Positions 1 to 61,185 of a DNA stretch of 61,185 nt are shown here, piece after piece; the first letter of the stretch is position 1, and each line of letters starts with the position of its first letter. Where the stretch lies: NCBI GenBank assembly GCA_015059145.1, contig SVAZ01000009.1, positions 1-61,185 on the forward strand, read 5' to 3'. The notes beneath the pieces were generated by a model, which saw only the letters and a list, made by a program, of their open reading frames with translations, was not told where the DNA came from and searched no databases. The stretch comes from Erysipelotrichaceae bacterium. Its GTDB lineage: Bacteria; Bacillota_I; Bacilli_A; Acholeplasmatales; Anaeroplasmataceae. Made by a program: the position numbers and the translations under genes.

Positions 1-26
1 TTTGTGTTTTGTGGGGAGGCTTTCGT

Positions 27-1460
27 ATGATTGAATATATTATAGAAGGTAAAATGGCTGTAATAATCGGATGTAGTGAAGAGGAGGAAGAGCTTTATAT
101 TCCTGAATTCATTAATGATCTACCAGTTGGTAAGGTTCAAGCTCATTCTTTTTATGATGCCCCTAATTTAAGAAAGGTAGTATTCCCTAAAAATTTAAAG
201 CTTGTAGGTGAGTATGCTTTTGCTAGCTGCAAAAAGCTTCGTGAGGTAATTTTTGAGGAGGGTATTGAATCTATAGAAGACTGGGCTTTTATTAGCTGCA
301 ATATTGAAACTGTTTCATTACCTAAGTCATTAAAGATGATTGGAGAAAATGCCTTTATGGGTAATATTGCAAAAGCTGATGTAAATGATTATATGGAGAA
401 AAAGGATATTATCTCTAGAAATAAAAATGCTAGACCTAAAAATGCGGCAATTTTCCCAATTGATTTAATAGATAATCTTTCTAATGTTACTAAAGAATTC
501 ATTGTTGAAAAGTCAACTTATTATGAAACACAAATTGATTTTGAGAAATCTAAAGATATTGATGAAACCTCTTTAGACTTACCTTATATTTTTGATGGTA
601 ATGAATTTTTAATTGGAATTGCCTTAAGAGAGCCTTCTGAGAAGCTTTCACTACAGGTTTCTAAGGAAAGCCAAAGGGTATTAGGAAAGTATGATGATGA
701 GAACCCAGATTTCTTAGTTTTAAGACTTGACATTTTATCAAATGAAAAATTTGTAGGTGAGGTTGTTTTTAAGTCTCCATTTTCAGAAAAAATTAGATGT
801 AAAATAATCGAAGAAATGTCTGTTGAAAATGAAAACACTAAATATCTAAGAGTTGTTGCCTCACTAGATTCATATGGTAGTGGTAACATTTCTCGAGAAT
901 TTGCGATGAATATGTTTAGAGATTTAGATGGCAAATATTTTACGCAATATAAAAACCATTTGCTAACTAAAAATCAATATAATGAAATTAGAGATACAAT
1001 AGGTAATGTAGCTCTTGACACATTAAAATCATTTTTAAAACAGATTTCTTATGCTCCTGCATTAAGCTATATTATTTCTGTTTTTCAAACAATAATGAGT
1101 GATGGTGAATATATTGGTAAAGAGGAATTCCAAAGATATATAGGAAATAGACTTTATGTGATTTACGATTCTATGGGAACATATGAATCATTTGTTGATG
1201 TATGTTATAACGTTTCAGATGGATTAAAATTCATTGAAGAATTAACTGGAATGAATTATGATGAAATTAAGCAAAGATATGGGCTTTATATTCAAGATGC
1301 TGAGGGATTTGAACTTAATGATGAGGATTTAGAACATTTTAAAAATCAGTTTTCTGATTTCGAAGAAAATTATAATTTATACTCAGAATACCTTGATTAT
1401 ATTTATAAGGTAATGAATTCCTTAAATCAGGATTTTGAAATGAGAACATATCAAGAATAA
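27..1460 (+). CDS. BspA-type leucine-rich repeat protein with large C-terminal domain of unknown function
   Basis: The N-terminal ~115 residues hold short BspA-like (LRR_5) repeats, seen as recurring 'A-F-x-x-C/N-x-x-L-x-x-V-x-F/L-P' units. The remaining ~360 residues match nothing I recognise and are rich in Asp, Glu, Lys and Asn. There is no signal peptide or membrane segment, so it is probably cytoplasmic. I chose ATG 27 because GGGGAGG at 13-19 lies 7 nt upstream; an in-frame TTG at 9 would sit inside that site. It is the first of a close same-strand series with the HAD phosphatase and ybeY. The upstream end is outside the window, so an operon partner may be missing. Function unknown. Confidence 0.75.
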   Translation: MIEYIIEGKMAVIIGCSEEEEELYIPEFINDLPVGKVQAHSFYDAPNLRKVVFPKNLKLVGEYAFASCKKLREVIFEEGIESIEDWAFISCNIETVSLPKSLKMIGENAFMGNIAKADVNDYMEKKDIISRNKNARPKNAAIFPIDLIDNLSNVTKEFIVEKSTYYETQIDFEKSKDIDETSLDLPYIFDGNEFLIGIALREPSEKLSLQVSKESQRVLGKYDDENPDFLVLRLDILSNEKFVGEVVFKSPFSEKIRCKIIEEMSVENENTKYLRVVASLDSYGSGNISREFAMNMFRDLDGKYFTQYKNHLLTKNQYNEIRDTIGNVALDTLKSFLKQISYAPALSYIISVFQTIMSDGEYIGKEEFQRYIGNRLYVIYDSMGTYESFVDVCYNVSDGLKFIEELTGMNYDEIKQRYGLYIQDAEGFELNDEDLEHFKNQFSDFEENYNLYSEYLDYIYKVMNSLNQDFEMRTYQE

Positions 1461-1473
1461 GGATGTGATATTT

Positions 1474-2322
1474 ATGGCTAAACCAACTATAGCCTTAATC
1501 TATGACTTTGATAAAACATTATGTACTACAGATATGCAGGAATATGATTTTATAAAAAATCTAGGTATCGAACCAAATGAATTTTGGGCAGAGGCAGGAA
1601 GAATGACCTCTAAGCATGGTATGGATAGAATTCTATCATATATGCTTGTCATGATTAAAAAATGTAAAGAAAAGAATATTCCGTTAACTAAGGAATATTT
1701 AAATAAATGTGGCGAGAATGTTGTTTTATATCGCGGAGTTCAAACATGGTTTGATCGCATAAATGAATTTGGTGAATCTAAGGGTGTTAATGTAGAGCAT
1801 TACATTATATCTTCAGGAGTAACTGAAATTATAGAGGGTACTCCTATAGCAAAATATTTTAAGAAGATATACGGATGTAAGTTTGTTTATGATGATAATG
1901 GTGAAGCTATTTGGCCTGCAACAGCTATTAACTATACTTTAAAGACTCAATATATTTTTAGAATATCTAAAGGTGTTTTAGATTCAATTGATGATGATAA
2001 TCTAAATAAGCATACACAAGAAAAGAGAATTGAGTATAGAAATATGATTTATATCGGTGATGGATTAACTGATATTCCTTGTATGAAGCTTACGCGTGAA
2101 AAAGGTGGAAGAGCTATAGCTTTATACCAATCTGGTAAGAAGAATACTGTTTCACAATTGGTTAAAGAAAATAGAATTAATTTTGGATGTGTCGCAGATT
2201 ATTCTCAAAATTCAACATTAGAAAAAATTGTAAAGCTTATGATTGAAAATTTAGCAATTTTAGAAGATCTAGAGGCTAAAGAGGAGAAGCAGCTTTCACA
2301 ACTAATTAAAAATATGGAGTAA
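1474..2322 (+). CDS. HAD-superfamily phosphatase
   Basis: Haloacid dehalogenase-type hydrolase of 282 residues. Motif I is visible as D11-F-D13-K-T15, a Ser/Thr motif II as the I-S-S-G stretch near residue 112, and motif IV as G-D-G-L-T-D near residue 190. These carry the Asp nucleophile, the phosphate-binding Ser and the Mg-binding Asp pair. The substrate cannot be inferred. ATG 1474 is preferred over GTG 1465 because AAGGA ends about 10 nt upstream. It lies between the LRR gene and ybeY with 4-13 nt gaps, so it is probably co-transcribed with them. Confidence 0.8.
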   Translation: MAKPTIALIYDFDKTLCTTDMQEYDFIKNLGIEPNEFWAEAGRMTSKHGMDRILSYMLVMIKKCKEKNIPLTKEYLNKCGENVVLYRGVQTWFDRINEFGESKGVNVEHYIISSGVTEIIEGTPIAKYFKKIYGCKFVYDDNGEAIWPATAINYTLKTQYIFRISKGVLDSIDDDNLNKHTQEKRIEYRNMIYIGDGLTDIPCMKLTREKGGRAIALYQSGKKNTVSQLVKENRINFGCVADYSQNSTLEKIVKLMIENLAILEDLEAKEEKQLSQLIKNME

Positions 2323-2325
2323 TAT

Positions 2326-2751
2326 ATGAAGGTTAATTTTTTTAATCAAACTAATGAAAATACTAAACAATATCAAAAGCTTATTAATTCTATTTTTAAG
2401 CCTATGGGTACAAAAAAAGAATTTAATATTATCTTTGTAACAAAAGAAGAAATCCAAAGAATTAATAATGAATTTAGAAAAATAGATAAGATTACTGATG
2501 TTATATCATTTGCATTATGTGATGATAAGGATATAATACAAACTAATGAGCTTGGTGATATCTTTATTTGTCTAGATAAGGCATTTGAGCAAGCAAATGA
2601 TTATGGACATAGTGTTAATCGAGAGGTTGCTTTCTTAGCTGTTCATGGATATCTTCATTTATGTGGATTTGATCATATGACTGAAGAGGAGGAGAAAATA
2701 ATGTTTAAGAAGCAAGATGATATTTTGAATCAGGCAGGTATAACAAGATGA
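2326..2751 (+). CDS. ybeY: Endoribonuclease YbeY (16S rRNA maturation)
   Basis: 141-residue UPF0054 protein, normal length. The zinc site H107-x3-H111-x5-H117 is intact in the sequence [11 protein letters not shown]. YbeY is a metal-dependent RNase that acts in 16S rRNA 3' end processing and ribosome quality control. The gene order ybeY-cdd-era-recO is classical for Firmicutes, although dgkA, usually between ybeY and cdd, is absent. The TGA stop overlaps the ATG of cdd (ATGA), which suggests translational coupling and shows that UGA is a stop in this organism. Confidence 0.95.
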
Positions 2752-3152
2752 GTTTTGATAAATTAAAGCTTATTGAAAAGGCAATTGAAGCAAGAGAAAA
2801 TGCTTATGCCCCATACTCGAATTTTAAGGTTGGTGCTGCCATACTTTTATCTAATGGTGTATATATATTAGGATGTAATGTAGAAAATGCCTCATATGGC
2901 CTTACTAATTGTGCTGAGAGAACTGCTTTGTTTTCTTTAATTAGCAATGGATACAAAAAGTCTGATGTTATAGCTATGGCTATTGTTGGAGCGACTCCTG
3001 AACCAATTTCTCCATGTGGTGCTTGTAGACAGGTAATGAGTGAGCTTCTTCCAAGTGATTGTCTTGTTATTTTAGCTAATTTAGATAAGAAATATATTGA
3101 ATATAGTAATTCTGATTTATTACCATATTCGTTTAAAGAGGAGTGCTTATAA
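2748..3152 (+). CDS. cdd: Cytidine deaminase
   Basis: 134-residue homotetramer-type cytidine deaminase that converts cytidine or deoxycytidine to uridine or deoxyuridine in pyrimidine salvage. The catalytic C-A-E motif (C55-A-E57) and the second zinc motif P-C90-G-A-C93 are present. The start ATG overlaps the ybeY stop, and the TAA stop shares its last base with the era ATG, so the genes are tightly packed in one operon. Confidence 0.95.
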
Positions 3153-4066
3153 TGAATATTGATACATATAAGTCTGGATTTGTTGCCATTATAGGTAGAC
3201 CTAATGTGGGTAAATCTACATTCCTAAATACTGTTGTAGGAAAGAAAATTGCAATTATGAGTGATAAGCCTCAAACTACAAGAAATAGGATTTTAGGTAT
3301 TGTAACTACTGATGAAATGCAAATCGCTTTTACTGATACTCCAGGTATTCATAAGCCGACTACTGAGCTTCAAAGAAGAATGGTAAATGCTTCTTATGAT
3401 GCTACTAAGGGTGTGGATTGTGTTATCTTTATGACAACACCTGTTAAGAGTGTTTTAAAGGGTGACGAAATCATATTAGAAAATCTAAAGAAAACAAAGG
3501 TTCCTGTTTTTCTTGTTATTAATAAGGTTGATCAGCTTAAGAGATTTAATGATATCGATTTAACTATTAATCTTTATAAGGATTTATATCCGTTTCAAGG
3601 AATTTTTCCTATTTCAGTTATAGAAAATAAAAATATGGATATGCTCTTAAATGAAATCAAAAGAGCCTTACCATTTGGACCTCAATTTTATCCTGAGGAT
3701 ATGTTAAGCGATCATCCTGAAAGATTTTTAATAAGTGAGCTTATAAGAGAAAAAATACTTGATAGCACTAAGCAGGAGGTTCCTCATAGTATTGCTGTAG
3801 TTGTTGATAGTATGAAGGAATGTGAGGACAATCCTGATTATACTGATATATATGCCACTATTTATGTTGAGCGTGATTCACAAAAGAGAATCATTATTGG
3901 TCATAATGGTGATTTAATTAAAAACGTTAAGCTTAAATCTATTAACGACATTAAAAGGCTAATAGGTAAGAAGGTTCATCTTGACTTATGGGTAAAGGTA
4001 AAGAAGGATTGGAAGGATAGACCTAGTGATCTAAGAGTGCTAGGCTATAGTAATGATAATTTTTAA
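3152..4066 (+). CDS. era: GTPase Era
   Basis: 304-residue essential GTPase for 30S assembly. G1 is G-R-P-N-V-G-K-S (residues 15-22), G3 is D-T-P-G (62-65) and G4 is N-K-V-D. The C-terminal third has the KH RNA-binding domain, which in this family binds the 16S rRNA 3' end. ATG 3152 is chosen because AAAGAGGAG lies about 8 nt upstream, inside the end of cdd; the in-frame GTG at 3143 falls within that site. It overlaps recO through TAATG. Era next to YbeY fits a shared role in 16S maturation. Confidence 0.96.
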   Translation: MNIDTYKSGFVAIIGRPNVGKSTFLNTVVGKKIAIMSDKPQTTRNRILGIVTTDEMQIAFTDTPGIHKPTTELQRRMVNASYDATKGVDCVIFMTTPVKSVLKGDEIILENLKKTKVPVFLVINKVDQLKRFNDIDLTINLYKDLYPFQGIFPISVIENKNMDMLLNEIKRALPFGPQFYPEDMLSDHPERFLISELIREKILDSTKQEVPHSIAVVVDSMKECEDNPDYTDIYATIYVERDSQKRIIIGHNGDLIKNVKLKSINDIKRLIGKKVHLDLWVKVKKDWKDRPSDLRVLGYSNDNF

Positions 4067-4728
4067 TGAATGAGATAAAAGGGTTAGTAATAAGCTCAAT
4101 AGACTATAAAGAAAAATCTAAGGTTGTATATCTTTATACTCCAAATGGACATGATAGTGTTAAGGCTTATCAATCAAAGGACTTTAAAAAGGGCTTATTA
4201 GGCTTTACTACTACATTAAATGAGGTTTCTTATGTGAAGACTAATTCAAAGTTTTCAACTCTAATGGAATATAGTGTTTTAAATAACAATTTCAAATTGA
4301 CTGAATCAGTTGATATATTAAATTGTGTATTTAAAATTTTAGAGGTAATTAAGGCTATTCCAGAAGAGTCGGATCATAAGAGAATATATGATTATATTAT
4401 TACTACTATTAATAATTTAAATAATCATAATCCTAAAAAGGTATTAGCTTTGTTTCTAATTAAAATGCTTCATACCTTTGGTGTTACACCTAATTTAAAG
4501 CATTGTATTAAATGTGGTAGTACAAATATTCAATTCCTATCCATTTCTCATGGTGAATGCTATTGTGGTAGCTGTACTAGCTATAATAATATTGATAAAT
4601 ATAAAATATGGTATGAATATTATTATGATAAAAAGAATACTGAAATGTATTCTGAGGTTGATTATGATAATTTGTTAAATGATATTTATTCTTATTATAG
4701 TAATCATGTTCATATTAATATAAAATAG
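4066..4728 (+). CDS. recO: DNA repair protein RecO
   Basis: 220 residues, slightly short for RecO (about 240-255). It has an N-terminal OB-fold-like region and a zinc-finger pair C-I-K-C ... C-G-S-C near residues 143-170, as in Gram-positive RecO. RecO acts with RecR to load RecA onto SSB-coated single-stranded DNA. It is the last gene of the ybeY-cdd-era-recO run, and a small hairpin with a T-rich tail follows at 4730. Confidence 0.88.
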   Translation: MNEIKGLVISSIDYKEKSKVVYLYTPNGHDSVKAYQSKDFKKGLLGFTTTLNEVSYVKTNSKFSTLMEYSVLNNNFKLTESVDILNCVFKILEVIKAIPEESDHKRIYDYIITTINNLNNHNPKKVLALFLIKMLHTFGVTPNLKHCIKCGSTNIQFLSISHGECYCGSCTSYNNIDKYKIWYEYYYDKKNTEMYSEVDYDNLLNDIYSYYSNHVHINIK

Positions 4729-4729
4729 T

Positions 4730-4757
4730 GCATCCTATCATGGATGCTTTTATATTT
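4730..4757 (+). terminator. Probable intrinsic terminator after recO
   Basis: GCATCC and GGATGC form a 6-bp stem with a 6-nt loop, followed by TTTTATATTT. It directly follows the recO stop and ends 9 nt before the next ATG. The stem is short, so it may be only partly effective. Confidence 0.55.
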
Positions 4758-4766
4758 GGAGGGCAT

Positions 4767-6572
4767 ATGAAAAAAGAGGATGTTATTAAATATAATAGAA
4801 GATTAACTGAAATAGATTATAAGAATCCTTTTTCAATTGGAAATGGTGATTTTGCTGCTACATTAGATGTAACATCAACTCAAAGCTTAAATGAGTATTA
4901 TATAGATATTCCACTTACTACAATGAGTAATAAGCTGTGGTTTTATAAGGATACATCTGGAGATATTAAAAAAACATATATTAATTGCAAAGGATATATG
5001 CTTGATAAGGAAGGGCAGGAGGAGCTTTTTAATTTGAAAAGGGAATATCCTCATAAATATAATTTATTTAATTATAAGCTTTTATATAAGGGTGAAATTA
5101 TTAAGCCTGAAAATATTACAGATATAAATCAGGAATTAGATTTATATTTTGGTATATCTCAATCTAGCTTTAAATATGAAGGAAATGATATATTTGTTAA
5201 ATCATTAATATACCAGGATAATGATGAGCTAGAGCTAAAGGTAAATGCAAGTAATGATTTCTCTATCATGCTGGAATTTTTATATCCGTCCTTTAATAAG
5301 ATTGGATATGATTGCCATAAGAAACCTATTATCAATGTTATAGATAATGTGATAAATATTTATTATGATGAATTTAATAGTACTATGCTAAGCTTTAAAT
5401 CTAATTCTGATATTAAAGTGATTGATAATAAAATATTATTTAATGCTGCTGATTTATTATTGAATTTAGCTCTAAATAAATTAGGTGGCTTAATCTATCT
5501 AAATGAATTTTGGGAAGAGGATAATTCTATTATAATTAGTAATGATTTTTTAGTTGAAAGAATGATTCTATCAAAATATTTATTAAAGCTAAATTCCACA
5601 GGAATATATCCACCTGCAGAATCTGGTATTACTTATAATAATTGGAATTCTAAGTTCCATTTAGAAATGCATATGATTCATGCATTATGGTTAATATATG
5701 ATAATCATCTTGATTTATTGTTAAAAAGCTTAGATTATTATTTAAGTATATATGAAACCTCACTTTCTAGAGCGAAGGAAAATGGTTATAATGGAATTAG
5801 ATTTCCTAAAATGACATCTCCTGATGGCTTAGATAGTCCATCAAATATTGGACCTCTTTTAGTGTGGCAGGAGCCGCATATTGTATATATGCTTCAAGAA
5901 ATTTATAGGATTTATAAGCGTGAGGATATATTAGTTAAATATGAGCCTTTAATTCGTGGAGTTATCGATTTTATGATTTCATATTTAACAGATAATGGTA
6001 ATACTATTGAAATGCTAGAGCCATTATTAGAATGCTGTGAAAGTATACCACTAGAAAAATGTCATAATCCTATGTTTGAGATTGAATATTTTAGAGAGGT
6101 TTTTAAAAGCCAAAGCATAATTGATAATATACTTTATGGTAAAAATAGGTATGATTATGATAGCTATGTAAATCTATTAATAAAGCCTAAAATTACAAAT
6201 GGTATCTATTTAAAAACTCATGACATGATCAATGAGTATGATATTTATCCAGATCATCCTACAGAGGTATTTGCATATTCTTATTTTAAGTCTAACAATA
6301 TTGATGAAAAAAATATGAAGTCGACTTTAGATTTTGTTATTGAAAAGATGGATTTATCAACATTTTGGGGATGGGATTTTCCTTTAATGGGGATGACTGC
6401 TATAAACCTTGGATATGTTGATTTAGGTATTAAAATAGCCACAATGGATGCTTTAAATAATAGCTATTTATATAATGGGCATAATACATCTCCAAGAGAT
6501 GATTTAAAGATTTATTTACCAGGAAATGGTGCTTATTTATTATTTTATAAATTATTAACGCAAAATAAATGA
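4767..6572 (+). CDS. Six-hairpin glycosidase-like protein, intracellular
   Basis: 601 residues. An N-terminal beta-rich part opens with 'NPFSIGNGDFAATLDVT', and a helical C-terminal part carries Trp and acidic stretches (W-Q-E-P-H, W-G-W-D-F-P, G-H-N-T-S-P-R-D-D-L). This layout resembles (alpha/alpha)6 glycoside hydrolases of the GH65/GH95 type, but I cannot name the family or the catalytic acid with certainty. There is no signal peptide, so any substrate would be cytosolic. ATG 4767 is selected because GGAGGG lies just upstream; an in-frame GTG at 4728 would overlap the recO stop and its terminator. No sugar transporter or other catabolic gene is nearby. Confidence 0.6.
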   Translation: MKKEDVIKYNRRLTEIDYKNPFSIGNGDFAATLDVTSTQSLNEYYIDIPLTTMSNKLWFYKDTSGDIKKTYINCKGYMLDKEGQEELFNLKREYPHKYNLFNYKLLYKGEIIKPENITDINQELDLYFGISQSSFKYEGNDIFVKSLIYQDNDELELKVNASNDFSIMLEFLYPSFNKIGYDCHKKPIINVIDNVINIYYDEFNSTMLSFKSNSDIKVIDNKILFNAADLLLNLALNKLGGLIYLNEFWEEDNSIIISNDFLVERMILSKYLLKLNSTGIYPPAESGITYNNWNSKFHLEMHMIHALWLIYDNHLDLLLKSLDYYLSIYETSLSRAKENGYNGIRFPKMTSPDGLDSPSNIGPLLVWQEPHIVYMLQEIYRIYKREDILVKYEPLIRGVIDFMISYLTDNGNTIEMLEPLLECCESIPLEKCHNPMFEIEYFREVFKSQSIIDNILYGKNRYDYDSYVNLLIKPKITNGIYLKTHDMINEYDIYPDHPTEVFAYSYFKSNNIDEKNMKSTLDFVIEKMDLSTFWGWDFPLMGMTAINLGYVDLGIKIATMDALNNSYLYNGHNTSPRDDLKIYLPGNGAYLLFYKLLTQNK

Positions 6573-6577
6573 TTATC

Positions 6578-6606
6578 TTGACTTTATTTATTTTTCATAC
6601 TAAAAT
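6578..6606 (+). promoter_or_regulatory. Sigma-A-type promoter of the valS operon
   Basis: TTGACT (-35), a 17-nt spacer and TAAAAT (-10) at 6601-6606, placed just upstream of the T-box leader. Confidence 0.75.
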
Positions 6607-6611
6607 TAATG

Positions 6612-6850
6612 CATAGCGATGAAATGAAGGAGTACATATTTAGAAGCTTTTAGAGAGGATATGGTCGGTGAAAATATCTAGTTCTAATATGGAAGGTAGT
6701 CATGGAGCTGAATTGGTGAAAATATAGTAGCTGATTCCGTCTATCTACGTTACAGATTAATTGAGTGCTACAGTAGATTATACTGTAGAACTAAGGTGGT
6801 ACCGCGATAATTCGTCCTTAGAATTTTAAAAATTCTAGGGGCTTTTTTTT
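6612..6850 (+). promoter_or_regulatory. T-box riboswitch (tRNA-sensing leader) of the GNAT-valS operon
   Basis: The conserved T-box sequence AAGGTGGTACCGCG is at 6793-6806, with a Stem I-like region (AGAGAGGATATGG..., GGTGAAAAT) before it. It is followed by a terminator whose stem pairs CCTTAGAATTTT (6816-6827) with AAAATTCTAGGG and ends in a T8 run at 6843-6850. In this family, uncharged tRNA pairs with the specifier and the T-box, which favours the antiterminator. The valS gene in the operon predicts tRNA-Val as ligand; I did not fix the specifier codon. The terminator ends directly at the ATG of the next gene. Confidence 0.92.
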
Positions 6851-7393
6851 ATGAAATTAAATGGACAGAGAATTTTAATAAGAGAATTATCTTTTAGAGA
6901 TAAGGATGCATATTACGAGTTTGGAAAAAATCCTAATGTAGGACCACATGCCGGATGGAAGCCTTTTGGAAGTAAGGATATTTCTGATAGAATGCTGGCA
7001 TCACTTATGCTAAGCAAGGAAACCTTCGCCATTGCATTAAAGGATAGTAATATGCTTATTGGCACTATTTCTATATATGATAATGGAATTAGAAAGTACA
7101 ACAAGGTAAAATCAATTGGTTTTTCTCTTTCTGAGGAGTATTGGAATCAGGGTATAATGACTGAGGCAGTAAACCTGATTATTGAATATATCTTTAGAAA
7201 AAAGGATTGTGAGCTAATTGAGGTTGGACATCATTCTGATAATTTTGCATCTAAACGAGTCATTGAGAAATGCGGATTTAAATATGATGGAAGATTATGT
7301 AAATTTAAAAGATTATATGATGGTCGAATAGTAGATGCAGATTTCTATTCGTTAACCATTGATGAGTATGAAAGGAAGATGAGATATGAGTAA
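6851..7393 (+). CDS. GNAT-family N-acetyltransferase (RimJ/RimL type)
   Basis: 180 residues with the RimJ/RimL-like GNAT pattern: N-terminal 'ILIRELSFRD', a central G-F-S-L-S-E-E-Y-W-N-Q-G-I-M-T-E-A acetyl-CoA region and C-terminal 'N-F-A-S-K-R-V-I-E-K-C-G-F'. Such enzymes acetylate protein N-termini, amino acids or antibiotics; the substrate is unknown. Its ATG follows the T-box terminator T-run with no spacer. The only ribosome site is AGGGG at 6837-6841, inside the terminator stem. It overlaps valS by 8 nt, so it is in the tRNA-Val-controlled operon. Confidence 0.85.
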   Translation: MKLNGQRILIRELSFRDKDAYYEFGKNPNVGPHAGWKPFGSKDISDRMLASLMLSKETFAIALKDSNMLIGTISIYDNGIRKYNKVKSIGFSLSEEYWNQGIMTEAVNLIIEYIFRKKDCELIEVGHHSDNFASKRVIEKCGFKYDGRLCKFKRLYDGRIVDADFYSLTIDEYERKMRYE

Positions 7394-9989
7394 GGAATTA
7401 AAGCCTAAGTATGATTTTAAAGAGGTAGAGGAAGGAAAATATGATTTCTGGCTAAAGGGTGGATTCTTTGAGGCTGGAGATAAGGAAAAGGAGCCATTTA
7501 CAATTGTAATACCTCCACCAAATGTAACTGGTAAATTACATTTAGGTCATAGCTGGGATACAACATTACAGGATATTATTATTCGTAGAAAAAGAATGCA
7601 AGGCTATGATGCATTATGGTTGCCTGGTATGGACCACGCTGGTATTGCAACTCAAGCTAAGGTTGATGAAAAGCTTAGATTACAAGGTGTTTCTAGATAT
7701 GATTTAGGTCGTGATAAATTTTTAGAGGTGGCTTGGGAATGGAAGAAGGAATACGCTGAATTCATTCGTAGTCAATGGGGAGCACTAGGCTTATCCCTAG
7801 ATTATACTAAGGAAAGATTCACATTAGATGAAGGCTTAAATAAAGCTGTTAATCATGTATTTATAACTTTATTTAATAAGGGGCTATTATATCAAGGTGA
7901 AAGAATTATAAACTGGGACTGTCAAGCAAAGACAGCACTATCTAATATTGAGGTTGAGCATAAGGATGTTGAGGGTGCATTCTATCATTTCAACTATCCA
8001 TTTGTGGATGGAAATGGTTATGTTACAATCGCAACTACTAGACCAGAAACTATGTTTGCTGACCAAGCTATTATGGTTCACCCTGATGATGAAAGATATA
8101 AGAGCTTAGTAGGTAAGATGGTTTATATTCCAGGTACTGATACAAAAATTCCTGTAATTGCTGATAGCTATGTAGATATGGAATTTGGTACTGGATGTGT
8201 TAAAGTTACACCAGCTCATGACCCTAACGATTTTGAGGTTGGAAAGCGCCATAATTTAGCTATGCCATTATGTATGAATGATGATGGATCAATGAATGAG
8301 ATGGCTGGAAAGTACTGTGGTATGGACCGCTTTGAGTGTCGTAAGGCATTAATTGAGGATTTAACTAAGAGTGGCTTATTTGTTAAGAAGGAATCAATGA
8401 TCCACTCAGTAGGTCATAGTGAAAGAACTGGTGTAGTAGTAGAGCCTAGATTATCAAAGCAATGGTTTGTAAAGATGGATATTCTAGCTAAGCAGGTATT
8501 AGAGAATGATGAATATCGTTTTGTTCCTGAGAGATTTAATACTACATTAGAGCGTTGGCTTGAAAATATTCAAGACTGGTGTGTTTCTCGTCAATTATGG
8601 TGGGGACATAGAATTCCTGCTTGGTATAAGGATGATGAGGTAAAGGTACAGGTCGAATGCCCTGGTGATGGTTGGGTTCAAGATGAGGATGTTTTAGATA
8701 CTTGGTTTTCAAGTGCGTTATGGCCATTTTCAACTCTTGGCTGGCCTGAAAAGACGGAGTTATTTGAAAGATATTACCCAACTAATGTATTAGTAACTGG
8801 ATATGATATTATTTTCTTCTGGGTAGCTAGAATGCTATTCCAAGGTGTTGAATTTACAGGTAAGGCACCATTTAAGGATATTCTAATTCATGGCTTAATC
8901 CGTGATAAGGATGGAAGAAAGATGAGTAAGTCTTTAGGTAATGGTGTGGATCCTTTTGATGTTATTGCAAAATATGGTACTGATTCATTAAGATATTTCT
9001 TAACTACAAATTCAGCTCCTGGCTTAGATTTGAGATTTGACGAAACTAAGATTGAAGCTTCTTGGAATTATTTAAATAAGATTTGGAATATTTCTAGATA
9101 TGTTATGATGAATTTAGGTGATGATTTTAAGGAAACTAAGATTGATGTATCTAAGCTTAATTTAGTATCTAAATGGATTTTAGCTAAGCTAAATAAGGTA
9201 ATTGAAAATGTAGATTATAACATGGAGAAATATGAATTTGGTGAAGCTGCAAAAGCATTATATGGATTTGTATGGGATGATTTTGCAAGCTGGTATGTTG
9301 AATTATCTAAGGTTGATTTAGCTTCAGATGATGAAGCTAATAAGCAAATGACTAAGAATGTTTTAGTTTATGTCTTAAAGTCAATTGTTAAGATGCTGCA
9401 TCCATTTGTACCATTTATTACTGAGGAAATTTATCAAGCATTACCTCATGATGAGGAATCTATTTGTATTGCAAATTGGCCTTTAGTTAATGCTGAGTAT
9501 AATAATGAATCAGCCATTCAATCTTTAGATGATATGATTCAAATTATTACCTCTGTAAGAAATGAAAGAGCTAAGGCTAATAAGGCACCAAAGGAGCCTA
9601 TTACAATCAATTTATTAGCTAAGGACAATGAGGCTAAGGAAATGATTTCAGCTACATCTGTATATTTAAGAAAATTCACTAATCCTAAGGAATTAAACTT
9701 CTTAGATAAGGCATTAGATCCTAAGGGTAATGTTGTAGTTGTTTTACCAATGGCTACATTATATATTCCATCTTCTGATTTAGTAGATATGGAAGAGGTT
9801 ATTAAAAAGCTTGAGGCTAATAAATCTAAGCTTGCAGGAGAATTAGAAAGAAGCAAAAAAATGCTTTCTAACGAGTCTTTTATATCAAAGGCACCACAAG
9901 CTAAGATTGACACAGAAAAGGCTAAGCAAGCCGAATATCAAGCTCAATATGACGAAATATGTAAGACATTAGAGGAATTAAAGGCATAA
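7386..9989 (+). CDS. valS: Valyl-tRNA synthetase
   Basis: 867-residue class I aminoacyl-tRNA synthetase of normal length. It shows P-P-P-N-V-T-G-K-L-H-L-G-H (HIGH motif, near residue 47) and D-G-R-K-M-S-K-S-L-G-N (KMSKS). An editing (CP1) domain carries 'T-T-R-P-E-T-M-F-A-D', and a C-terminal coiled coil contacts tRNA. It charges tRNA-Val in the cytoplasm. It lies downstream of a T-box leader and overlaps the acetyltransferase gene; folC follows with a TAATG overlap, as in Bacillus. Confidence 0.98.
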   Translation: MSKELKPKYDFKEVEEGKYDFWLKGGFFEAGDKEKEPFTIVIPPPNVTGKLHLGHSWDTTLQDIIIRRKRMQGYDALWLPGMDHAGIATQAKVDEKLRLQGVSRYDLGRDKFLEVAWEWKKEYAEFIRSQWGALGLSLDYTKERFTLDEGLNKAVNHVFITLFNKGLLYQGERIINWDCQAKTALSNIEVEHKDVEGAFYHFNYPFVDGNGYVTIATTRPETMFADQAIMVHPDDERYKSLVGKMVYIPGTDTKIPVIADSYVDMEFGTGCVKVTPAHDPNDFEVGKRHNLAMPLCMNDDGSMNEMAGKYCGMDRFECRKALIEDLTKSGLFVKKESMIHSVGHSERTGVVVEPRLSKQWFVKMDILAKQVLENDEYRFVPERFNTTLERWLENIQDWCVSRQLWWGHRIPAWYKDDEVKVQVECPGDGWVQDEDVLDTWFSSALWPFSTLGWPEKTELFERYYPTNVLVTGYDIIFFWVARMLFQGVEFTGKAPFKDILIHGLIRDKDGRKMSKSLGNGVDPFDVIAKYGTDSLRYFLTTNSAPGLDLRFDETKIEASWNYLNKIWNISRYVMMNLGDDFKETKIDVSKLNLVSKWILAKLNKVIENVDYNMEKYEFGEAAKALYGFVWDDFASWYVELSKVDLASDDEANKQMTKNVLVYVLKSIVKMLHPFVPFITEEIYQALPHDEESICIANWPLVNAEYNNESAIQSLDDMIQIITSVRNERAKANKAPKEPITINLLAKDNEAKEMISATSVYLRKFTNPKELNFLDKALDPKGNVVVVLPMATLYIPSSDLVDMEEVIKKLEANKSKLAGELERSKKMLSNESFISKAPQAKIDTEKAKQAEYQAQYDEICKTLEELKA

Positions 9990-11251
9990 TGTTTAATAAT
10001 ATAGATGAGGTTTATAGCTGGTTATTTAATCAAAAGAAATTAGCTAAAAGAGAAAACCTAGATAGAATATCTAAATGTATAGATATGCTTGGCATTAAAA
10101 CTGATTATAAAATCATTCATATTGCTGGTACTAATGGTAAGGGCTCAACCGCAAGCTATATTAAAAGTATTTTACAAAATACAGGTAAGCATATAGGGTT
10201 CTTTGTTTCGCCATATGTTGTATGCTTCAACGAAAGAATACAAATAAATGATAGGTATATTTCTAATGCTGAAATAATGCATTACTGTAATAAGCTTTAT
10301 AATTTTTCAAATGAATATTATAAAGAGTTTAATGATGTTATTCCTTTCTTTGAGCTTACATTTTTAATGGCATTATTATATTTTATGGATAGAAATATTG
10401 ATATTGCAGTTATAGAGTGTGGCGTAGGTGGATTATTAGATGCAACTAATGTATTAAAAACTGATTTAGCAATAATAACTAATATTGGCTATGATCATAT
10501 GAATACATTAGGTAATAGCTTAGAGGAAATTGCTTCACATAAGCTTGGAATTGCTAAAAAGGGTATGACTTGCCTTACTGCTTGTGATGAAGGGATTAGA
10601 GGCTATTTTGAAGGATATCAAAAGGATAATAATATTAATATGATTTATATTAATGATTATGTTAGTGATATAGTATTAAATGATTATACTGAATTTAAAT
10701 ATAAGGGTGAAAGCTATAAGGCAAGCCTAATCGCATCCTACCAAGCATTTAATGCAAGTCTAGCAGTTGAGGCTGCTAAAATCATAGATCCTAATATACC
10801 TAACGAATTAATTAATTATGGCTTGATGAATGCTAAATGGCCAGGTAGAATGGAAACTATATCAAATAATCCAAGGGTTATTTTAGATGGTGCACATAAT
10901 ATTCATGGTATTAATGCTTTAGTAAATTCAATTAAAGCGATAAATATATCTAAAAGGGTTAAGGTTATTTTTTCTGCATTAAACGATAAAGCATTCGATA
11001 AGATGCTTTCTATATTAGATAATATTTCTGATAAATATTATTTTACATCTATTATGGATTTAAGAGCTACTGATCCAAATGAGTTTACTAAGTATACTCA
11101 AAAGGAATGTGAAATAATATATGATATTGAAGAATGCTTAAGAACAGCTATAAATGATACTAAGGAAGATGAATTATTATTAGTAACAGGCTCTTTACAT
11201 TTCATTTCTTTAATGAGAGATATATATTTTAATAAGATTAAAGAAAAGTGA
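9989..11251 (+). CDS. folC: Folylpolyglutamate synthase (possibly also dihydrofolate synthase)
   Basis: 420-residue Mur-ligase-fold enzyme. The P-loop A-G-T-N-G-K-G-S-T is at residues 46-54, and the later F-N-E-R-I-Q, E-C-G-V-G-G and D-G-A-H-N motifs are intact. It adds glutamates to reduced folates, which retains them in the cell. Start ATG overlaps the valS stop, so it is T-box-controlled with valS unless an internal promoter exists. A strong terminator follows. Confidence 0.95.
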   Translation: MFNNIDEVYSWLFNQKKLAKRENLDRISKCIDMLGIKTDYKIIHIAGTNGKGSTASYIKSILQNTGKHIGFFVSPYVVCFNERIQINDRYISNAEIMHYCNKLYNFSNEYYKEFNDVIPFFELTFLMALLYFMDRNIDIAVIECGVGGLLDATNVLKTDLAIITNIGYDHMNTLGNSLEEIASHKLGIAKKGMTCLTACDEGIRGYFEGYQKDNNINMIYINDYVSDIVLNDYTEFKYKGESYKASLIASYQAFNASLAVEAAKIIDPNIPNELINYGLMNAKWPGRMETISNNPRVILDGAHNIHGINALVNSIKAINISKRVKVIFSALNDKAFDKMLSILDNISDKYYFTSIMDLRATDPNEFTKYTQKECEIIYDIEECLRTAINDTKEDELLLVTGSLHFISLMRDIYFNKIKEK

Positions 11252-11280
11252 AATTTTAATTAATTTCACTTTTTTCTTTT
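11245..11280 (+). terminator. Intrinsic terminator after folC
   Basis: AAAAGTGAAATT and AATTTCACTTTT form a 12-bp stem with a T-rich tail; it starts in the last codons of folC. Confidence 0.85.
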
Positions 11281-11359
11281 TATCAAAATCATGTAATTTT
11301 AAAAAATAAATGCTTTTATTTGCTTTTATATATTTATAATATTATCTTGGTGATCAGCT

Positions 11360-12037
11360 ATGAATATAAAATTATTAGATACATTGGATAGACCAAGAGA
11401 AAGATTAATAAGAAATGGTGCTCAAGCATTGTCTGATTATGAGCTAATTGCGATAATGCTAGGTAGTGGAACTAAAGAACAAGATGTTATAGAATTATCA
11501 ATAAATTTAATAAATGCTTATGGCTTAGAGAAATTATTAAGAATGAATTATATAGAGCTCAAAAAAATAAAAGGTATAAAGGAAGCTAAGGCTACTAAGC
11601 TTATGGCATGCTTTGAGCTTGCAAGAAGATGTATTAAAAAAGAAAATAATATTATTACACTAAAAGATGCAGAATCAGTTTATAGATATGCTAAATCAGA
11701 TTATATGTTTTTAAGGGAAGAAAATTTAATGGTAATATATGTGGATATTAAATGCAAACCAATTTTAAAGAAAATATATTCTAATCATTATGTTGGCAGT
11801 GTTGAGATTCCATGTAGAGAAATAATTAAGGATGGATTAGACGTTAGTGCTTATGGCATATTTTTAATTCATAATCACCCTTCAAATGATTTGAATCCAT
11901 CATCTGCTGACATTGCTGCTACGTTTAAAATAAGAAATGTACTAAAGGAGGTAAGCATAATATTATTTGATCATTTAATAGTTAGTGATATTAGTTATTA
12001 TTCGTTTGATGAAAATAATATTCTAAATAAAATTTAA
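11360..12037 (+). CDS. radC: RadC family JAB/MPN domain protein
   Basis: 225 residues. An N-terminal helix-hairpin-helix-like part (L-G-S-G ... K-G-I) is followed by a JAB domain with metal motif H171-N-H-P and S-x(9)-D (D184). The cellular role of RadC is unsettled despite its name. GGTGAT precedes the ATG. In Bacillus radC lies beside mreBCD-minCD-spoIVFA-spoIVFB; here the mre and min genes are missing, and the two SpoIVF-like genes follow radC directly, which supports their naming. Confidence 0.93.
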   Translation: MNIKLLDTLDRPRERLIRNGAQALSDYELIAIMLGSGTKEQDVIELSINLINAYGLEKLLRMNYIELKKIKGIKEAKATKLMACFELARRCIKKENNIITLKDAESVYRYAKSDYMFLREENLMVIYVDIKCKPILKKIYSNHYVGSVEIPCREIIKDGLDVSAYGIFLIHNHPSNDLNPSSADIAATFKIRNVLKEVSIILFDHLIVSDISYYSFDENNILNKI

Positions 12038-12063
12038 GATATATATAATTAAATGGTGATAGC

Positions 12064-12501
12064 ATGAAAAAATATATATTTTTAATTATAGGATTAATTT
12101 GTATAAAATTGGCAAATGCTTCTTTTATTACAGATGATATAAATATATGTGGTATAGCATCAATCTTTGCAAGCAATTTATATTTAGAGGATGAATCAGT
12201 TTCCTCAGATAATATAGAGGTAATAGATTATGAAATTTCAGAAAATGTTTTATATGTAACACCGGTAAATAGAGAGGTTATATTACCTATTAGTGGTATT
12301 ATAAGTACTGTTACTAAAGATTACATTGAAATTGAATCCGCTAATAACATTTATAAAATATATAATGTTAAAACAGATTATAGATTATATCAATATTATA
12401 AAAAAAATACTATTTTAGGATATAGCGATGAGTATTATATTGAGAGTGAAAATTATCAAACTATAGTTTCGTATTTTGTTTTTAATTATGAAGAAGTATA
12501 A
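12064..12501 (+). CDS. SpoIVFA-like membrane-anchored protein with degenerate M23/LytM domain
   Basis: 145 residues: an N-terminal hydrophobic segment (2-20) and a C-terminal 'V-I-L-P-I-S-G-I-I-S-T-V-T-K-D-Y-I-E-I' stretch. The latter resembles the LytM/M23 fold of SpoIVFA but has no zinc ligands. In Bacillus, SpoIVFA inhibits and anchors the intramembrane protease SpoIVFB. The partner role here is inferred from the next gene, an M50 protease, which it overlaps by 14 nt. GGTGATAG lies just upstream. The similarity is weak; the context carries much of the weight. Confidence 0.55.
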   Translation: MKKYIFLIIGLICIKLANASFITDDINICGIASIFASNLYLEDESVSSDNIEVIDYEISENVLYVTPVNREVILPISGIISTVTKDYIEIESANNIYKIYNVKTDYRLYQYYKKNTILGYSDEYYIESENYQTIVSYFVFNYEEV

Positions 12502-13210
12502 AATAGATTTCAGCTTTTACTTATTAATAATATGCTTTTTATTTTCTCCTTATCAAAATATATTATTGTATTTAATTTTGATGATTGCTATTCATGAGGC
12601 TGGTCATCTATTATTTGTATTCATTTTTAATTTAAGGATTAAAAGCCTTAGGCTATATGCTTTAGGCTTTTTAATGGATTTGAAGGAAGAAAATTTAACC
12701 TTTATTAAGGAATTGCTTTTATATTCTGGTGGAATAATATTTAATGTATGCTCATTATTTTTAATTCCTATGGAGCTTCGAAAATATTTATATTTAATTA
12801 TAGTAATAAATATAATTCCTATTTTTCCACTAGATGGCTATATGATAGTGAGATGCTTACTATCTAATTTTATTCCGTATAAAATGGTTTTATATATTGT
12901 TAATAGCATAGGAATAATATTTTCTTTAATATTATCAATAATATTATTTAAATATCTGGATGGCTTATTAATTATTAACATTGGCTATTTATGGATAATT
13001 CAACTGAAGGAATTCAAAAATATAAAATTCGCATATAGCGCCTTTAAGCTTCGAAGGTATTTAAAACCTCCTAAATTTAATTTAAAGGAAATTAAATTTA
13101 GATTTGATAATGATAATTATCTCTATAAATATAAATTGATTTGTACATATGTGGGAGACAAAAGAGTGGATGAAATAGATATTCTAAAGTTGAAATATGA
13201 AATTAATTAG
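12488..13210 (+). CDS. M50-family intramembrane metalloprotease (SpoIVFB-like)
   Basis: 240 residues with about five hydrophobic helices. The zinc motif H36-E-A-G-H40 lies in a membrane segment, and a third ligand motif F-P-L-D-G-Y lies near residue 117, the arrangement of site-2-protease-type enzymes such as SpoIVFB. I take ATG 12488, inside the end of the preceding gene, with translational coupling; a TTG at 12476 is the alternative. SpoIVFB cleaves pro-sigma-K in sporulating Bacillus. No sigma-K gene is in this window, so the substrate is unknown. Confidence 0.8.
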   Translation: MKKYKIDFSFYLLIICFLFSPYQNILLYLILMIAIHEAGHLLFVFIFNLRIKSLRLYALGFLMDLKEENLTFIKELLLYSGGIIFNVCSLFLIPMELRKYLYLIIVINIIPIFPLDGYMIVRCLLSNFIPYKMVLYIVNSIGIIFSLILSIILFKYLDGLLIINIGYLWIIQLKEFKNIKFAYSAFKLRRYLKPPKFNLKEIKFRFDNDNYLYKYKLICTYVGDKRVDEIDILKLKYEIN

Positions 13211-13239
13211 AATATAATTTTAATAAAGAGGTAAGGATT

Positions 13240-14490
13240 ATGTATAAGAGTTTTGATTTATTAAAAAAATTATATTTTGTAAGAACTGGTGGTTCTAAAG
13301 AGGAGCTTTTAGCAGCAAATATAATTGCTGATGAATGTAGAAGTTTAGGAGCTTCAGTAGCAATTGAGGAATTTAAGGTTGATGGCTATGAAATTAAAAA
13401 TACCTCATTAACCTTTAATGAGCCTAATATAAGTGTTGAATGTGTTGGTGTAGGAATGTCAGGCTCAACACCACTAGAGGGCCTTACAGGCGATTTTACA
13501 TATGTTACAAGTGTTCAAGATGCTGAGATTCAGGATATTGAAGGGAAGGTTTGTCTTGTGCACTCAAAGCTAGTTAATTATAAGCTTTATAAGAGGCTTG
13601 CTGAAAAGAAGGCATTAGCATTAGTATTATGCTGTGGAGATGTTTATCGTGATAAGGATGATGTTGATTTAGATCCATATATGTATCGTGATAGACATTA
13701 TCAAAATGGTAAAATTCCTGCAGTATGTATTAGAATGAAGGATGCTGAAAATATTCTTAGAGCTATGCCTAAGAGTGCTACAGTAGTAAATGTAGAGCAA
13801 GAACTAGAAAATGCTTCGCACAATGTCGTTGCGACTGTAGAGGGTACTGATAAGAAGAATGAGATAATTGCTTTTACTGCTCATTATGATTCTGTAAGCT
13901 ATTCTAAGGGTTCATACGATAACGCAACAGGCTCTACGGCAATTATGCAGCTTTTAGCTTATTTTATGGAGCATAAGCCTCAAAGAACTCTAAAGTTTAT
14001 TTGGTGTGGCTCTGAAGAAATGGGATTATTAGGGTCTAAGGCTTATGTGAGAGATCATAAGGATGAATTATCATCATATAAGCTTTGTATTAATGTTGAT
14101 ATGATAGGTGTTACTATTGGTAATGATATAGCCTGCTGTACAGCGAATCAATCACTTGTAAGCTATATTAAATATTTAGGCTGCGAGGTAGGCTTTGCAA
14201 TCACCTCACGTCAAGGTGTTTATTCTTCTGACTCTACACCATTTGCTGATGGCGGTGTTCCAGCAGTTTCTTTTGCTAGATTAGCTCCTCAGGGTGGAGC
14301 TCAAATTCATTCTAGAAGAGATGTTATTGATTATTTAGAAGAAGGTAATTATTATAAAACGTGTGACTTTATTTCACTTTTCGCTAGTAGATTAATCAAC
14401 TCAAAGGCTTTTCCTGTAGAAATGGAGATTCCTGAAAAGATGAAAGAAGAACTAGATTATTATCTTGGAAGAAAAGAAAAAAAGGAATAA
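13240..14490 (+). CDS. M28-family zinc aminopeptidase with PA insert
   Basis: 416 residues. The co-catalytic zinc ligands of M28 are visible: H in T-A-H-Y-D-S, D in S-Y-D-N-A-T-G-S, the E-E pair in C-G-S-E-E-M-G, D in N-V-D-M-I-G and the last H in Q-I-H-S-R. A PA-like domain lies between residues ~75 and 190. No signal peptide is seen, so it is probably a cytosolic peptidase. It starts at ATG 13240 after AAAGAGGTAAGG and has its own terminator. Confidence 0.88.
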   Translation: MYKSFDLLKKLYFVRTGGSKEELLAANIIADECRSLGASVAIEEFKVDGYEIKNTSLTFNEPNISVECVGVGMSGSTPLEGLTGDFTYVTSVQDAEIQDIEGKVCLVHSKLVNYKLYKRLAEKKALALVLCCGDVYRDKDDVDLDPYMYRDRHYQNGKIPAVCIRMKDAENILRAMPKSATVVNVEQELENASHNVVATVEGTDKKNEIIAFTAHYDSVSYSKGSYDNATGSTAIMQLLAYFMEHKPQRTLKFIWCGSEEMGLLGSKAYVRDHKDELSSYKLCINVDMIGVTIGNDIACCTANQSLVSYIKYLGCEVGFAITSRQGVYSSDSTPFADGGVPAVSFARLAPQGGAQIHSRRDVIDYLEEGNYYKTCDFISLFASRLINSKAFPVEMEIPEKMKEELDYYLGRKEKKE

Positions 14491-14494
14491 AATA

Positions 14495-14530
14495 AAAAAA
14501 GATTATATTTGCAAAAATATAATCTTTTTT
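14495..14530 (+). terminator. Intrinsic terminator after the M28 peptidase
   Basis: AAAAAAGATTATATTT and AAATATAATCTTTTTT form a 16-bp stem with a 4-nt loop. The flanking A and T runs make it possibly bidirectional. Confidence 0.85.
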
Positions 14531-14609
14531 CTTTTCTTGTAGCATATAATATGCTATAATATAATTAATTATTAAAACGTTTTCAAACTGAAGAAGGAAG
14601 GTATTATTT

Positions 14610-16652
14610 ATGCAAGGAAACAAAATTAGAAACGTTGTTGTCTTAGGACATCAAAGTAGTGGTAAAACCACTCTAGTAGAATCTTTGTATTCTGTAACGG
14701 CTAACAAGCCAAAGGGGAGTGTTGAAAAGGGAACTACTATAAGTGATTATCTACCAGAGGAGAAGGCTAAGCTAAGCTCTATTAGATTATCAATAGTCCC
14801 TTCAGTATATAAGGATTACAAAATGAATTTTATTGACATTCCAGGAAATGATGATTTCTTAGGTGAGGCAATTTCTACAGTATCAGTTGTCAAGGGTGCT
14901 ATTTTAGTTATTGATGCTTCAAGTGGTGTAGAGGTTCAAACTGTTAAGCATTGGAATCTTTTAAGAAAACGAAATATTCCAACTATTATATATGTTAATA
15001 AAATGGACAAAGAAAATGTTAAATTCGAAAATGTTTTAACAGAAATCAGAGAAAAATTAGGAAATACTGCAATTCCATTCTCATACCCAATGGGTAAAAA
15101 TGATAATTTTGATGGATTTGTTAATGTAGTTACATTAAAGGCTAGAAAATATAATGGAACTGATTGTGAGGATGCTGAAATCTATGATGATAAGAAGGCA
15201 AAGGTTTTCGAACTTCACAACACAATGGTTGAAGCTGTTGCGCAAACATCTGAGGAGCTTTTAGATAAGTTCTTTATGGGTGAGGCATTAACGCATGAGG
15301 AAATTCAAGATGGCTTACGTGCAGCTGTATTAAATGGTGAATTAACACCAGTATTAGTTGGTTCTGCAACTAAAAATATAGGCATTCATACAATGCTAGA
15401 AATGCTAATTGATTACCTACCTAACCCATCTGATTTAAATCCTATCGTTGGTAAGGATGATGATGGTAAGGATATTGAACGTAAGACTTTAGATGAGGAA
15501 CCATTCTCAGCATTTGTATTTAAAACTATTGTTGATTCATATTCAGGTGTTACATCTATTTTCAAGGTAAATTCAGGTGTTTTAAAGGCTGGAGATGAAA
15601 TGTATGTTCCAAATCTTAAAAAGAATATTTCAGTTAATCAATTATTCACAATGTGTGGTGGTAAGCAAACACCTGTAACGGAATTACATGCAGGTGATAT
15701 TGGATGTATTAATAAGGTTGATGGATTAGAAACTTCAATGACCTTATGTTCTCCAAAGGCTAAGATCACTTATAAGGGAATTGATTTCCCAACAGCAGTA
15801 TATTATAAAGCATTACTTGCTAAGAATAAGAATGATGATGATAAGCTAGGTACTACATTAGCTAAGATTATGCTTGAGGATAAATCTATCGAGGTTAAGA
15901 GAAATGTTGAAACTAACCAATTATTAATTGGTAGCTTAGGCTTAGGACACTTAAACTTCGTACTAGAAAGAATGAAAAATTCTTATAAGCTTGAGGTTAA
16001 CTTAGAGGATTATAAGGTTGTATACCGTGAAACAATTAAGGGATCTGCAACTGCAGAGGGTCGTTATGTTAAGCAATCTGGTGGTTCTGGCTTCTATGGT
16101 GTAGTAGTAATGGATTTCGCTCCAGCTGAGGAAAATACATTTACTGAAGAGGTATTTGGTGGTGCAGTACCAAAGAATTACTTCCCAGCTGTTGAAAAGG
16201 GATTCTTTGAGGCTTGTGAAAAGGGTCTTTTAGCAGGTTATCCAGTTATTGGTGTTAAGGCATGCTTAAAGGATGGAAAATACCATGCCGTTGACTCTAA
16301 TGAATTGGCATTTAGAATGGCTGCAATCCTTGCGTTTAAGGAAGCATATGCTAATTGTAAGCCTACTTTATTAGAACCAATTATTAAGGTTGTAGTTACT
16401 GTACATACTGAAGATGTTGGTGCTATTATATCTGACTTAAATACTAGACGTGCGAAGATTGTTGGTATGGATATTAATTCTGTAAAGGATCAAAAGATTA
16501 CAGCTTTAGTTCCTGAATCAGAAATTCTTGAATATGTAAATGACTTAAAGTCATTAACTCAAGGTAGTGGATACTTTAATAGAGAATTCCACAGCTATGA
16601 AGAAGCTCCTTCATATATTCAATCTAAGATTATTGAGGCTGCTAAGCAATAA
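14610..16652 (+). CDS. Elongation factor G-like translational GTPase (FusA2 type)
   Basis: 680 residues with full EF-G architecture. The GTPase motifs are altered: G1 is G13-H-Q-S-S-G-K-T20 rather than G-H-I-D-A-G-K-T, G3 is D-I-P-G-N-D-D-F rather than D-T-P-G-H-V-D-F, and G4 N-K-M-D is kept. These changes mark the EF-G paralogue group, not the main fusA, which normally sits with rpsL-rpsG. The role of these paralogues is not settled; ribosome recycling or stress functions have been suggested for some. AAGGAAGG lies upstream. It is a single-gene unit with its own terminator. Confidence 0.88.
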   Translation: MQGNKIRNVVVLGHQSSGKTTLVESLYSVTANKPKGSVEKGTTISDYLPEEKAKLSSIRLSIVPSVYKDYKMNFIDIPGNDDFLGEAISTVSVVKGAILVIDASSGVEVQTVKHWNLLRKRNIPTIIYVNKMDKENVKFENVLTEIREKLGNTAIPFSYPMGKNDNFDGFVNVVTLKARKYNGTDCEDAEIYDDKKAKVFELHNTMVEAVAQTSEELLDKFFMGEALTHEEIQDGLRAAVLNGELTPVLVGSATKNIGIHTMLEMLIDYLPNPSDLNPIVGKDDDGKDIERKTLDEEPFSAFVFKTIVDSYSGVTSIFKVNSGVLKAGDEMYVPNLKKNISVNQLFTMCGGKQTPVTELHAGDIGCINKVDGLETSMTLCSPKAKITYKGIDFPTAVYYKALLAKNKNDDDKLGTTLAKIMLEDKSIEVKRNVETNQLLIGSLGLGHLNFVLERMKNSYKLEVNLEDYKVVYRETIKGSATAEGRYVKQSGGSGFYGVVVMDFAPAEENTFTEEVFGGAVPKNYFPAVEKGFFEACEKGLLAGYPVIGVKACLKDGKYHAVDSNELAFRMAAILAFKEAYANCKPTLLEPIIKVVVTVHTEDVGAIISDLNTRRAKIVGMDINSVKDQKITALVPESEILEYVNDLKSLTQGSGYFNREFHSYEEAPSYIQSKIIEAAKQ

Positions 16653-16684
16653 AAAATCTGGGGAAAATTCCCCAGATTTTAATT
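16653..16684 (+). terminator. Intrinsic terminator after the EF-G-like gene
   Basis: AAAATCTGGGG and CCCCAGATTTT form an 11-bp stem, one of the most GC-rich hairpins of the window, ending in TTTTAATT. Confidence 0.9.
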
Positions 16685-16732
16685 AGTAAAGCTAAATATC
16701 AACATTGACATTATTTATAAAAGGATGATTTT

Positions 16733-17452
16733 ATGAGTAAAAAAATATTAATTATACTTTTTACATTATTTTCTGTATTCATATTAAGTGGATGTAATGA
16801 TGCAAAACAACCACTTGAAATAACCTCTGCAGATGGATTGGTAACTATATCTTTAGGTGAATATAGAGTTATAGATTATAAAAAAGAGAAAGAATATAAT
16901 TTAAATGAAACAATAACTTTTGTGGTAGCATCTGAAAATGATTTTTATAATGAAGTAATTAAAAATAGTGAATATTATTATTCTAATTTAGAATTCAAAT
17001 TAGAGGATTTTTATTATGAAGGTGAATATGTGAAACCTCACGATTATTATTCTTATGGTTTTTTATTTAAGGATAATCATTTTTTTCAATATTATATACT
17101 AAATAATAAGGTAAAATTAAAATCATTAGTTTGTGAGTTTTTTGATAATAATGAAGCTTATTATATATTTGCTCCATTATACGAGGCTTTGAATTATGAT
17201 GTTTTATATAGAAAAGATGAAAATTATCCATGGTATATGGAAGTTCGTTGTCCAGAATTATCTTTTGATAATTTATTAACAATGTTTAATTATTTAGAAG
17301 AGGATTATTGTAAAATTGAAGATGAGGTAATCTATTTAAAAGGTATTGATTACAAAAAAGCATCTGATAATTGCATAGAGATATCAGAGGATTATTTAGT
17401 TAGAATTTATAAAGATAACAATGATATTATTGTAGGTCTTGCATATGAATAA
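16733..17452 (+). CDS. Putative lipoprotein of unknown function
   Basis: 239 residues with a lipoprotein signal peptide: K-K start, hydrophobic core and the lipobox L-S-G-C at residues 18-21, so it should be anchored to the outer face of the membrane. The mature part is rich in Tyr, Asp, Glu and Asn, with no recognised domain. AAAGGATGA precedes ATG 16733. It lies alone between terminators. Confidence 0.8.
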   Translation: MSKKILIILFTLFSVFILSGCNDAKQPLEITSADGLVTISLGEYRVIDYKKEKEYNLNETITFVVASENDFYNEVIKNSEYYYSNLEFKLEDFYYEGEYVKPHDYYSYGFLFKDNHFFQYYILNNKVKLKSLVCEFFDNNEAYYIFAPLYEALNYDVLYRKDENYPWYMEVRCPELSFDNLLTMFNYLEEDYCKIEDEVIYLKGIDYKKASDNCIEISEDYLVRIYKDNNDIIVGLAYE

Positions 17453-17687
17453 AATAACAAAAACTTTTAATTAAAAAGTTTGATGGAAAAATATGCTGTA
17501 AAAATAAAATTTCTCTTTTATTAGATTCTCAATGTCTTTTTATTTATAATACTGGATTTGATAATTTAAGTTATTTTTTAAAATGAATATTATATAAATT
17601 CTAAAGTTAAGACGTACTCTAATGGTATGAAAAAAGATTATTATGTGAAATGAAAAGTGATATAATCTGATTTATTAGAAAAATAGA
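17453..17687. other. Gene-free AT-rich spacer
   Basis: No convincing coding region. It contains a weak inverted repeat (AAACTTTT and AAAAAGTTT near 17460-17481) after the lipoprotein gene, with no strong T tract. Reading frames are broken by many stops. Confidence 0.5.
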
Positions 17688-17719
17688 AGCTCAGACATTT
17701 GTCTGAGCTCTAATTTTTA
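17688..17719 (-). terminator. Terminator of yneF (bidirectional in form)
   Basis: AGCTCAGACA and TGTCTGAGCT form a 10-bp stem with a 2-nt loop, with A/T-rich flanks on both sides. It ends 1 nt from the yneF stop. Confidence 0.85.
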
Positions 17720-17959
17720 TTAGTTGTTTTTTGCGTCTTCCATAGAACGCATAACAGCTCTTACTTGTTTTTCAGAAGGTGTACGTCCCATTTGTGTCAT
17801 CATGGCACGAATCATAGCTTCATTCACTGGAGGATTTTTCTTTAATTCCTTAGCGAATAGTTTTCTAGTTATAAAGAAAGTTGCTACTGCAGCACCAAGT
17901 ATTACGATTACTAAAATTAATACTAATTGCCACCATTCTAATTGTATTGCTAAAAACAT
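17720..17959 (-). CDS. yneF: YneF family (UPF0154) small membrane protein
   Basis: 79 residues: one N-terminal membrane helix (residues ~8-30), then a basic region and the conserved C-terminal half 'NPPVNEAMIRAMMTQMGRTP' typical of UPF0154. Function unknown. GAGGTGATT precedes the start. It is one of the few minus-strand genes in the left arm. In Bacillus yneF is not far from plsY/parE/parC, matching its position here. Confidence 0.92.
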   Translation of the reverse strand: MFLAIQLEWWQLVLILVIVILGAAVATFFITRKLFAKELKKNPPVNEAMIRAMMTQMGRTPSEKQVRAVMRSMEDAKNN

Positions 17960-18084
17960 AAATAATCACCTCAATTACCAATAATTATTTTACACTTTAA
18001 TTGTTAAAAATTCAACCTTTATTATAGACAAAAACTAATATAAATGATAAAATAAAATTACCAAGTCAAAAGGAGGAATTAAAA

Positions 18085-18252
18085 ATGCCAAGAAAAGTTA
18101 CTGATGCATGTATCGGATGTGGCGCATGTGCACCTGAATGTCCAGTAGATGCTATTACTGTTGATGAGGTATCTGTTATCGATGCTGATACTTGTATCGA
18201 TTGTGGTGCATGCCAAGGCGTATGTCCAGTTGACGCTATCGTTGAAGAATAA
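18085..18252 (+). CDS. 2[4Fe-4S] ferredoxin
   Basis: 55-residue clostridial-type ferredoxin. Two C-x2-C-x2-C-x3-C-P sets bind two [4Fe-4S] clusters: Cys 9, 12, 15, 19 and Cys 37, 40, 43, 47. It is a low-potential electron carrier, which suggests anaerobic metabolism. AAAGGAGGAATT precedes ATG 18085. Base use is less AT-biased than its neighbours, as expected for a highly expressed gene. Confidence 0.97.
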
Positions 18253-18264
18253 TAGCAGTATTTA

Positions 18265-18299
18265 TAAAGAGCTGAATAATCAGCTCTTTATTTTTTTTT
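18265..18299 (+). terminator. Intrinsic terminator after ferredoxin
   Basis: TAAAGAGCTGA and TCAGCTCTTTA form an 11-bp stem with a 4-nt loop, followed by nine T. Confidence 0.93.
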
Positions 18300-18335
18300 G
18301 CCTAGTATAATTAGATATAGCCGCATAATATAGTT

Positions 18336-18731
18336 ATGGGAGTGATAAGTATTAAAACATTAGATATTAACTCTCAGCCATTAGAAATTGATAATGATAT
18401 TGAAAAAGGTTTTTTAAAGGGCTCTATTTGGTCTAATTTATATATTCCATATAAATATAAAATAGATAAAATTTCATTTGATAACGATTATGAAAGAGCC
18501 ATTTATATGCTTGAGGTTTACACTTTTTTTGGTGTAGAATTGACTCTATATATTTGTACTCATCCTAATAATAAGGAAGCCTTAGATATGCTTCAAAAAA
18601 TAAATTCTGAAAGAAAGAAAATTTGTGAATTTATTGAAACTAGATTTAAAAGCTTAACTGCATCTAGTGATATTCAAAATGGATATTTTAAATTAAAATT
18701 CCCTTGGAGTGATGGAAATGTGGAAGTATGA
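18336..18731 (+). CDS. CotJA-CotJB fusion protein (spore-coat-type)
   Basis: 131 residues. Residues ~20-40 (I-E-K-G-F-L-K-G-S-I-W-S-N-L-Y-I-P-Y) match the CotJA signature 'A-L-x-x-G-T-L-W-P-x-L-Y-x-P-Y'. Residues ~51-126 match CotJB: 'V-E-L-T-L-Y-I-C-T-H-P-N-N-K-E-A-L', then 'Y-F-K-L-K-F-P-W'. In Bacillus and clostridia these are separate genes cotJA and cotJB before cotJC; here they form one frame. The 3' end overlaps the cotJC start by 14 nt. No clear ribosome site precedes ATG 18336; a TATAAT at 18306 may be the -10. Confidence 0.78.
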   Translation: MGVISIKTLDINSQPLEIDNDIEKGFLKGSIWSNLYIPYKYKIDKISFDNDYERAIYMLEVYTFFGVELTLYICTHPNNKEALDMLQKINSERKKICEFIETRFKSLTASSDIQNGYFKLKFPWSDGNVEV

Positions 18732-19278
18732 AAAGCATTTAGAATTTCCTGTTAATATAACAAAAAGAGATTTAAGGTTTGCAAAAATTTTGTTAACTCA
18801 AATTGGTGGTTATGCAGGTGAATTAGGTGCATGTATTAGATACTTTATTCAAGCGCCAACGATGCCTGATTTAGTTGGTCAAAATCTATTAACCGAAATT
18901 GCGACAGAGGAAATGGCTCATGTAGAAATACTTGTAGCTATGATTAAAGGCCTTACTCAAGGAGCAACTGCAGAGGATTATAAGAAGGCTGGAATTGAAG
19001 GAATTTATGCGGATCATGGATTAGGTATTTATCCGATTGATGCTGGTGAAAATCCATTTAATGTATTGATTTTAGCCTCATCAGGAGATTATATTACTGA
19101 TCTGACTGAGGATATGGCAGCTGAAGAAAAGGCTCGAGCTGTTTATGAGCATTTAATGGATTTAACCGATAATCCTGAAATATTAGGACCATTATCATTT
19201 TTACGACAAAGAGAAGTCGTTCATTATCAAAGATTTGCTGAGGCTTTAAAATATTATAAAGACAAAAAGAATGTATGA
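18718..19278 (+). CDS. cotJC: CotJC / manganese-catalase family protein
   Basis: 186 residues beginning M-W-K-Y-E-K-H-L-E-F-P-V, the standard CotJC N-terminus. Ferritin-like di-metal ligands are visible: E35, then E64-E65-x-x-H68-x-E70, and later A-A-E-E-K-A-R-A plus R-E-V-V-H-Y. This is the manganese catalase fold. ATG 18718 is chosen over ATG 18712 and GTG 18709 because GGAG lies 8 nt upstream and the family start matches. It forms an operon with the CotJA-CotJB fusion. Members occur in spore coats and also in bacteria not known to sporulate. Confidence 0.92.
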   Translation: MWKYEKHLEFPVNITKRDLRFAKILLTQIGGYAGELGACIRYFIQAPTMPDLVGQNLLTEIATEEMAHVEILVAMIKGLTQGATAEDYKKAGIEGIYADHGLGIYPIDAGENPFNVLILASSGDYITDLTEDMAAEEKARAVYEHLMDLTDNPEILGPLSFLRQREVVHYQRFAEALKYYKDKKNV

Positions 19279-19298
19279 TCGCATACATTTTTATTTTT
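19270..19298 (+). terminator. Intrinsic terminator of the cotJ operon
   Basis: AATGTATG and CATACATT form an 8-bp stem spanning the cotJC stop, followed by TTTATTTTT. Confidence 0.8.
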
Positions 19299-19331
19299 AA
19301 AAAAAATAAAAGATGGTCTTAAGACCATCTT
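19299..19331 (-). terminator. Intrinsic terminator of plsY
   Basis: AAGATGGTCTT and AAGACCATCTT form a near-perfect palindrome at 19310-19331, with a long T run on the minus strand (A-rich at 19299-19309). It overlaps the plsY stop codon. Confidence 0.82.
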
Positions 19332-20061
19332 ATTGTGCTTGTTGTTGAGCTTGTTGCTCTGCTAGAAGCTTTGCTTCCTTCTTTTTCTTTTTAAAATTAC
19401 TTTCAGTTCCTTTAATTAATCTTGCATAATTTTTAGTATGCTTTAAAATAATTAGTGTACTTAAAATAGAGTATAAGATACATACTAATAATGTAGGGCT
19501 TGATATGAAATAGTCCCAGAAACTTGTTGCCTCAACACCGAAGAAATATAAGATCCAAGTGCTTGCAATTACTGTGATAGTTGCAAAAGTAGAACCAAGT
19601 GATACATAACCAGTAGTGTATAATGTAATTAGGAATACAATTAAGCAAGCAACTGCTGGAATAGGTGTAAGAATTAATACAACACCTAATGATGTAGCAA
19701 CAGCTTTTCCACCCTTAAATCCAAGGAATATGGAGAAACAATGACCGATTATAGCTGCAGCACCATAGAAGAAATATTCAATTGGTGTAGTCCATACATT
19801 CGCTGAAGCTAAAATCTTTAATAATATAATTACAACCATACCTTTGAAAACATCACAGAAGAATACTAAGAATCCAACTTTTTTTCCTAAAACTCTTATG
19901 GCATTTGTAGAGCCAATATTTTTGCTTCCATGCTCTCTTATGTCTATATGGCAGATTCCTTTACCTATTAATATTCCAAATGGAATAGAACCGATAATAT
20001 AAGATAGAATAATAAATAAAACACATAGCATCGCTTGAGATGCTTCAATATTAAAAACCAT
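19330..20061 (-). CDS. plsY: Glycerol-3-phosphate acyltransferase PlsY
   Basis: 243 residues. Membrane protein with the PlsY motifs S-I-P-F-G-x-L-I-G, 'G-S-K-N-I-G-S-T-N-A-I-R-V-L-G' and 'G-F-K-G-G-K-A-V-A-T-S-L-G'. It acylates glycerol-3-phosphate from acyl-phosphate, the first step of phospholipid synthesis. The C-terminal ~30 residues form a Lys/Gln/Ala-rich extension not usual in PlsY (about 200 aa). It is divergent from parE, as in Bacillus. Confidence 0.95.
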   Translation of the reverse strand: MVFNIEASQAMLCVLFIILSYIIGSIPFGILIGKGICHIDIREHGSKNIGSTNAIRVLGKKVGFLVFFCDVFKGMVVIILLKILASANVWTTPIEYFFYGAAAIIGHCFSIFLGFKGGKAVATSLGVVLILTPIPAVACLIVFLITLYTTGYVSLGSTFATITVIASTWILYFFGVEATSFWDYFISSPTLLVCILYSILSTLIILKHTKNYARLIKGTESNFKKKKKEAKLLAEQQAQQQAQ

Positions 20062-20200
20062 AATGTAAAACTCCCTTTTTAAATACTATAATTATTATAT
20101 AATTATTATTTGAATAAGTAAAGGAAAAATATTAACTCTTTTCTTGTTTATAATGTCAAATTATGTTATTATTTACTTAAAGGGTTTGGTGATTTTTAAT

Positions 20201-22129
20201 ATGCAAAAGAACGCTTATAATGATGATTCGATAACGGTCTTAGAAGGCCTAGAACACGTTAGAAAACGTCCTGGTATGTACATCGGTTCGACCGATGAAA
20301 GAGGACTACATCATCTAGTTTGGGAGATTGTCGACAACGCTATTGATGAGGCTCTTGCTGGTTATGGTAAAGAGATTACTGTAACTATTAACGAGGATAA
20401 TTCTATTACTGTTGAGGATAATGGTCGTGGTGTACCTTGTGGTACACATCAAACTGGTAAAAATACTATGGAAATCATATATACTAAGCTGAATGCTGGT
20501 GGTAAATTTGGTGGCAATGGTTATAAAACAACCGGAGGTTTACATGGTGTTGGTGCCTCTGTTGTTAATGCCTTATCTTCATATATGGAGGTTACTTCTT
20601 ATAGAGAAGGTAAAATCCATAGGATGCGATTTGAAAAAGGTGGAACTAAGGTTTCTAAAATGGAAATTATTGGTGAAACAAGGAAGACTGGTACAACAGT
20701 TACGTACAAGCCTGATCCAACTATTTTCACGACAACAGTTTATAATTATGAAACAATTAAAACGAGAATTAGAGAAAGTGCATTTTTAATTAAAAATTTA
20801 AAAATGACTTTAAAGGATAAGAGATCAAAGAAGTCAGATTCTTTTATTTTCGAGGATGGTATTTCAGCTTATGTTGCTTATTTAACTGCGGGAAAAAAGC
20901 CAGTTCATAATGTTGCATATTTTGAGGGCAATTATAACGTTCCTGATACAAAAGAGGTTATTGAGGTTGAGGTAGCACTTCAATTTTTAGAAACTTTCTC
21001 AGAACAAATGGTTTCATTTGTTAATAACGTTAAAACAAATGATGGCGGTAGCCATGAAACAGGCTTTAAATTAGCCCTTACAAGAGCTTTTAATGATTAT
21101 GCCCATAAATTCAACCTTATTAAGTCAAATCAGCAGCTAGAGGGCACAGATTTGCGTGCTGGTATAACTACTGTTGTATCTGTTAGAATTGGCGAAAAAT
21201 TGCTTGAATTTGAAGGACAAACTAAAGGTAAATTAGGTACACCAGCAGCTAAAACTGCAGTTGATACGGTTTTATATGAAAAGCTAACTTATTATCTAAT
21301 GGAAAATAAGGAATTAACTGAAAATGTTGTTAGAAAGGCTATTCGTGAAGCTGAATCTAGAGCTGCTGCACGTAAGGCTCGTGAACAAGCTAGAATGGAC
21401 AAGAAGGTTAAGGAAGAAAAAAATATTTCTGCAAAGCTTGCTCCTACAAGTGAAAAGAATAAGGAAATTAACGAGCTATATTTAGTAGAGGGTGATTCTG
21501 CCGGTGGTTCTGCAAAACAAGGTAGAGATAGAAGATATCAAGCAATTTTACCACTTCGTGGTAAGGTTTTAAATACTGAAAAGGCAACAGCTGAATCTGC
21601 GCTTAAAAATGAAGAAATTGCAACAATGATTTATACTATTGGTGCTGATTATGGTACTGCCTTTGATTTGAAAAAATGTAATTATAAAAAGATAATAATC
21701 ATGACCGATGCTGATGATGATGGTGCGCATATTCAGGTTTTATTACTTACTTTCTTCTTTAGATTTATGCGTCCGTTAATTGAGGATGGACGAGTCTATA
21801 TCGCCTTACCTCCGCTATTTAAAATAACTAAGCGTGGCAAGAGTGAAGAAATTATTTATGCATGGACAAATGAAGAAAAAGAGGAAATTTTAGCCAAAGC
21901 AAAATGTCCTACAATAGTACAAAGATATAAAGGTTTAGGTGAAATGAATGCTTCTCAATTATGGGAAACAACAATGAATCCTGAAACTCGTACATTAATT
22001 CAAGTTCAAATTGATGATTTGGCTGATGCTGAATCTCAAATTGAGGTTCTTATGGGTAGTGATTCCGCTCGTCGTAGAGATTGGCTAGAAAACCACGTTT
22101 CATTTACTCTAGAAGAGGAGGATATGTAA
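20201..22129 (+). CDS. parE: DNA topoisomerase IV subunit B (ParE)
   Basis: 642 residues. GHKL ATPase domain with E-I-V-D-N-A-I-D-E-A and G-x-G-x-G-type loops, then a TOPRIM domain with E-G-D-S-A-G-G-S-A and M-T-D-A-D-D-D-G-A-H. It is the ATPase subunit of topoisomerase IV, which unlinks daughter chromosomes. Named parE rather than gyrB from its position between plsY and parC and from the ParC character of its partner. The true start is ATG 20201 (M-Q-K-N-A-Y) with GGTGAT upstream. Its location within about 10 kb of dif fits a role in terminus decatenation, though that may be coincidence. Confidence 0.93.
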   Translation: MQKNAYNDDSITVLEGLEHVRKRPGMYIGSTDERGLHHLVWEIVDNAIDEALAGYGKEITVTINEDNSITVEDNGRGVPCGTHQTGKNTMEIIYTKLNAGGKFGGNGYKTTGGLHGVGASVVNALSSYMEVTSYREGKIHRMRFEKGGTKVSKMEIIGETRKTGTTVTYKPDPTIFTTTVYNYETIKTRIRESAFLIKNLKMTLKDKRSKKSDSFIFEDGISAYVAYLTAGKKPVHNVAYFEGNYNVPDTKEVIEVEVALQFLETFSEQMVSFVNNVKTNDGGSHETGFKLALTRAFNDYAHKFNLIKSNQQLEGTDLRAGITTVVSVRIGEKLLEFEGQTKGKLGTPAAKTAVDTVLYEKLTYYLMENKELTENVVRKAIREAESRAAARKAREQARMDKKVKEEKNISAKLAPTSEKNKEINELYLVEGDSAGGSAKQGRDRRYQAILPLRGKVLNTEKATAESALKNEEIATMIYTIGADYGTAFDLKKCNYKKIIIMTDADDDGAHIQVLLLTFFFRFMRPLIEDGRVYIALPPLFKITKRGKSEEIIYAWTNEEKEEILAKAKCPTIVQRYKGLGEMNASQLWETTMNPETRTLIQVQIDDLADAESQIEVLMGSDSARRRDWLENHVSFTLEEEDM

Positions 22130-22130
22130 C

Positions 22131-24851
22131 ATGGCAACAGTAAAGAAAAAATTAGATATGTTTTTAGCTGAAAAATTTCAGGAAACAAGACTAGAAGAAG
22201 TAATTGGAGATCGCTTTGGTAGATATTCTAAATATATAATTCAAGAGCGTGCCATTCCTGATATTAGAGATGGTTTGAAGCCAGTACAAAGACGTATTTT
22301 ATATGGTATGAACGAGCTTAAGGTTACTTCTAATGCTCCATATAAGAAGTCTGCACGTATTGTCGGTGAAGTAATGGGTAAGTACCATCCACATGGCGAC
22401 TCATCCATATATGATGCAATGGTTCGTATGAGCCAAGATTGGAAAATGGGTGTTACCTTAATTGATATGCATGGTAATAATGGTTCAATTGATGGTGATG
22501 GTGCAGCCGCAATGCGTTATACTGAAACACGTATGAGCAAAAATGCTGAATATCTATTACAGGATATTGAAAAAAATACAGTTCCGTTTATTCCTAACTT
22601 TGATGAAGAGGAAATTGAACCAACTGTATTACCAGCAAAATTTCCTAATCTTTTAGTGAATGGTGCAATGGGTATTTCATCTGGTTATGCCACATATATA
22701 CCCACTCATAACATTAATGAGGTTGTAAATGCTACAATCGCTAGAATTGATAATAAGAAAATGACTGTCGATGATTTATTAGAAATCATGCCAGGACCAG
22801 ATTTTCCTACAGGTGGTATTGTACAAGGTAAGGAAGGTATTAGAGATGCTTTCTTAACTGGTAGCGGTAGCGTGGTTGTTAGATCAAAATATAATTTTGA
22901 GGATATGGGTGGAGGTCAACAACGAATAGTTATTACTGAAATCCCATATGATACTTTAAAATCTAAGACAGTAGAAAAAATGGAACAGCTTCGTATTGAT
23001 GGTAAATTACCTGATGTAGTAGAGGTTCGTGATGAATCTGGTAGAGAGGGGCTTCGTATTGCAGTTGACTTAAAAAAGAATGCAAATGCAAATGCAATTA
23101 TTACTTATCTATTGAAAAATACAGATTTACAAATAAATTTAAATTATAATATGGTTTCTATTTGTAATAGACGTCCTATGAGATTAGGTGTTATCCCTAT
23201 TTTAGATGCTTATATTGATCATCAAAAAGAGGTAATTACTAATAGAACAAATTTCGAATTAAATAAAGCTGCAAAGCGTCTTCATATCGTTGAAGGCTTA
23301 ATAAAGATGATTGATGTCGTTGATGAGGTTATCAAGACAATTCGTGCCAGTGCTAACAAGGCTGATTCTAAGAAGAATATTATTGAAAAATTTAAATTCT
23401 CAGAAGAGCAGGCAGAAGCTATTGTAATGATGCAATTATATAAGCTTTCTAATCAAGATATTGAAGCATTAATGAACGAACATAAATCTTTAACAGAAAA
23501 CATTGAAAGATATGAAAAAATACTTTCTTCTGAGAGAGAATTATTAAAGGTTATTAAAAATGAATTAGCACTTTTAAATAAGACTATTGTATGTCCTAGA
23601 CGTACAGTTATCGAAGAACAAGTGTCTTCTTTAAAGGTCGATGAAACTGATTTAATCGCTAAAGAACAAACGGTTGTTAGCATTTCTAGAGAAGGATATT
23701 TAAAGCGTGTAAACCTAAAATCTTACACTGCATCTAAGCAAAATGGCCTTAAAGATAATGATTCAATTATCTATGAAGGGGAAGTTTCAACCCTTGATAC
23801 TTTGCTAATTTTCACAACTTTAGGTAACTTTATATACCTTCCGGTGTACAAAATTGCAGAATTTAAGTATAAAGATGTAGGTGTTTTCATAAATACGCTA
23901 GTTGCAACACAACCAAAAGAAAAGTTTGTTTGTGTGTTCCCAATTACTGATTTCAGTGAAGCTTATACAGTGCTTATGACTACTAGTAAAGGTAATATCA
24001 AGCAAACATTATTATCAGAATTTAATGTAACTAGATATTCTAAGCCTGTCCGCGCTATGAAGATAGGTCAAGATGAAGAATTGGTTGCTGCTGACATTAT
24101 AAAGGACCCTCTTGAGATCATGGTTTTCACTAAAAATTGTGAAGCATTACGCTTTAGAGCTAGCGAGGTTTCTTTATATGGAACTATGGCCGGTGGTGTT
24201 AGATCAATAAATTTAAAGCCAAAGGATATTGTAAAATCAGCCATTTATTGCAACAAAAATGATGATTTTGTGGTTTTAACTTCTCGCTCTACAATGAAGC
24301 GTATGAAGGTTACGGATGTGCCTTTAACTAAACGTTCTAGAAGTGGTTCAGTGGTTATTAAACCTCTTAAATCAAATCCATATTTATTATTAGATGCTAA
24401 AAAATTAACACCAAATCAATATAAAGAAAATGTTGGAATTAATGTTGTTTATAAGAATGGTAATGACATTGTAGAGGCATTTAGCTTAAAGTATAATGTA
24501 TCTGATTGTGGTAGAACAATTACACCTGAGGATAAGGAACTTAAGGAGCTTGTAAAAATGTATATTCCATCTCCTATGGAGCCAGATCAAGTGGTTTCTC
24601 CTGATTATCTAATAGAGGTAAAGGAAACGATTTTTAGCGTTATGGATGATGGCTCTGAATACGAAAAGCCATTGCTATCTTCTAAGAAGGATAAAGAAAA
24701 AGACAAGGATATTTTAAACGAGCTTGATGCTATTTTAGCTAAGGAAACTGGTAGTACAACTTCAAACCTATTTAATCCTGTTGTAGATGATTCTGAAGAT
24801 GAAAAGCCTGAAGCTATAAAATACGAGAAAATTTCTTTATTTGACGAATAA
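22131..24851 (+). CDS. parC: DNA topoisomerase IV subunit A (ParC)
   Basis: 906 residues. The breakage-reunion domain has 'I-R-D-G-L-K-P-V-Q-R-R-I-L' (Gln as in ParC; GyrA usually has His) and the active-site Tyr in A-A-M-R-Y-T-E. The six-bladed C-terminal domain has no GyrA box that I can find. The C-terminus is Lys/Asp/Glu-rich. GAGGAGGAT lies at the end of parE and the gap is 1 nt, so the two subunits are coupled. Confidence 0.93.
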   Translation: MATVKKKLDMFLAEKFQETRLEEVIGDRFGRYSKYIIQERAIPDIRDGLKPVQRRILYGMNELKVTSNAPYKKSARIVGEVMGKYHPHGDSSIYDAMVRMSQDWKMGVTLIDMHGNNGSIDGDGAAAMRYTETRMSKNAEYLLQDIEKNTVPFIPNFDEEEIEPTVLPAKFPNLLVNGAMGISSGYATYIPTHNINEVVNATIARIDNKKMTVDDLLEIMPGPDFPTGGIVQGKEGIRDAFLTGSGSVVVRSKYNFEDMGGGQQRIVITEIPYDTLKSKTVEKMEQLRIDGKLPDVVEVRDESGREGLRIAVDLKKNANANAIITYLLKNTDLQINLNYNMVSICNRRPMRLGVIPILDAYIDHQKEVITNRTNFELNKAAKRLHIVEGLIKMIDVVDEVIKTIRASANKADSKKNIIEKFKFSEEQAEAIVMMQLYKLSNQDIEALMNEHKSLTENIERYEKILSSERELLKVIKNELALLNKTIVCPRRTVIEEQVSSLKVDETDLIAKEQTVVSISREGYLKRVNLKSYTASKQNGLKDNDSIIYEGEVSTLDTLLIFTTLGNFIYLPVYKIAEFKYKDVGVFINTLVATQPKEKFVCVFPITDFSEAYTVLMTTSKGNIKQTLLSEFNVTRYSKPVRAMKIGQDEELVAADIIKDPLEIMVFTKNCEALRFRASEVSLYGTMAGGVRSINLKPKDIVKSAIYCNKNDDFVVLTSRSTMKRMKVTDVPLTKRSRSGSVVIKPLKSNPYLLLDAKKLTPNQYKENVGINVVYKNGNDIVEAFSLKYNVSDCGRTITPEDKELKELVKMYIPSPMEPDQVVSPDYLIEVKETIFSVMDDGSEYEKPLLSSKKDKEKDKDILNELDAILAKETGSTTSNLFNPVVDDSEDEKPEAIKYEKISLFDE

Positions 24852-24853
24852 TA

Positions 24854-24889
24854 AAAAACATGCTGATGAAAAATCAGCATGTTTTTTAT
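24854..24889. terminator. Bidirectional terminator between parC and the mgtC-like gene
   Basis: AAAAAACATGCTGAT and ATCAGCATGTTTTTT form a long stem with A and T runs on each side, between convergent genes. Confidence 0.92.
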
Positions 24890-25636
24890 TTACATTTTCT
24901 TTTTTACAACTCCAATTTCTTCTACATAATTCACATATTCTAGCTCTTCAAATTGCTTTATATATGTAGTGTGATTTGTTTTGTCTTTTTTATCTAGCAT
25001 GATTAGTGAAATAGTATAAACACTTAAACTAGAACCTTCATAAGCTTCGTTTTTGTCTAATGAATATATTTGTAAATCATTTTCTCTAACGTAGGAAATA
25101 AAATTTTTTAGATTTTCTGTTTCATTAAATTCGATATGAATAGAGAAGCTTTTTGCTCTAGAAGTCATAATATCTTCAATCTTTGGAAGTATTGCGAATA
25201 CAACGATAATTACTAATGCTCCAAATATTGCAACTGTGTAAAATCCTACTCCGATTGCTAATCCAAGGCAAGCACAGCCCCATAAGCCGGCTGCTGTAGT
25301 TAATCCTTTAATTTGGTTTCTTGATGTTAACAGTATTGTTCCAGCACCTAAAAAACCTATTCCTGAAATGACTTGAGCACCTAATCTGGCAGGATCGCCT
25401 ATGTTAGTAGTAATCATTAAAAATTCGTTTGTTAGCATTGCGATTGTAGAACCAAGACAAACTAATATATAAGTTCTAAAGCCTGCAGCCTGGTGTTTAA
25501 CAGCTCTTTCGAAACCTATAATTCCACCACATAGAATTGCTAGAAAGAGTCTGAAAAGTATTGAATAAACATTAAGCTCAGCAAGTATTCCCCACTTGAA
25601 AGCATTTATAATGGGATCAGCATATGTCATAAACAT
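24890..25636 (-). CDS. MgtC/SapB family membrane protein
   Basis: 248 residues. Four to five membrane helices with the MgtC signature 'G-G-I-I-G-F-E-R', 'G-F-R-T-Y-I-L-V-C-L-G-S', 'G-I-G-F-L-G-A-G-T-I' and 'G-L-T-T-A-A-G-L-W'. A C-terminal ~75-residue soluble ACT-like domain follows. MgtC proteins are linked to low-magnesium survival and ATP synthase or phosphate control in some pathogens; the role here is not known. AAAGGAGA precedes the start. Single-gene unit. Confidence 0.92.
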   Translation of the reverse strand: MFMTYADPIINAFKWGILAELNVYSILFRLFLAILCGGIIGFERAVKHQAAGFRTYILVCLGSTIAMLTNEFLMITTNIGDPARLGAQVISGIGFLGAGTILLTSRNQIKGLTTAAGLWGCACLGLAIGVGFYTVAIFGALVIIVVFAILPKIEDIMTSRAKSFSIHIEFNETENLKNFISYVRENDLQIYSLDKNEAYEGSSLSVYTISLIMLDKKDKTNHTTYIKQFEELEYVNYVEEIGVVKKKM

Positions 25637-25820
25637 AATATAAAATCTCCTTTCATATATTATTTATATAAGTATAGTTTTATTATAATTTAATTATAAC
25701 ACAATATATATAAAATTTAAATATTATTAAATTTAGGTATTTCTCTATTTACTTGAAATTATAGTTTTTTTTTTATATAATAAAATAAATAATGAGTGCT
25801 ATTACTGGGAGGGTGATAAC

Positions 25821-26681
25821 ATGAAAGATTATAAGAAAAAAATCGAACCTTCTATTATTGCACCTAAAGTTGATGATGAAGAAGATGAAAAAATTGATAT
25901 TCATTCAATGGAAATAACTGTTGAAAGGCTAGAGGCCGGATTGATAGGTACCTTGAGAATTGAAGATGATTGTAATCGACCATTGTTAAAAAAAGGTGAT
26001 TTAGTTCATTTGCGATATCCACCAAAGCTTCAGATAAAGGATATGGTATTGTATAGAGCAAACGAATCTTATTATTTGCGTAGAATAATAAAAACAAAAG
26101 AAGATGATATTTACGTAGCAGGAGACAATGAAAAGGAATATCGTATAATTAAAAAAGAAGATGTTATTGGTAGGGTTGTTTCAAGAGAAAGAAAAAATAA
26201 AATGTTAAGTTTTTCTTTAGCTCCTAAGAAAAAGTTTTATACATTTAAGAAGGTTAAACTAGCTTACTGGAGATTAGGTAATAGAGTCATTAATCTGGAA
26301 CAAGATATCACAAATGAATCTCTTGAACTTGCTGCACAATCTATAGATAACAAGACTTTATTCGAAAATAAAACTGAAATTAAAACTAATTTAGATCTTG
26401 ATTCCGATTTAGCTTCATTCTTAAACCCTGATACTCTAGTATTAGAACTAAGAGGTGCAAATGATGCTAAAAATTCAGCAAACAATAATCAACAACAACA
26501 TGCTAAAATGATAGAAGAAATCATTGAAGAGGTTGAATACGTAGAGGTTGCTGAAGAGGAATCAGAGGAAGTTGAAGTTGTTTATGAAGAAGTTGAAACT
26601 GAGTATCAAGTTGAAGAATCAACTGAAGAGGTTATTGAAGAAATCGTAGATAATTCAGTTGTCGATGATCCTCAGGATTAA
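25821..26681 (+). CDS. Signal-peptidase-like (S24/S26 fold) protein without catalytic residues
   Basis: 286 residues. Residues ~30-125 follow the S26/S24 pattern: 'L-L-K-K-G-D-L-V-H-L-R-Y', 'I-K-D-M-V-L-Y-R', 'Y-L-R-R-I-I', 'V-A-G-D-N-E' and 'D-V-I-G-R-V'. The catalytic Ser (usually S-x-S-M-x-P before the L-x-x-G-D) is replaced by D-D-C-N-R-P, and the usual Lys or His before R-I is Arg. There is no membrane segment. The last ~50 residues are a Glu/Val-rich acidic tail. It looks like a pseudo-peptidase; function unknown. GGGAGGGTGATA precedes ATG 25821. Own terminator. Confidence 0.6.
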   Translation: MKDYKKKIEPSIIAPKVDDEEDEKIDIHSMEITVERLEAGLIGTLRIEDDCNRPLLKKGDLVHLRYPPKLQIKDMVLYRANESYYLRRIIKTKEDDIYVAGDNEKEYRIIKKEDVIGRVVSRERKNKMLSFSLAPKKKFYTFKKVKLAYWRLGNRVINLEQDITNESLELAAQSIDNKTLFENKTEIKTNLDLDSDLASFLNPDTLVLELRGANDAKNSANNNQQQHAKMIEEIIEEVEYVEVAEEESEEVEVVYEEVETEYQVEESTEEVIEEIVDNSVVDDPQD

Positions 26682-26710
26682 CCTGACAATATTATTTAAT
26701 ATAGTTGTAT

Positions 26711-26740
26711 GTAGGAGTGGTATACTCCTACTTTTTTTAC
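26711..26740 (+). terminator. Intrinsic terminator
   Basis: GTAGGAGT and ACTCCTAC form an 8-bp stem with a 5-nt loop, followed by seven T. It closes the signal-peptidase-like gene. Confidence 0.92.
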
Positions 26741-26750
26741 TCAAAAAAAT

Positions 26751-27000
26751 ATTTCAAATACTATCTAGTATGCAAGATTAGATAAACTAAAATCAAATAA
26801 GTGTACTAACGTTTGTAAATATAATTATATGTAATTATTTAAATTCAAGAACGTAAAAAAACATTTCGAAAGTCATCTAGTATTTTAAAACGTATAATTT
26901 AGTTATTGATTTAAAATATTGTCATTTTTGCAAGCAGAAATTCTTGTTTTATGAATTTTGAAGCTGTTAAAAAATATTTCAAAACCTATCTAGTATGCAA
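26751..27000. repeat. Three evenly spaced ATTTC-N-ATCTAGTAT sites (A1-A3)
   Basis: Three copies of the pattern A-T-T-T-C-R-A-A-A, 3-4 nt, ATCTAGTAT: 26751-26775, 26863-26892 and 26976-27000. The ATCTAG cores start at 26763, 26875 and 26988, spacings of 112 and 113 bp. Copies 1 and 3 end TATGCAA; copy 2 ends TATTTTAAAAC, which links it to the family right of dif (32090-33641). They fill the gap before the nucleoside kinase gene. They could be operators of that gene or part of the terminus site family. Confidence 0.75.
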
Positions 27001-27083
27001 AAACAAATGATACAATTATTTATTTCATAATAATTAGTTTTGGAAATTAGAATATAAATTTAAAAAATATGGAGGAGAAAAAT

Positions 27084-28733
27084 ATGTTAAATGTAACAAT
27101 TAATGGTGTGGAGAAACAAATTGAAAGTCCTAAGAGTATATTGGAGCTGATTGATAATTCTGATTACAAATATATGGCTGCAAAGGTAAATAATAGATTA
27201 AGGGAATTAAATTTCGTCATATCTAAAGATTGTAATATTGAATTGTTAACGTTGAATGATCCTAATGTAACAAGGATGTATCAAGCTACTCTTAGATTCG
27301 TTGTTTTAATGGCTATTTCGAGAGTATATCCTTATGCTAAAACGATATTAAATTACAGTGTATCTAGATCGATTTTTGCTAATGTAACTAATTTGGGATG
27401 TCCTTTCTCGCAAGAAAATTTAGAAGAAATTTCTAAAGAAATGGCAAAAATTATTGCTGCTGATTTACCTATAAATAGGTATTTAAGTGACATTGATGAT
27501 GCGAAAAAATACTATAAATCAATGGGATATATTGATAAAATTAAAGTACTAAATTATCGTAAAGAATCAATCGTTCATATGCATGAATGTGATGGATACA
27601 AGAATTATATGTTTAGCTATGTTTTACCTTCGACTGGCTATTTAAAACTATATGGCCTTAAATTATACACTCCTGGATTCTTGATTACATACCCTAGAAG
27701 TGAGTGTAATGGAACGATTCCTAGCTTTACTGAAGAGCGAGTTTTTAGGGCTGCATTAAAGGAAGCAAATCAATGGGCCGATGTTTCTAAGTCTAGTTAT
27801 ATATGGCAAAAAAATGAAATAATTGAGGCTGGGAATGCTCTTGAATTTATTAATATTTGTGAGGCTAGACACAATAGACAACTTGCAGAATTAGGCGATG
27901 ACATATCTAAAAACATTAAAAATATTAAGCTTATTGCTGTCGCTGGTCCTTCATCAAGTGGTAAGACTACATTCACTAATAGATTGCGAATTGAACTAAA
28001 AAGTAGAGGTATAGAGCCTTTTATGATTAGTATTGATAACTTCTATAATACACCTGATAAAGCACCATTAGACGAAGAAGGAAAGCCTGATTTTGAACAT
28101 ATTGAAGCTTTAGATATAAAGCTATTTAATGACTTAATATATAAGTTAATTCAAGGTGAAACAGTTCAATTACCTATTTATGATTTCACAATTCGAAAGA
28201 GAAAATTTACTGAACCAATGAAATTAAAAAGTGATCAACCAATACTTATAGAAGGTATTCATGCACTAAATGATCGACTTACTTCGTCGATCTCGAGTGA
28301 TCATAAATATAAGATTTATATCGCACCATTAGGTCAATATAGAACTGATGATCATAATCCTATAAGCATTTCTGATGTAAGATTAATTCGAAGAATCGTT
28401 AGAGATTTCCAATATAGAAATACAGATTGTGAAAGAACTTTGGAGACATGGCAATCAGTTAGAAATGGCGAATTTAAATGGATCTATCCATTCCAAAATG
28501 ATGCAGATTTTGTGTTCAATTCTGAACTTAGCTACGAGCTTTGTGTTATGCAAAAACATGCTATTCCATTGCTACGAGAAGTTAAAAATGATAGTCCAAA
28601 TTTCATAGCTGCAAATAGACTTCTTAAGTTCTTAAAATATTTTGAATCTATCTCTGATAAATGGATTCCATGTAATTCAATTTTAAGAGAATTTATTGGT
28701 GATTCTATCTTCTATACTGAAGATAAAAAATAG
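27084..28733 (+). CDS. Nucleoside (uridine-type) kinase with TGS/ThrRS-like N-terminus
   Basis: 549 residues. The N-terminal ~60 residues resemble a TGS/ubiquitin-like domain, followed by a ThrRS second-additional-domain-like part (H-x-x-x-x region). The C-terminal kinase domain has the P-loop G-P-S-S-S-G-K-T (about 288-295) and 'S-I-D-N-F-Y', as in uridine kinase/phosphoribulokinase. This fusion is widespread in Firmicutes and annotated as nucleoside kinase; the substrate is unproven. ATG 27084 is chosen because GGAGGAG ends 6 nt upstream; the in-frame ATG 27069 lies ahead of and overlaps that site. Confidence 0.85.
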   Translation: MLNVTINGVEKQIESPKSILELIDNSDYKYMAAKVNNRLRELNFVISKDCNIELLTLNDPNVTRMYQATLRFVVLMAISRVYPYAKTILNYSVSRSIFANVTNLGCPFSQENLEEISKEMAKIIAADLPINRYLSDIDDAKKYYKSMGYIDKIKVLNYRKESIVHMHECDGYKNYMFSYVLPSTGYLKLYGLKLYTPGFLITYPRSECNGTIPSFTEERVFRAALKEANQWADVSKSSYIWQKNEIIEAGNALEFINICEARHNRQLAELGDDISKNIKNIKLIAVAGPSSSGKTTFTNRLRIELKSRGIEPFMISIDNFYNTPDKAPLDEEGKPDFEHIEALDIKLFNDLIYKLIQGETVQLPIYDFTIRKRKFTEPMKLKSDQPILIEGIHALNDRLTSSISSDHKYKIYIAPLGQYRTDDHNPISISDVRLIRRIVRDFQYRNTDCERTLETWQSVRNGEFKWIYPFQNDADFVFNSELSYELCVMQKHAIPLLREVKNDSPNFIAANRLLKFLKYFESISDKWIPCNSILREFIGDSIFYTEDKK

Positions 28734-28941
28734 TAAAAATGGTATCAAAAAAAGGTGTGTTCTAGAGCATGAAAATAAAGTAAGAAATACATAATAAAAT
28801 ATAAAAAAAATCAATGCCAAATGTTTCTTTTATTACACAGTAAAAGATATAAAAAACATTTGGCATTTTCCTTTTCAAAAAATTGCAAAAATTGTACTTT
28901 AATGATATAATCTTTTATGTAAAAAGGAGTGATAGTTTTTT
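28734..28941. terminator. Spacer with a 55-nt hairpin (28813-28867)
   Basis: AATGCCAAATGTTT (28813-28826) and AAACATTTGGCATT (28854-28867) form a perfect 14-bp stem. An inner CTTTTA/TAAAAG pairing extends it. T-rich sequence follows on plus, and an A8 run precedes it, so it could terminate from either side. The remaining spacer has AAAGGAGTGAT for the next gene and TTGCAA/TATAAT-like boxes near 28883-28911. Confidence 0.7.
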
Positions 28942-30027
28942 ATGAAATGTTTGACTAATTTAGATAGAATTACATACCCATCAGACCTTGTTATGGACCT
29001 TACAAAATTGTATAGATTTAAGGGTAAAGATTTCTATTATGAGGATGTATTAAAAGCTACAATGTCTGGCATTGTTAGAGTCACTGTCGAGAAGGATACC
29101 TTTTATGCTGCTAAGCTTTTGAACCTTTCAGTGACTGAAAATAGAATGAGATTAATAATAAAAAAAGATACTACTCCAAGGACAAAGGATGAAAAAACTT
29201 TATCTAATTTAAAAGCTGTATTTACACTGATTCAAAAGAAAGGTGACTCTATAGAGTTGACTACAAATGAGTTTTTACAGCTTGCGAAAAAGATATTTAG
29301 TGATAGTCAAAATATTGATTTTGCATCTGAAGTTGTAAAGGTAAGACATAACTTGATTGAGGAGAAAAAACGAATTTCAAAGCGTGATGATTTGGAGAAA
29401 GAATTAAAGGAATATGGTAAGCTTTTGGCAGCAGGAAACGTAGAGCCAACCCAGCTTATTACTAATCTTTATGTTGATCTTTTACACATGAATATCTATA
29501 CTTCAAATAATGATTTTATGGCTTTGCTTATTTATTACTGTTTGATATTTAGAGAGCGATTTAATGCTTTTAAATATATAAGCTTTTTTCAATTATATTT
29601 TGAAAACAAAGACAAATTTGATAATGCGAGAATCTCTGCCAGCTACGACTGGGAACATGGATTTTCACAAACAGCACCTTTAAATCGTGTGACAATCAAC
29701 ATCATGTTAGATGCTTATCAGCAAGTTGAGAACAGCATTGATGATTTCAAATTTGACAAAAACATTAGAAAAATAGATAACGTGGAAACAACAATTTTGA
29801 AGTTCGGAAATGTGTTCACACGAGAACAAATTAAGAACGCTCATCCACACTTATCAGAGTCGACTATTAATCGTGCTTTAGCAAATTTAAAAGCTCAAAA
29901 TAAAATCAGATCTACTGGAACTGGTCGAGCCGCAACATGGGTTAAACTTGTTCCAAATGAAATGCTTGGTTCAAGAATTAAACAAATGACATTGTTTGAT
30001 TTGATTATGGAAAACGAAGAGGACTAA
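28942..30027 (+). CDS. Fic-fold-like protein lacking the catalytic motif, with C-terminal winged helix
   Basis: 361 residues. The helical order and spacing resemble Fic proteins: an N-terminal 'N-x-x-A-x-x-x-I' helix near 89-98 and a hydrophobic 'D-F-M-A-L-L-I-Y-Y' helix at 191-199. At the place where Fic enzymes carry H-P-F-x-D-G-N-G-R, this protein has E-R-F-N-A-F-K-Y-I (205-213), so the AMP-transfer site is lost. Residues ~285-336 form a winged helix (F-T-R-E-Q-I, S-E-S-T-I-N-R-A-L-A-N-L, G-T-G-R-A-A-T-W), likely to bind DNA. AAAGGAGTGAT precedes the ATG. It abuts the repeat-rich dif region. The Fic link is my alignment by eye; a plasmid-Rep-like wHTH is an alternative. Confidence 0.5.
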   Translation: MKCLTNLDRITYPSDLVMDLTKLYRFKGKDFYYEDVLKATMSGIVRVTVEKDTFYAAKLLNLSVTENRMRLIIKKDTTPRTKDEKTLSNLKAVFTLIQKKGDSIELTTNEFLQLAKKIFSDSQNIDFASEVVKVRHNLIEEKKRISKRDDLEKELKEYGKLLAAGNVEPTQLITNLYVDLLHMNIYTSNNDFMALLIYYCLIFRERFNAFKYISFFQLYFENKDKFDNARISASYDWEHGFSQTAPLNRVTINIMLDAYQQVENSIDDFKFDKNIRKIDNVETTILKFGNVFTREQIKNAHPHLSESTINRALANLKAQNKIRSTGTGRAATWVKLVPNEMLGSRIKQMTLFDLIMENEED

Positions 30028-30043
30028 AAGTCCTCTTTTTTTT
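30017..30043 (+). terminator. Intrinsic terminator overlapping the stop codon
   Basis: AAGAGGACT and AGTCCTCTT form a 9-bp stem with a 3-nt loop, then a T8 run. The stop codon TAA is in the loop region. Confidence 0.92.
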
Positions 30044-30171
30044 ATGTTTTTGAAATGCACATAAATAATGTCTATAACACTAAAACGAGTTGTTATAGCA
30101 GCTCATTTAATGTAAATATAATATTATACAGGATATATTGAATTATTAAACAGGAAAAAGTGACCTTTCTC

Positions 30172-30221
30172 AGACAAATCGAGATGGGTAAATGTACGTA
30201 AATAGAATTTTCGATTTGTCT
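30172..30221. repeat. Inverted repeat H1 with 11-bp arms
   Basis: AGACAAATCGA (30172-30182) and TCGATTTGTCT (30211-30221), perfect arms with a 28-nt loop. An A run follows, not a T run, so it is not a plus-strand terminator. The inner arm CAAATCGA recurs in H3 across dif. Confidence 0.8.
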
Positions 30222-31096
30222 AAAAAAAAACAGTTATAAAGACACATGTAACTTATTGAAAATGAAATTGATATTTTTCTATTTATAGTATTACACAAAA
30301 TGTTGAAATAAAAAATTCAAATGTAAAAATTAATTAATTGAATAAACGGTAAAATTATCTAGCAATTTAACGTCAAAAAAATATATACATAAATAATGTA
30401 TCTTTTAAAAATGATTATGTTTTAAGATGAAAATTCAAAAATAAATGAAAATTAAAAAGATATTCAAAATTTATAGAATTGTTCGAAAATGTTTCACATG
30501 CCACTTTATAAGTGACTATAACATTAAAGCTTAATCACATACAATTATTTTCTTATGCTTGATAGTGGTCAGAATATAAATTTAATTTTTGGAGATAAAC
30601 TAAAGCTGATGGAATAAAAAAAGATTTTTTAATTAAGAGTTAGCGATATACCATTAAAAAGAATTTTTTTTCGACTTTCAAATATATACATAAATAATGT
30701 CTATATTAAAAAAGGTGTAAACTTAATAATTGAATTTAATAAATTGAACATCTGTTTTGATTTTGAATGCTTATGGTTAACTGCAATATAATAATACTAA
30801 AGCTACACAGTAATTTTTCACAATATACCAGGCTGTTCATTTAAAGAATTTTTTAGAGTAAAAAACAATTAAACTTAATTGGATCTTAAGCGGCTTCTAT
30901 ATAATCTCTGTGATGTGTTACAGAAATAAAAGTAATAAAATAACCCGAAAAACAAACTTGAAAATATAGACATAAATAATGTCTATTATAAAAACTAGGC
31001 TATCTTATACAATTTCATTAATTAAATGATATAAAAATTAAGCTTTTTAGAAGCATTCTTTTAACGAGCTATTAACAGCAGCATTTAATGTGATGA

Positions 31097-31154
31097 TTTT
31101 TTAGCGATTAAAAAATCATAAAACGTACATTTGTACATTTCAAACGCTAAAAAA
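31097..31154. repeat. Inverted repeat H2 with 10-bp arms
   Basis: TTTTTTAGCG (31097-31106) and CGCTAAAAAA (31145-31154). An alternative pairing GATTTTTTA/TAAAAAATC overlaps it. TTTTTTAGCGAT recurs at 31965-31976, right of dif. Confidence 0.75.
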
Positions 31155-31646
31155 TGTTTCCGATTAATCAACATAAATAATGTCTATTTTAAAAATAGAA
31201 TATATATAGAAATATTAATGCAATATAAAGGATGATTTACAATATCAGAAGAAGTAAAAGAGAACTGGCGAATATACTATTAAAAAAATAGAAATTGCGT
31301 TTGGAATCTAAAAGACCTAAATCTACTAAAAAAAACATATGTTAACTGGATAGAAGAAGGAGAAGAAGCTAGGTTTTTATCAAATATTTCAAACATTAGA
31401 ACCGTAAGGACCATGATATAAGATCATATAAGATAGGTAAAACCAGAGGGTGAAGTGTAGAAATACCCGCAAAAGACATATTCAGTTGCTATTCAATATT
31501 ATTGTGATATAGGAAACATATTCATTTGAGGCTAAATGATAGTGTTTAAGCAGTAGAATATGCTCATTTTATGCAAATAAACATGGTCAAAATAGAGTTT
31601 TAGGCATATTTCAGGGGGTATTTTGTCGATTATTTATATCTAATTA

Positions 31647-31674
31647 AGTTATCATAATATATATTATGTAAACC
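31647..31674 (+). other. dif-like XerC/XerD recombination site
   Basis: 28 bp: left arm AGTTATCATAA, centre TATATA, right arm TTATGTAAACC. The Bacillus subtilis dif I know is ACTTCCTAGAA, TATATA, TTATGTAAACT, giving 22 of 28 identities, with centre 6/6 and XerD arm 10/11. The two arms here are imperfect inverted copies (8 of 11). It lies where the left (plus) and right (minus) gene arms converge and 4.4 kb from xerD. These three independent facts support dif. There is one such site in the window. Confidence 0.85.
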
Positions 31675-31780
31675 ATTGAATAATGGCTTGACTATGCGAT
31701 TTTTTGCCACTTTGTGTATAACTATAATTATCAACATTGCGTTCTTTCTCGATAAATGGCTTAAAATCAATGTTTTTTGG

Positions 31781-31861
31781 ACATGTTTTTAGGCAAATCG
31801 ACATTATTTTTTGTCCACAATCCTCCATATCGATTTGATTTGCGAGCTTGCAAAAACATGT
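31781..31861. repeat. Nested inverted repeat H3
   Basis: Outer arms ACATGTTTTT (31781-31790) and AAAAACATGT (31852-31861) and inner arms CAAATCGA (31794-31801) and TCGATTTG (31830-31837), all perfect. It starts about 107 bp right of dif. The inner pair is the same as in H1 left of dif. Confidence 0.8.
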
Positions 31862-32089
31862 AAATTTTTAATGACAAAAAAACTGATCAAATTATCTGAT
31901 ATCTATATACATGTATTGTTTAGCATTTACAGTGAATGCTTGATAGTGCTTTTATAAAGCTTTATTTTTTAGCGATCGAAATTCAGATACATGTGTAATT
32001 GTCCATTTCGTTTTGTCTCAGATGGACATTATATTTCTTGCTTGTATCTTTTTTTTATAACTATTTACTTTTATTAAAAGTTAAGATAT

Positions 32090-33641
32090 TAAAAACTAGT
32101 TTTAATTGTGCTAAATTAACATTATTTATGAAAAATATTATAATAACTCATTTTAAAAACTATTTATATTTTAAAAATACTTCTGTAAATTGTGTGTTTA
32201 AAAAAATAAATTTTGGGCAAATATGCATGATTGTTGTTTTTGTTTATTTATTTAAGTATTTGCTTTTGATTAACAAATGTTTTGGAAATACAAAAGATAA
32301 AAAGTTTTTATTTTTATGAGTGGAAATGGTTTTTAAAACTATATTAAAAATGAAATATTTATTTATTTTACTTAGACTGGAATTTATACGAATCCATTTG
32401 AAGTTTTTTGTGAAATGTTATTTTTGGATCACTGGTTGTCACACTTCTATAATTAATGCAGTATTAATTCATTTTTCTGTTGCTTTAGGTTCATTTGTAA
32501 TATAAAAAAACAAGTTTTAATTATTTTGTATACTCGTTTTGTGATTAATTAAAAATAGAAAATAAACCTCTTATATCTAGTTTTTAAAACTAATTAACGT
32601 TTGAAATATATTTAGTTTTGTGTAACTTTCTTTTTTAATTTAATACTCTATTTTTTTAAACATATTTCAAGAACTACTAAAGCTGGATTGTCCGCAAAAG
32701 GGTGAAAGGTTCATTCCGGGTAAAAAGTTATTTTTTATCATGTATACTTTTACTTCAGTTGACAATGTTATTTCGGCTCTTACTTGTTTTTGAAAATAAT
32801 GTTTCAAAATGGTAAAAAAGATTTTTAGGCATTGAATTTTATTTTTTATAATTTTATACAATACTTGATTTAGTTTTTAAAACTATTTAGAGTTTAAAAA
32901 AATAATAAATATTGATTTAATTTGAAACTGATCTATTCTATATTTATTATTTCTTTTTTAGTGCTTTTACCATATTTAAACAAATTGAAAATGAGTTTAT
33001 AAACGTTTGAGTAAATGATGCGCATAACAATTAAGCCTTGAGTCATCTGATTTGACGTAAAATGCCATTTATTTTTTTTCAGTTTAGCTTCTATTCAATT
33101 TGTTAATCATGACTTTATCTAACTGCTCCATTAAATTATTTTTCATCCTATACATAAATTTCTAAATGAGTTTTCGTGGTGTGTTATAATAAATATTTTT
33201 AAATGTCAAATACATAATCTAGTATTTAAAACTATTTAGATAATGAATTTTATTCCTTAAGGTCACCTGGTGCTAAAGCATTAATTAAGTTATAAATTTT
33301 AAAAAAAGATAGATTTTCTTATCATTGATTTTCTATCGAACAAGGTACAGGAGCAGGTGATTTTAAAACATCAAAAAATGGCATCAGAATCATTTTATTT
33401 CACAATCAGCTTATTCGATCAACTTTCAAAATAAACCAGTTAAATTGCTTATTTAAAATGTTTTTTTAAAAAGATATATATTAATAGATTACAATATGTA
33501 AAACGCTTCTCCTGCTTGTCTTGGGGATACAAAATTTTCATTTGCTAAGTAGTTTTTGCCACTATTAAAACAATTATCTATAAATCTTGATAATATTTAT
33601 TTTAACGTTAATATCTAGTTTTTAAAACCATTTTGAAAACG
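32090..33641. repeat. Array of seven AT-rich quasi-palindromes (ATCTAGTWTTTAAAAC), right of dif
   Basis: Copies at about 32090-32105 (AAAACTAGTTTT), 32151-32165, 32328-32341, 32575-32592, 32871-32885, 33217-33241 and 33613-33628. The best are ATCTAGTTTTTAAAACTA and, at 33217, ATCTA...TAGAT with 5-bp symmetric ends. TAGTTTT-T-AAAACTA is a perfect 7-bp-arm palindrome in several. Start-to-start distances grow away from dif: 61, 177, 247, 296, 346, 396. A TTTGAAA-like box follows copies 4 and 7. In so AT-rich a region the weakest copies (2 and 3) could be chance. Confidence 0.7.
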
Positions 33642-33645
33642 AAAA

Positions 33646-33675
33646 AAAACAGAGGAACCTCATGGCACCTCTATA
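33646..33675 (-). terminator. Intrinsic terminator of the hemW-xerD-deoB-adh operon
   Basis: Minus strand: AGAGGTGCC and GGTTCCTCT pair with one mismatch and one wobble, followed by a T8 run. It ends the operon 11 nt after the dehydrogenase stop. Confidence 0.85.
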
Positions 33676-33685
33676 TAATATAAGT

Positions 33686-34861
33686 TTATAAATAGGCAAG
33701 ATTTAATATTTCCAATGCCTTCTCATAATCAACTGTAACGACATCTTCTAATACTCTTTTACCATTAAACATACTATTCATCGCTAATGAGTTTAAAGCC
33801 TCCTTAGGTACGTTTAATTCTCTTAAGCATGTTGGCATACCAATTGATTTGAAGAATAACTTTATTTGATTAATACATGCTATTATATCAGCGTTTGAAT
33901 CTTCAGTTTTCGGTATATCCATCACTTCATACGCTAATCGTAAAAAACGTTCAGGACAGGCGTTATATGATATCATCGCCCATGAAGGCCATAATGCAGC
34001 TAAACCAGCTCCATGTGATATTTCATCAAACATTCCACTTAGCTCGTGTTCAATCTGATGAACCGACATTACATATTCTCTACCTGTTCCAGTAAGTCCA
34101 TTGTGCGAAAGACTAGATGCCCACATAAGTGTTGCTCGTGCATTGTAATCCTTTGGATTCTTCATAACTATCCTACCAGCTTCTATAACAGACTTCATAA
34201 GTCCTAATGCTATATTATCTGTAATTGGTGTTGCATCACCTAGTGATAAATATCTTTCCAAAGTGTGCATTAAAATATCTACTATTCCACACGCAGTTTG
34301 ATACTCGTTTACTGTGTATGTAAGCTCTGGATTCATGATGGCAAAAAGGCATCTATTTTCCTCACTGGAAAAACCTCTTTTTTCAAGTGTGTCATCATTA
34401 GTAATAACACAAGAATTTGACATCTCACTTCCTGCTGCAGAATGTGTTAAAATCACACCAACAGGAATGTGGTTTTTACTTTCCTTTTCTTTGATGTTAA
34501 ATAGCCATGGAGAGTGGTCTACCATAGCTCCATTAGATATGCTTTTAGCGGAGTCTATTACAGATCCTCCACCAACTGCTAATATTAAATCAACATTTTC
34601 TTTTTTACACATTTTAACGCCCTCTAAAACAAGGCTTAGTTTAGGATTGGGAGAAACTCCACCCAACTCAACAAAATCGATTTTAGAGGCATTTAATTGA
34701 TTAATAATTAAATCATATAATCCTGTTTTTTTAACAGATGATTTCCCATAATGAAGTAAAACCTTTTTTGTGTTATATGAGCTTAATATTTCACCAAGCT
34801 TATTCTCATAGCCTTTACCAAAGAAAATTTTAGTCGGAGTGTTATAGATAAAATTTTTCAT
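33686..34861 (-). CDS. Iron-containing alcohol dehydrogenase (butanol dehydrogenase/YqhD-like)
   Basis: 391 residues, group III ADH. The NAD(P)-binding G-G-G-S-V-I-D-S-A-K is visible, and metal ligands appear as D in 'D-I-L-M-H-T-L-E' and H in 'M-S-V-H-Q-I-E-H-E-L-S-G-M-F-D' and 'S-H-G-A-G-L'. It likely reduces short-chain aldehydes in fermentation; cofactor and substrate are not determined. The gap to deoB is 1 nt. DeoB plus an aldehyde-reducing ADH would suit deoxyribose-phosphate breakdown, but no deoC is present here. Confidence 0.9.
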   Translation of the reverse strand: MKNFIYNTPTKIFFGKGYENKLGEILSSYNTKKVLLHYGKSSVKKTGLYDLIINQLNASKIDFVELGGVSPNPKLSLVLEGVKMCKKENVDLILAVGGGSVIDSAKSISNGAMVDHSPWLFNIKEKESKNHIPVGVILTHSAAGSEMSNSCVITNDDTLEKRGFSSEENRCLFAIMNPELTYTVNEYQTACGIVDILMHTLERYLSLGDATPITDNIALGLMKSVIEAGRIVMKNPKDYNARATLMWASSLSHNGLTGTGREYVMSVHQIEHELSGMFDEISHGAGLAALWPSWAMISYNACPERFLRLAYEVMDIPKTEDSNADIIACINQIKLFFKSIGMPTCLRELNVPKEALNSLAMNSMFNGKRVLEDVVTVDYEKALEILNLAYL

Positions 34862-34862
34862 A

Positions 34863-36035
34863 TTATTTTAACTCCTTTAAAAATGAAGTTCCGATACTAG
34901 GTAAAGTTACAGAAAAGTTTTCAGCTATTGTTGCACCAACATCTGCAAATGAACTTCTTGTACCAAGCTTTCCATTTTTTAAAGATTTTGAATAAACGAT
35001 TAAAGGAACATATTCTCTAGTATGATCTGTACCAAACCATGTAGGATCATTTCCATGATCTGCTGTAACTATTAGTAAATCATCTTCCCTTAATTCATAA
35101 ATTAATAATTCCAAATCATAATCGAATTCCTCAAGTGCATCCTTATATCCCTCTGGATTTCTTCTATGACCATATAGTGCATCAAAGTCAACTAAATTGG
35201 CAAAGACTAATCCTGTGAAATTTTCTTTAGTCATTTCTAAGGCTATTTCCATCCCGTGATGATTTGATTTAGTTTTATATGCCTTTGTGATTCCACATGT
35301 ATTAAAGATGTCATTTATCTTTCCGATTGAAATTACTTCATATCCGCCAGCCTTTAAAAAATCTAAAACAGTATCCTCACTTGGAGATAAAGCATAATCA
35401 TGACGATTTGTAGTTCTAGTAAAGGTGTCACTTGATTCACCAACAAATGGTCTGGCAATAATTCTTCCAACCTTATATTCTTCCTTCATACAAATGTCTC
35501 TTGCAATTTCACAACAACGATATAATTCCTCAAGTCCAAAATATTCTTCATGACATGCAATTTGTAATACACTATCAGCTGATGTATATACAATCATCGC
35601 TTTAGTTTTGATATGTTCTTCACCTAGCTCCTTAATGATCTCTGTTCCACTAGCTGAGTAATTACCAATCACCTTGTGGCCAGTTCTTTCTTCAAGCTCA
35701 TTTATTAATTCAATAGGGAAGCCTGTATCAGTAAATGTTTTAAAAGGCTTTGTAGTTTCAATGCCCATCATTTCCCAATGACCAGTCATTGTGTCCTTTC
35801 CCTTTGAAAGCTCATCCATTTTTCCATAGTAGCCATCTATGTTAAATCTTTCAACACCTAAAATGTCAGTTATCATTCCAAGTCCTAATCTTTCTAATGT
35901 TGGAAGCATTATGCCACCACAAGCTTCTGCGATGTGTCCAATTGTATTTGAGCCCTTATCATTATACTCATGGCTTAGTGGTGCAGTCCCACATCCTACA
36001 GAATCTATAACAATACAAAATACTCTTTTAAACAT
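34863..36035 (-). CDS. deoB: Phosphopentomutase
   Basis: 390 residues, alkaline-phosphatase superfamily. Motifs: I-D-S-V-G-C-G (metal Asp), 'D-T-M-T-G-H-W-E-M' (phospho-Thr region) and 'T-A-D-H-G-N-D-P-T' with later H-T-R-E. It interconverts ribose-1- and ribose-5-phosphate (and deoxy forms) in nucleoside salvage. xerD-deoB adjacency is the same as ripX-drm in Bacillus. Intergenic gap to xerD is 2 nt. Confidence 0.96.
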   Translation of the reverse strand: MFKRVFCIVIDSVGCGTAPLSHEYNDKGSNTIGHIAEACGGIMLPTLERLGLGMITDILGVERFNIDGYYGKMDELSKGKDTMTGHWEMMGIETTKPFKTFTDTGFPIELINELEERTGHKVIGNYSASGTEIIKELGEEHIKTKAMIVYTSADSVLQIACHEEYFGLEELYRCCEIARDICMKEEYKVGRIIARPFVGESSDTFTRTTNRHDYALSPSEDTVLDFLKAGGYEVISIGKINDIFNTCGITKAYKTKSNHHGMEIALEMTKENFTGLVFANLVDFDALYGHRRNPEGYKDALEEFDYDLELLIYELREDDLLIVTADHGNDPTWFGTDHTREYVPLIVYSKSLKNGKLGTRSSFADVGATIAENFSVTLPSIGTSFLKELK

Positions 36036-36037
36036 TT

Positions 36038-36964
36038 TTATTCCTCCTTCTTAGCTAATGGATGTGTGTGATCATACATTTCCTTAAGCTTCGATTTGTC
36101 AATGTGAGTGTAGATTTGAGTCGTTGAAATATCCTCATGTCCTAAAATTTCTTGAACTATTCTCAAATCAACACCACCCTCAAGAAGGTGAGTGGCAAAA
36201 CTATGACGAATTGTATGAGGTGAAATTTCCTTAGTTATGCCACAATCCTTTGCAAGATTTGCAATGAACTTATAGAAGCCTTGTCTAGACATTTTGTCTC
36301 CTTTGTAGTTAAAAAACAATAAATCAGTTGGTTCTTTAATCAATTCCTCACGTGCTGTTTCAATGTATTTTCTTAGAGAGACAATCGCCATTTCGCCAAG
36401 TGGAACCATTCTTTCCTTGTCACCCTTACCAATTATGATCATATATTTTTCTCTAAGATGTAGATTAGAAAGCTTTAAATCAAGAAGCTCAGTGATACGT
36501 AAACCTGCAGCATACATGGTCTCTAGCATGGCTCTATTTCTTATGTCAGTAGCCTTAGTACCATTAATAGCCTGAAGCATTGTGTTAACCTCATCCTTCG
36601 TTAAGACTACAGGTAAAGGTTTGTCAGCTTTAGGAGTTTCAATAAGGCTTGCCGGATTATCTCTAGTAATGTTTTCTGTATATAGGAATTTATGAAACTC
36701 CTTAACAGCAATCACCTTTCTAGCAATCGTTTGTTTTGACAGCTCTTTTCTTTTTAATGATAATACATATTTTTCAATATGCTCACGCTCGATATCTTGA
36801 ACATCAAAAACTCCTTGATACTTTTTTAAAAACTCTGCATAAAAATTTATATCATTTAAATATGCATCAATTGTATTTTTAGAGGATCTTTTTTCATTTT
36901 GAAGATAATACTTGAAATCAGATATTTCATAAAAAACAATTTCTTTTTCTTCTTTTCTTTTCAT
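36038..36964 (-). CDS. xerD: Tyrosine recombinase XerD
   Basis: 308 residues. Catalytic residues of the tyrosine recombinases are all present: R156 (A-G-L-R), K180 (G-K-G-D), H250 and R253 (H-T-I-R-H), H276 (L-G-H) and Y285 (I-Y-T-H). An N-terminal SAM-like core-binding domain is at ~12-100. XerD resolves chromosome dimers at dif together with XerC. Named xerD from its link to deoB and the H-T-I-R-H-S-F-A-T-H-L-L-E-G-G pattern. ATG 36964 is used because GGTGAT in the hemW end is 5 nt upstream. It is 4.4 kb from the dif-like site. Confidence 0.93.
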   Translation of the reverse strand: MKRKEEKEIVFYEISDFKYYLQNEKRSSKNTIDAYLNDINFYAEFLKKYQGVFDVQDIEREHIEKYVLSLKRKELSKQTIARKVIAVKEFHKFLYTENITRDNPASLIETPKADKPLPVVLTKDEVNTMLQAINGTKATDIRNRAMLETMYAAGLRITELLDLKLSNLHLREKYMIIIGKGDKERMVPLGEMAIVSLRKYIETAREELIKEPTDLLFFNYKGDKMSRQGFYKFIANLAKDCGITKEISPHTIRHSFATHLLEGGVDLRIVQEILGHEDISTTQIYTHIDKSKLKEMYDHTHPLAKKEE

Positions 36965-36965
36965 A

Positions 36966-38063
36966 TTAATCACCAACAAATTCTTCAAACACTAAATTAC
37001 CAATAAATAATTTATCATTCGATATTTTTATATTGTCACCATTAACCTCAATTAATTTTTTATTGATTAGCTTTTCTAAATTAAAATCGACAAATGGATC
37101 GCTATTGAATAATTCCTTATATTTATTAATTGATACTCCATCAACTAATCTTAAGCCAAGTAAAAAATATTCCTTTTTTCTTTCGGCTTCTGAAATTTCA
37201 ATTTCATCTAATTTAAAATCCTTTAAATATTTATTAACTGTTTTATTATTTTCATATCTCACATTATTAAGATACCCACAAGCTCCAGCACCTAAGCCAA
37301 TATAGCTATCACAATTCCAATAAAGCATATTATGAATTGATTCATAGCCATACCTTGCAAAATTAGAAATCTCATAATGATGAAAGCCTTCAGTAATTAA
37401 TCTATTAGAAATGTAATTATACATATTAGAAATAATATCATCATCTAATAGAGAAATTTCTTTTTTATTAAGCCTATGCTCTAAAACAGTTTTTTCTTCT
37501 AATATTAGGCTGTAATATGAAATATGCTTAACATTTAAATTTAATATGAACTGTAAATCACATTTCACATCATCAATACTAGTATTTGGTATACCAAACA
37601 TTAAATCAACATTTATATTACTTATTTCATATTTATTAAATAATGAAATTGCATTTATTACATCCTCCTTAGTGTGATGACGATTTAGTAATCTCTTAGC
37701 ATTCTCATTTATAGTTTGTACACCTAGGCTCACTCTATTAATATTATATTTTTTTAGTAGGATAACTAATTTCTCTGTAACAAGCTCAGGATTAAGCTCT
37801 ATTGTGCTTTCCTTTGCATTTTGAGTAAATGTGCTACATTTAATTAAAATTTTTTCTAGGAGCTTTAAATCTATCGAGTTAGGAGTTCCACCACCTAAAT
37901 AGACAGTATCTATATTTTTAAGTTCTCCTTGATAAGCATCAAATTCTTCTATTAACCTATTTACATATATATTATGGATATTTTCCTTAGCTACAATTTT
38001 AGGGAAGTCGCAATAGCTACAAATAGTTTTACAAAAAGGTATGTGTATATATAACCCTTTCAT
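36966..38063 (-). CDS. hemW: Heme chaperone HemW (radical SAM; HemN-like)
   Basis: 365 residues. Radical-SAM motif C11-x3-C15-x2-C18 in 'I-P-F-C-K-T-I-C-S-Y-C', then G-G-G-T-P-N-S. HemW-type proteins differ from HemN in lacking an extra N-terminal Cys and are thought to deliver heme. No heme biosynthesis gene is in the window, so the true role here is uncertain. It overlaps the upstream amidohydrolase by one base and is followed by xerD. Confidence 0.88.
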   Translation of the reverse strand: MKGLYIHIPFCKTICSYCDFPKIVAKENIHNIYVNRLIEEFDAYQGELKNIDTVYLGGGTPNSIDLKLLEKILIKCSTFTQNAKESTIELNPELVTEKLVILLKKYNINRVSLGVQTINENAKRLLNRHHTKEDVINAISLFNKYEISNINVDLMFGIPNTSIDDVKCDLQFILNLNVKHISYYSLILEEKTVLEHRLNKKEISLLDDDIISNMYNYISNRLITEGFHHYEISNFARYGYESIHNMLYWNCDSYIGLGAGACGYLNNVRYENNKTVNKYLKDFKLDEIEISEAERKKEYFLLGLRLVDGVSINKYKELFNSDPFVDFNLEKLINKKLIEVNGDNIKISNDKLFIGNLVFEEFVGD

Positions 38064-38965
38064 TAAAAGAAAACTCTCCTAGCATTGTTGTATAAAATGT
38101 TTTCCTTCTCCTCTTTTGTAAATAAATCACTATCCTCTATATATTTATACGACATCTCATATGAACAATAATTCATGGCTGCAGGAAAATCACTTCCCCA
38201 AATGATTTTATCACTACCAACTATATCTATTGCCGTTCTTATATAATTTTGTGCTTCTAAAAAAGGATATGGCTGTTTAGTGTTGTTAGGTAGGGCAGCT
38301 ATATCAAAATATACATTAGGAAAATTTAGCTTGTTCATATTCTCCTTTAACAAATCCATTTGCTCATGCTGTGGAGCGGTTAAATGACAAACTACAAATT
38401 TCATATTAGGATATTTTTTTACAACCTCAGTTAACGCATTTACCTGATAACAATTATTACCAGGTCTACCAATATCGATTACAAAAACTAAATTATGTAA
38501 AGATGCCATTTCGTAAACCTCATTCATGACCTCGCCATTTAAATCGACAGTAGCGTGATTTGCCATCAATCCAGAACCATTTGATACCTCCATTTTAATA
38601 ATCTTAAAATTCAATTTATCAAACAAATTGTCAATAATTGCTTTTTTATTAAATGAGAATGGATCATAAGTTGCTGCCCCTTGTATAAATTCAGGATATT
38701 TTGTCATCCCATCATAAGTATACAAATTTTGAAAGCCAGCGTAGTTACCCTGAAGACAAATTGTAGCTTCAACATCATTTTTCTTTAATACATCAATTAA
38801 TACCTCAGGAGTTAGCGTATAATCCCCATATTCGGCTGGTATTAGCTGGATTATATCTCCACTTGCATATTGTGCTTTTCCGCCTCCTATAGGGCGTAAC
38901 TCTCCTTTAGAGCCAATCCCGCATATATTGCCTATTAAATGTGTATGTGCGTCTATTTTTTTCAT
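38063..38965 (-). CDS. Amidohydrolase-family metal-dependent hydrolase
   Basis: 300 residues, Amidohydro_2-type TIM barrel: D-A-H-T-H-L at the N-terminus, 'V-V-C-H-L-T-A-P' in the middle and 'I-I-W-G-S-D-F-P' near the C-terminus, which are metal and catalytic motifs. Related enzymes include decarboxylases and lactonases; the substrate is unknown. First gene of the minus-strand operon that continues with hemW-xerD-deoB-adh. Confidence 0.82.
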   Translation of the reverse strand: MKKIDAHTHLIGNICGIGSKGELRPIGGGKAQYASGDIIQLIPAEYGDYTLTPEVLIDVLKKNDVEATICLQGNYAGFQNLYTYDGMTKYPEFIQGAATYDPFSFNKKAIIDNLFDKLNFKIIKMEVSNGSGLMANHATVDLNGEVMNEVYEMASLHNLVFVIDIGRPGNNCYQVNALTEVVKKYPNMKFVVCHLTAPQHEQMDLLKENMNKLNFPNVYFDIAALPNNTKQPYPFLEAQNYIRTAIDIVGSDKIIWGSDFPAAMNYCSYEMSYKYIEDSDLFTKEEKENILYNNARRVFF

Positions 38966-39105
38966 ATTATCATCCTTTACATATTTATCTATAATATTAT
39001 ATCATAAATTAGTTGCTTTAAAAATAATGATAGTTCTTTAAATTGAAAATATTTCGTGATATAATCAATTGTAATAATTTATATAATTATTAAAGGAGAG
39101 ATATT

Positions 39106-40377
39106 ATGAAAAACGAAACAAAATGTATACATGAAGGATGGAAGCCTTCACAAGGTGAACCTAGACAGCTTCCAGTTTACCAAAGTACAACTTTTAAATA
39201 TGATACAAGTGATTATATGGGTAAGCTTTTTGACTTAGAGGCTGAAGGATATTTCTATACTCGACTTCAAAACCCAACTAATGATGCAGTTGCAGCTAAG
39301 ATATGTGCACTTGAGGGTGGTTATGCAGCAATGCTAACCTCATCTGGTCAAGCCGCTAATTTCTTTGCTATATTTAATATATGTGAGGCTGGAGATCACT
39401 TCATTTCTTCTTCAGCAATTTATGGTGGAACATATAATTTATTTGGTGTTACACTTAAGAAAATGGGAATTGAATGTACATTTGTTGATTTAAATATATC
39501 TGAAGAGGATTTATTAAAAGAAATCAAACCAAATACAAAAGCTATTTTTGGTGAAACTATCACTAACCCTACAGTAAATGTATTTGATTTTGAAAAGTGG
39601 GCAAGAGTTGCTCACAAGGTTGGAGTACCTCTAATTGTTGACAATACATTTGCAACACCTATTAATTGTAGACCATTTGAATTTGGTGCAGATATTGTAA
39701 CTCATTCTACTACAAAGTATATGGATGGTCATGGTGTAGCAGTTGGTGGTTGTATTGTTGATAGTGGTAATTTTGATTGGAGTAAATATCCAGATAAATT
39801 CCCTGGATTAACTACACCTGATGAATCTTATCATGGTATTACATATACTGAAAGATTCGGTAAGGGTGCTTACATTACTAAGGCTACGGCTCAATTAATG
39901 AGAGATTTAGGGTCTATTCAATCTCCTCAAAATGCATTCTATTTAAATTTAGGCTTAGAAACATTACATTTAAGAATGGCACGTCATTGCGAAAATGCAC
40001 TTAAGATTGCAAAATTCTTATCTAATCATGAGAAGGTATCATGGGTTCATTATGCAGGCTTAGAATCAGATCCAAACTATGAATTAGCAAAAAAATATCT
40101 ACCTAATGGAACATGTGGCGTTTTAGCCTTTGGTGTTAAGGGTGATAGAGCTAAGCAAAATAAGTTTATGGATAGCTTAAAGCTAATTTATATTGCAACA
40201 CATGTTGCAGACGGAAAAACATGTCTTCTTCATCCAGCAAGTCATACACATAGACAATTAACTGATGAGCAATTAAAAGAGGCTGGAATCTCTCCAGACC
40301 TTATAAGATTATCAGTTGGTATTGAAAATGCTGATGACCTAATTGAAGATTTAAGACAAGCATTGGAGCTTATTTAA
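39106..40377 (+). CDS. metY: O-acetylhomoserine sulfhydrylase (MetY)
   Basis: 423 residues, Cys/Met-metabolism PLP enzyme. PLP lysine in 'H-S-T-T-K-Y-M-D-G-H-G', and earlier 'S-G-Q-A-A-N-F' and 'V-D-N-T-F-A-T-P'. Length above 420 and the inserts fit MetY rather than MetB. It makes homocysteine from O-acetylhomoserine and sulfide. AAAGGAGAGA precedes ATG 39106; TATAAT at 39060-39065 may be the -10. No SAM riboswitch is seen in the ~100-nt leader. Overlaps metA by TAATG. Confidence 0.94.
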   Translation: MKNETKCIHEGWKPSQGEPRQLPVYQSTTFKYDTSDYMGKLFDLEAEGYFYTRLQNPTNDAVAAKICALEGGYAAMLTSSGQAANFFAIFNICEAGDHFISSSAIYGGTYNLFGVTLKKMGIECTFVDLNISEEDLLKEIKPNTKAIFGETITNPTVNVFDFEKWARVAHKVGVPLIVDNTFATPINCRPFEFGADIVTHSTTKYMDGHGVAVGGCIVDSGNFDWSKYPDKFPGLTTPDESYHGITYTERFGKGAYITKATAQLMRDLGSIQSPQNAFYLNLGLETLHLRMARHCENALKIAKFLSNHEKVSWVHYAGLESDPNYELAKKYLPNGTCGVLAFGVKGDRAKQNKFMDSLKLIYIATHVADGKTCLLHPASHTHRQLTDEQLKEAGISPDLIRLSVGIENADDLIEDLRQALELI

Positions 40378-41306
40378 TGCCTATTATTATTCCAAAGGAT
40401 ATTCCTGCATATCAAATATTAAAGGATGAAAATATCTTTGTTATGTCTACTAGACGTGCTCAAACACAGGATGTTCGTCCTATTGATATTCTAATTTTGA
40501 ATCTAATGCCTACTAAGATAGAAACTGAAACTCAATTATCTAGATTATTAGCTAACTCATCATTACAGGTTAATTTAATATTAATTACACCTTCAACTCA
40601 TGACTCTAAAAATACTAGTCAATCACATTTAGAAAAATTTTATACTACATTTGAACAAATCAAGGATAAAAAATTTGATGGTATGATTATTACTGGTGCT
40701 CCTGTTGAGCATCTTGAATTTGAGGATGTTGACTATTATGATGAGCTAAAGGAAATATTTGAGTTTACAAAAACTAATGTTACTACTACAATGTTTATTT
40801 GTTGGGGTGCACAAGCAGCCTTAAACTATTTTTATAATATTCCTAAATATCCTTTAGAGAAAAAGCTTTTTGGTGTATTTAAGCATAAAAAATCAGTTAT
40901 TCATGAGGTGTTATTAAATGGAATTGATGACGTGTTCTATGTTCCTCAATCAAGACATACTTATAATAAGGAGTCTGATTTATTAGCTCAAGAAAACCTA
41001 ATTCCGTTATGTACCTCTAAGGATTGTGGTACTACTATATTAAAATCAAAGGATAATAAGCAGGTTTTTGTATTAGGTCACCTAGAGTATGATAAATATA
41101 CTCTAAAAAAGGAATATGAAAGAGATCTTGCTAAAAACCTGCCTATTGAAGAGCCTCAAAATTACTTTAACGAGGATAAGTCTGACGTAGATGTTTTATG
41201 GCGTTCTACAGCCAATATACTATATTCTAACTGGTTAAACTATTATGTTTATCAGTTAACTCCATTTGATTTTAAAAATCCAAAAATCAAATATTTAAAC
41301 GAATAA
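40377..41306 (+). CDS. metA: Homoserine O-acetyltransferase (MetA family)
   Basis: 309 residues. Catalytic Cys in 'F-I-C-W-G-A-Q-A-A', His in 'S-R-H-T' and Glu in 'G-H-L-E-Y-D'. Residue 111, in 'G-A-P-V-E111-H-L', is Glu. In this family Glu111 is linked to acetyl-CoA use and Gly111 to succinyl-CoA use, so acetyl transfer is predicted. This agrees with the MetY partner. The two genes form a plus-strand methionine operon within a minus-strand region. Confidence 0.93.
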   Translation: MPIIIPKDIPAYQILKDENIFVMSTRRAQTQDVRPIDILILNLMPTKIETETQLSRLLANSSLQVNLILITPSTHDSKNTSQSHLEKFYTTFEQIKDKKFDGMIITGAPVEHLEFEDVDYYDELKEIFEFTKTNVTTTMFICWGAQAALNYFYNIPKYPLEKKLFGVFKHKKSVIHEVLLNGIDDVFYVPQSRHTYNKESDLLAQENLIPLCTSKDCGTTILKSKDNKQVFVLGHLEYDKYTLKKEYERDLAKNLPIEEPQNYFNEDKSDVDVLWRSTANILYSNWLNYYVYQLTPFDFKNPKIKYLNE

Positions 41307-41332
41307 GAAGCTTATGCTTCTTATTTTTTTAT
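41303..41332 (+). terminator. Intrinsic terminator of metY-metA
   Basis: ATAAGAAGC and GCTTCTTAT form a 9-bp stem with a 4-nt loop over the metA stop, followed by TTTTTTT. Confidence 0.85.
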
Positions 41333-41399
41333 TTAATATGTCACATTTTGACATTTCATGTAAATAGTTGTATAATTATTTTGTTTTGGAGGAATAGAT

Positions 41400-42071
41400 A
41401 TGATAAATAATAGAATAGTATCACTAATATATAAATCTATATTAGTTACAGTATGCTTAATTTGCAATTACAATTTCTTAATTGATTTTAGTGGCGACAC
41501 ATTATTATATTTTACTGTTTTATCTAACATTTTAGTCTTTATAGTTACAATAATGGTATGGATTAAAACAATTAAAAAGGTAGTATGTGAAAAATCATAT
41601 GAAGGTAAAAATGAAAATTTCTTAATTATTAAAGGTGTTGCTACACTATGTATAACAGTTACTGGCTTAGTATATGCTTTCTTGCTTGCCGAATACAACA
41701 CTAAGGCCAATTATTATTCACATAATTTAATGGTACATTACATTGTACCTATATTATTCGTTTTAGACTATTTCTTATTTGATCAAAAAGGCAAAACAAA
41801 ATGGTATCACCCTTTAATTTGGATTGGATGTGCTATTTTATATATTCCATATGTATTTATAAGAGTTGCAATTATTAATGCTACTTCTTCATCATTAACT
41901 CGCTACCCATACTTCTTTTTAAACGCTGCTGAATTAGGTGTTGGTGGTGTTGCAGTATGGTGTGTAATTTTAGTGATAGTTTTTAGTGTCATTGCATACG
42001 CATATTATATATTTGATTATTTCTATAATAAAAAGAAAAACAATATTGAAGTAACAACTATTTCAGATTAA
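41400..42071 (+). CDS. Pr6Pr-type integral membrane protein
   Basis: 223 residues with six predicted membrane helices. Conserved features include 'Y-F-T-V-L-S-N-I-L-V', 'H-Y-I-V-P-I-L-F-V-L-D-Y-F-L-F' and 'W-Y-H-P-L-I-W-I-G', which match the Pr6Pr (FAR-17a/AIG1-like) group. Function unknown. GGAGGAATAG precedes ATG 41400. It ends in a terminator shared with the convergent gene. Confidence 0.72.
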   Translation: MINNRIVSLIYKSILVTVCLICNYNFLIDFSGDTLLYFTVLSNILVFIVTIMVWIKTIKKVVCEKSYEGKNENFLIIKGVATLCITVTGLVYAFLLAEYNTKANYYSHNLMVHYIVPILFVLDYFLFDQKGKTKWYHPLIWIGCAILYIPYVFIRVAIINATSSSLTRYPYFFLNAAELGVGGVAVWCVILVIVFSVIAYAYYIFDYFYNKKKNNIEVTTISD

Positions 42072-42073
42072 AA

Positions 42074-42105
42074 AAGGGCTTGGAAATTATTCCAAGCCCT
42101 TATTT
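42074..42105. terminator. Bidirectional terminator
   Basis: AAGGGCTTGGAA and TTCCAAGCCCTT form a 12-bp stem between convergent genes; A and T runs flank it. It includes the 3' end of the minus-strand gene. Confidence 0.9.
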
Positions 42106-42527
42106 GATTTTAAGAATTTATATATTACTACTATTAATAAAGATAAGCCTAGAATTCCGATATATAAATACCATTGAGAATCTAAATAGCTAGAGCCTTT
42201 TGCTAGAGCTCTAAAAAATCTTCCTAAAGGATATAGTCCTAAAAGTAATGAACCTGTAAATACACAAGAATAAATTACCTTAGGGTTAAATGTTTTATTA
42301 TAGGCATAAATTAAATATATTCCAGCAATCAACAGACTGATAGAAATTAATAATAGCACAAGATAATCTGAATCTATTGAGATATCTGTACCCCATTCAT
42401 CAGAATAAACCTCAAAGCTCATAGAAATAAATACAATGCTTAAAACTGATATTATTGATGATATTATGGTAATAATAATACCTAATACCTTTTTATTCCT
42501 CATTAGGCTTTTCACCATCATCACCAT
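42087..42527 (-). CDS. Four-helix membrane protein, unknown
   Basis: Up to 146 residues with four hydrophobic segments, no recognised family. It overlaps the end of thiT by about 35 nt if the first ATG is used; ATG 42503 (M-R-N-K-K-V-L-G) would give 138 residues and only a short overlap, and is plausible. No strong ribosome site decides. Probably co-transcribed with thiT and so under the TPP riboswitch. Confidence 0.6.
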   Translation of the reverse strand: MVMMVKSLMRNKKVLGIIITIISSIISVLSIVFISMSFEVYSDEWGTDISIDSDYLVLLLISISLLIAGIYLIYAYNKTFNPKVIYSCVFTGSLLLGLYPLGRFFRALAKGSSYLDSQWYLYIGILGLSLLIVVIYKFLKSNKGLE

Positions 42528-43143
42528 CCTTAATATTAATATCTAAACTTAAAAATTGTGGATATACTCTCGCAATAATAAGCATTAGTGCAGTACAAAT
42601 TATTATATTTGGAATACAATATAATCCATTATATAACAATGAATATAATGAACCACCTACACCCCACATCTCACCAGGCCAAAACCATACACCTGCAAGA
42701 AAATGAGATAAATACTTTAATAAGCCACCTGTTACGCATCCAACTATAATCCAAGTGTATTTACTTTTTGTATTACAATTATTCTGATACTTGTTAGCAA
42801 AAGCACCTGTAAAACCAACTACAGTATATGCTAAAACGTAATCAAGCATTACTTGGATAAACGGTCCCATAGCTTGCATAAATGCCCCTTCAAGCGTTTT
42901 TCCTTGTATTATGTAAATTCCACCAAGCATTTGAATTAAGCTTAATATAAGGCCACATAATAAGCCTGGAAGTAATCCTCTTCTATAAGAGATTACAAAT
43001 ATTGGTAGCATGGCAAAGCCTATTGAACCACCATTTACAAAAATGCCCTTAAATATACCTCCTTGAAGAGCATCAAGTGCAAATGCCAAAGCTGCAAAAA
43101 TGGCTATTTCGGCAAGCACTTTTGTTGAAAATTTCTTTTTCAT
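42493..43143 (-). CDS. thiT: Thiamine transporter S component ThiT (ECF type)
   Basis: 216 residues, six membrane helices, with the ThiT pattern 'A-I-F-A-A-L-A-F-A-L-D' in helix 1 and W-x-W and N-G-L-Y residues near the C-terminus. It binds thiamine for import with the shared ECF energy module, which is not in this window. The start is ATG 43143 with AAAAGGAG upstream; a frame open to 43182 would run into the riboswitch terminator. A TPP riboswitch precedes it. Confidence 0.93.
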   Translation of the reverse strand: MKKKFSTKVLAEIAIFAALAFALDALQGGIFKGIFVNGGSIGFAMLPIFVISYRRGLLPGLLCGLILSLIQMLGGIYIIQGKTLEGAFMQAMGPFIQVMLDYVLAYTVVGFTGAFANKYQNNCNTKSKYTWIIVGCVTGGLLKYLSHFLAGVWFWPGEMWGVGGSLYSLLYNGLYCIPNIIICTALMLIIARVYPQFLSLDINIKDGDDGEKPNEE

Positions 43144-43159
43144 TTTGTTTTTTTCTCCT

Positions 43160-43190
43160 TTTAAAAATAAAAAAATGTCCACCAGGACAT
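43160..43190 (-). terminator. Riboswitch-controlled terminator before thiT
   Basis: Minus strand: TGTCC, TGGT loop, GGACA, then TTTTTTTATTTTT. It lies between the TPP aptamer and thiT, so it is the likely expression platform. Confidence 0.8.
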
Positions 43191-43247
43191 GCTTTAAAAG
43201 AATATAGATTGAGTATACAAAACTGCCAATAAAATTAAGTAACTCTC

Positions 43248-43329
43248 ACATTATTCCCTACGCTAGCATTACCTAGATCAGGTCATGGGTCGATAACTAA
43301 ATATCCTCTCAGCCAAAGGGCTCCCCTTA
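43248..43329 (-). promoter_or_regulatory. TPP riboswitch (THI element)
   Basis: Minus strand shows the TPP aptamer core: GGGGAGCC, GGCTGAGAGG, GACCC, ACCTGATCTAGGTAATGC, then AGCGTAGGGA. Thiamine pyrophosphate binding should favour the terminator at 43160-43190 and switch off thiT. Confidence 0.97.
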
Positions 43330-43375
43330 ATATGACAAATTTATTTTATATCTCTTTAATTTAATTGTCAATAGA

Positions 43376-43402
43376 AAAAGGGTAGCTAGGCTACCCTATT
43401 TT
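43376..43402 (-). terminator. Terminator of the GGDEF gene
   Basis: GGGTAGC and GCTACCC form a 7-bp stem with a 3-nt loop; T-rich on both exits. Confidence 0.8.
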
Positions 43403-45028
43403 TTAATTTACCTTACTATTGATTCCTTTAGACTTTAATAATTCCTTATTTTCGTACATTTTCTTGTCAGCAGATTTAAATACCTCATCATATGAACTAA
43501 ATAATTCAGGATTAAATACCTCATATCCTACAGCAACCTTAGGTTTAATTTTACCTTTTTGGCCTTTAATTCGTTTTTCAAATTGACTGTAGAATAATTT
43601 ACTAGAAGCATTATCACATCCACTTAATATTACAGCAAATTCATCTCCACCAATACGATATGAATTCTCATTTCCAAAAACACTTGAAATTATACGTGCC
43701 GTTTCAATAATTAATTCATTACCAGCTTGATGTCCAAAGCTGTCATTAATAGATTTTAATCCGTTTAAATCAATAATAAATACAGCATATGATGTTAAAC
43801 CATATTTAACCTCATCCTCAATCTCTTCTACTCTAGATTGGTATGATGTATTGTTGTATATACCAGTTAATTTATCTAGTTTAGCTAAATTTTCGATATA
43901 ATCTACACGTATTTTTAGCATTTTAACTGTTTCAGACATCGCTTTTGCAAGAACACCAACCTCGTCATTTGAATTACAATCAATATCGATATCTAAATTA
44001 CCATTAGCAATTTCATTTGCAGCATTAGTAATAGACTTTAATGGTTGTACAATTCTATGTGTAATAGCAATAGTAATTCCTGTAAATATAGCAGTCAAAA
44101 CAACAAGCATTATAACTACTTGAGTAACAAGAGTATTTAAAGATTTATTTATTTCAGTTTTAGGGGCAGTAACAGCTAGATACATCCCATTGCTAAGCTC
44201 CCTAAATGATATTTTCATTAATCTTTTATTTATTTTATAGCTGAAAATAATGTCATCACTTTCTAATCTTGAAGATTCAACATCCATTTTTTCTACCGAA
44301 CTTAAATCCTCTTTCGAATGAATAACTGCTAAATTTGAATCAGTTAAAAATGAAAAACCAGTTTCATACAATAGTATATCATCAACTATATTAGTTAATA
44401 CTGAAAAATCGATATCCATACCTACAACACCAATAAAAACATCTTTAACAAATATTGGATTTACGTATGAAATAACTAAGTCTTCACTAACTACATTATG
44501 ATAAGGCTTTAGCCATGTAGGCTTACCTGAATTATAAGGAATATAATACCATCCAACATTATTAGTATCGTTAGCTGGATATTTAGATAAATCTGTTTTT
44601 TCAGCATTAATAGAATGTAGTCCAGTATTATAATCTTTAGTTAAAAAGAAACCAGCTGTCGAATTAGTTAATTCGTGATTGAATCTAAAATAAATAGAGT
44701 TTGAGCCTGGAGTTTCATTTGCAACAGTATAACTTAAATGATATAGATGCTCAACATAATAATCAAATTCAGCTTCATTACGAAGCGAATCGGGATTCTC
44801 TAAATTATCAACAGCGAATTTAGCGATGGTATCAACAGATTGCTCAATTGCCTCTAATGTAGAATTAAGCTCATGAGTTTTATCCTCGCATGTAAGATTT
44901 AATATTTTATTAGAGTCACGATTCATTGAAACCTCTAATCTATATATAGCTAAACCACCAACAGTTAAAATTGTAATAATCGTTGTAACTAAAATTAATG
45001 TAATTAGTTTTTTTGCAATAGACCTCAT
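43403..45028 (-). CDS. Membrane diguanylate cyclase: dCache-HAMP-GGDEF
   Basis: 541 residues. TM1 at about 8-30, an extracellular ~250-residue dCache-like sensor (with 'V-G-M-D-I-D-F'), TM2 near 285-310, and a HAMP domain ('R-I-V-Q-P-L-K-S-I-T'). The C-terminal GGDEF domain begins 'L-T-G-I-Y-N-N' and has intact R-I-G-G-D-E-F. It should make c-di-GMP in response to an external ligand. No I-site RxxD is evident upstream of GGDEF. ATG 45028 is used because GAGGGGG lies upstream; the in-frame start at 45049 precedes it. It is the only c-di-GMP gene in the window. Confidence 0.92.
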   Translation of the reverse strand: MRSIAKKLITLILVTTIITILTVGGLAIYRLEVSMNRDSNKILNLTCEDKTHELNSTLEAIEQSVDTIAKFAVDNLENPDSLRNEAEFDYYVEHLYHLSYTVANETPGSNSIYFRFNHELTNSTAGFFLTKDYNTGLHSINAEKTDLSKYPANDTNNVGWYYIPYNSGKPTWLKPYHNVVSEDLVISYVNPIFVKDVFIGVVGMDIDFSVLTNIVDDILLYETGFSFLTDSNLAVIHSKEDLSSVEKMDVESSRLESDDIIFSYKINKRLMKISFRELSNGMYLAVTAPKTEINKSLNTLVTQVVIMLVVLTAIFTGITIAITHRIVQPLKSITNAANEIANGNLDIDIDCNSNDEVGVLAKAMSETVKMLKIRVDYIENLAKLDKLTGIYNNTSYQSRVEEIEDEVKYGLTSYAVFIIDLNGLKSINDSFGHQAGNELIIETARIISSVFGNENSYRIGGDEFAVILSGCDNASSKLFYSQFEKRIKGQKGKIKPKVAVGYEVFNPELFSSYDEVFKSADKKMYENKELLKSKGINSKVN

Positions 45029-45096
45029 ATTTATCGCCCCCTCTGACAAATATAGTCTAACTTGATTTATAATATATTATATCATAACTACTTCAA

Positions 45097-46506
45097 TTAT
45101 TCATTATTAATTGTTATTTTTTTATTATATTTTTTTAATTCCTTATCAAGCTTTATATCAAATTTTGAAAGCTTTTCTTCAATAATATTTAAATACCCCT
45201 TTGTAATAGTATCACAAGAATCATCTATTTTCTTTGAAGCTAAAAGAATAGCTTCATTATTTTTTCTAATTGATGATATTTCTTTAGATAGCTTTTCAAG
45301 TGGATTATCTAAGTAAGTCTTTTTAATGGCCTCAAATTCATTCATCATATCAATTGAATTTTTAAGCTCTAGTTTGGATTCAATATCAGCTAAAATAAGA
45401 TCAGCAAATCTTTTTGATAGTGAAGCAATCATATTTAAAAAAGTCATCATATATGCAGGTCTGACTACATACATATCAGGATATTCTAAAACTTTAAAAA
45501 TTGGCAAATCATTTGATTTATCAGATTCAAGATTAGAAACTAAAACAGCATACTTGCAGTTTTTCTTATTTCTATTTGAATCTAAAGCTTTATAATATTC
45601 TGAGTTTTTCTTTTTATTTTGAGAATCTGGATTTTCATCCTTCATATCTAGGCATACACTAGCTAACAATTCATCCTCATTATGCTTATCGCTTGCGAAC
45701 ACCTTAAAGATATAATCAGCCTTACTACCCTTTGCTTCTCCTTCTTCCTTAACCACCTTATTATCCTTAATCCATGTACAATTAGTTAAGCCATTTTGCA
45801 TATAAGAGTTGACCTCATTGTTACACCAAGACTCTAAATCCTCACCTGTTTGCTTAACATTTAATGCAGCTCTTTGACGCTGTAAAGAATTAAATGCCTC
45901 ATCCTTAGCTAACAATTGCTTTGAATATTCATCCTTTAGTCTTTGAATTTCTAATTCAAATTCTCTATTTTTCTTCTCAGATTCAAGAGCATTCGCATTC
46001 CTAATGGCATCAATTTCACTCTTTTTAATTAATTCATAATTTGAAATAGTATTATTTAATGAATTAATAGTATCATTATTCTTTTTTTCAAGCTCACTCT
46101 TTTGTAGCTGTAGCTTACTTTCATATTCCATTTTTAAAGCCTCAAGCCTATTATTCAAATCATTAATTTCCTTATTCGATGCATTTTCAAGCTTAGATTT
46201 TAAAAGCTCTAAATCATTTTTTTTAAGCTGCTCAAATGAATCAAGCTTATTATTTAATAGCGCAACTTTTTCTTTGTATTCTGCTTCTAATGAAATAAGC
46301 TTACTCTTATTTTCTGCATCTAGCTTAGCTTTATATTCATTTAATTTTTGATTATATAATTTATCTGCTCCATCATCAATCAATGCTTCAAGACTAGAAT
46401 AATCAACATTACTTAAGCTTGATAAGTCGATGTAATCACCCTTTTTAGCATCCTCATCAATAATTAGAGTATTTCTATCCTTAACATAAACATTTAATTT
46501 TTTCAT
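45097..46506 (-). CDS. DUF2130 protein: coiled coil plus PD-(D/E)XK-like domain
   Basis: 469 residues. Residues ~50-215 form a long Lys/Glu/Leu-rich coiled coil. The C-terminal half has 'G-S-K-A-D-Y-I-F-K-V' and 'V-C-L-D-M-K-D-E-N-P' followed by 'N-S-E-Y-Y-K-A-L-D-S-N-R', the DUF2130 pattern, which others have likened to restriction-type nucleases. Here the usual E-x-K is D-M-K. Function unknown. ATG 46506 follows GGAGGCAG by a few nt. Confidence 0.82.
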   Translation of the reverse strand: MKKLNVYVKDRNTLIIDEDAKKGDYIDLSSLSNVDYSSLEALIDDGADKLYNQKLNEYKAKLDAENKSKLISLEAEYKEKVALLNNKLDSFEQLKKNDLELLKSKLENASNKEINDLNNRLEALKMEYESKLQLQKSELEKKNNDTINSLNNTISNYELIKKSEIDAIRNANALESEKKNREFELEIQRLKDEYSKQLLAKDEAFNSLQRQRAALNVKQTGEDLESWCNNEVNSYMQNGLTNCTWIKDNKVVKEEGEAKGSKADYIFKVFASDKHNEDELLASVCLDMKDENPDSQNKKKNSEYYKALDSNRNKKNCKYAVLVSNLESDKSNDLPIFKVLEYPDMYVVRPAYMMTFLNMIASLSKRFADLILADIESKLELKNSIDMMNEFEAIKKTYLDNPLEKLSKEISSIRKNNEAILLASKKIDDSCDTITKGYLNIIEEKLSKFDIKLDKELKKYNKKITINNE

Positions 46507-46662
46507 ATACTGCCTCCTCTTAAAAAACAAAAATGGATGTATTTTTTGTAAATGACTTTATTATATATATTATTATTATACCATAATTGCATATAATTTA
46601 TATTTACTAGTTTAAATATAATTATAAATTTGTCATAATTTATGTTCATTTCAAAAATTAAA

Positions 46663-46689
46663 TAAAAAAAGAGGGAAAATCCCTCTAAT
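46663..46689 (-). terminator. Terminator of the small-membrane-protein operon
   Basis: AGAGGGA and TCCCTCT form a 7-bp stem with a 3-nt loop, T7 on the minus strand. Confidence 0.85.
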
Positions 46690-46827
46690 TTATCTAATTT
46701 TTTTATTATTTATCAATATAACAACTCCTGCTGTTAATAAAATCAATAGGAGTAACACTGCTATACATATTATCACAAGAATTAAAACGGAACCTATGGA
46801 AGGACCTGAAACTATATCATATATCAT
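46690..46827 (-). CDS. 45-residue single-pass membrane protein
   Basis: Begins M-I-Y-D-I-V-S-G-P-S, then a long hydrophobic stretch (residues ~11-39, 'G-S-V-L-I-L-V-I-I-C-I-A-V') and a basic end N-N-K-K-I-R. GGAGG lies 7-8 nt before the ATG on the minus strand, and a terminator follows directly. It is short, but the ribosome site, membrane helix with a positive C-terminus and terminator make it a likely gene. It is downstream of the 117-residue membrane gene and MFS gene. Confidence 0.7.
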   Translation of the reverse strand: MIYDIVSGPSIGSVLILVIICIAVLLLLILLTAGVVILINNKKIR

Positions 46828-46863
46828 TTTATTTACCTCCATCTTAAAACTATTAAAAAAAAT

Positions 46864-47217
46864 TTATATTTGCATAAATAATGCTGTAATTATAAATATA
46901 AGTAATCCAATTAAAAAGCTATATGAATTACAAATGAAACTACATATAAAGCTTTTTTTAATTTTTTTTATAGCTATAAAATATAAAACTGCTTCAATAA
47001 ATAAAATTAAAATCTCTAATAATAATACTATCAACCAATAAATTAATTCCGATTTATAATCATATAAATACAAAAATAAATTCAGTGGCACATTTGTAAT
47101 TAAATTAATAAGTATAGAATATAATAAAATATTTTTTCTTCTTACGCCTATAAACAATAAAGCAACAAATTCAATTATAGCTGTTAATATGAAACAAAAC
47201 AATAATGTAGGAATCAT
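46864..47217 (-). CDS. Four-helix membrane protein, unknown
   Basis: 117 residues with four hydrophobic segments and little soluble sequence; no family recognised. It starts 2 nt after the MFS gene stop, so the pair is coupled. Confidence 0.7.
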   Translation of the reverse strand: MIPTLLFCFILTAIIEFVALLFIGVRRKNILLYSILINLITNVPLNLFLYLYDYKSELIYWLIVLLLEILILFIEAVLYFIAIKKIKKSFICSFICNSYSFLIGLLIFIITALFMQI

Positions 47218-47219
47218 AA

Positions 47220-48227
47220 TTAAACCTCTTTAAATTTGTTATTGGATATTATAACAAATACAATTGATAATATTGAACCTATTATAATCATAGTATATAT
47301 AGCTATGTCTTCAAATCCTATCATCGATAATAAATATCCTGGGAATAATATAGCAGCAAGTAATCCAAATCCAAATCCTTCATTATTATTTAAAACCTTG
47401 TTTATTAAATATAGTGTTAAAGGCATTGAACAATTAAATAACAGTATACCTATTAATGATAAAACAAAGTTATTATTAAATAATACTAGTAAAATAGCAG
47501 CTAGCACCATGGTTATAACGATAGTTTTATTTACACCTATTATTTTAGCAATAACACCACCTAGGATTTTACCTAGCATTGCAGCACCTGATATCATAAT
47601 TAGCATCCATATCTCTTTGTCAAAATCTAAGATAAATACATTTCCAACAAAGCTTCTAATAAATACTACACTACATATAAGTATAATTGGTAAAACATTA
47701 ATATCTATATCCTTTTCGTTTCTATTAAAAATTATATTTTGTTTTTTTGTTAATAATATTACTAAGGATATTATAAACAATAAAGTAGCAAAAATGATCC
47801 ATATATATAAATAATTACAGTATCGTCCTATAGCTAAACCTAATGCACCTGTAGATACAAAAACACCAATAGATACAAAATCATTATTTGTATTAGTAAT
47901 TACATATTTACCACCTGATATATGAAATAATGAATTACCTAAGCCTAATAACAAGGCAGAAATTATTGGACTATTCATTAATATTAGTCCTAATATTATA
48001 AATATTAAGCATAATAATAAAAAGATTTTTTCATTTTTATATTTATCAATTAATAATCCAAAAATAGGTTGAGTTACAAACGCCATAATATTATATATGA
48101 AAAATACATAAATATCTAATTTTGTGCTATACAGTGTACTAAATATAACTAAAGCACAAATTCCATCTACTAAAAAATGTAATATATTATATAAATAAGC
48201 TGTAACTTTTGAATTTACATTTATCAT
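47220..48227 (-). CDS. MFS-type transporter, short
   Basis: 335 residues with about ten hydrophobic helices, fewer than the usual 12 helices and ~400 residues. 'F-G-L-L-I-D-K-Y-K-N-E-K' between helices 2 and 3 matches the MFS loop G-x-x-x-D-R/K. 'G-L-G-N-S-L-F-H-I-S-G-G-K' resembles the fosmidomycin-resistance (Fsr)-like branch. Substrate unknown. First gene of a three-gene membrane operon. Confidence 0.75.
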   Translation of the reverse strand: MINVNSKVTAYLYNILHFLVDGICALVIFSTLYSTKLDIYVFFIYNIMAFVTQPIFGLLIDKYKNEKIFLLLCLIFIILGLILMNSPIISALLLGLGNSLFHISGGKYVITNTNNDFVSIGVFVSTGALGLAIGRYCNYLYIWIIFATLLFIISLVILLTKKQNIIFNRNEKDIDINVLPIILICSVVFIRSFVGNVFILDFDKEIWMLIMISGAAMLGKILGGVIAKIIGVNKTIVITMVLAAILLVLFNNNFVLSLIGILLFNCSMPLTLYLINKVLNNNEGFGFGLLAAILFPGYLLSMIGFEDIAIYTMIIIGSILSIVFVIISNNKFKEV

Positions 48228-48278
48228 ATTTATACCTCTATATGATGCTTAATTATATTTTATAATGGATTAAAGCTA

Positions 48279-48704
48279 TTAAGCTTTGTAATTAGCCTTA
48301 ATTGTTTCAGCAACCTTAGCACATTCATCTTCAGATACTAAATTACCAGTATTCATAACGAATGTACCACCCCATTCAAAGCCATCCTTATATTTAGGAC
48401 ATAAATGAATATGTAGATGACCTAAAGTGTCACCATAAGCACCATAATTGATTCTATCAGGGTTATAAGCAGCTTGAATAGCCTTTGCAACATCACTTAC
48501 ATCCTTCATAAATGCGTTTCTTTCTTCATCAGATAAATCCTGAATTTCAGCAACATGATCCTTCTTATAAGCAACAATCATTCTACCCTTATGTGATTGA
48601 TCCTTAAATACAATTACTGATGATGTTTCAGTTTCAAATGCTAAATATCCAAATTTAGCTAAATATTCACCATATTGGCAATATGGACAATTTTCTTTTT
48701 TCAT
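48279..48704 (-). CDS. HIT-family nucleotide-binding protein
   Basis: 141 residues. The HIT triad H96-x-H98-x-H100 is in 'G-H-L-H-I-H-L', and a C-P-Y-C pair lies at residues 6-9, a zinc-type variant. Hydrolyses nucleoside phosphoramidates or dinucleotides in this family. Single-gene unit. Confidence 0.9.
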   Translation of the reverse strand: MKKENCPYCQYGEYLAKFGYLAFETETSSVIVFKDQSHKGRMIVAYKKDHVAEIQDLSDEERNAFMKDVSDVAKAIQAAYNPDRINYGAYGDTLGHLHIHLCPKYKDGFEWGGTFVMNTGNLVSEDECAKVAETIKANYKA

Positions 48705-48743
48705 AATTCATACCTCATTTCTATATTTTATTATATCACTATT

Positions 48744-48774
48744 ATAAAAAATAAAAAAGCCAAAATGGCTTTTT
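48744..48774 (-). terminator. Intrinsic terminator of lepA
   Basis: AAAAAGCC and GGCTTTTT form an 8-bp stem at the lepA stop, T-rich on minus. Confidence 0.8.
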
Positions 48775-50599
48775 AATTTTCATCAGTAGATAAAATTGCT
48801 AAGAAGGCCTCTTGTGGTACATCTACACTACCAATTGCCTTCATCTTCTTTTTACCTTCCTTTTGCTTTTCTAATAGCTTTTTCTTTCTAGAGATATCTC
48901 CACCATAGCATTTAGCTAATACATCCTTACGCATAGCCTTAATATCGCTTCTAGCAATAACCTTATGATTAATTACTGCCTGAACTGGTACCTCAAATTG
49001 CTGTCTTGGAATGATATCCTTAAGCTTTTCTACTAAAATCTTACCTCTATTATATGCAAAATCCTTATGTACAATTGTAGATAAAGCATCTACAACATCT
49101 CCATTAAGCATAATATCCATTTTAACTAGCTTAGAAGCTTCATAATCACCTAATTCATAGTCAAATGAAGCATAACCCTTTGTGTAGCTTTTAAGCTTAT
49201 CAAAGAAGTCATATACAATCTCTAAAAGTGGAATATTATAATGAATTAATGCACGAGTTTCCTCTATATACTTCATATCTATAAAAGTTCCACGCTTCTT
49301 TTGACATAAATCCATTACAGCACCTATATATTCACTAGGTGTCATAATAGTAGCCTTTACAAATGGCTCTTCTATTCTTTGAATAAGCTGTGTATCTGGT
49401 AATTGACTTGGATTATCTATTTGAATCATAGAGCCATCAGTTAAATATACATGATATGAAACAGATGGAGCTGTAGCAATCAAATCTATACCAAATTCTC
49501 TTGAAATACGTTCCTTAATAATATCCATATGTAATAATCCTAAGAAGCCACTTCTAAAGCCAAAGCCTAGTGCTTGAGATGTTTCAGGCTCGAAAATTAA
49601 AGAAGCATCTGATAGCTTAAGCTTATCTAGTGCATCTCTTAAATCCTGGTATTGCTTTGAATCGATAGGATATAATCCACAGAAAACCATTGGATTTAAT
49701 TTACGATACCCCTCTAGTGGAGTAACAGCTTTATTTTGAATAGTAGTTATTGTATCACCGACATTAACATCATTTATATCCTTAATCGATGCAGTAATAA
49801 AGCCTACATCTCCAGCCATTAAATATTCTCTTTGAACCTCTTTTGGAGTTCTAACTCCTAAATCAACAACCTGATATTCAGCTCCAGTAGCCATTAATTT
49901 AATAGTATCACCACGTCTAATAATACCCTCTTTAACACAAATAAGGATTACAACACCTCTATATGGATCAAATGCACTATCAAAAATTAAAGCTCTTGTA
50001 GGTGCTTCAATATCACCTGTAGGAGCCCCAACATACGATACAATTTGTTCTAGTATATCTCTTACACCAACACCAGTTTTCGCTGATGCTAAAACTGCCT
50101 CGTATGCTGGTAGACCTATAGTGTTTTCTATTTCATGCTTCGCTCTATCAACATCTGCAGATGGTAAATCAATTTTATTTATTAATGGTAAAATTTCTAG
50201 ATTATTATCTAAGGCCAAATATACATTAGCTAATGTTTGTGCCTCTACACCTTGTGTTGCATCAACTACCAAAATAGCTCCTTCACATGCTGCAAGAGAT
50301 CTAGATACCTCATAAGTAAAGTCAACATGGCCTGGAGTATCAATTAAATGAAATTCATATTCTAAACCATTTAATGCTTTATATTTTAAAGCAACAGCAT
50401 TTAATTTAATTGTAATACCACGTTCACGCTCTAGCTCCATTGAATCTAGAAGCTGTTGCTGCATTTCTCTTTGCTCAACAGATTCACATATCTCTAGTAT
50501 TCTATCAGCTAAAGTAGATTTTCCATGGTCAATATGGGCAATAATACAAAAGTTTCTAATCATTTTTTGTCTATTTTTCATTTTTTCAATATTGCTCAT
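48773..50599 (-). CDS. lepA: Elongation factor 4 (LepA)
   Basis: 608 residues, normal length. G1 [10 protein letters not shown]3 D-T-P-G-H-V-D-F and G4 N-K-I-D are all standard, and the unique LepA C-terminal domain is present. A ribosomal GTPase implicated in initiation or back-translocation. GGAAGTGAT precedes ATG 50599; a second ATG 18 nt downstream is possible. Confidence 0.97.
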
Positions 50600-50654
50600 A
50601 TCATCACTTCCATTTCCTAAAATATTTTACCAAAAAAGCAAATATTTTACAAGA

Positions 50655-50689
50655 AAAAAGGGAATAGATTATTCCATTCCCTTAATTAA
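50655..50689 (-). terminator. Terminator of the padR operon
   Basis: GGGAAT and ATTCCC pair around an inner AT-rich part (50659-50682), T-rich on minus. Confidence 0.75.
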
Positions 50690-51511
50690 TTATTCATAGT
50701 CAAATTTAAAGTCTCCTACATTAACATCTGCAGTTATTATAGCACTACCACTTCCAACTCCGTTAATCCTGTAATTTGATCCATCTAAATCTAATTTTAG
50801 GTCTCCCACATCACATGAGAAGTCACCATTATTTTCTATTAATCCTTTAAAATGACAGCTTCCTGTTGATACATCTGCAGTAATTGTCTCAGTATTTACA
50901 GAAATAAAATCTAAATCTCCAACATCAACTGATCCTGTGATAATCTTTGAAGTTGTTTTTTCAATGTCTGAATTACCACACTTTACTATAAATTCTAAGT
51001 CATTAATTTCACATTCATTAATATTTAAATCACCAGTTTCAATATCTAAATACATTTGATCAATATTAATTCCTTTTATATCAACATCTCCTATATTAAC
51101 ATCTATTGTAATTTTATTTAAGATTTCATTTGGAACCTTGATAATAAATGGAGTAGTAATGTTCATATCGGTATTTAATGTAAAGAAAGATTTAATTCCA
51201 TCCTTCCATTTTTGATCAATAATAAGCTCATTATTTTCGATTGTATATTCATAGCATAAGCTTTCAGATTTTTTACCTTCAAATGTAAAGAAATCATCTT
51301 CAGTGGGTAAAATTTCTAGATTTTCAACCTCTGCCATAAAAGTTATTTGATTAAATAAATTATTTTCATATTCTCTAATATCTTTTTCATAATTCTCTAG
51401 TGAGTAAGCCTTAGCATCAAAATCATCTCTTGTAAATCCATAGACCATAAAGCATATACCAACCGCTAGAAATATAACACCAGCAATTATAGGTATGAAT
51501 ATTTTTTTCAT
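50690..51511 (-). CDS. DUF4097-type membrane-anchored beta-helix protein
   Basis: 273 residues. One N-terminal membrane helix (about 4-27), then repeated short beta units 'V-D-I-G/V-G-D-V/L-x-I/L' (I-G-D-V-D-I, T-G-D-L-N-I, V-G-D-L-D-F, V-G-D-L-K-L, V-G-D-F-K-F) that build a beta-helix as in DUF4097 proteins. Third gene of a PadR-HAAS-DUF4097 operon, a common envelope-sensing type set of unclear role. Starts in a TAATG overlap. Confidence 0.8.
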   Translation of the reverse strand: MKKIFIPIIAGVIFLAVGICFMVYGFTRDDFDAKAYSLENYEKDIREYENNLFNQITFMAEVENLEILPTEDDFFTFEGKKSESLCYEYTIENNELIIDQKWKDGIKSFFTLNTDMNITTPFIIKVPNEILNKITIDVNIGDVDIKGINIDQMYLDIETGDLNINECEINDLEFIVKCGNSDIEKTTSKIITGSVDVGDLDFISVNTETITADVSTGSCHFKGLIENNGDFSCDVGDLKLDLDGSNYRINGVGSGSAIITADVNVGDFKFDYE

Positions 51512-52176
51512 TATTTGTTACCTCCCTTACAAGTAGTAAATAACCAATTGATAACCCAAACTAAACCCTTTAATAATAGCTTTACAATGTTTATAACTAT
51601 TGGGAATACAATACATGTTACACCTATTAATACAAATCCTAAACCTATTTCAAATATAATATTAGATAATACAGCCTGTGTACATCCATGAATTATACAA
51701 ACAATACCTGCAACACCTATTGCAAAGGATGCACATGATAAGCCAACAATTATACCAACATATGCAAGTAACAAGCCTAACCAAATTGGTAATGTAGCTA
51801 TACCAATCGCAATTTTAACACCTGTAGATAAGCCACTTACATATTCAGTAACTGTTTTTCTTTGTGTTTGAGTTGATTCAGCATTTGGTTGAGCCTTATC
51901 TTGATAATTATTTTCATTGTATTCATCATAGTGTATTTTATTATCTTTTTCGAAATAATCCTTTTCAGAGCTTCTATTACCAACTGCAACTCTAGATACT
52001 ATCTCTGAAATTGGACCCAAATCATAAACAACTGAATCCTCATCCTTACCAGTTCGCTCGATTGTGTCCTCAATCAATTCATCATAATATTGAATAACAT
52101 CATCAATATCTTTACAATTACAAGATTCTAATCTAAATCTTAATTCCTTTAAAAATGTTCTCTTCCTCATATTCAT
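51511..52176 (-). CDS. HAAS domain (DUF1700) membrane protein
   Basis: 221 residues. The N-terminal ~60 residues match HAAS ('F-L-K-E-L-R-F-R-L', 'D-D-V-I-Q-Y-Y-D-E-L-I-E-D'), a domain found next to PadR regulators. Three to four membrane helices follow (about 115-215). Starts in a TAATG overlap with padR and is likely its functional partner. Confidence 0.85.
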   Translation of the reverse strand: MNMRKRTFLKELRFRLESCNCKDIDDVIQYYDELIEDTIERTGKDEDSVVYDLGPISEIVSRVAVGNRSSEKDYFEKDNKIHYDEYNENNYQDKAQPNAESTQTQRKTVTEYVSGLSTGVKIAIGIATLPIWLGLLLAYVGIIVGLSCASFAIGVAGIVCIIHGCTQAVLSNIIFEIGLGFVLIGVTCIVFPIVINIVKLLLKGLVWVINWLFTTCKGGNK

Positions 52177-52481
52177 TACCTTCCCATAATAAACTTACAT
52201 ACTCTTTCCATATCTCTCCATTCAGATATGAAATCATCAATTCTTTCTAATCCTAATCTCGTTATTCTGTAATATTTTCTTGTCCTTCCGTTAAAGTCCT
52301 TATTAAATGTTTCTAGCATATTATTAGCTTCAAGTCTTCGTAATATTGGATATAATGTAGATTCTGATATTTCTATAATTTCAGATATATCCGTAATAAT
52401 CTTATATCCATATGACGGTTGATTTTTTAAGCTGGCTAGAATACACACTTCAACAATCCCCTTTTTTAATTGTACATTCAT
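52176..52481 (-). CDS. PadR-family transcription regulator
   Basis: 101 residues from ATG 52481, with GGGAGG 5 nt upstream. Winged helix: 'L-K-K-G-I-V-E-V-C-I-L-A-S-L', 'S-Y-G-Y-K-I', 'S-E-S-T-L-Y-P-I-L-R-R-L-E', then 'R-K-Y-Y-R-I-T-R-L-G'. PadR proteins repress their own operons. Two palindromic sites upstream (52493-52513 and 52549-52569) fit autoregulation. Confidence 0.92.
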   Translation of the reverse strand: MNVQLKKGIVEVCILASLKNQPSYGYKIITDISEIIEISESTLYPILRRLEANNMLETFNKDFNGRTRKYYRITRLGLERIDDFISEWRDMERVCKFIMGR

Positions 52482-52492
52482 GTATACCTCCC

Positions 52493-52513
52493 ATACTATG
52501 TATTGCATAGTAT
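52493..52513. promoter_or_regulatory. Palindromic operator 1 of padR
   Basis: ATACTATG, 5 nt, CATAGTAT: perfect 8-bp arms, just before the padR ribosome site. Confidence 0.75.
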
Positions 52514-52545
52514 ATATGTAAAAAAATAAAACTTTTTACAACTTT

Positions 52546-52574
52546 AGTATACTATGTATAATATAGTATGTCAA
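52546..52574 (-). promoter_or_regulatory. padR operon promoter with embedded operator 2
   Basis: Minus strand: TTGACA (52569-52574), exactly 17 nt, TATACT (52546-52551). Operator 2 (52549-52569, ATACTAT and ATAGTAT) fills the space between the boxes, so a bound PadR would block polymerase. Confidence 0.8.
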
Positions 52575-52599
52575 CATAAAAATTTATTTAATTTTAAAA

Positions 52600-52632
52600 A
52601 AAAGAAAAAGGACCTATTTCACAAGATCCTTT
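52600..52632 (-). terminator. Terminator of rnpB
   Basis: Minus strand: AAAAAGGATC and GGTCCTTTTT pair, followed by a T-rich tail. Confidence 0.8.
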
Positions 52633-52970
52633 TTAGTAGTCTATAAGCCATGTTCTGTACCTTTTCAGGTGGTAACTATTTATCTACGTAACCGTCCTTA
52701 AATGCCTTCTTATTGAGCATTTAAGACTCCCCTACCATAATTTGGGTTTCTAGCTTGAGGGGTTTACCAACGTTTCATTCTCCCATTTCTAGAAGCATCG
52801 TTTCTGTGGCACTTTATGGAATACACCATATCCTAAGACTTAGGCTTCTTCCGCCGTCACTCTAACGAGTGCCCAGCCTTATTTATTAAGCTGGCACAAA
52901 CACTACAGCCATCACAGGCTGTGCTAGCATGGACTTTCCTAACAATTTCTTGCTCAGTTACCCAACTACC
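52633..52970 (-). ncRNA. rnpB: RNase P RNA, class B
   Basis: Minus strand carries GGAAAGTCCATGCTAGCAC near the 5' end, the 'CACAGCCTGTGATGGCTGTAG' helix region, and the 3' partner GAACATGGCTTATAG. This is the Bacillus-type (class B) catalytic RNA that removes tRNA 5' leaders. TATAAT at 52977-52982 gives a start near 52970. The ends are estimates to a few nt. Confidence 0.95.
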
Positions 52971-52976
52971 ATATGT

Positions 52977-52982
52977 ATTATA
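52977..52982 (-). promoter_or_regulatory. -10 box of rnpB
   Basis: TATAAT on the minus strand 7 nt before the estimated 5' end of the RNA. Confidence 0.7.
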
Positions 52983-53004
52983 ACAAAAAATTAAAAATAT
53001 TCAA

Positions 53005-53036
53005 GAAAAAAGGTTGGAACAAATCCAACCTTAATT
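53005..53036 (-). terminator. Intrinsic terminator of pnp
   Basis: AAGGTTGGA and TCCAACCTT form a 9-bp stem with a 5-nt loop, T6 on minus. Confidence 0.9.
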
Positions 53037-53042
53037 TTATAA

Positions 53043-55238
53043 TTATTCAGCCTTAGGCTCTTCAGAATTTACTTCTTCCTTCTTTTCGAATCTCTTTTGA
53101 GCATCCTTTAATGCATCCTTACGAGATAAGTCAATTTGACCCTTATCATTTACACCGATGCACTTAACGATGATTTCATCATTTAATGAAACTACATCCT
53201 CAGGCTTTTCAACTCTTTCTAAAGCTAATTTAGAAATATGACATAATCCTTCAGCACCTGGCCATAACTCAACGAATACACCATACTTTTCAACACGTGT
53301 AACCTTACCAGTATAGATTGTACCAACCTCAGCCTCACGAACAGAATTTATAATATATTCTAAGCAAGCCTTAGCTGTATCCATATTAGAGTGCATTACT
53401 AATAATCTACCATCTTGCTCTAAATCAATCTTAACATTATCAAACTTCTCGATTGTAGCATTGATAGTCTTACCACCAGCACCTATAACATCTTTAATCT
53501 TATCAGGATTAATCTTAGCTGTAACAACCTTTGGAGCGTACTTAGATAATTCAGGACGTACCTCAGAAATTGTTTCATTCATATGATCAAGAATTTCAAT
53601 TCTACCCTTCTTAGCTTGCTCTAAAGCTTCCTTTAGAATTTGATATGTTATACCTCTAATCTTAATATCCATTTGAAGTGCAGTAATACCTTCCTTAGTA
53701 CCTGCAACCTTGAAGTCCATATCACCTAAGTGATCCTCCATACCTTGAATATCAGTTAAAATAGTATAATCCTTTTCATTCTTGTCCATGATTAAACCCA
53801 TAGCAATACCAGCAACTGGAGCCTTAATAGGAACACCTGCAGCCATTAATGCTAATGTACCAGAACAAATAGTAGCTTGAGAAGATGAACCATTAGATTC
53901 TAAAATTTCAGAAACTACACGAATAGTATATGGGAATTCATCCTCACTAGGAATAACATAAGATAATGCTCTTTCACCTAATGCACCATGACCAATTTCT
54001 CTTCTACCTGGAGAACCATATCTACCAGTTTCACCTACTGAGAATTGAGGGAAATTATAGTGTAGCATAAATCTCTTGTTAGATTCTACACCTAAGCCAT
54101 CAATAATTTGGCTATCAACTAAAGATCCTAATGTAACAGTACCTAAAGATTGAGTTTGACCACGTGTGAATAATGCAGATCCATGTACTCTAGGTAAAAC
54201 ATCTACTCTAGAAGATAAAGGTCTAATTTCATCAACCTTTCTTCCATCGGGACGAATCTTATCTACAGCGATCATTCTACGAACCTCACCATGTAAGATT
54301 TCATCTAATGTATATTGGACATGCTTTAAATATAACTTCTTAGCTTCAGTATCAATTACCTTAATACCACCTAATTCAGTAATAAATACCTTTTCATCAA
54401 AATGAGCAATTGTTTCCTCATTTACAGCATCAATTGCAGCATAACGCTCAAGCTTATCCTCAATACGAATAGCCTTAACAAGTTTTTCTTCTGCATAAGC
54501 CTTAACCTCAGCCTCAATATCCTTATCTAATTCAAATAATTCAACTTGATACTTTTCCTTACCACAAGCTGCAACAATTTCCTTTTGGAAATCACAAAGC
54601 TTTTGGATTTCAGCATGACCAAACTTTAATGCCTCCCACATATCATCCTCTGATACGAATTTAGCACCAGCTTCAACCATGTTGATTGCTGTATGAGTAC
54701 CTGCAACAGTTAAATTTAATTCAGAAACCTCTAATTGCTCAGGAGTTGGGTTAATTACTAATTCACCATTAACCTTACCAACAACAACACCAGCAATTGG
54801 TCCCTCAAATGGAATATCAGAAATCATTAATGCAATAGATGAACCTAACATTGCAGCCATTGCAGTAGAGCAATCTGGATCAGATGATAATACAGTATTA
54901 ATAACCTGTACCTCATTTCTAAATCCATCAGCAAATAAAGGACGAATAGGTCTATCAATTAAACGTGAAACTAACGTTTCATGCTCACTTGGTCTACCCT
55001 CACGTCTTAAAAAGCCACCTGGAATCTTTCCAGCAGCGTATAATTTTTCTTGGTACAAAACCATTAATGGGAAAAAGTCTGCGGTAGATGCTACATTATT
55101 AGAAACAGCTGCTGATAATACCGTACTTTCTCCATAAGTAACCATACAAGAACCACCTGCTTGCTTAGCTACTTCTCCAATCTCAATCACAAGAGGACGT
55201 CCCGCCCAATTGTATTCGAAGCGCTTTACTTCACTCAT
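53043..55238 (-). CDS. pnp: Polyribonucleotide nucleotidyltransferase (PNPase)
   Basis: 731 residues with two RNase PH domains, then KH and S1. 'G-R-P-S-E-H-E-T-L', '[14 protein letters not shown]' and the S1 part '[19 protein letters not shown]' are visible. 3'-5' phosphorolytic RNA decay. In most Firmicutes pnp directly follows rpsO; here an IS3 element and two membrane protein genes lie between them. Confidence 0.97.
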
Positions 55239-55390
55239 ATTTTATCTCCTTATAACTTATAAATTCTCAACATTTTTATTATATCACATTTAATACTAAT
55301 TTCTACATAAATTTTTTTATTTAATTGTAAATTAAAAAGGTGCATTATGAACTGGGGTTTGTCAAGTGGACACGCCAAAGTAAAAAATAA

Positions 55391-56338
55391 TTAAATAACT
55401 AAAGGTAGTAAATTAGGATTGGCATGATTTCCAAATTGATTTGGGGTCATGCCTTTTAAATTTGCTTGTAACCTCTCATTATTGTAAAAATTTATATATT
55501 CAACTATTGCTTCTCTAAGGGATGTTTCATCATCCCATCTTAATCCATAAAACATTTCAGATTTTAGTGTTCCCCAAAATCCTTCCATAGGTCCGTTATC
55601 TATACATTTTCCAACTCTAGACATTGATTGTATCATTCCAGCTTGATCTAATTTAAATTTGAATTGTTTAGATGTGTATTGAAATCCTCTATCACTATGG
55701 AATAATGGTTTAGCACCTGGATTTGTTTTTAATGCTAAATCAAATGTATCAAATACTAATTTGTTATTATTTGAATTACTTAAAACATATGATACTATTC
55801 GTCTATCATATAAATCTATGATTGCTGATAAATATATTTTTTGTTTTTGACCAATTACTTTAAATTCAGTAACGTCTGTACACCATTTTTGATTTTGCCA
55901 TAGGGCTTCAAAATCTCTATTTAATATATTTTCACCAACTTGTTCAGGTTTAACTTTAACGTAATTCGAATGTTTACGTCTAATTCTTGCATGAACATGT
56001 ATTACTTTCATTAATCTATGAATATACTTAATGCTATAAGAAGATTGATTGAAATGATTAATATACATGGTCATTCGCCTATAACCAAGTATGCCATCAT
56101 ATGTTTTGTTATATTCAATTATTATATTTGCTAATTCATTATCTTGAATCTCTTTTTTAGGTATTGCTCTATTTTTCCATTTATAATAGCTAGATCTTGG
56201 TATTTCTAATGTTTTACATAAGAAATCAACTGTAAAACCAGGTTTTTCTTTAAATTCATCTATCGTTTCGTATTTGTCTTCTTGCCTAACAGGCGAGAAT
56301 CTCTTTCCATTCTTTCCTGTATTTCTATGTTTTTTTTT
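55391..56338 (-). CDS. IS3-family transposase OrfB (via -1 frameshift)
   Basis: DDE integrase: D in 'W-C-T-D-V-T-E-F', D in 'F-H-S-D-R-G-F-Q-Y' and E in 'G-P-M-E-G-F-W-G-T-L-K-S-E'. Reading back past the internal ATG 56074, the frame stays open through 'D-E-F-K-E-K-P-G-F' and 'L-G-Y-R-R-M' to an A9 run (56330-56338), where OrfA overlaps it. This indicates an OrfAB fusion made by programmed -1 frameshifting. So it is about 315 codons, not truncated. Confidence 0.85.
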   Translation of the reverse strand, partial: KKKHRNTGKNGKRFSPVRQEDKYETIDEFKEKPGFTVDFLCKTLEIPRSSYYKWKNRAIPKKEIQDNELANIIIEYNKTYDGILGYRRMTMYINHFNQSSYSIKYIHRLMKVIHVHARIRRKHSNYVKVKPEQVGENILNRDFEALWQNQKWCTDVTEFKVIGQKQKIYLSAIIDLYDRRIVSYVLSNSNNNKLVFDTFDLALKTNPGAKPLFHSDRGFQYTSKQFKFKLDQAGMIQSMSRVGKCIDNGPMEGFWGTLKSEMFYGLRWDDETSLREAIVEYINFYNNERLQANLKGMTPNQFGNHANPNLLPLVI

Positions 56339-56997
56339 AATACTTCAATAACCATCTTAGAACGCTCAAGCTCACGCTTAAGCTTTTCTATCTCGATATC
56401 TTTCTTTTCAATATCAGAAAGTTCATGTTTAGGCTCTTTAGAAGAAGGACGTCCTCTTGAATCAGAAAGGCCATCTTCACCAGATTCATTATATTTTCTT
56501 ACCCAATTATAAACATTAGCGTATGGGACACTATATTTATCTGCGGCACCTTTAAAATCATTATTATTAGCTAATACATAATTAACTATTTCTAATCTTT
56601 CTTCTAATGTAGTCTTTCTTGATTTCATAGTATAGACATCCCCTTTAGGATCATAATCCTTAATCTCGATGCCTTTATTATACTTTATAATCCATTGTCT
56701 TACAATTTCACCAGTTGAAATATTATATTTGGTTGCCAGTTCATTTGGTGATAAACCATTACTATAATCTTTTATAATTTTTTCTTTTAATTCCTTAGGA
56801 TATGTTTTGTTATAAGATAAGGTCTCTAATGATTCCTCGCCATTAATTTCATAGTGTTTACTCCATAACACTATTTTATTTCTTGTGGAATATGGCATTC
56901 CATATTCGTTGGCTAACGAGATTGCTGATTCACCTTTCAAATATCTTTTAACAATTTCTAATTTTAATTCCTTACTATATTTTGCTTTTCTTCCCAT
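56260..56997 (-). CDS. IS3-family OrfA with several helix-turn-helix units
   Basis: 245 residues from ATG 56997 with GGAGG 8 nt upstream. It has three homeodomain-like HTH units ('Y-S-K-E-L-K-L-E-I-V', 'Y-P-K-E-L-K-E-K-I-I', 'T-L-E-E-R-L-E-I-V'), longer than the usual ~100-residue OrfA, then a C-terminal leucine-zipper-like coil ('E-I-E-K-L-K-R-E-L-E-R-S'). It binds the IS ends. OrfB starts by frameshift in its end. Confidence 0.85.
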   Translation of the reverse strand: MGRKAKYSKELKLEIVKRYLKGESAISLANEYGMPYSTRNKIVLWSKHYEINGEESLETLSYNKTYPKELKEKIIKDYSNGLSPNELATKYNISTGEIVRQWIIKYNKGIEIKDYDPKGDVYTMKSRKTTLEERLEIVNYVLANNNDFKGAADKYSVPYANVYNWVRKYNESGEDGLSDSRGRPSSKEPKHELSDIEKKDIEIEKLKRELERSKMVIEVLKKNIEIQERMERDSRLLGKKTNTKR

Positions 56998-57116
56998 AAA
57001 AAAATACCTCCAAAGTAGATTTACAATAATCTTGGAGGTATCGCGAATCCCCATGGGGATTGTTATCCTTTTCTTTTTTAATTATTTTATTTGTCTACTT
57101 TGGAGATATCATATCA

Positions 57117-57605
57117 TTACTGCACCTTAGGTTTTTTGAATATAAATAAGACTACACTACTTAATGCTAGCATTGCAAAGCAAATTAACAACGGTAGACA
57201 ACATCCAAGTAAAAATTTATCAACAATAAAAAGTAAACCAGTCTTACCTAATAAAAGTAAGAATAATAAAGGGCTTAAATTTAAAAATAAGAAAAACATC
57301 TTATTAGCCTTGCTATGAAGCCTATAAATTTGACAATGAATTAATATAAATATTACCCCAACAACTAAAAATGGTATCAACAATAAAAAAAATGAAATTA
57401 TTAAAGATCCAAAGGAAACTAAAATACCTAGAAGTATATTTTGCTTATTCACTTTACTAAGTATATTATTAGAAATGGTATTAAACAAATTAATAAAATC
57501 ATCATCACTTATATATATAACATCTTTTAATAAAAAGCTTATTAAAATTAAAATTGCAACCATAATTATAAATATGATTCCTAATCTTAAATTATGATTT
57601 TTCAT
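57117..57605 (-). CDS. Membrane protein, unknown
   Basis: 162 residues, about four hydrophobic helices. No family recognised. The frame ends 6 nt before the IS end, at TAA; whether the IS trimmed a longer protein cannot be told. Ribosome site GGAG-like (AATCATTTGGAGAG, minus) precedes the start. Confidence 0.65.
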   Translation of the reverse strand: MKNHNLRLGIIFIIMVAILILISFLLKDVIYISDDDFINLFNTISNNILSKVNKQNILLGILVSFGSLIISFFLLLIPFLVVGVIFILIHCQIYRLHSKANKMFFLFLNLSPLLFLLLLGKTGLLFIVDKFLLGCCLPLLICFAMLALSSVVLFIFKKPKVQ

Positions 57606-57694
57606 AGCAACTCTCCAAATGATTAATTTAATATTATTTTTCTAAATTTAAAATAAAAGGGAAATGAAGTTTGACCTACACATCACTAATTTAT

Positions 57695-58870
57695 TTATTC
57701 AGTAATGCCAAAAATATTCTTTAAATCTGTTATTTTTTGTTCATCTACGCCTTCAAGCTTATTAATAGATTCCTCAGCCTTAGCTTTTTCAGAATCATCT
57801 AATTCTATCTTAATTTCACTTGATGCAGCAACCGGTAAAATTATATCTGAGTTTGCAATTGTTTGAATTAATTCATCTGTAGAAACAGAATCTGGATTTT
57901 CTTGATATTCAAATAAATCCTCGATAATTTCTCCTTCTTTAGCAAAGCTAACCTCAGTTAAATCAAAATCAGATAAATCTATGTCACTTACAAAATCACT
58001 TGCTAATTCACTAATCAAATCATTTAATGTATCAATAGATTCCTCACTTAATCCGCCCTTCAACTCATCAAGTCTCGCTAGTGTATCTTTAAGCTCCTGT
58101 ATATTATCCTTGTTAAGACCATTAGAAAAATCAACTTGTCCCATCTTAGAAAGTTCTTCAGCTAATCTTACAGCAGCAATAAGTGCATCAATTTGTCCTG
58201 ATAAGGTTACCTTTTCACCATCTTTGTTCTTGGTAGTTGTTATGCTTTTGAACATTCCCTTTCCTAGTCCATTATACATTTTACAAAGTGAAGATTCATT
58301 ATACTTTGAAAAATCAAAAACACTATTTTCATTCTCATTTGAAATGTTAATAAGCTTTTTACCTTCAAATTCAATATTCATTACCTTATTGGCTTCATTA
58401 AATAAACCACTTAAAGGCATACATAAAAAGAATGCGATAAGAAAGCCCTGACCAAGTCCTATTATTCCACCAATAATTCTTCTTTTACTTGTTTTAACAC
58501 CATCCTTGCTATCTCTGACAAAAATAAATGAAACAACAGTATAAATGATTAAAGTAACCAGTTGGATAATTAAGAATAAAACTATAAAGCCAATTGCCAT
58601 AAATAATCCTCTTACAATCGGAATAACAAGATGAACATAGTCAGCAAAATCCTCTGGGACCATATTGACTATTTTAGCCTCAATTGTTTCTCCACCTATC
58701 TTCATTCCAAAAATTGCATCACCCATAGGTTTAACAAAAATAAAAGTAATTATGATACATGCAACAATTGTAATAATTCTAACAATCGATTTTTTCATAC
58801 CTCTAGCAAAGCCTAATAAAAAGCCTAATCCAAGACATAATAAAGTAATAAGTATAATTATGATTCCCAT
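57695..58870 (-). CDS. CvpA-like membrane protein with long extracytoplasmic tail
   Basis: 391 residues. The first ~180 have four membrane helices with the CvpA pattern (G-x-x-x-G-F-x-R-G-x-x-x-S, then 'R-R-I-I-G-G-I-I-G-L-G-Q-G'). The rest is an acidic Ser/Asp/Leu-rich soluble tail. CvpA proteins are tied to colicin V production and envelope stability in E. coli; the role here is unknown. GGGGGGAT precedes the start. Confidence 0.78.
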   Translation of the reverse strand: MGIIIILITLLCLGLGFLLGFARGMKKSIVRIITIVACIIITFIFVKPMGDAIFGMKIGGETIEAKIVNMVPEDFADYVHLVIPIVRGLFMAIGFIVLFLIIQLVTLIIYTVVSFIFVRDSKDGVKTSKRRIIGGIIGLGQGFLIAFFLCMPLSGLFNEANKVMNIEFEGKKLINISNENENSVFDFSKYNESSLCKMYNGLGKGMFKSITTTKNKDGEKVTLSGQIDALIAAVRLAEELSKMGQVDFSNGLNKDNIQELKDTLARLDELKGGLSEESIDTLNDLISELASDFVSDIDLSDFDLTEVSFAKEGEIIEDLFEYQENPDSVSTDELIQTIANSDIILPVAASSEIKIELDDSEKAKAEESINKLEGVDEQKITDLKNIFGITE

Positions 58871-58922
58871 AAATTATCCCCCCTTTATTAAATAATACCA
58901 TATTTTTTTAAAAAAAAGAAAA

Positions 58923-58945
58923 AAAAGGACAAAATTTGTCCTTTT
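58923..58945 (-). terminator. Terminator of rpsO
   Basis: AAAAGGACAAA and TTTGTCCTTTT form an 11-bp stem touching the rpsO stop, T-rich on minus. Confidence 0.88.
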
Positions 58946-59213
58946 ATCTTCTTAAACCTAATTTTGCAATTAAAGCTTCATAGGCCTTTAAATCATTCTT
59001 CTTAAGGTAATTGATTAAACTCTTTCTTTGACCAATCTTAACCATTAATCCTCTCTTAGAGTGGAAATCATGGATATGAGTTTGGAAATGCTCATTTAAT
59101 TGGTTGATTTCAGCAGTTAAAAGTGCAATTTGTACTTCTACTGAACCAGTGTCCTTAGCATCCTTACCATAAGTCTTAACGATTTCAGCCTTTAATTCCT
59201 TTGATAAAGCCAT
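58944..59213 (-). CDS. rpsO: 30S ribosomal protein S15
   Basis: 89 residues, the standard length, from ATG 59213 (M-A-L-S-K-E) with GGAGG upstream; an earlier in-frame ATG at 59228 overlaps the ribosome site. It contains the S15 pattern '[11 protein letters not shown]' and 'D-x-H-S-K-R-G-L'. Binds 16S rRNA central domain. Order truB-ribF-rpsO is typical; pnp is displaced. Confidence 0.98.
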
Positions 59214-59329
59214 TTTTATTTCCTCCATTTTTAAATATTCACGTACAACCTAGAATTGGATAGAGGATATCCATAATCCAAGTAGACGCCGATAATAATT
59301 ATACATTAAATTTGGTTTATATGCAATAT
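59214..59329 (-). promoter_or_regulatory. rpsO leader
   Basis: On the minus strand TATAAT lies at about 59299-59304 and a symmetric stretch TTGGAT...ATCCAA with an inner GGATATCC near 59257-59281. The latter may fold to a leader hairpin; S15 leaders often bind S15 for feedback. Autoregulation is inference only. Confidence 0.4.
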
Positions 59330-60238
59330 CTATTTTTGAATATTTTTATCCTTTAGCTCTAGACATTTTTTCTTATCTGTTTTCAATTGTTCAATCAAGG
59401 ACTCAACACCATCAAACTTCATTTCAGATCTAATTCTTTCAATGAATATAACCTCAACAGTATCATCATAAATATCCTCATCAAAATCAAATATATTGAC
59501 CTCAAGCCTTGATTTGTCAACATAATTAAAAGTTGGATTATGCCCGATATTAGCCATACCTAAATAAAGCTTGTCATCATGCTTAACATTAACGAAATAT
59601 ACTCCACCACCAGGTAGAAAATAATTTTTATAATCAATATTAGCAGTTGGGAAACCAATCACTCTACCATTTTGACTACCATAATTAACTTGACCTCTAA
59701 TAGAATAATTTCTACCTAAAAATTTTGAAGCCTCACAAACATTACCACTAAATAAAAGCTCTCTTATATATGTTGTAGATACTCTAACATCATCATAAAC
59801 ATATTTCTTAACTTCATAGAATTCAAATACCTCTTTTAGATCAGAAATATTTCCACTAGCATGTTTTGCAAATTTAAAGTCATAGCCACATACACACGCT
59901 TTAATATTCATAATCTTCAAATTATCTATGAACTCTTCCTTGCTCATGCTAGCAAGCTCATCATCAAACTCAACAACAATTAAATAATCAACACCCAATT
60001 TTGAAATAATATCTGTCTTTTGCTCAAGTGGGGTTACCAGAGGATAATTAGGAATCTTTTTTAAAAATACAGACGGATGAGGATAAAAGGTTAAAACAGC
60101 TGATTTATATCCATGCTTTTTTGATTCCTCAATAAGCTTTTGATGCCCTAAATGCACGCCGTCAAAATTACCTATTGCAGCACAAACTGGCTCAGATAAT
60201 GCAAAAAAATTCCTATCCTTTATAAATATAGATTTCAT
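59330..60238 (-). CDS. ribF: Bifunctional riboflavin kinase / FAD synthetase
   Basis: 302 residues. The N-terminal FAD synthetase part has 'G-N-F-D-G-V-H-L-G-H-Q-K-L'. The C-terminal riboflavin kinase part has 'G-R-V-I-G-F-P-T-A-N-I' and 'N-I-G-H-N-P-T-F'. It makes FMN and FAD. ATG 60238 is preferred over 60247, since GGGAG at the truB end is 9 nt upstream. Follows truB in one operon. Confidence 0.96.
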   Translation of the reverse strand: MKSIFIKDRNFFALSEPVCAAIGNFDGVHLGHQKLIEESKKHGYKSAVLTFYPHPSVFLKKIPNYPLVTPLEQKTDIISKLGVDYLIVVEFDDELASMSKEEFIDNLKIMNIKACVCGYDFKFAKHASGNISDLKEVFEFYEVKKYVYDDVRVSTTYIRELLFSGNVCEASKFLGRNYSIRGQVNYGSQNGRVIGFPTANIDYKNYFLPGGGVYFVNVKHDDKLYLGMANIGHNPTFNYVDKSRLEVNIFDFDEDIYDDTVEVIFIERIRSEMKFDGVESLIEQLKTDKKKCLELKDKNIQK

Positions 60239-60239
60239 A

Positions 60240-61106
60240 CTACTCATCTCCCTTAAGCAATAATATAGGCTTATATTTCATTTGTCCAATAGGCTCATAT
60301 ATAGCAATCCTTTTATCTTTATTAGTAACGTAAAATGGTTCATTTAAGCTTGTCTGTCTTTCATCTAAAACCACACCATTACAAACTAAATTTGCAATAA
60401 AATCATTAACCTCAACCTTAGGTAAATCAAATACACTATCTATAGATTTAATATCATCTAAAGTAATACAATCTAATTTCTTAGAATCTTTAACGTTAAA
60501 ATCACCTGCATATGTCCTTCTTAATTCCTTAAGAATTGCACAACCACCTAATAGTATTCCTAAATCTCTTGCGAAGCTTCTAACATAAAAGCCTTTAGCA
60601 ACATCTAATCTAATATCAAATTCAATATGATCATCAACGATTCTCATATCAGATAGAATTTCATAATCATAAATTTTTATATCACGAGGCTTTACCTCAA
60701 CCTCTATTCCCTTACGTTGATATTCATATAGCTTCTTCCCATTTAATTTAATAGCAGATGTCATAGGTGGAATTTGAGTAGTTTCTAAACAAAGCTCTGC
60801 AACCTTTTCCTTAAGCTCAGCAAAGGAAAAATCCATGCAGATATCATTAGTAATATTACCATCTACATCTAAGGTATCAGAATCAAACCCGAAAACAATA
60901 GTAGCTATATATTGCTTATCATGCTCATTTATAAGCTTAAAAAGCTTTGTAGCTCGATTAACTGCAACGACTAGAATTCCAGTTGTATTAGGATCTAAAG
61001 TGCCACTGTGACCACATTTATCGAGTTTAAGTGACTTCTTTAGCTTCATACATACATCAAGGCTTGTCATTCCCTTAGGCTTATCAACTAATAAAAATCC
61101 ATCCAT
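60240..61106 (-). CDS. truB: tRNA pseudouridine-55 synthase
   Basis: 288 residues. 'V-D-K-P-K-G-M-T-S' and the catalytic motif 'G-H-S-G-T-L-D-P-N-T-T-G' with the conserved Asp. Makes psi55 in the tRNA T-loop. First gene of the truB-ribF(-rpsO) group. Upstream 61107-61185 has no feature I can support. Confidence 0.97.
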   Translation of the reverse strand: MDGFLLVDKPKGMTSLDVCMKLKKSLKLDKCGHSGTLDPNTTGILVVAVNRATKLFKLINEHDKQYIATIVFGFDSDTLDVDGNITNDICMDFSFAELKEKVAELCLETTQIPPMTSAIKLNGKKLYEYQRKGIEVEVKPRDIKIYDYEILSDMRIVDDHIEFDIRLDVAKGFYVRSFARDLGILLGGCAILKELRRTYAGDFNVKDSKKLDCITLDDIKSIDSVFDLPKVEVNDFIANLVCNGVVLDERQTSLNEPFYVTNKDKRIAIYEPIGQMKYKPILLLKGDE

Positions 61107-61185
61107 ACAATCACGTATAATTAATTTAGTAATAATTAATAACCAAATTAACTATTACTCCTTTCTCACAATTTAATAGATTATA

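Follow-up and report, generated by a model that had tools for sequence, protein, structure and literature searches.

What does an array of identical short sites do beside dif? Chromosomal dif is commonly regarded as a lone 28-bp site. In the DNA analysed here, a 61,185-nucleotide stretch from an Erysipelotrichaceae bacterium that we call the window, dif is surrounded by operator-like motifs that relatives share, each with a named candidate protein. The locus raises three questions: what sets these sites apart, which proteins may bind them, and what they could be for.

A five-site array at the terminus

The 13-mer ACATAAATAATGT, referred to here as class A, occurs five times at 30059-31183 in an exact-match scan of the window, on the + strand throughout and with spacings of 328, 301, 282 and 201 bp between successive starts (Table 1). 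The stretch is non-coding: the gene on its 5′ side stops at 30027, after which the first listed ORF of at least 100 aa begins at 31999. A first-pass annotation of this DNA had reported five copies in 1.1 kb of non-coding DNA beside dif, and both the array and the neighbouring dif-like 28-mer were confirmed. The GC skew switches sign at about 33 kb in the window and xerD lies close by, which together identify the array region as the terminus.

Table 1. Features of the dif region, in window coordinates
Feature	Position	Strand	Remarks
Fido (Fic-like) protein gene, 361 aa	28942..30027	+	C-terminal winged-helix-like region (read by eye)
Terminator-like hairpin	30016..30038	+	Between Fido gene and array
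Class A site 1, ACATAAATAATGT	30059..30071	+	Exact copy
Class A site 2	30387..30399	+	Exact copy
Class A site 3	30688..30700	+	Exact copy
Class A site 4	30970..30982	+	Exact copy
Class A site 5	31171..31183	+	Exact copy; ends 462 bp before dif
Polypurine tract AGAAGAAGGAGAAGAAG	31352..31368	+	Contains KOPS-like GAAGAAG directed at dif
Class C half-site AAACATATTCA	31514..31524	+	dif -144
Class C half-site, degenerate, inverted	31537..31547	-	Pairs with 31514; 2 mismatches; position agrees with half-sites near -122 in relatives
Class C half-site	31579..31589	+	dif -79; 1 mismatch
dif, AAGTTATCATAATATATATTATGTAAAC	31646..31673	+	dif-like 28-mer; same core beside same upstream gene in relatives
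Class A-like site	32119..32131	-	1 mismatch; beyond dif, reversed
Class B palindrome CTAGTTTTTAAAACTAA	32577..32593		1 mismatch to CTAGTnTTnAAnACTAG
Class B site	32870..32886		2 mismatches
Class B site	33219..33235		1 mismatch
Class B site	33615..33631		2 mismatches
xerD	36038..36988	-	4.4 kb from dif

The copies had also been described as exact palindromes, with a paired change (TACAT/ATGTA) in the flanks of one of them. ACATAAATAATGT is an interrupted palindrome in which the arms ACAT and ATGT enclose an asymmetric, nearly invariant AAATA centre. Across 8 flanking positions at 56 near-dif sites, complementarity did not exceed that of shuffles (smallest P 0.074). Exact symmetry and the paired change therefore both fall, the latter not being general, and the idea of a longer palindrome or a hairpin here was rejected. 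Here and in the near/far, orientation, co-occurrence, left-site and TAWWAT counts below, L030 (G006, with no authentic dif) was excluded.

Conservation anchored on dif spans about -220 to +100 in 54 genomes of the order (L030 and L051 excluded). In 18 Anaeroplasma loci the heptamer GAAGAAG points toward dif 109 times and away from it 3 times, the highest polarity among heptamers with at least 60 copies. We regard it as a KOPS candidate, resembling the Lactococcus type. Two further observations concern the right side of dif. A DnaA-box-like stretch, TGTGTGGATAAGTTG, lies just past dif, at about +50, in Acholeplasma-like families (e.g. L075-L080) and is degenerate in the window (about 31709-31725). 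The gene of about 1 kb to the right of dif in f3 and f5 looks asparaginase-like when its translations are read by eye.

The 13-mer is clustered at dif, not abundant

In its own 1.43-Mb genome the exact 13-mer occurs seven times, five of them in the array, as compared with one occurrence of a letter-reversed control; it is not a common word of this genome. We compared the dif regions of 58 relatives, and then those of G122 and G041. Relatives do not lack the arrangement. Among the 27 genus genomes, dif was located in 19, and 18 of these (17 of 18 loci, and G041) carry the 13-mer with at most one mismatch within 2 kb of it. The enrichment is confined to the vicinity of dif: in 18 Anaeroplasma loci, 25 exact copies fall within the 68,782 bp that lie no more than 2 kb away and none within the 206,354 bp farther out, with no copy of the letter-reversed control in either portion. 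Over all 27 genus genomes there is no clear excess (46 exact places versus 39 for the reversed control), so that clustering at dif, rather than abundance, is what is unusual about the 13-mer. The 46 places comprise 25 no farther than 2 kb from a located dif, 2 beside the dif of G041, 4 in promoters of a WYL-domain regulator considered below, 1 in a Y-family polymerase promoter and 14 others.

These figures also bear on a suggested likeness to matS, for which PMC3330122 gives 23 sites over 800 kb. With five of seven genomic copies in 1.1 kb, 25 exact copies near dif and none far from it, and 19 places elsewhere, no more than the 39 of the reversed control, membership in the matS class is refuted by distribution.

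Positions near -500 and -680 recur among the class A sites of Anaeroplasma loci, and the nearest left site is at least 411 bp from dif in 15 of the 16 loci having one (345 bp in G001). Successive spacings of left sites are 180-188 bp in 7 of 21 cases, possibly a looping distance. The related genera g14, g15 and g17 mostly have a lone copy some 0.3 kb past dif: a single reversed copy at +270 to +347 is found in 7 of 9 g14 loci (one contig ends too early) and in 2 of 3 g15 loci, on the same side of dif as the window's site at 32119. A site at the dif of G122 (g17, WYL-bearing) was forecast before its sequence was fetched; an exact copy was found at +348, in the orientation opposite to that of g14. 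An exact site is also present at the dif of G065, which belongs to another family. A full-text literature search for Anaeroplasma together with replication terminus found no entry, which does not imply absence elsewhere.

Two further motif classes flank the same dif

The array is a real feature of the terminus, as the first-pass annotation proposed; it is just one of several motif layers, and two others had been overlooked. Class B is the 17-bp palindrome CTAGTnTTnAAnACTAG. With up to 2 mismatches allowed, 36 of 39 family loci (G006 excluded) have it no farther than 3 kb from dif, either on one side or on both, and 11 of its 17 exact places in the genus are within 2 kb of dif, 2 are in promoters of DUF1836 genes and 4 are elsewhere. 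A class B site with up to 3 mismatches stands 108-119 bp before the DUF1836 start in all 27 testable loci, the genome of the window included; these come from 30 loci examined, out of 68 genomes with a match, after L246, L269 and L270, with less than 60 bp of upstream sequence, were dropped. DUF1836 has been assigned to the HTH clan (PMC3146951), and the DUF1836 HTH protein is our candidate for the class B binder.

Class C is a 34-bp inverted repeat with the half-site AAACATAnTCA. A half-site is positioned at -143 to -146 from dif in 24 of 38 family loci (G006 and G064 excluded), 9 of which have an inverted partner 22-24 bp further on, and half-sites recur near -79 and +251/+275 in some family loci. 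Searched genus-wide as an exact 11+11 pattern, class C matched 2 genomes and was abandoned in that form; half-sites at fixed positions are the useful one. At 10 of 50 loci the promoter of the Fido gene carries the full site (up to 4 mismatches, shuffle P <=0.005); that promoter in the genome of the window has no such site. Dropped from this count were 9 loci lacking the gene (G006, G023, G064 and six of f3). Of 40 relatives, 35 encode a Fido-domain protein, and the family profile of the protein beside dif hits one of known structure (8uqu, E 1e-28). The Fido gene adjoins dif in families f1, f2, f4 and f5; in f3 it lies at least 18 kb away in the 4 genomes with both on one contig. The candidate class C binder is this Fido-wHTH protein, encoded beside dif.

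A WYL-domain regulator as candidate binder of the 13-mer

In four species (G013, G011, G018 and G004) an exact 13-mer precedes the orthologous gene for an HTH_11-WYL-WCX regulator by 46-79 bp. This gene is present in 26 of the 27 genus genomes. With one mismatch allowed, which adds G019, G020, G006, G016 and G023, 9 of these 26 carry a site in its promoter; the expectation is about 0.08 in 26 x 200 bp, given a background of 3 per 206 kb. Six of these nine copies abut TANAAT, and the array sites mostly share their orientation. G023 was included although its WYL gene is split over contigs, and sites with 2 mismatches (P about 0.06-0.13 where computed) were not counted. No site with up to one mismatch occurs in the WYL promoter of the other 17 genomes. 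In the genome of the window the best match in that promoter has 4 mismatches, and 14 WYL promoters inspected from g14, g15 and g17 differ from the 13-mer at 3 or more positions.

The regulator encoded in the genome of the window (G000:C33:51237-52145) matches the Pfam domains WYL (1.9e-11), HTH_11 (3.7e-8) and WCX (3.7e-7). All five proteins scanned from relatives contain HTH, WYL and WCX domains, and the family profile gives a weak match to PafBC chains in the PDB (7p5x, E 7e-4).

A site in a promoter need not be bound by the product of the gene downstream. The distribution of gene and site bears on the same question. Among 120 sampled genomes of the order, the WYL gene (E 1e-20) was found in 37, solely in g1, g14, g15 and g17. 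Over 58 genomes, a site (up to one mismatch, within 2 kb of dif) accompanies the gene in 26 cases, the gene occurs without a site in 1, the site without the gene in 3 and neither in 28 (Fisher 8e-12; within family 1e-6). With exact sites alone the corresponding counts are 19, 8, 2 and 29 (Fisher 3e-7). Many rows are close kin and neither analysis corrects for kinship; L030 (G006) and L053 (G050, whose contig ends 140 nt right of dif) were dropped. The single gene-bearing genome without a site, G015, has a related dyad, TAGACATTATAATTGTCTA, at -459. The three with a site and no gene are G079, whose one site is weak, G022, whose genome is 84% complete and gave no WYL match, and G065, in which no WYL gene was detected at E 1e-20 despite the exact site. 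G053 (g14), which lacks both, and G079 (g15), which retains the weak site only, suggest that gene and site were jointly lost more than once. Taken together, these patterns make the HTH_11-WYL-WCX regulator the likely binder of the 13-mer, and it seems to be self-regulated in part of the genus.

A few other genes also have class A-type sites upstream. A 20-nt promoter-type pattern has 27 places (10 WYL promoters, 8 copies of a 20-mer in G018, 4 inside ORFs and 5 others), and no wide regulon was established from them. The G018 copies are identical occurrences of GACATCAATAATGTAAAAAT (L205, L209 and L212-L217), with a class A-like site; the same ORF lies downstream at both places compared, L205 and L209, so GACATCAATAATGTAAAAAT is probably one repeated element. 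In G004 a class A-like site abuts TATAAT upstream of a DEAD_2 helicase-type gene (L210). Y-family polymerase matches are present in 24 of the 27 genus genomes, and a site with up to one mismatch precedes the gene at 2 of the 30 loci, which include fragments (exact in G019, one mismatch in G010); the polymerase was therefore rejected as a general target. Weaker dyads lie upstream of it in G018, G022 and G000 (P 0.37, 0.035 and 0.315), with little or nothing at the rest. No genus genome has a LexA match over the curated cut-off (0 of 27; one weaker match, in G007), in a search that placed 6 of 14 known genomes over the cut-off and gave a match in 9. A damage-sensing role for the regulator is possible, not established.

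A proposed layered complex round dif, and other readings of the sites

What the copies at dif lack is the context of the WYL-promoter copies. None of 56 array sites has TAWWAT immediately after it and 7 have it offset by 1-3, the region yields about as many promoter-like matches as shuffles do (16 versus a mean of 14.9), and the DNA between class A sites is poorly conserved in comparison with relatives. A promoter role was rejected on the first of these counts, and the three together make the dif copies look like a binding platform rather than elements of gene control.

The best reading of these data is that dif lies within arrays of what would be promoter-less operators for three self-regulated proteins. 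From the sites, their clustering and conservation, the copies that some genomes have in the regulators' promoters, and the co-occurrence of WYL gene and site, we infer binding by the three proteins, their presence at dif and whatever function they have there. The regulator, probably as a dimer, would bind the 13-mers, which at dif would serve as clustered non-promoter sites. With class B sites occupied by the DUF1836 HTH protein and class C sites by the Fido-wHTH protein, a layered nucleoprotein complex would form round dif. Its most likely task would be to mark or fold the terminus, working with XerCD/FtsK at dimer resolution. We consider the explanation as a whole reasonably probable. Regulators with a second job would then act much as ArgR and PepA do as accessory proteins at plasmid Xer sites. 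The WYL layer may in addition couple the state of the terminus, or DNA damage, to the complex, since PafBC and DriD, acting in DNA-damage responses, bind ssDNA through their WYL domains (PMC11804915). The first-pass suggestion of a dimeric protein that marks the terminus is compatible with this scheme, with the WYL-type HTH regulator as candidate, although its parallel with matS fails. If the proposal is true, chromosome dimer resolution is tied to DNA-damage-type regulators, and a testable terminus-marking system exists beyond the MatP and Tus/RTP lineages. The type strain Anaeroplasma bactoclasticum ATCC 27112, which we take to be G018, has an exact site both near dif and in the WYL promoter.

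A bolder extension, which we consider rather doubtful, makes dif in Anaeroplasmataceae a sensory hub. The WYL, DUF1836 and Fido-wHTH proteins, each self-regulated and each with promoter-less operators there, would signal a duplicated terminus, dimers left unresolved or ssDNA to gene expression, and would license XerCD recombination. This would amount to a terminus checkpoint made of transcription factors, in a genus without detectable LexA.

Several other explanations compete with a layered complex. The cluster might consist of decoys that soak up the WYL regulator. Because replication reaches it last, the cluster would double just as a round ends, shifting the level of free regulator and with it the expression of a regulon, possibly one for DNA repair. 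Such titration would account for sites that are multiple in Anaeroplasma and have no directly following -10, and it would suit a regulator seemingly controlling itself in part of the genus, a few of whose presumed sites elsewhere sit in promoters, that of a Y-family polymerase among them, in genomes without LexA over the cut-off. However, the one dif site retained in g14, g15 and g17 is too few for a sink, and a sink requires neither a roughly fixed distance from dif nor an orientation bias. We judge titration unlikely.

That orientation bias is what a polar, Ter-like fork trap would predict, with bound sites admitting forks and blocking their exit. Of the 56 near-dif sites, 49 are directed at dif, from both sides. 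Many of these sites are orthologous copies, hence not independent, so the bias is partly one event, and AT skew itself favours the dif-pointing orientation of the 13-mer. The remaining 7 sites and that of G122 have the opposite orientation, and the g14 site stands on a single side of dif. Known Ter sites, moreover, are longer than 13 bp. An apparently self-regulated binder does recall tus, a gene controlled by a ter site (PMC10331603), but a fork trap is on balance quite improbable.

We give still less weight to the sites being promoters or operators of short unannotated transcripts that run toward dif. They are intergenic, their orientation is mostly that of the WYL-promoter copies, and a few are followed by TAWWAT at an offset of 1-3. 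Against this stand the missing direct -10 hexamer, the shuffle-like number of promoter matches and the poor conservation between sites, and an Rfam search for known RNAs returned one match only, far below its gathering score.

Two explanations are very improbable. A MatP/matS-like macrodomain organiser would fit a 13-bp site with a partial dyad clustered at the terminus, but not a cluster within 2 kb of dif in place of sites scattered across hundreds of kb, a sequence unlike matS, or a candidate binder with HTH_11-WYL-WCX domains in place of the MatP fold. Operators left behind by a mobile element that integrated via dif would agree with the description of dif as a target of insertion sequences and phages, and with exact 13-mers upstream of an OrfB_IS605-type gene (L147, by Pfam) and an ORF fragment that looks alike by eye (L158), but not with the recurrence of the sites, similarly placed, in 18 of 19 Anaeroplasma genomes as well as in sister genera, from the same upstream gene to dif, in an interval where no further ORF of at least 100 aa is conserved.

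Comparison with known systems

With matS/MatP the motif set shares a 13-bp site clustered at the terminus, and differs from it in an unrelated candidate binder and in two further motif classes. The orientation bias toward dif and, in part of the genus, an apparently self-regulated binder recall Tus-ter and RTP-Ter; here the candidate proteins are unrelated, and the sites are short and occur in both orientations. As with KOPS of the Lactococcus type, GAAGAAG near dif is strongly polar, but it is a motif separate from the 13-mer.

The candidate class A binder has the HTH, WYL and WCX domains of PafB and PafC. Known members of this group, PafBC and DriD, work at promoters, whereas here an operator-like cluster is found at dif; we know of no WYL-domain regulator with an operator cluster there. 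DriD is a homodimer whose structure has been solved with promoter DNA and with ssDNA (PMC11804915). Among the matches listed in our literature search, none linked the WYL domain to dif, dimer or terminus, which does not imply absence elsewhere.

At the plasmid Xer sites cer and psi, ArgR and PepA, and also ArcA, shape recombination within an accessory complex, and cer-like accessory sequences lie within about 200 bp on a single side. If bound by their candidate regulators, the A, B and C motifs would recall this arrangement: they lie near dif, and some genomes also have them in the promoters of those regulators. They differ in that the site is a chromosomal dif, with motifs to its left and right that lie as far as 1.6 kb off. 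Class A does not keep to the one-sided span of about 200 bp, and only class C is that near dif. The candidate proteins are three, and neither ArgR nor PepA, both DNA-binding proteins (PMC2409434), is among them. By analogy, the accessory complex of plasmid Xer sites nonetheless appears to be the nearest working parallel to the motif set at dif.
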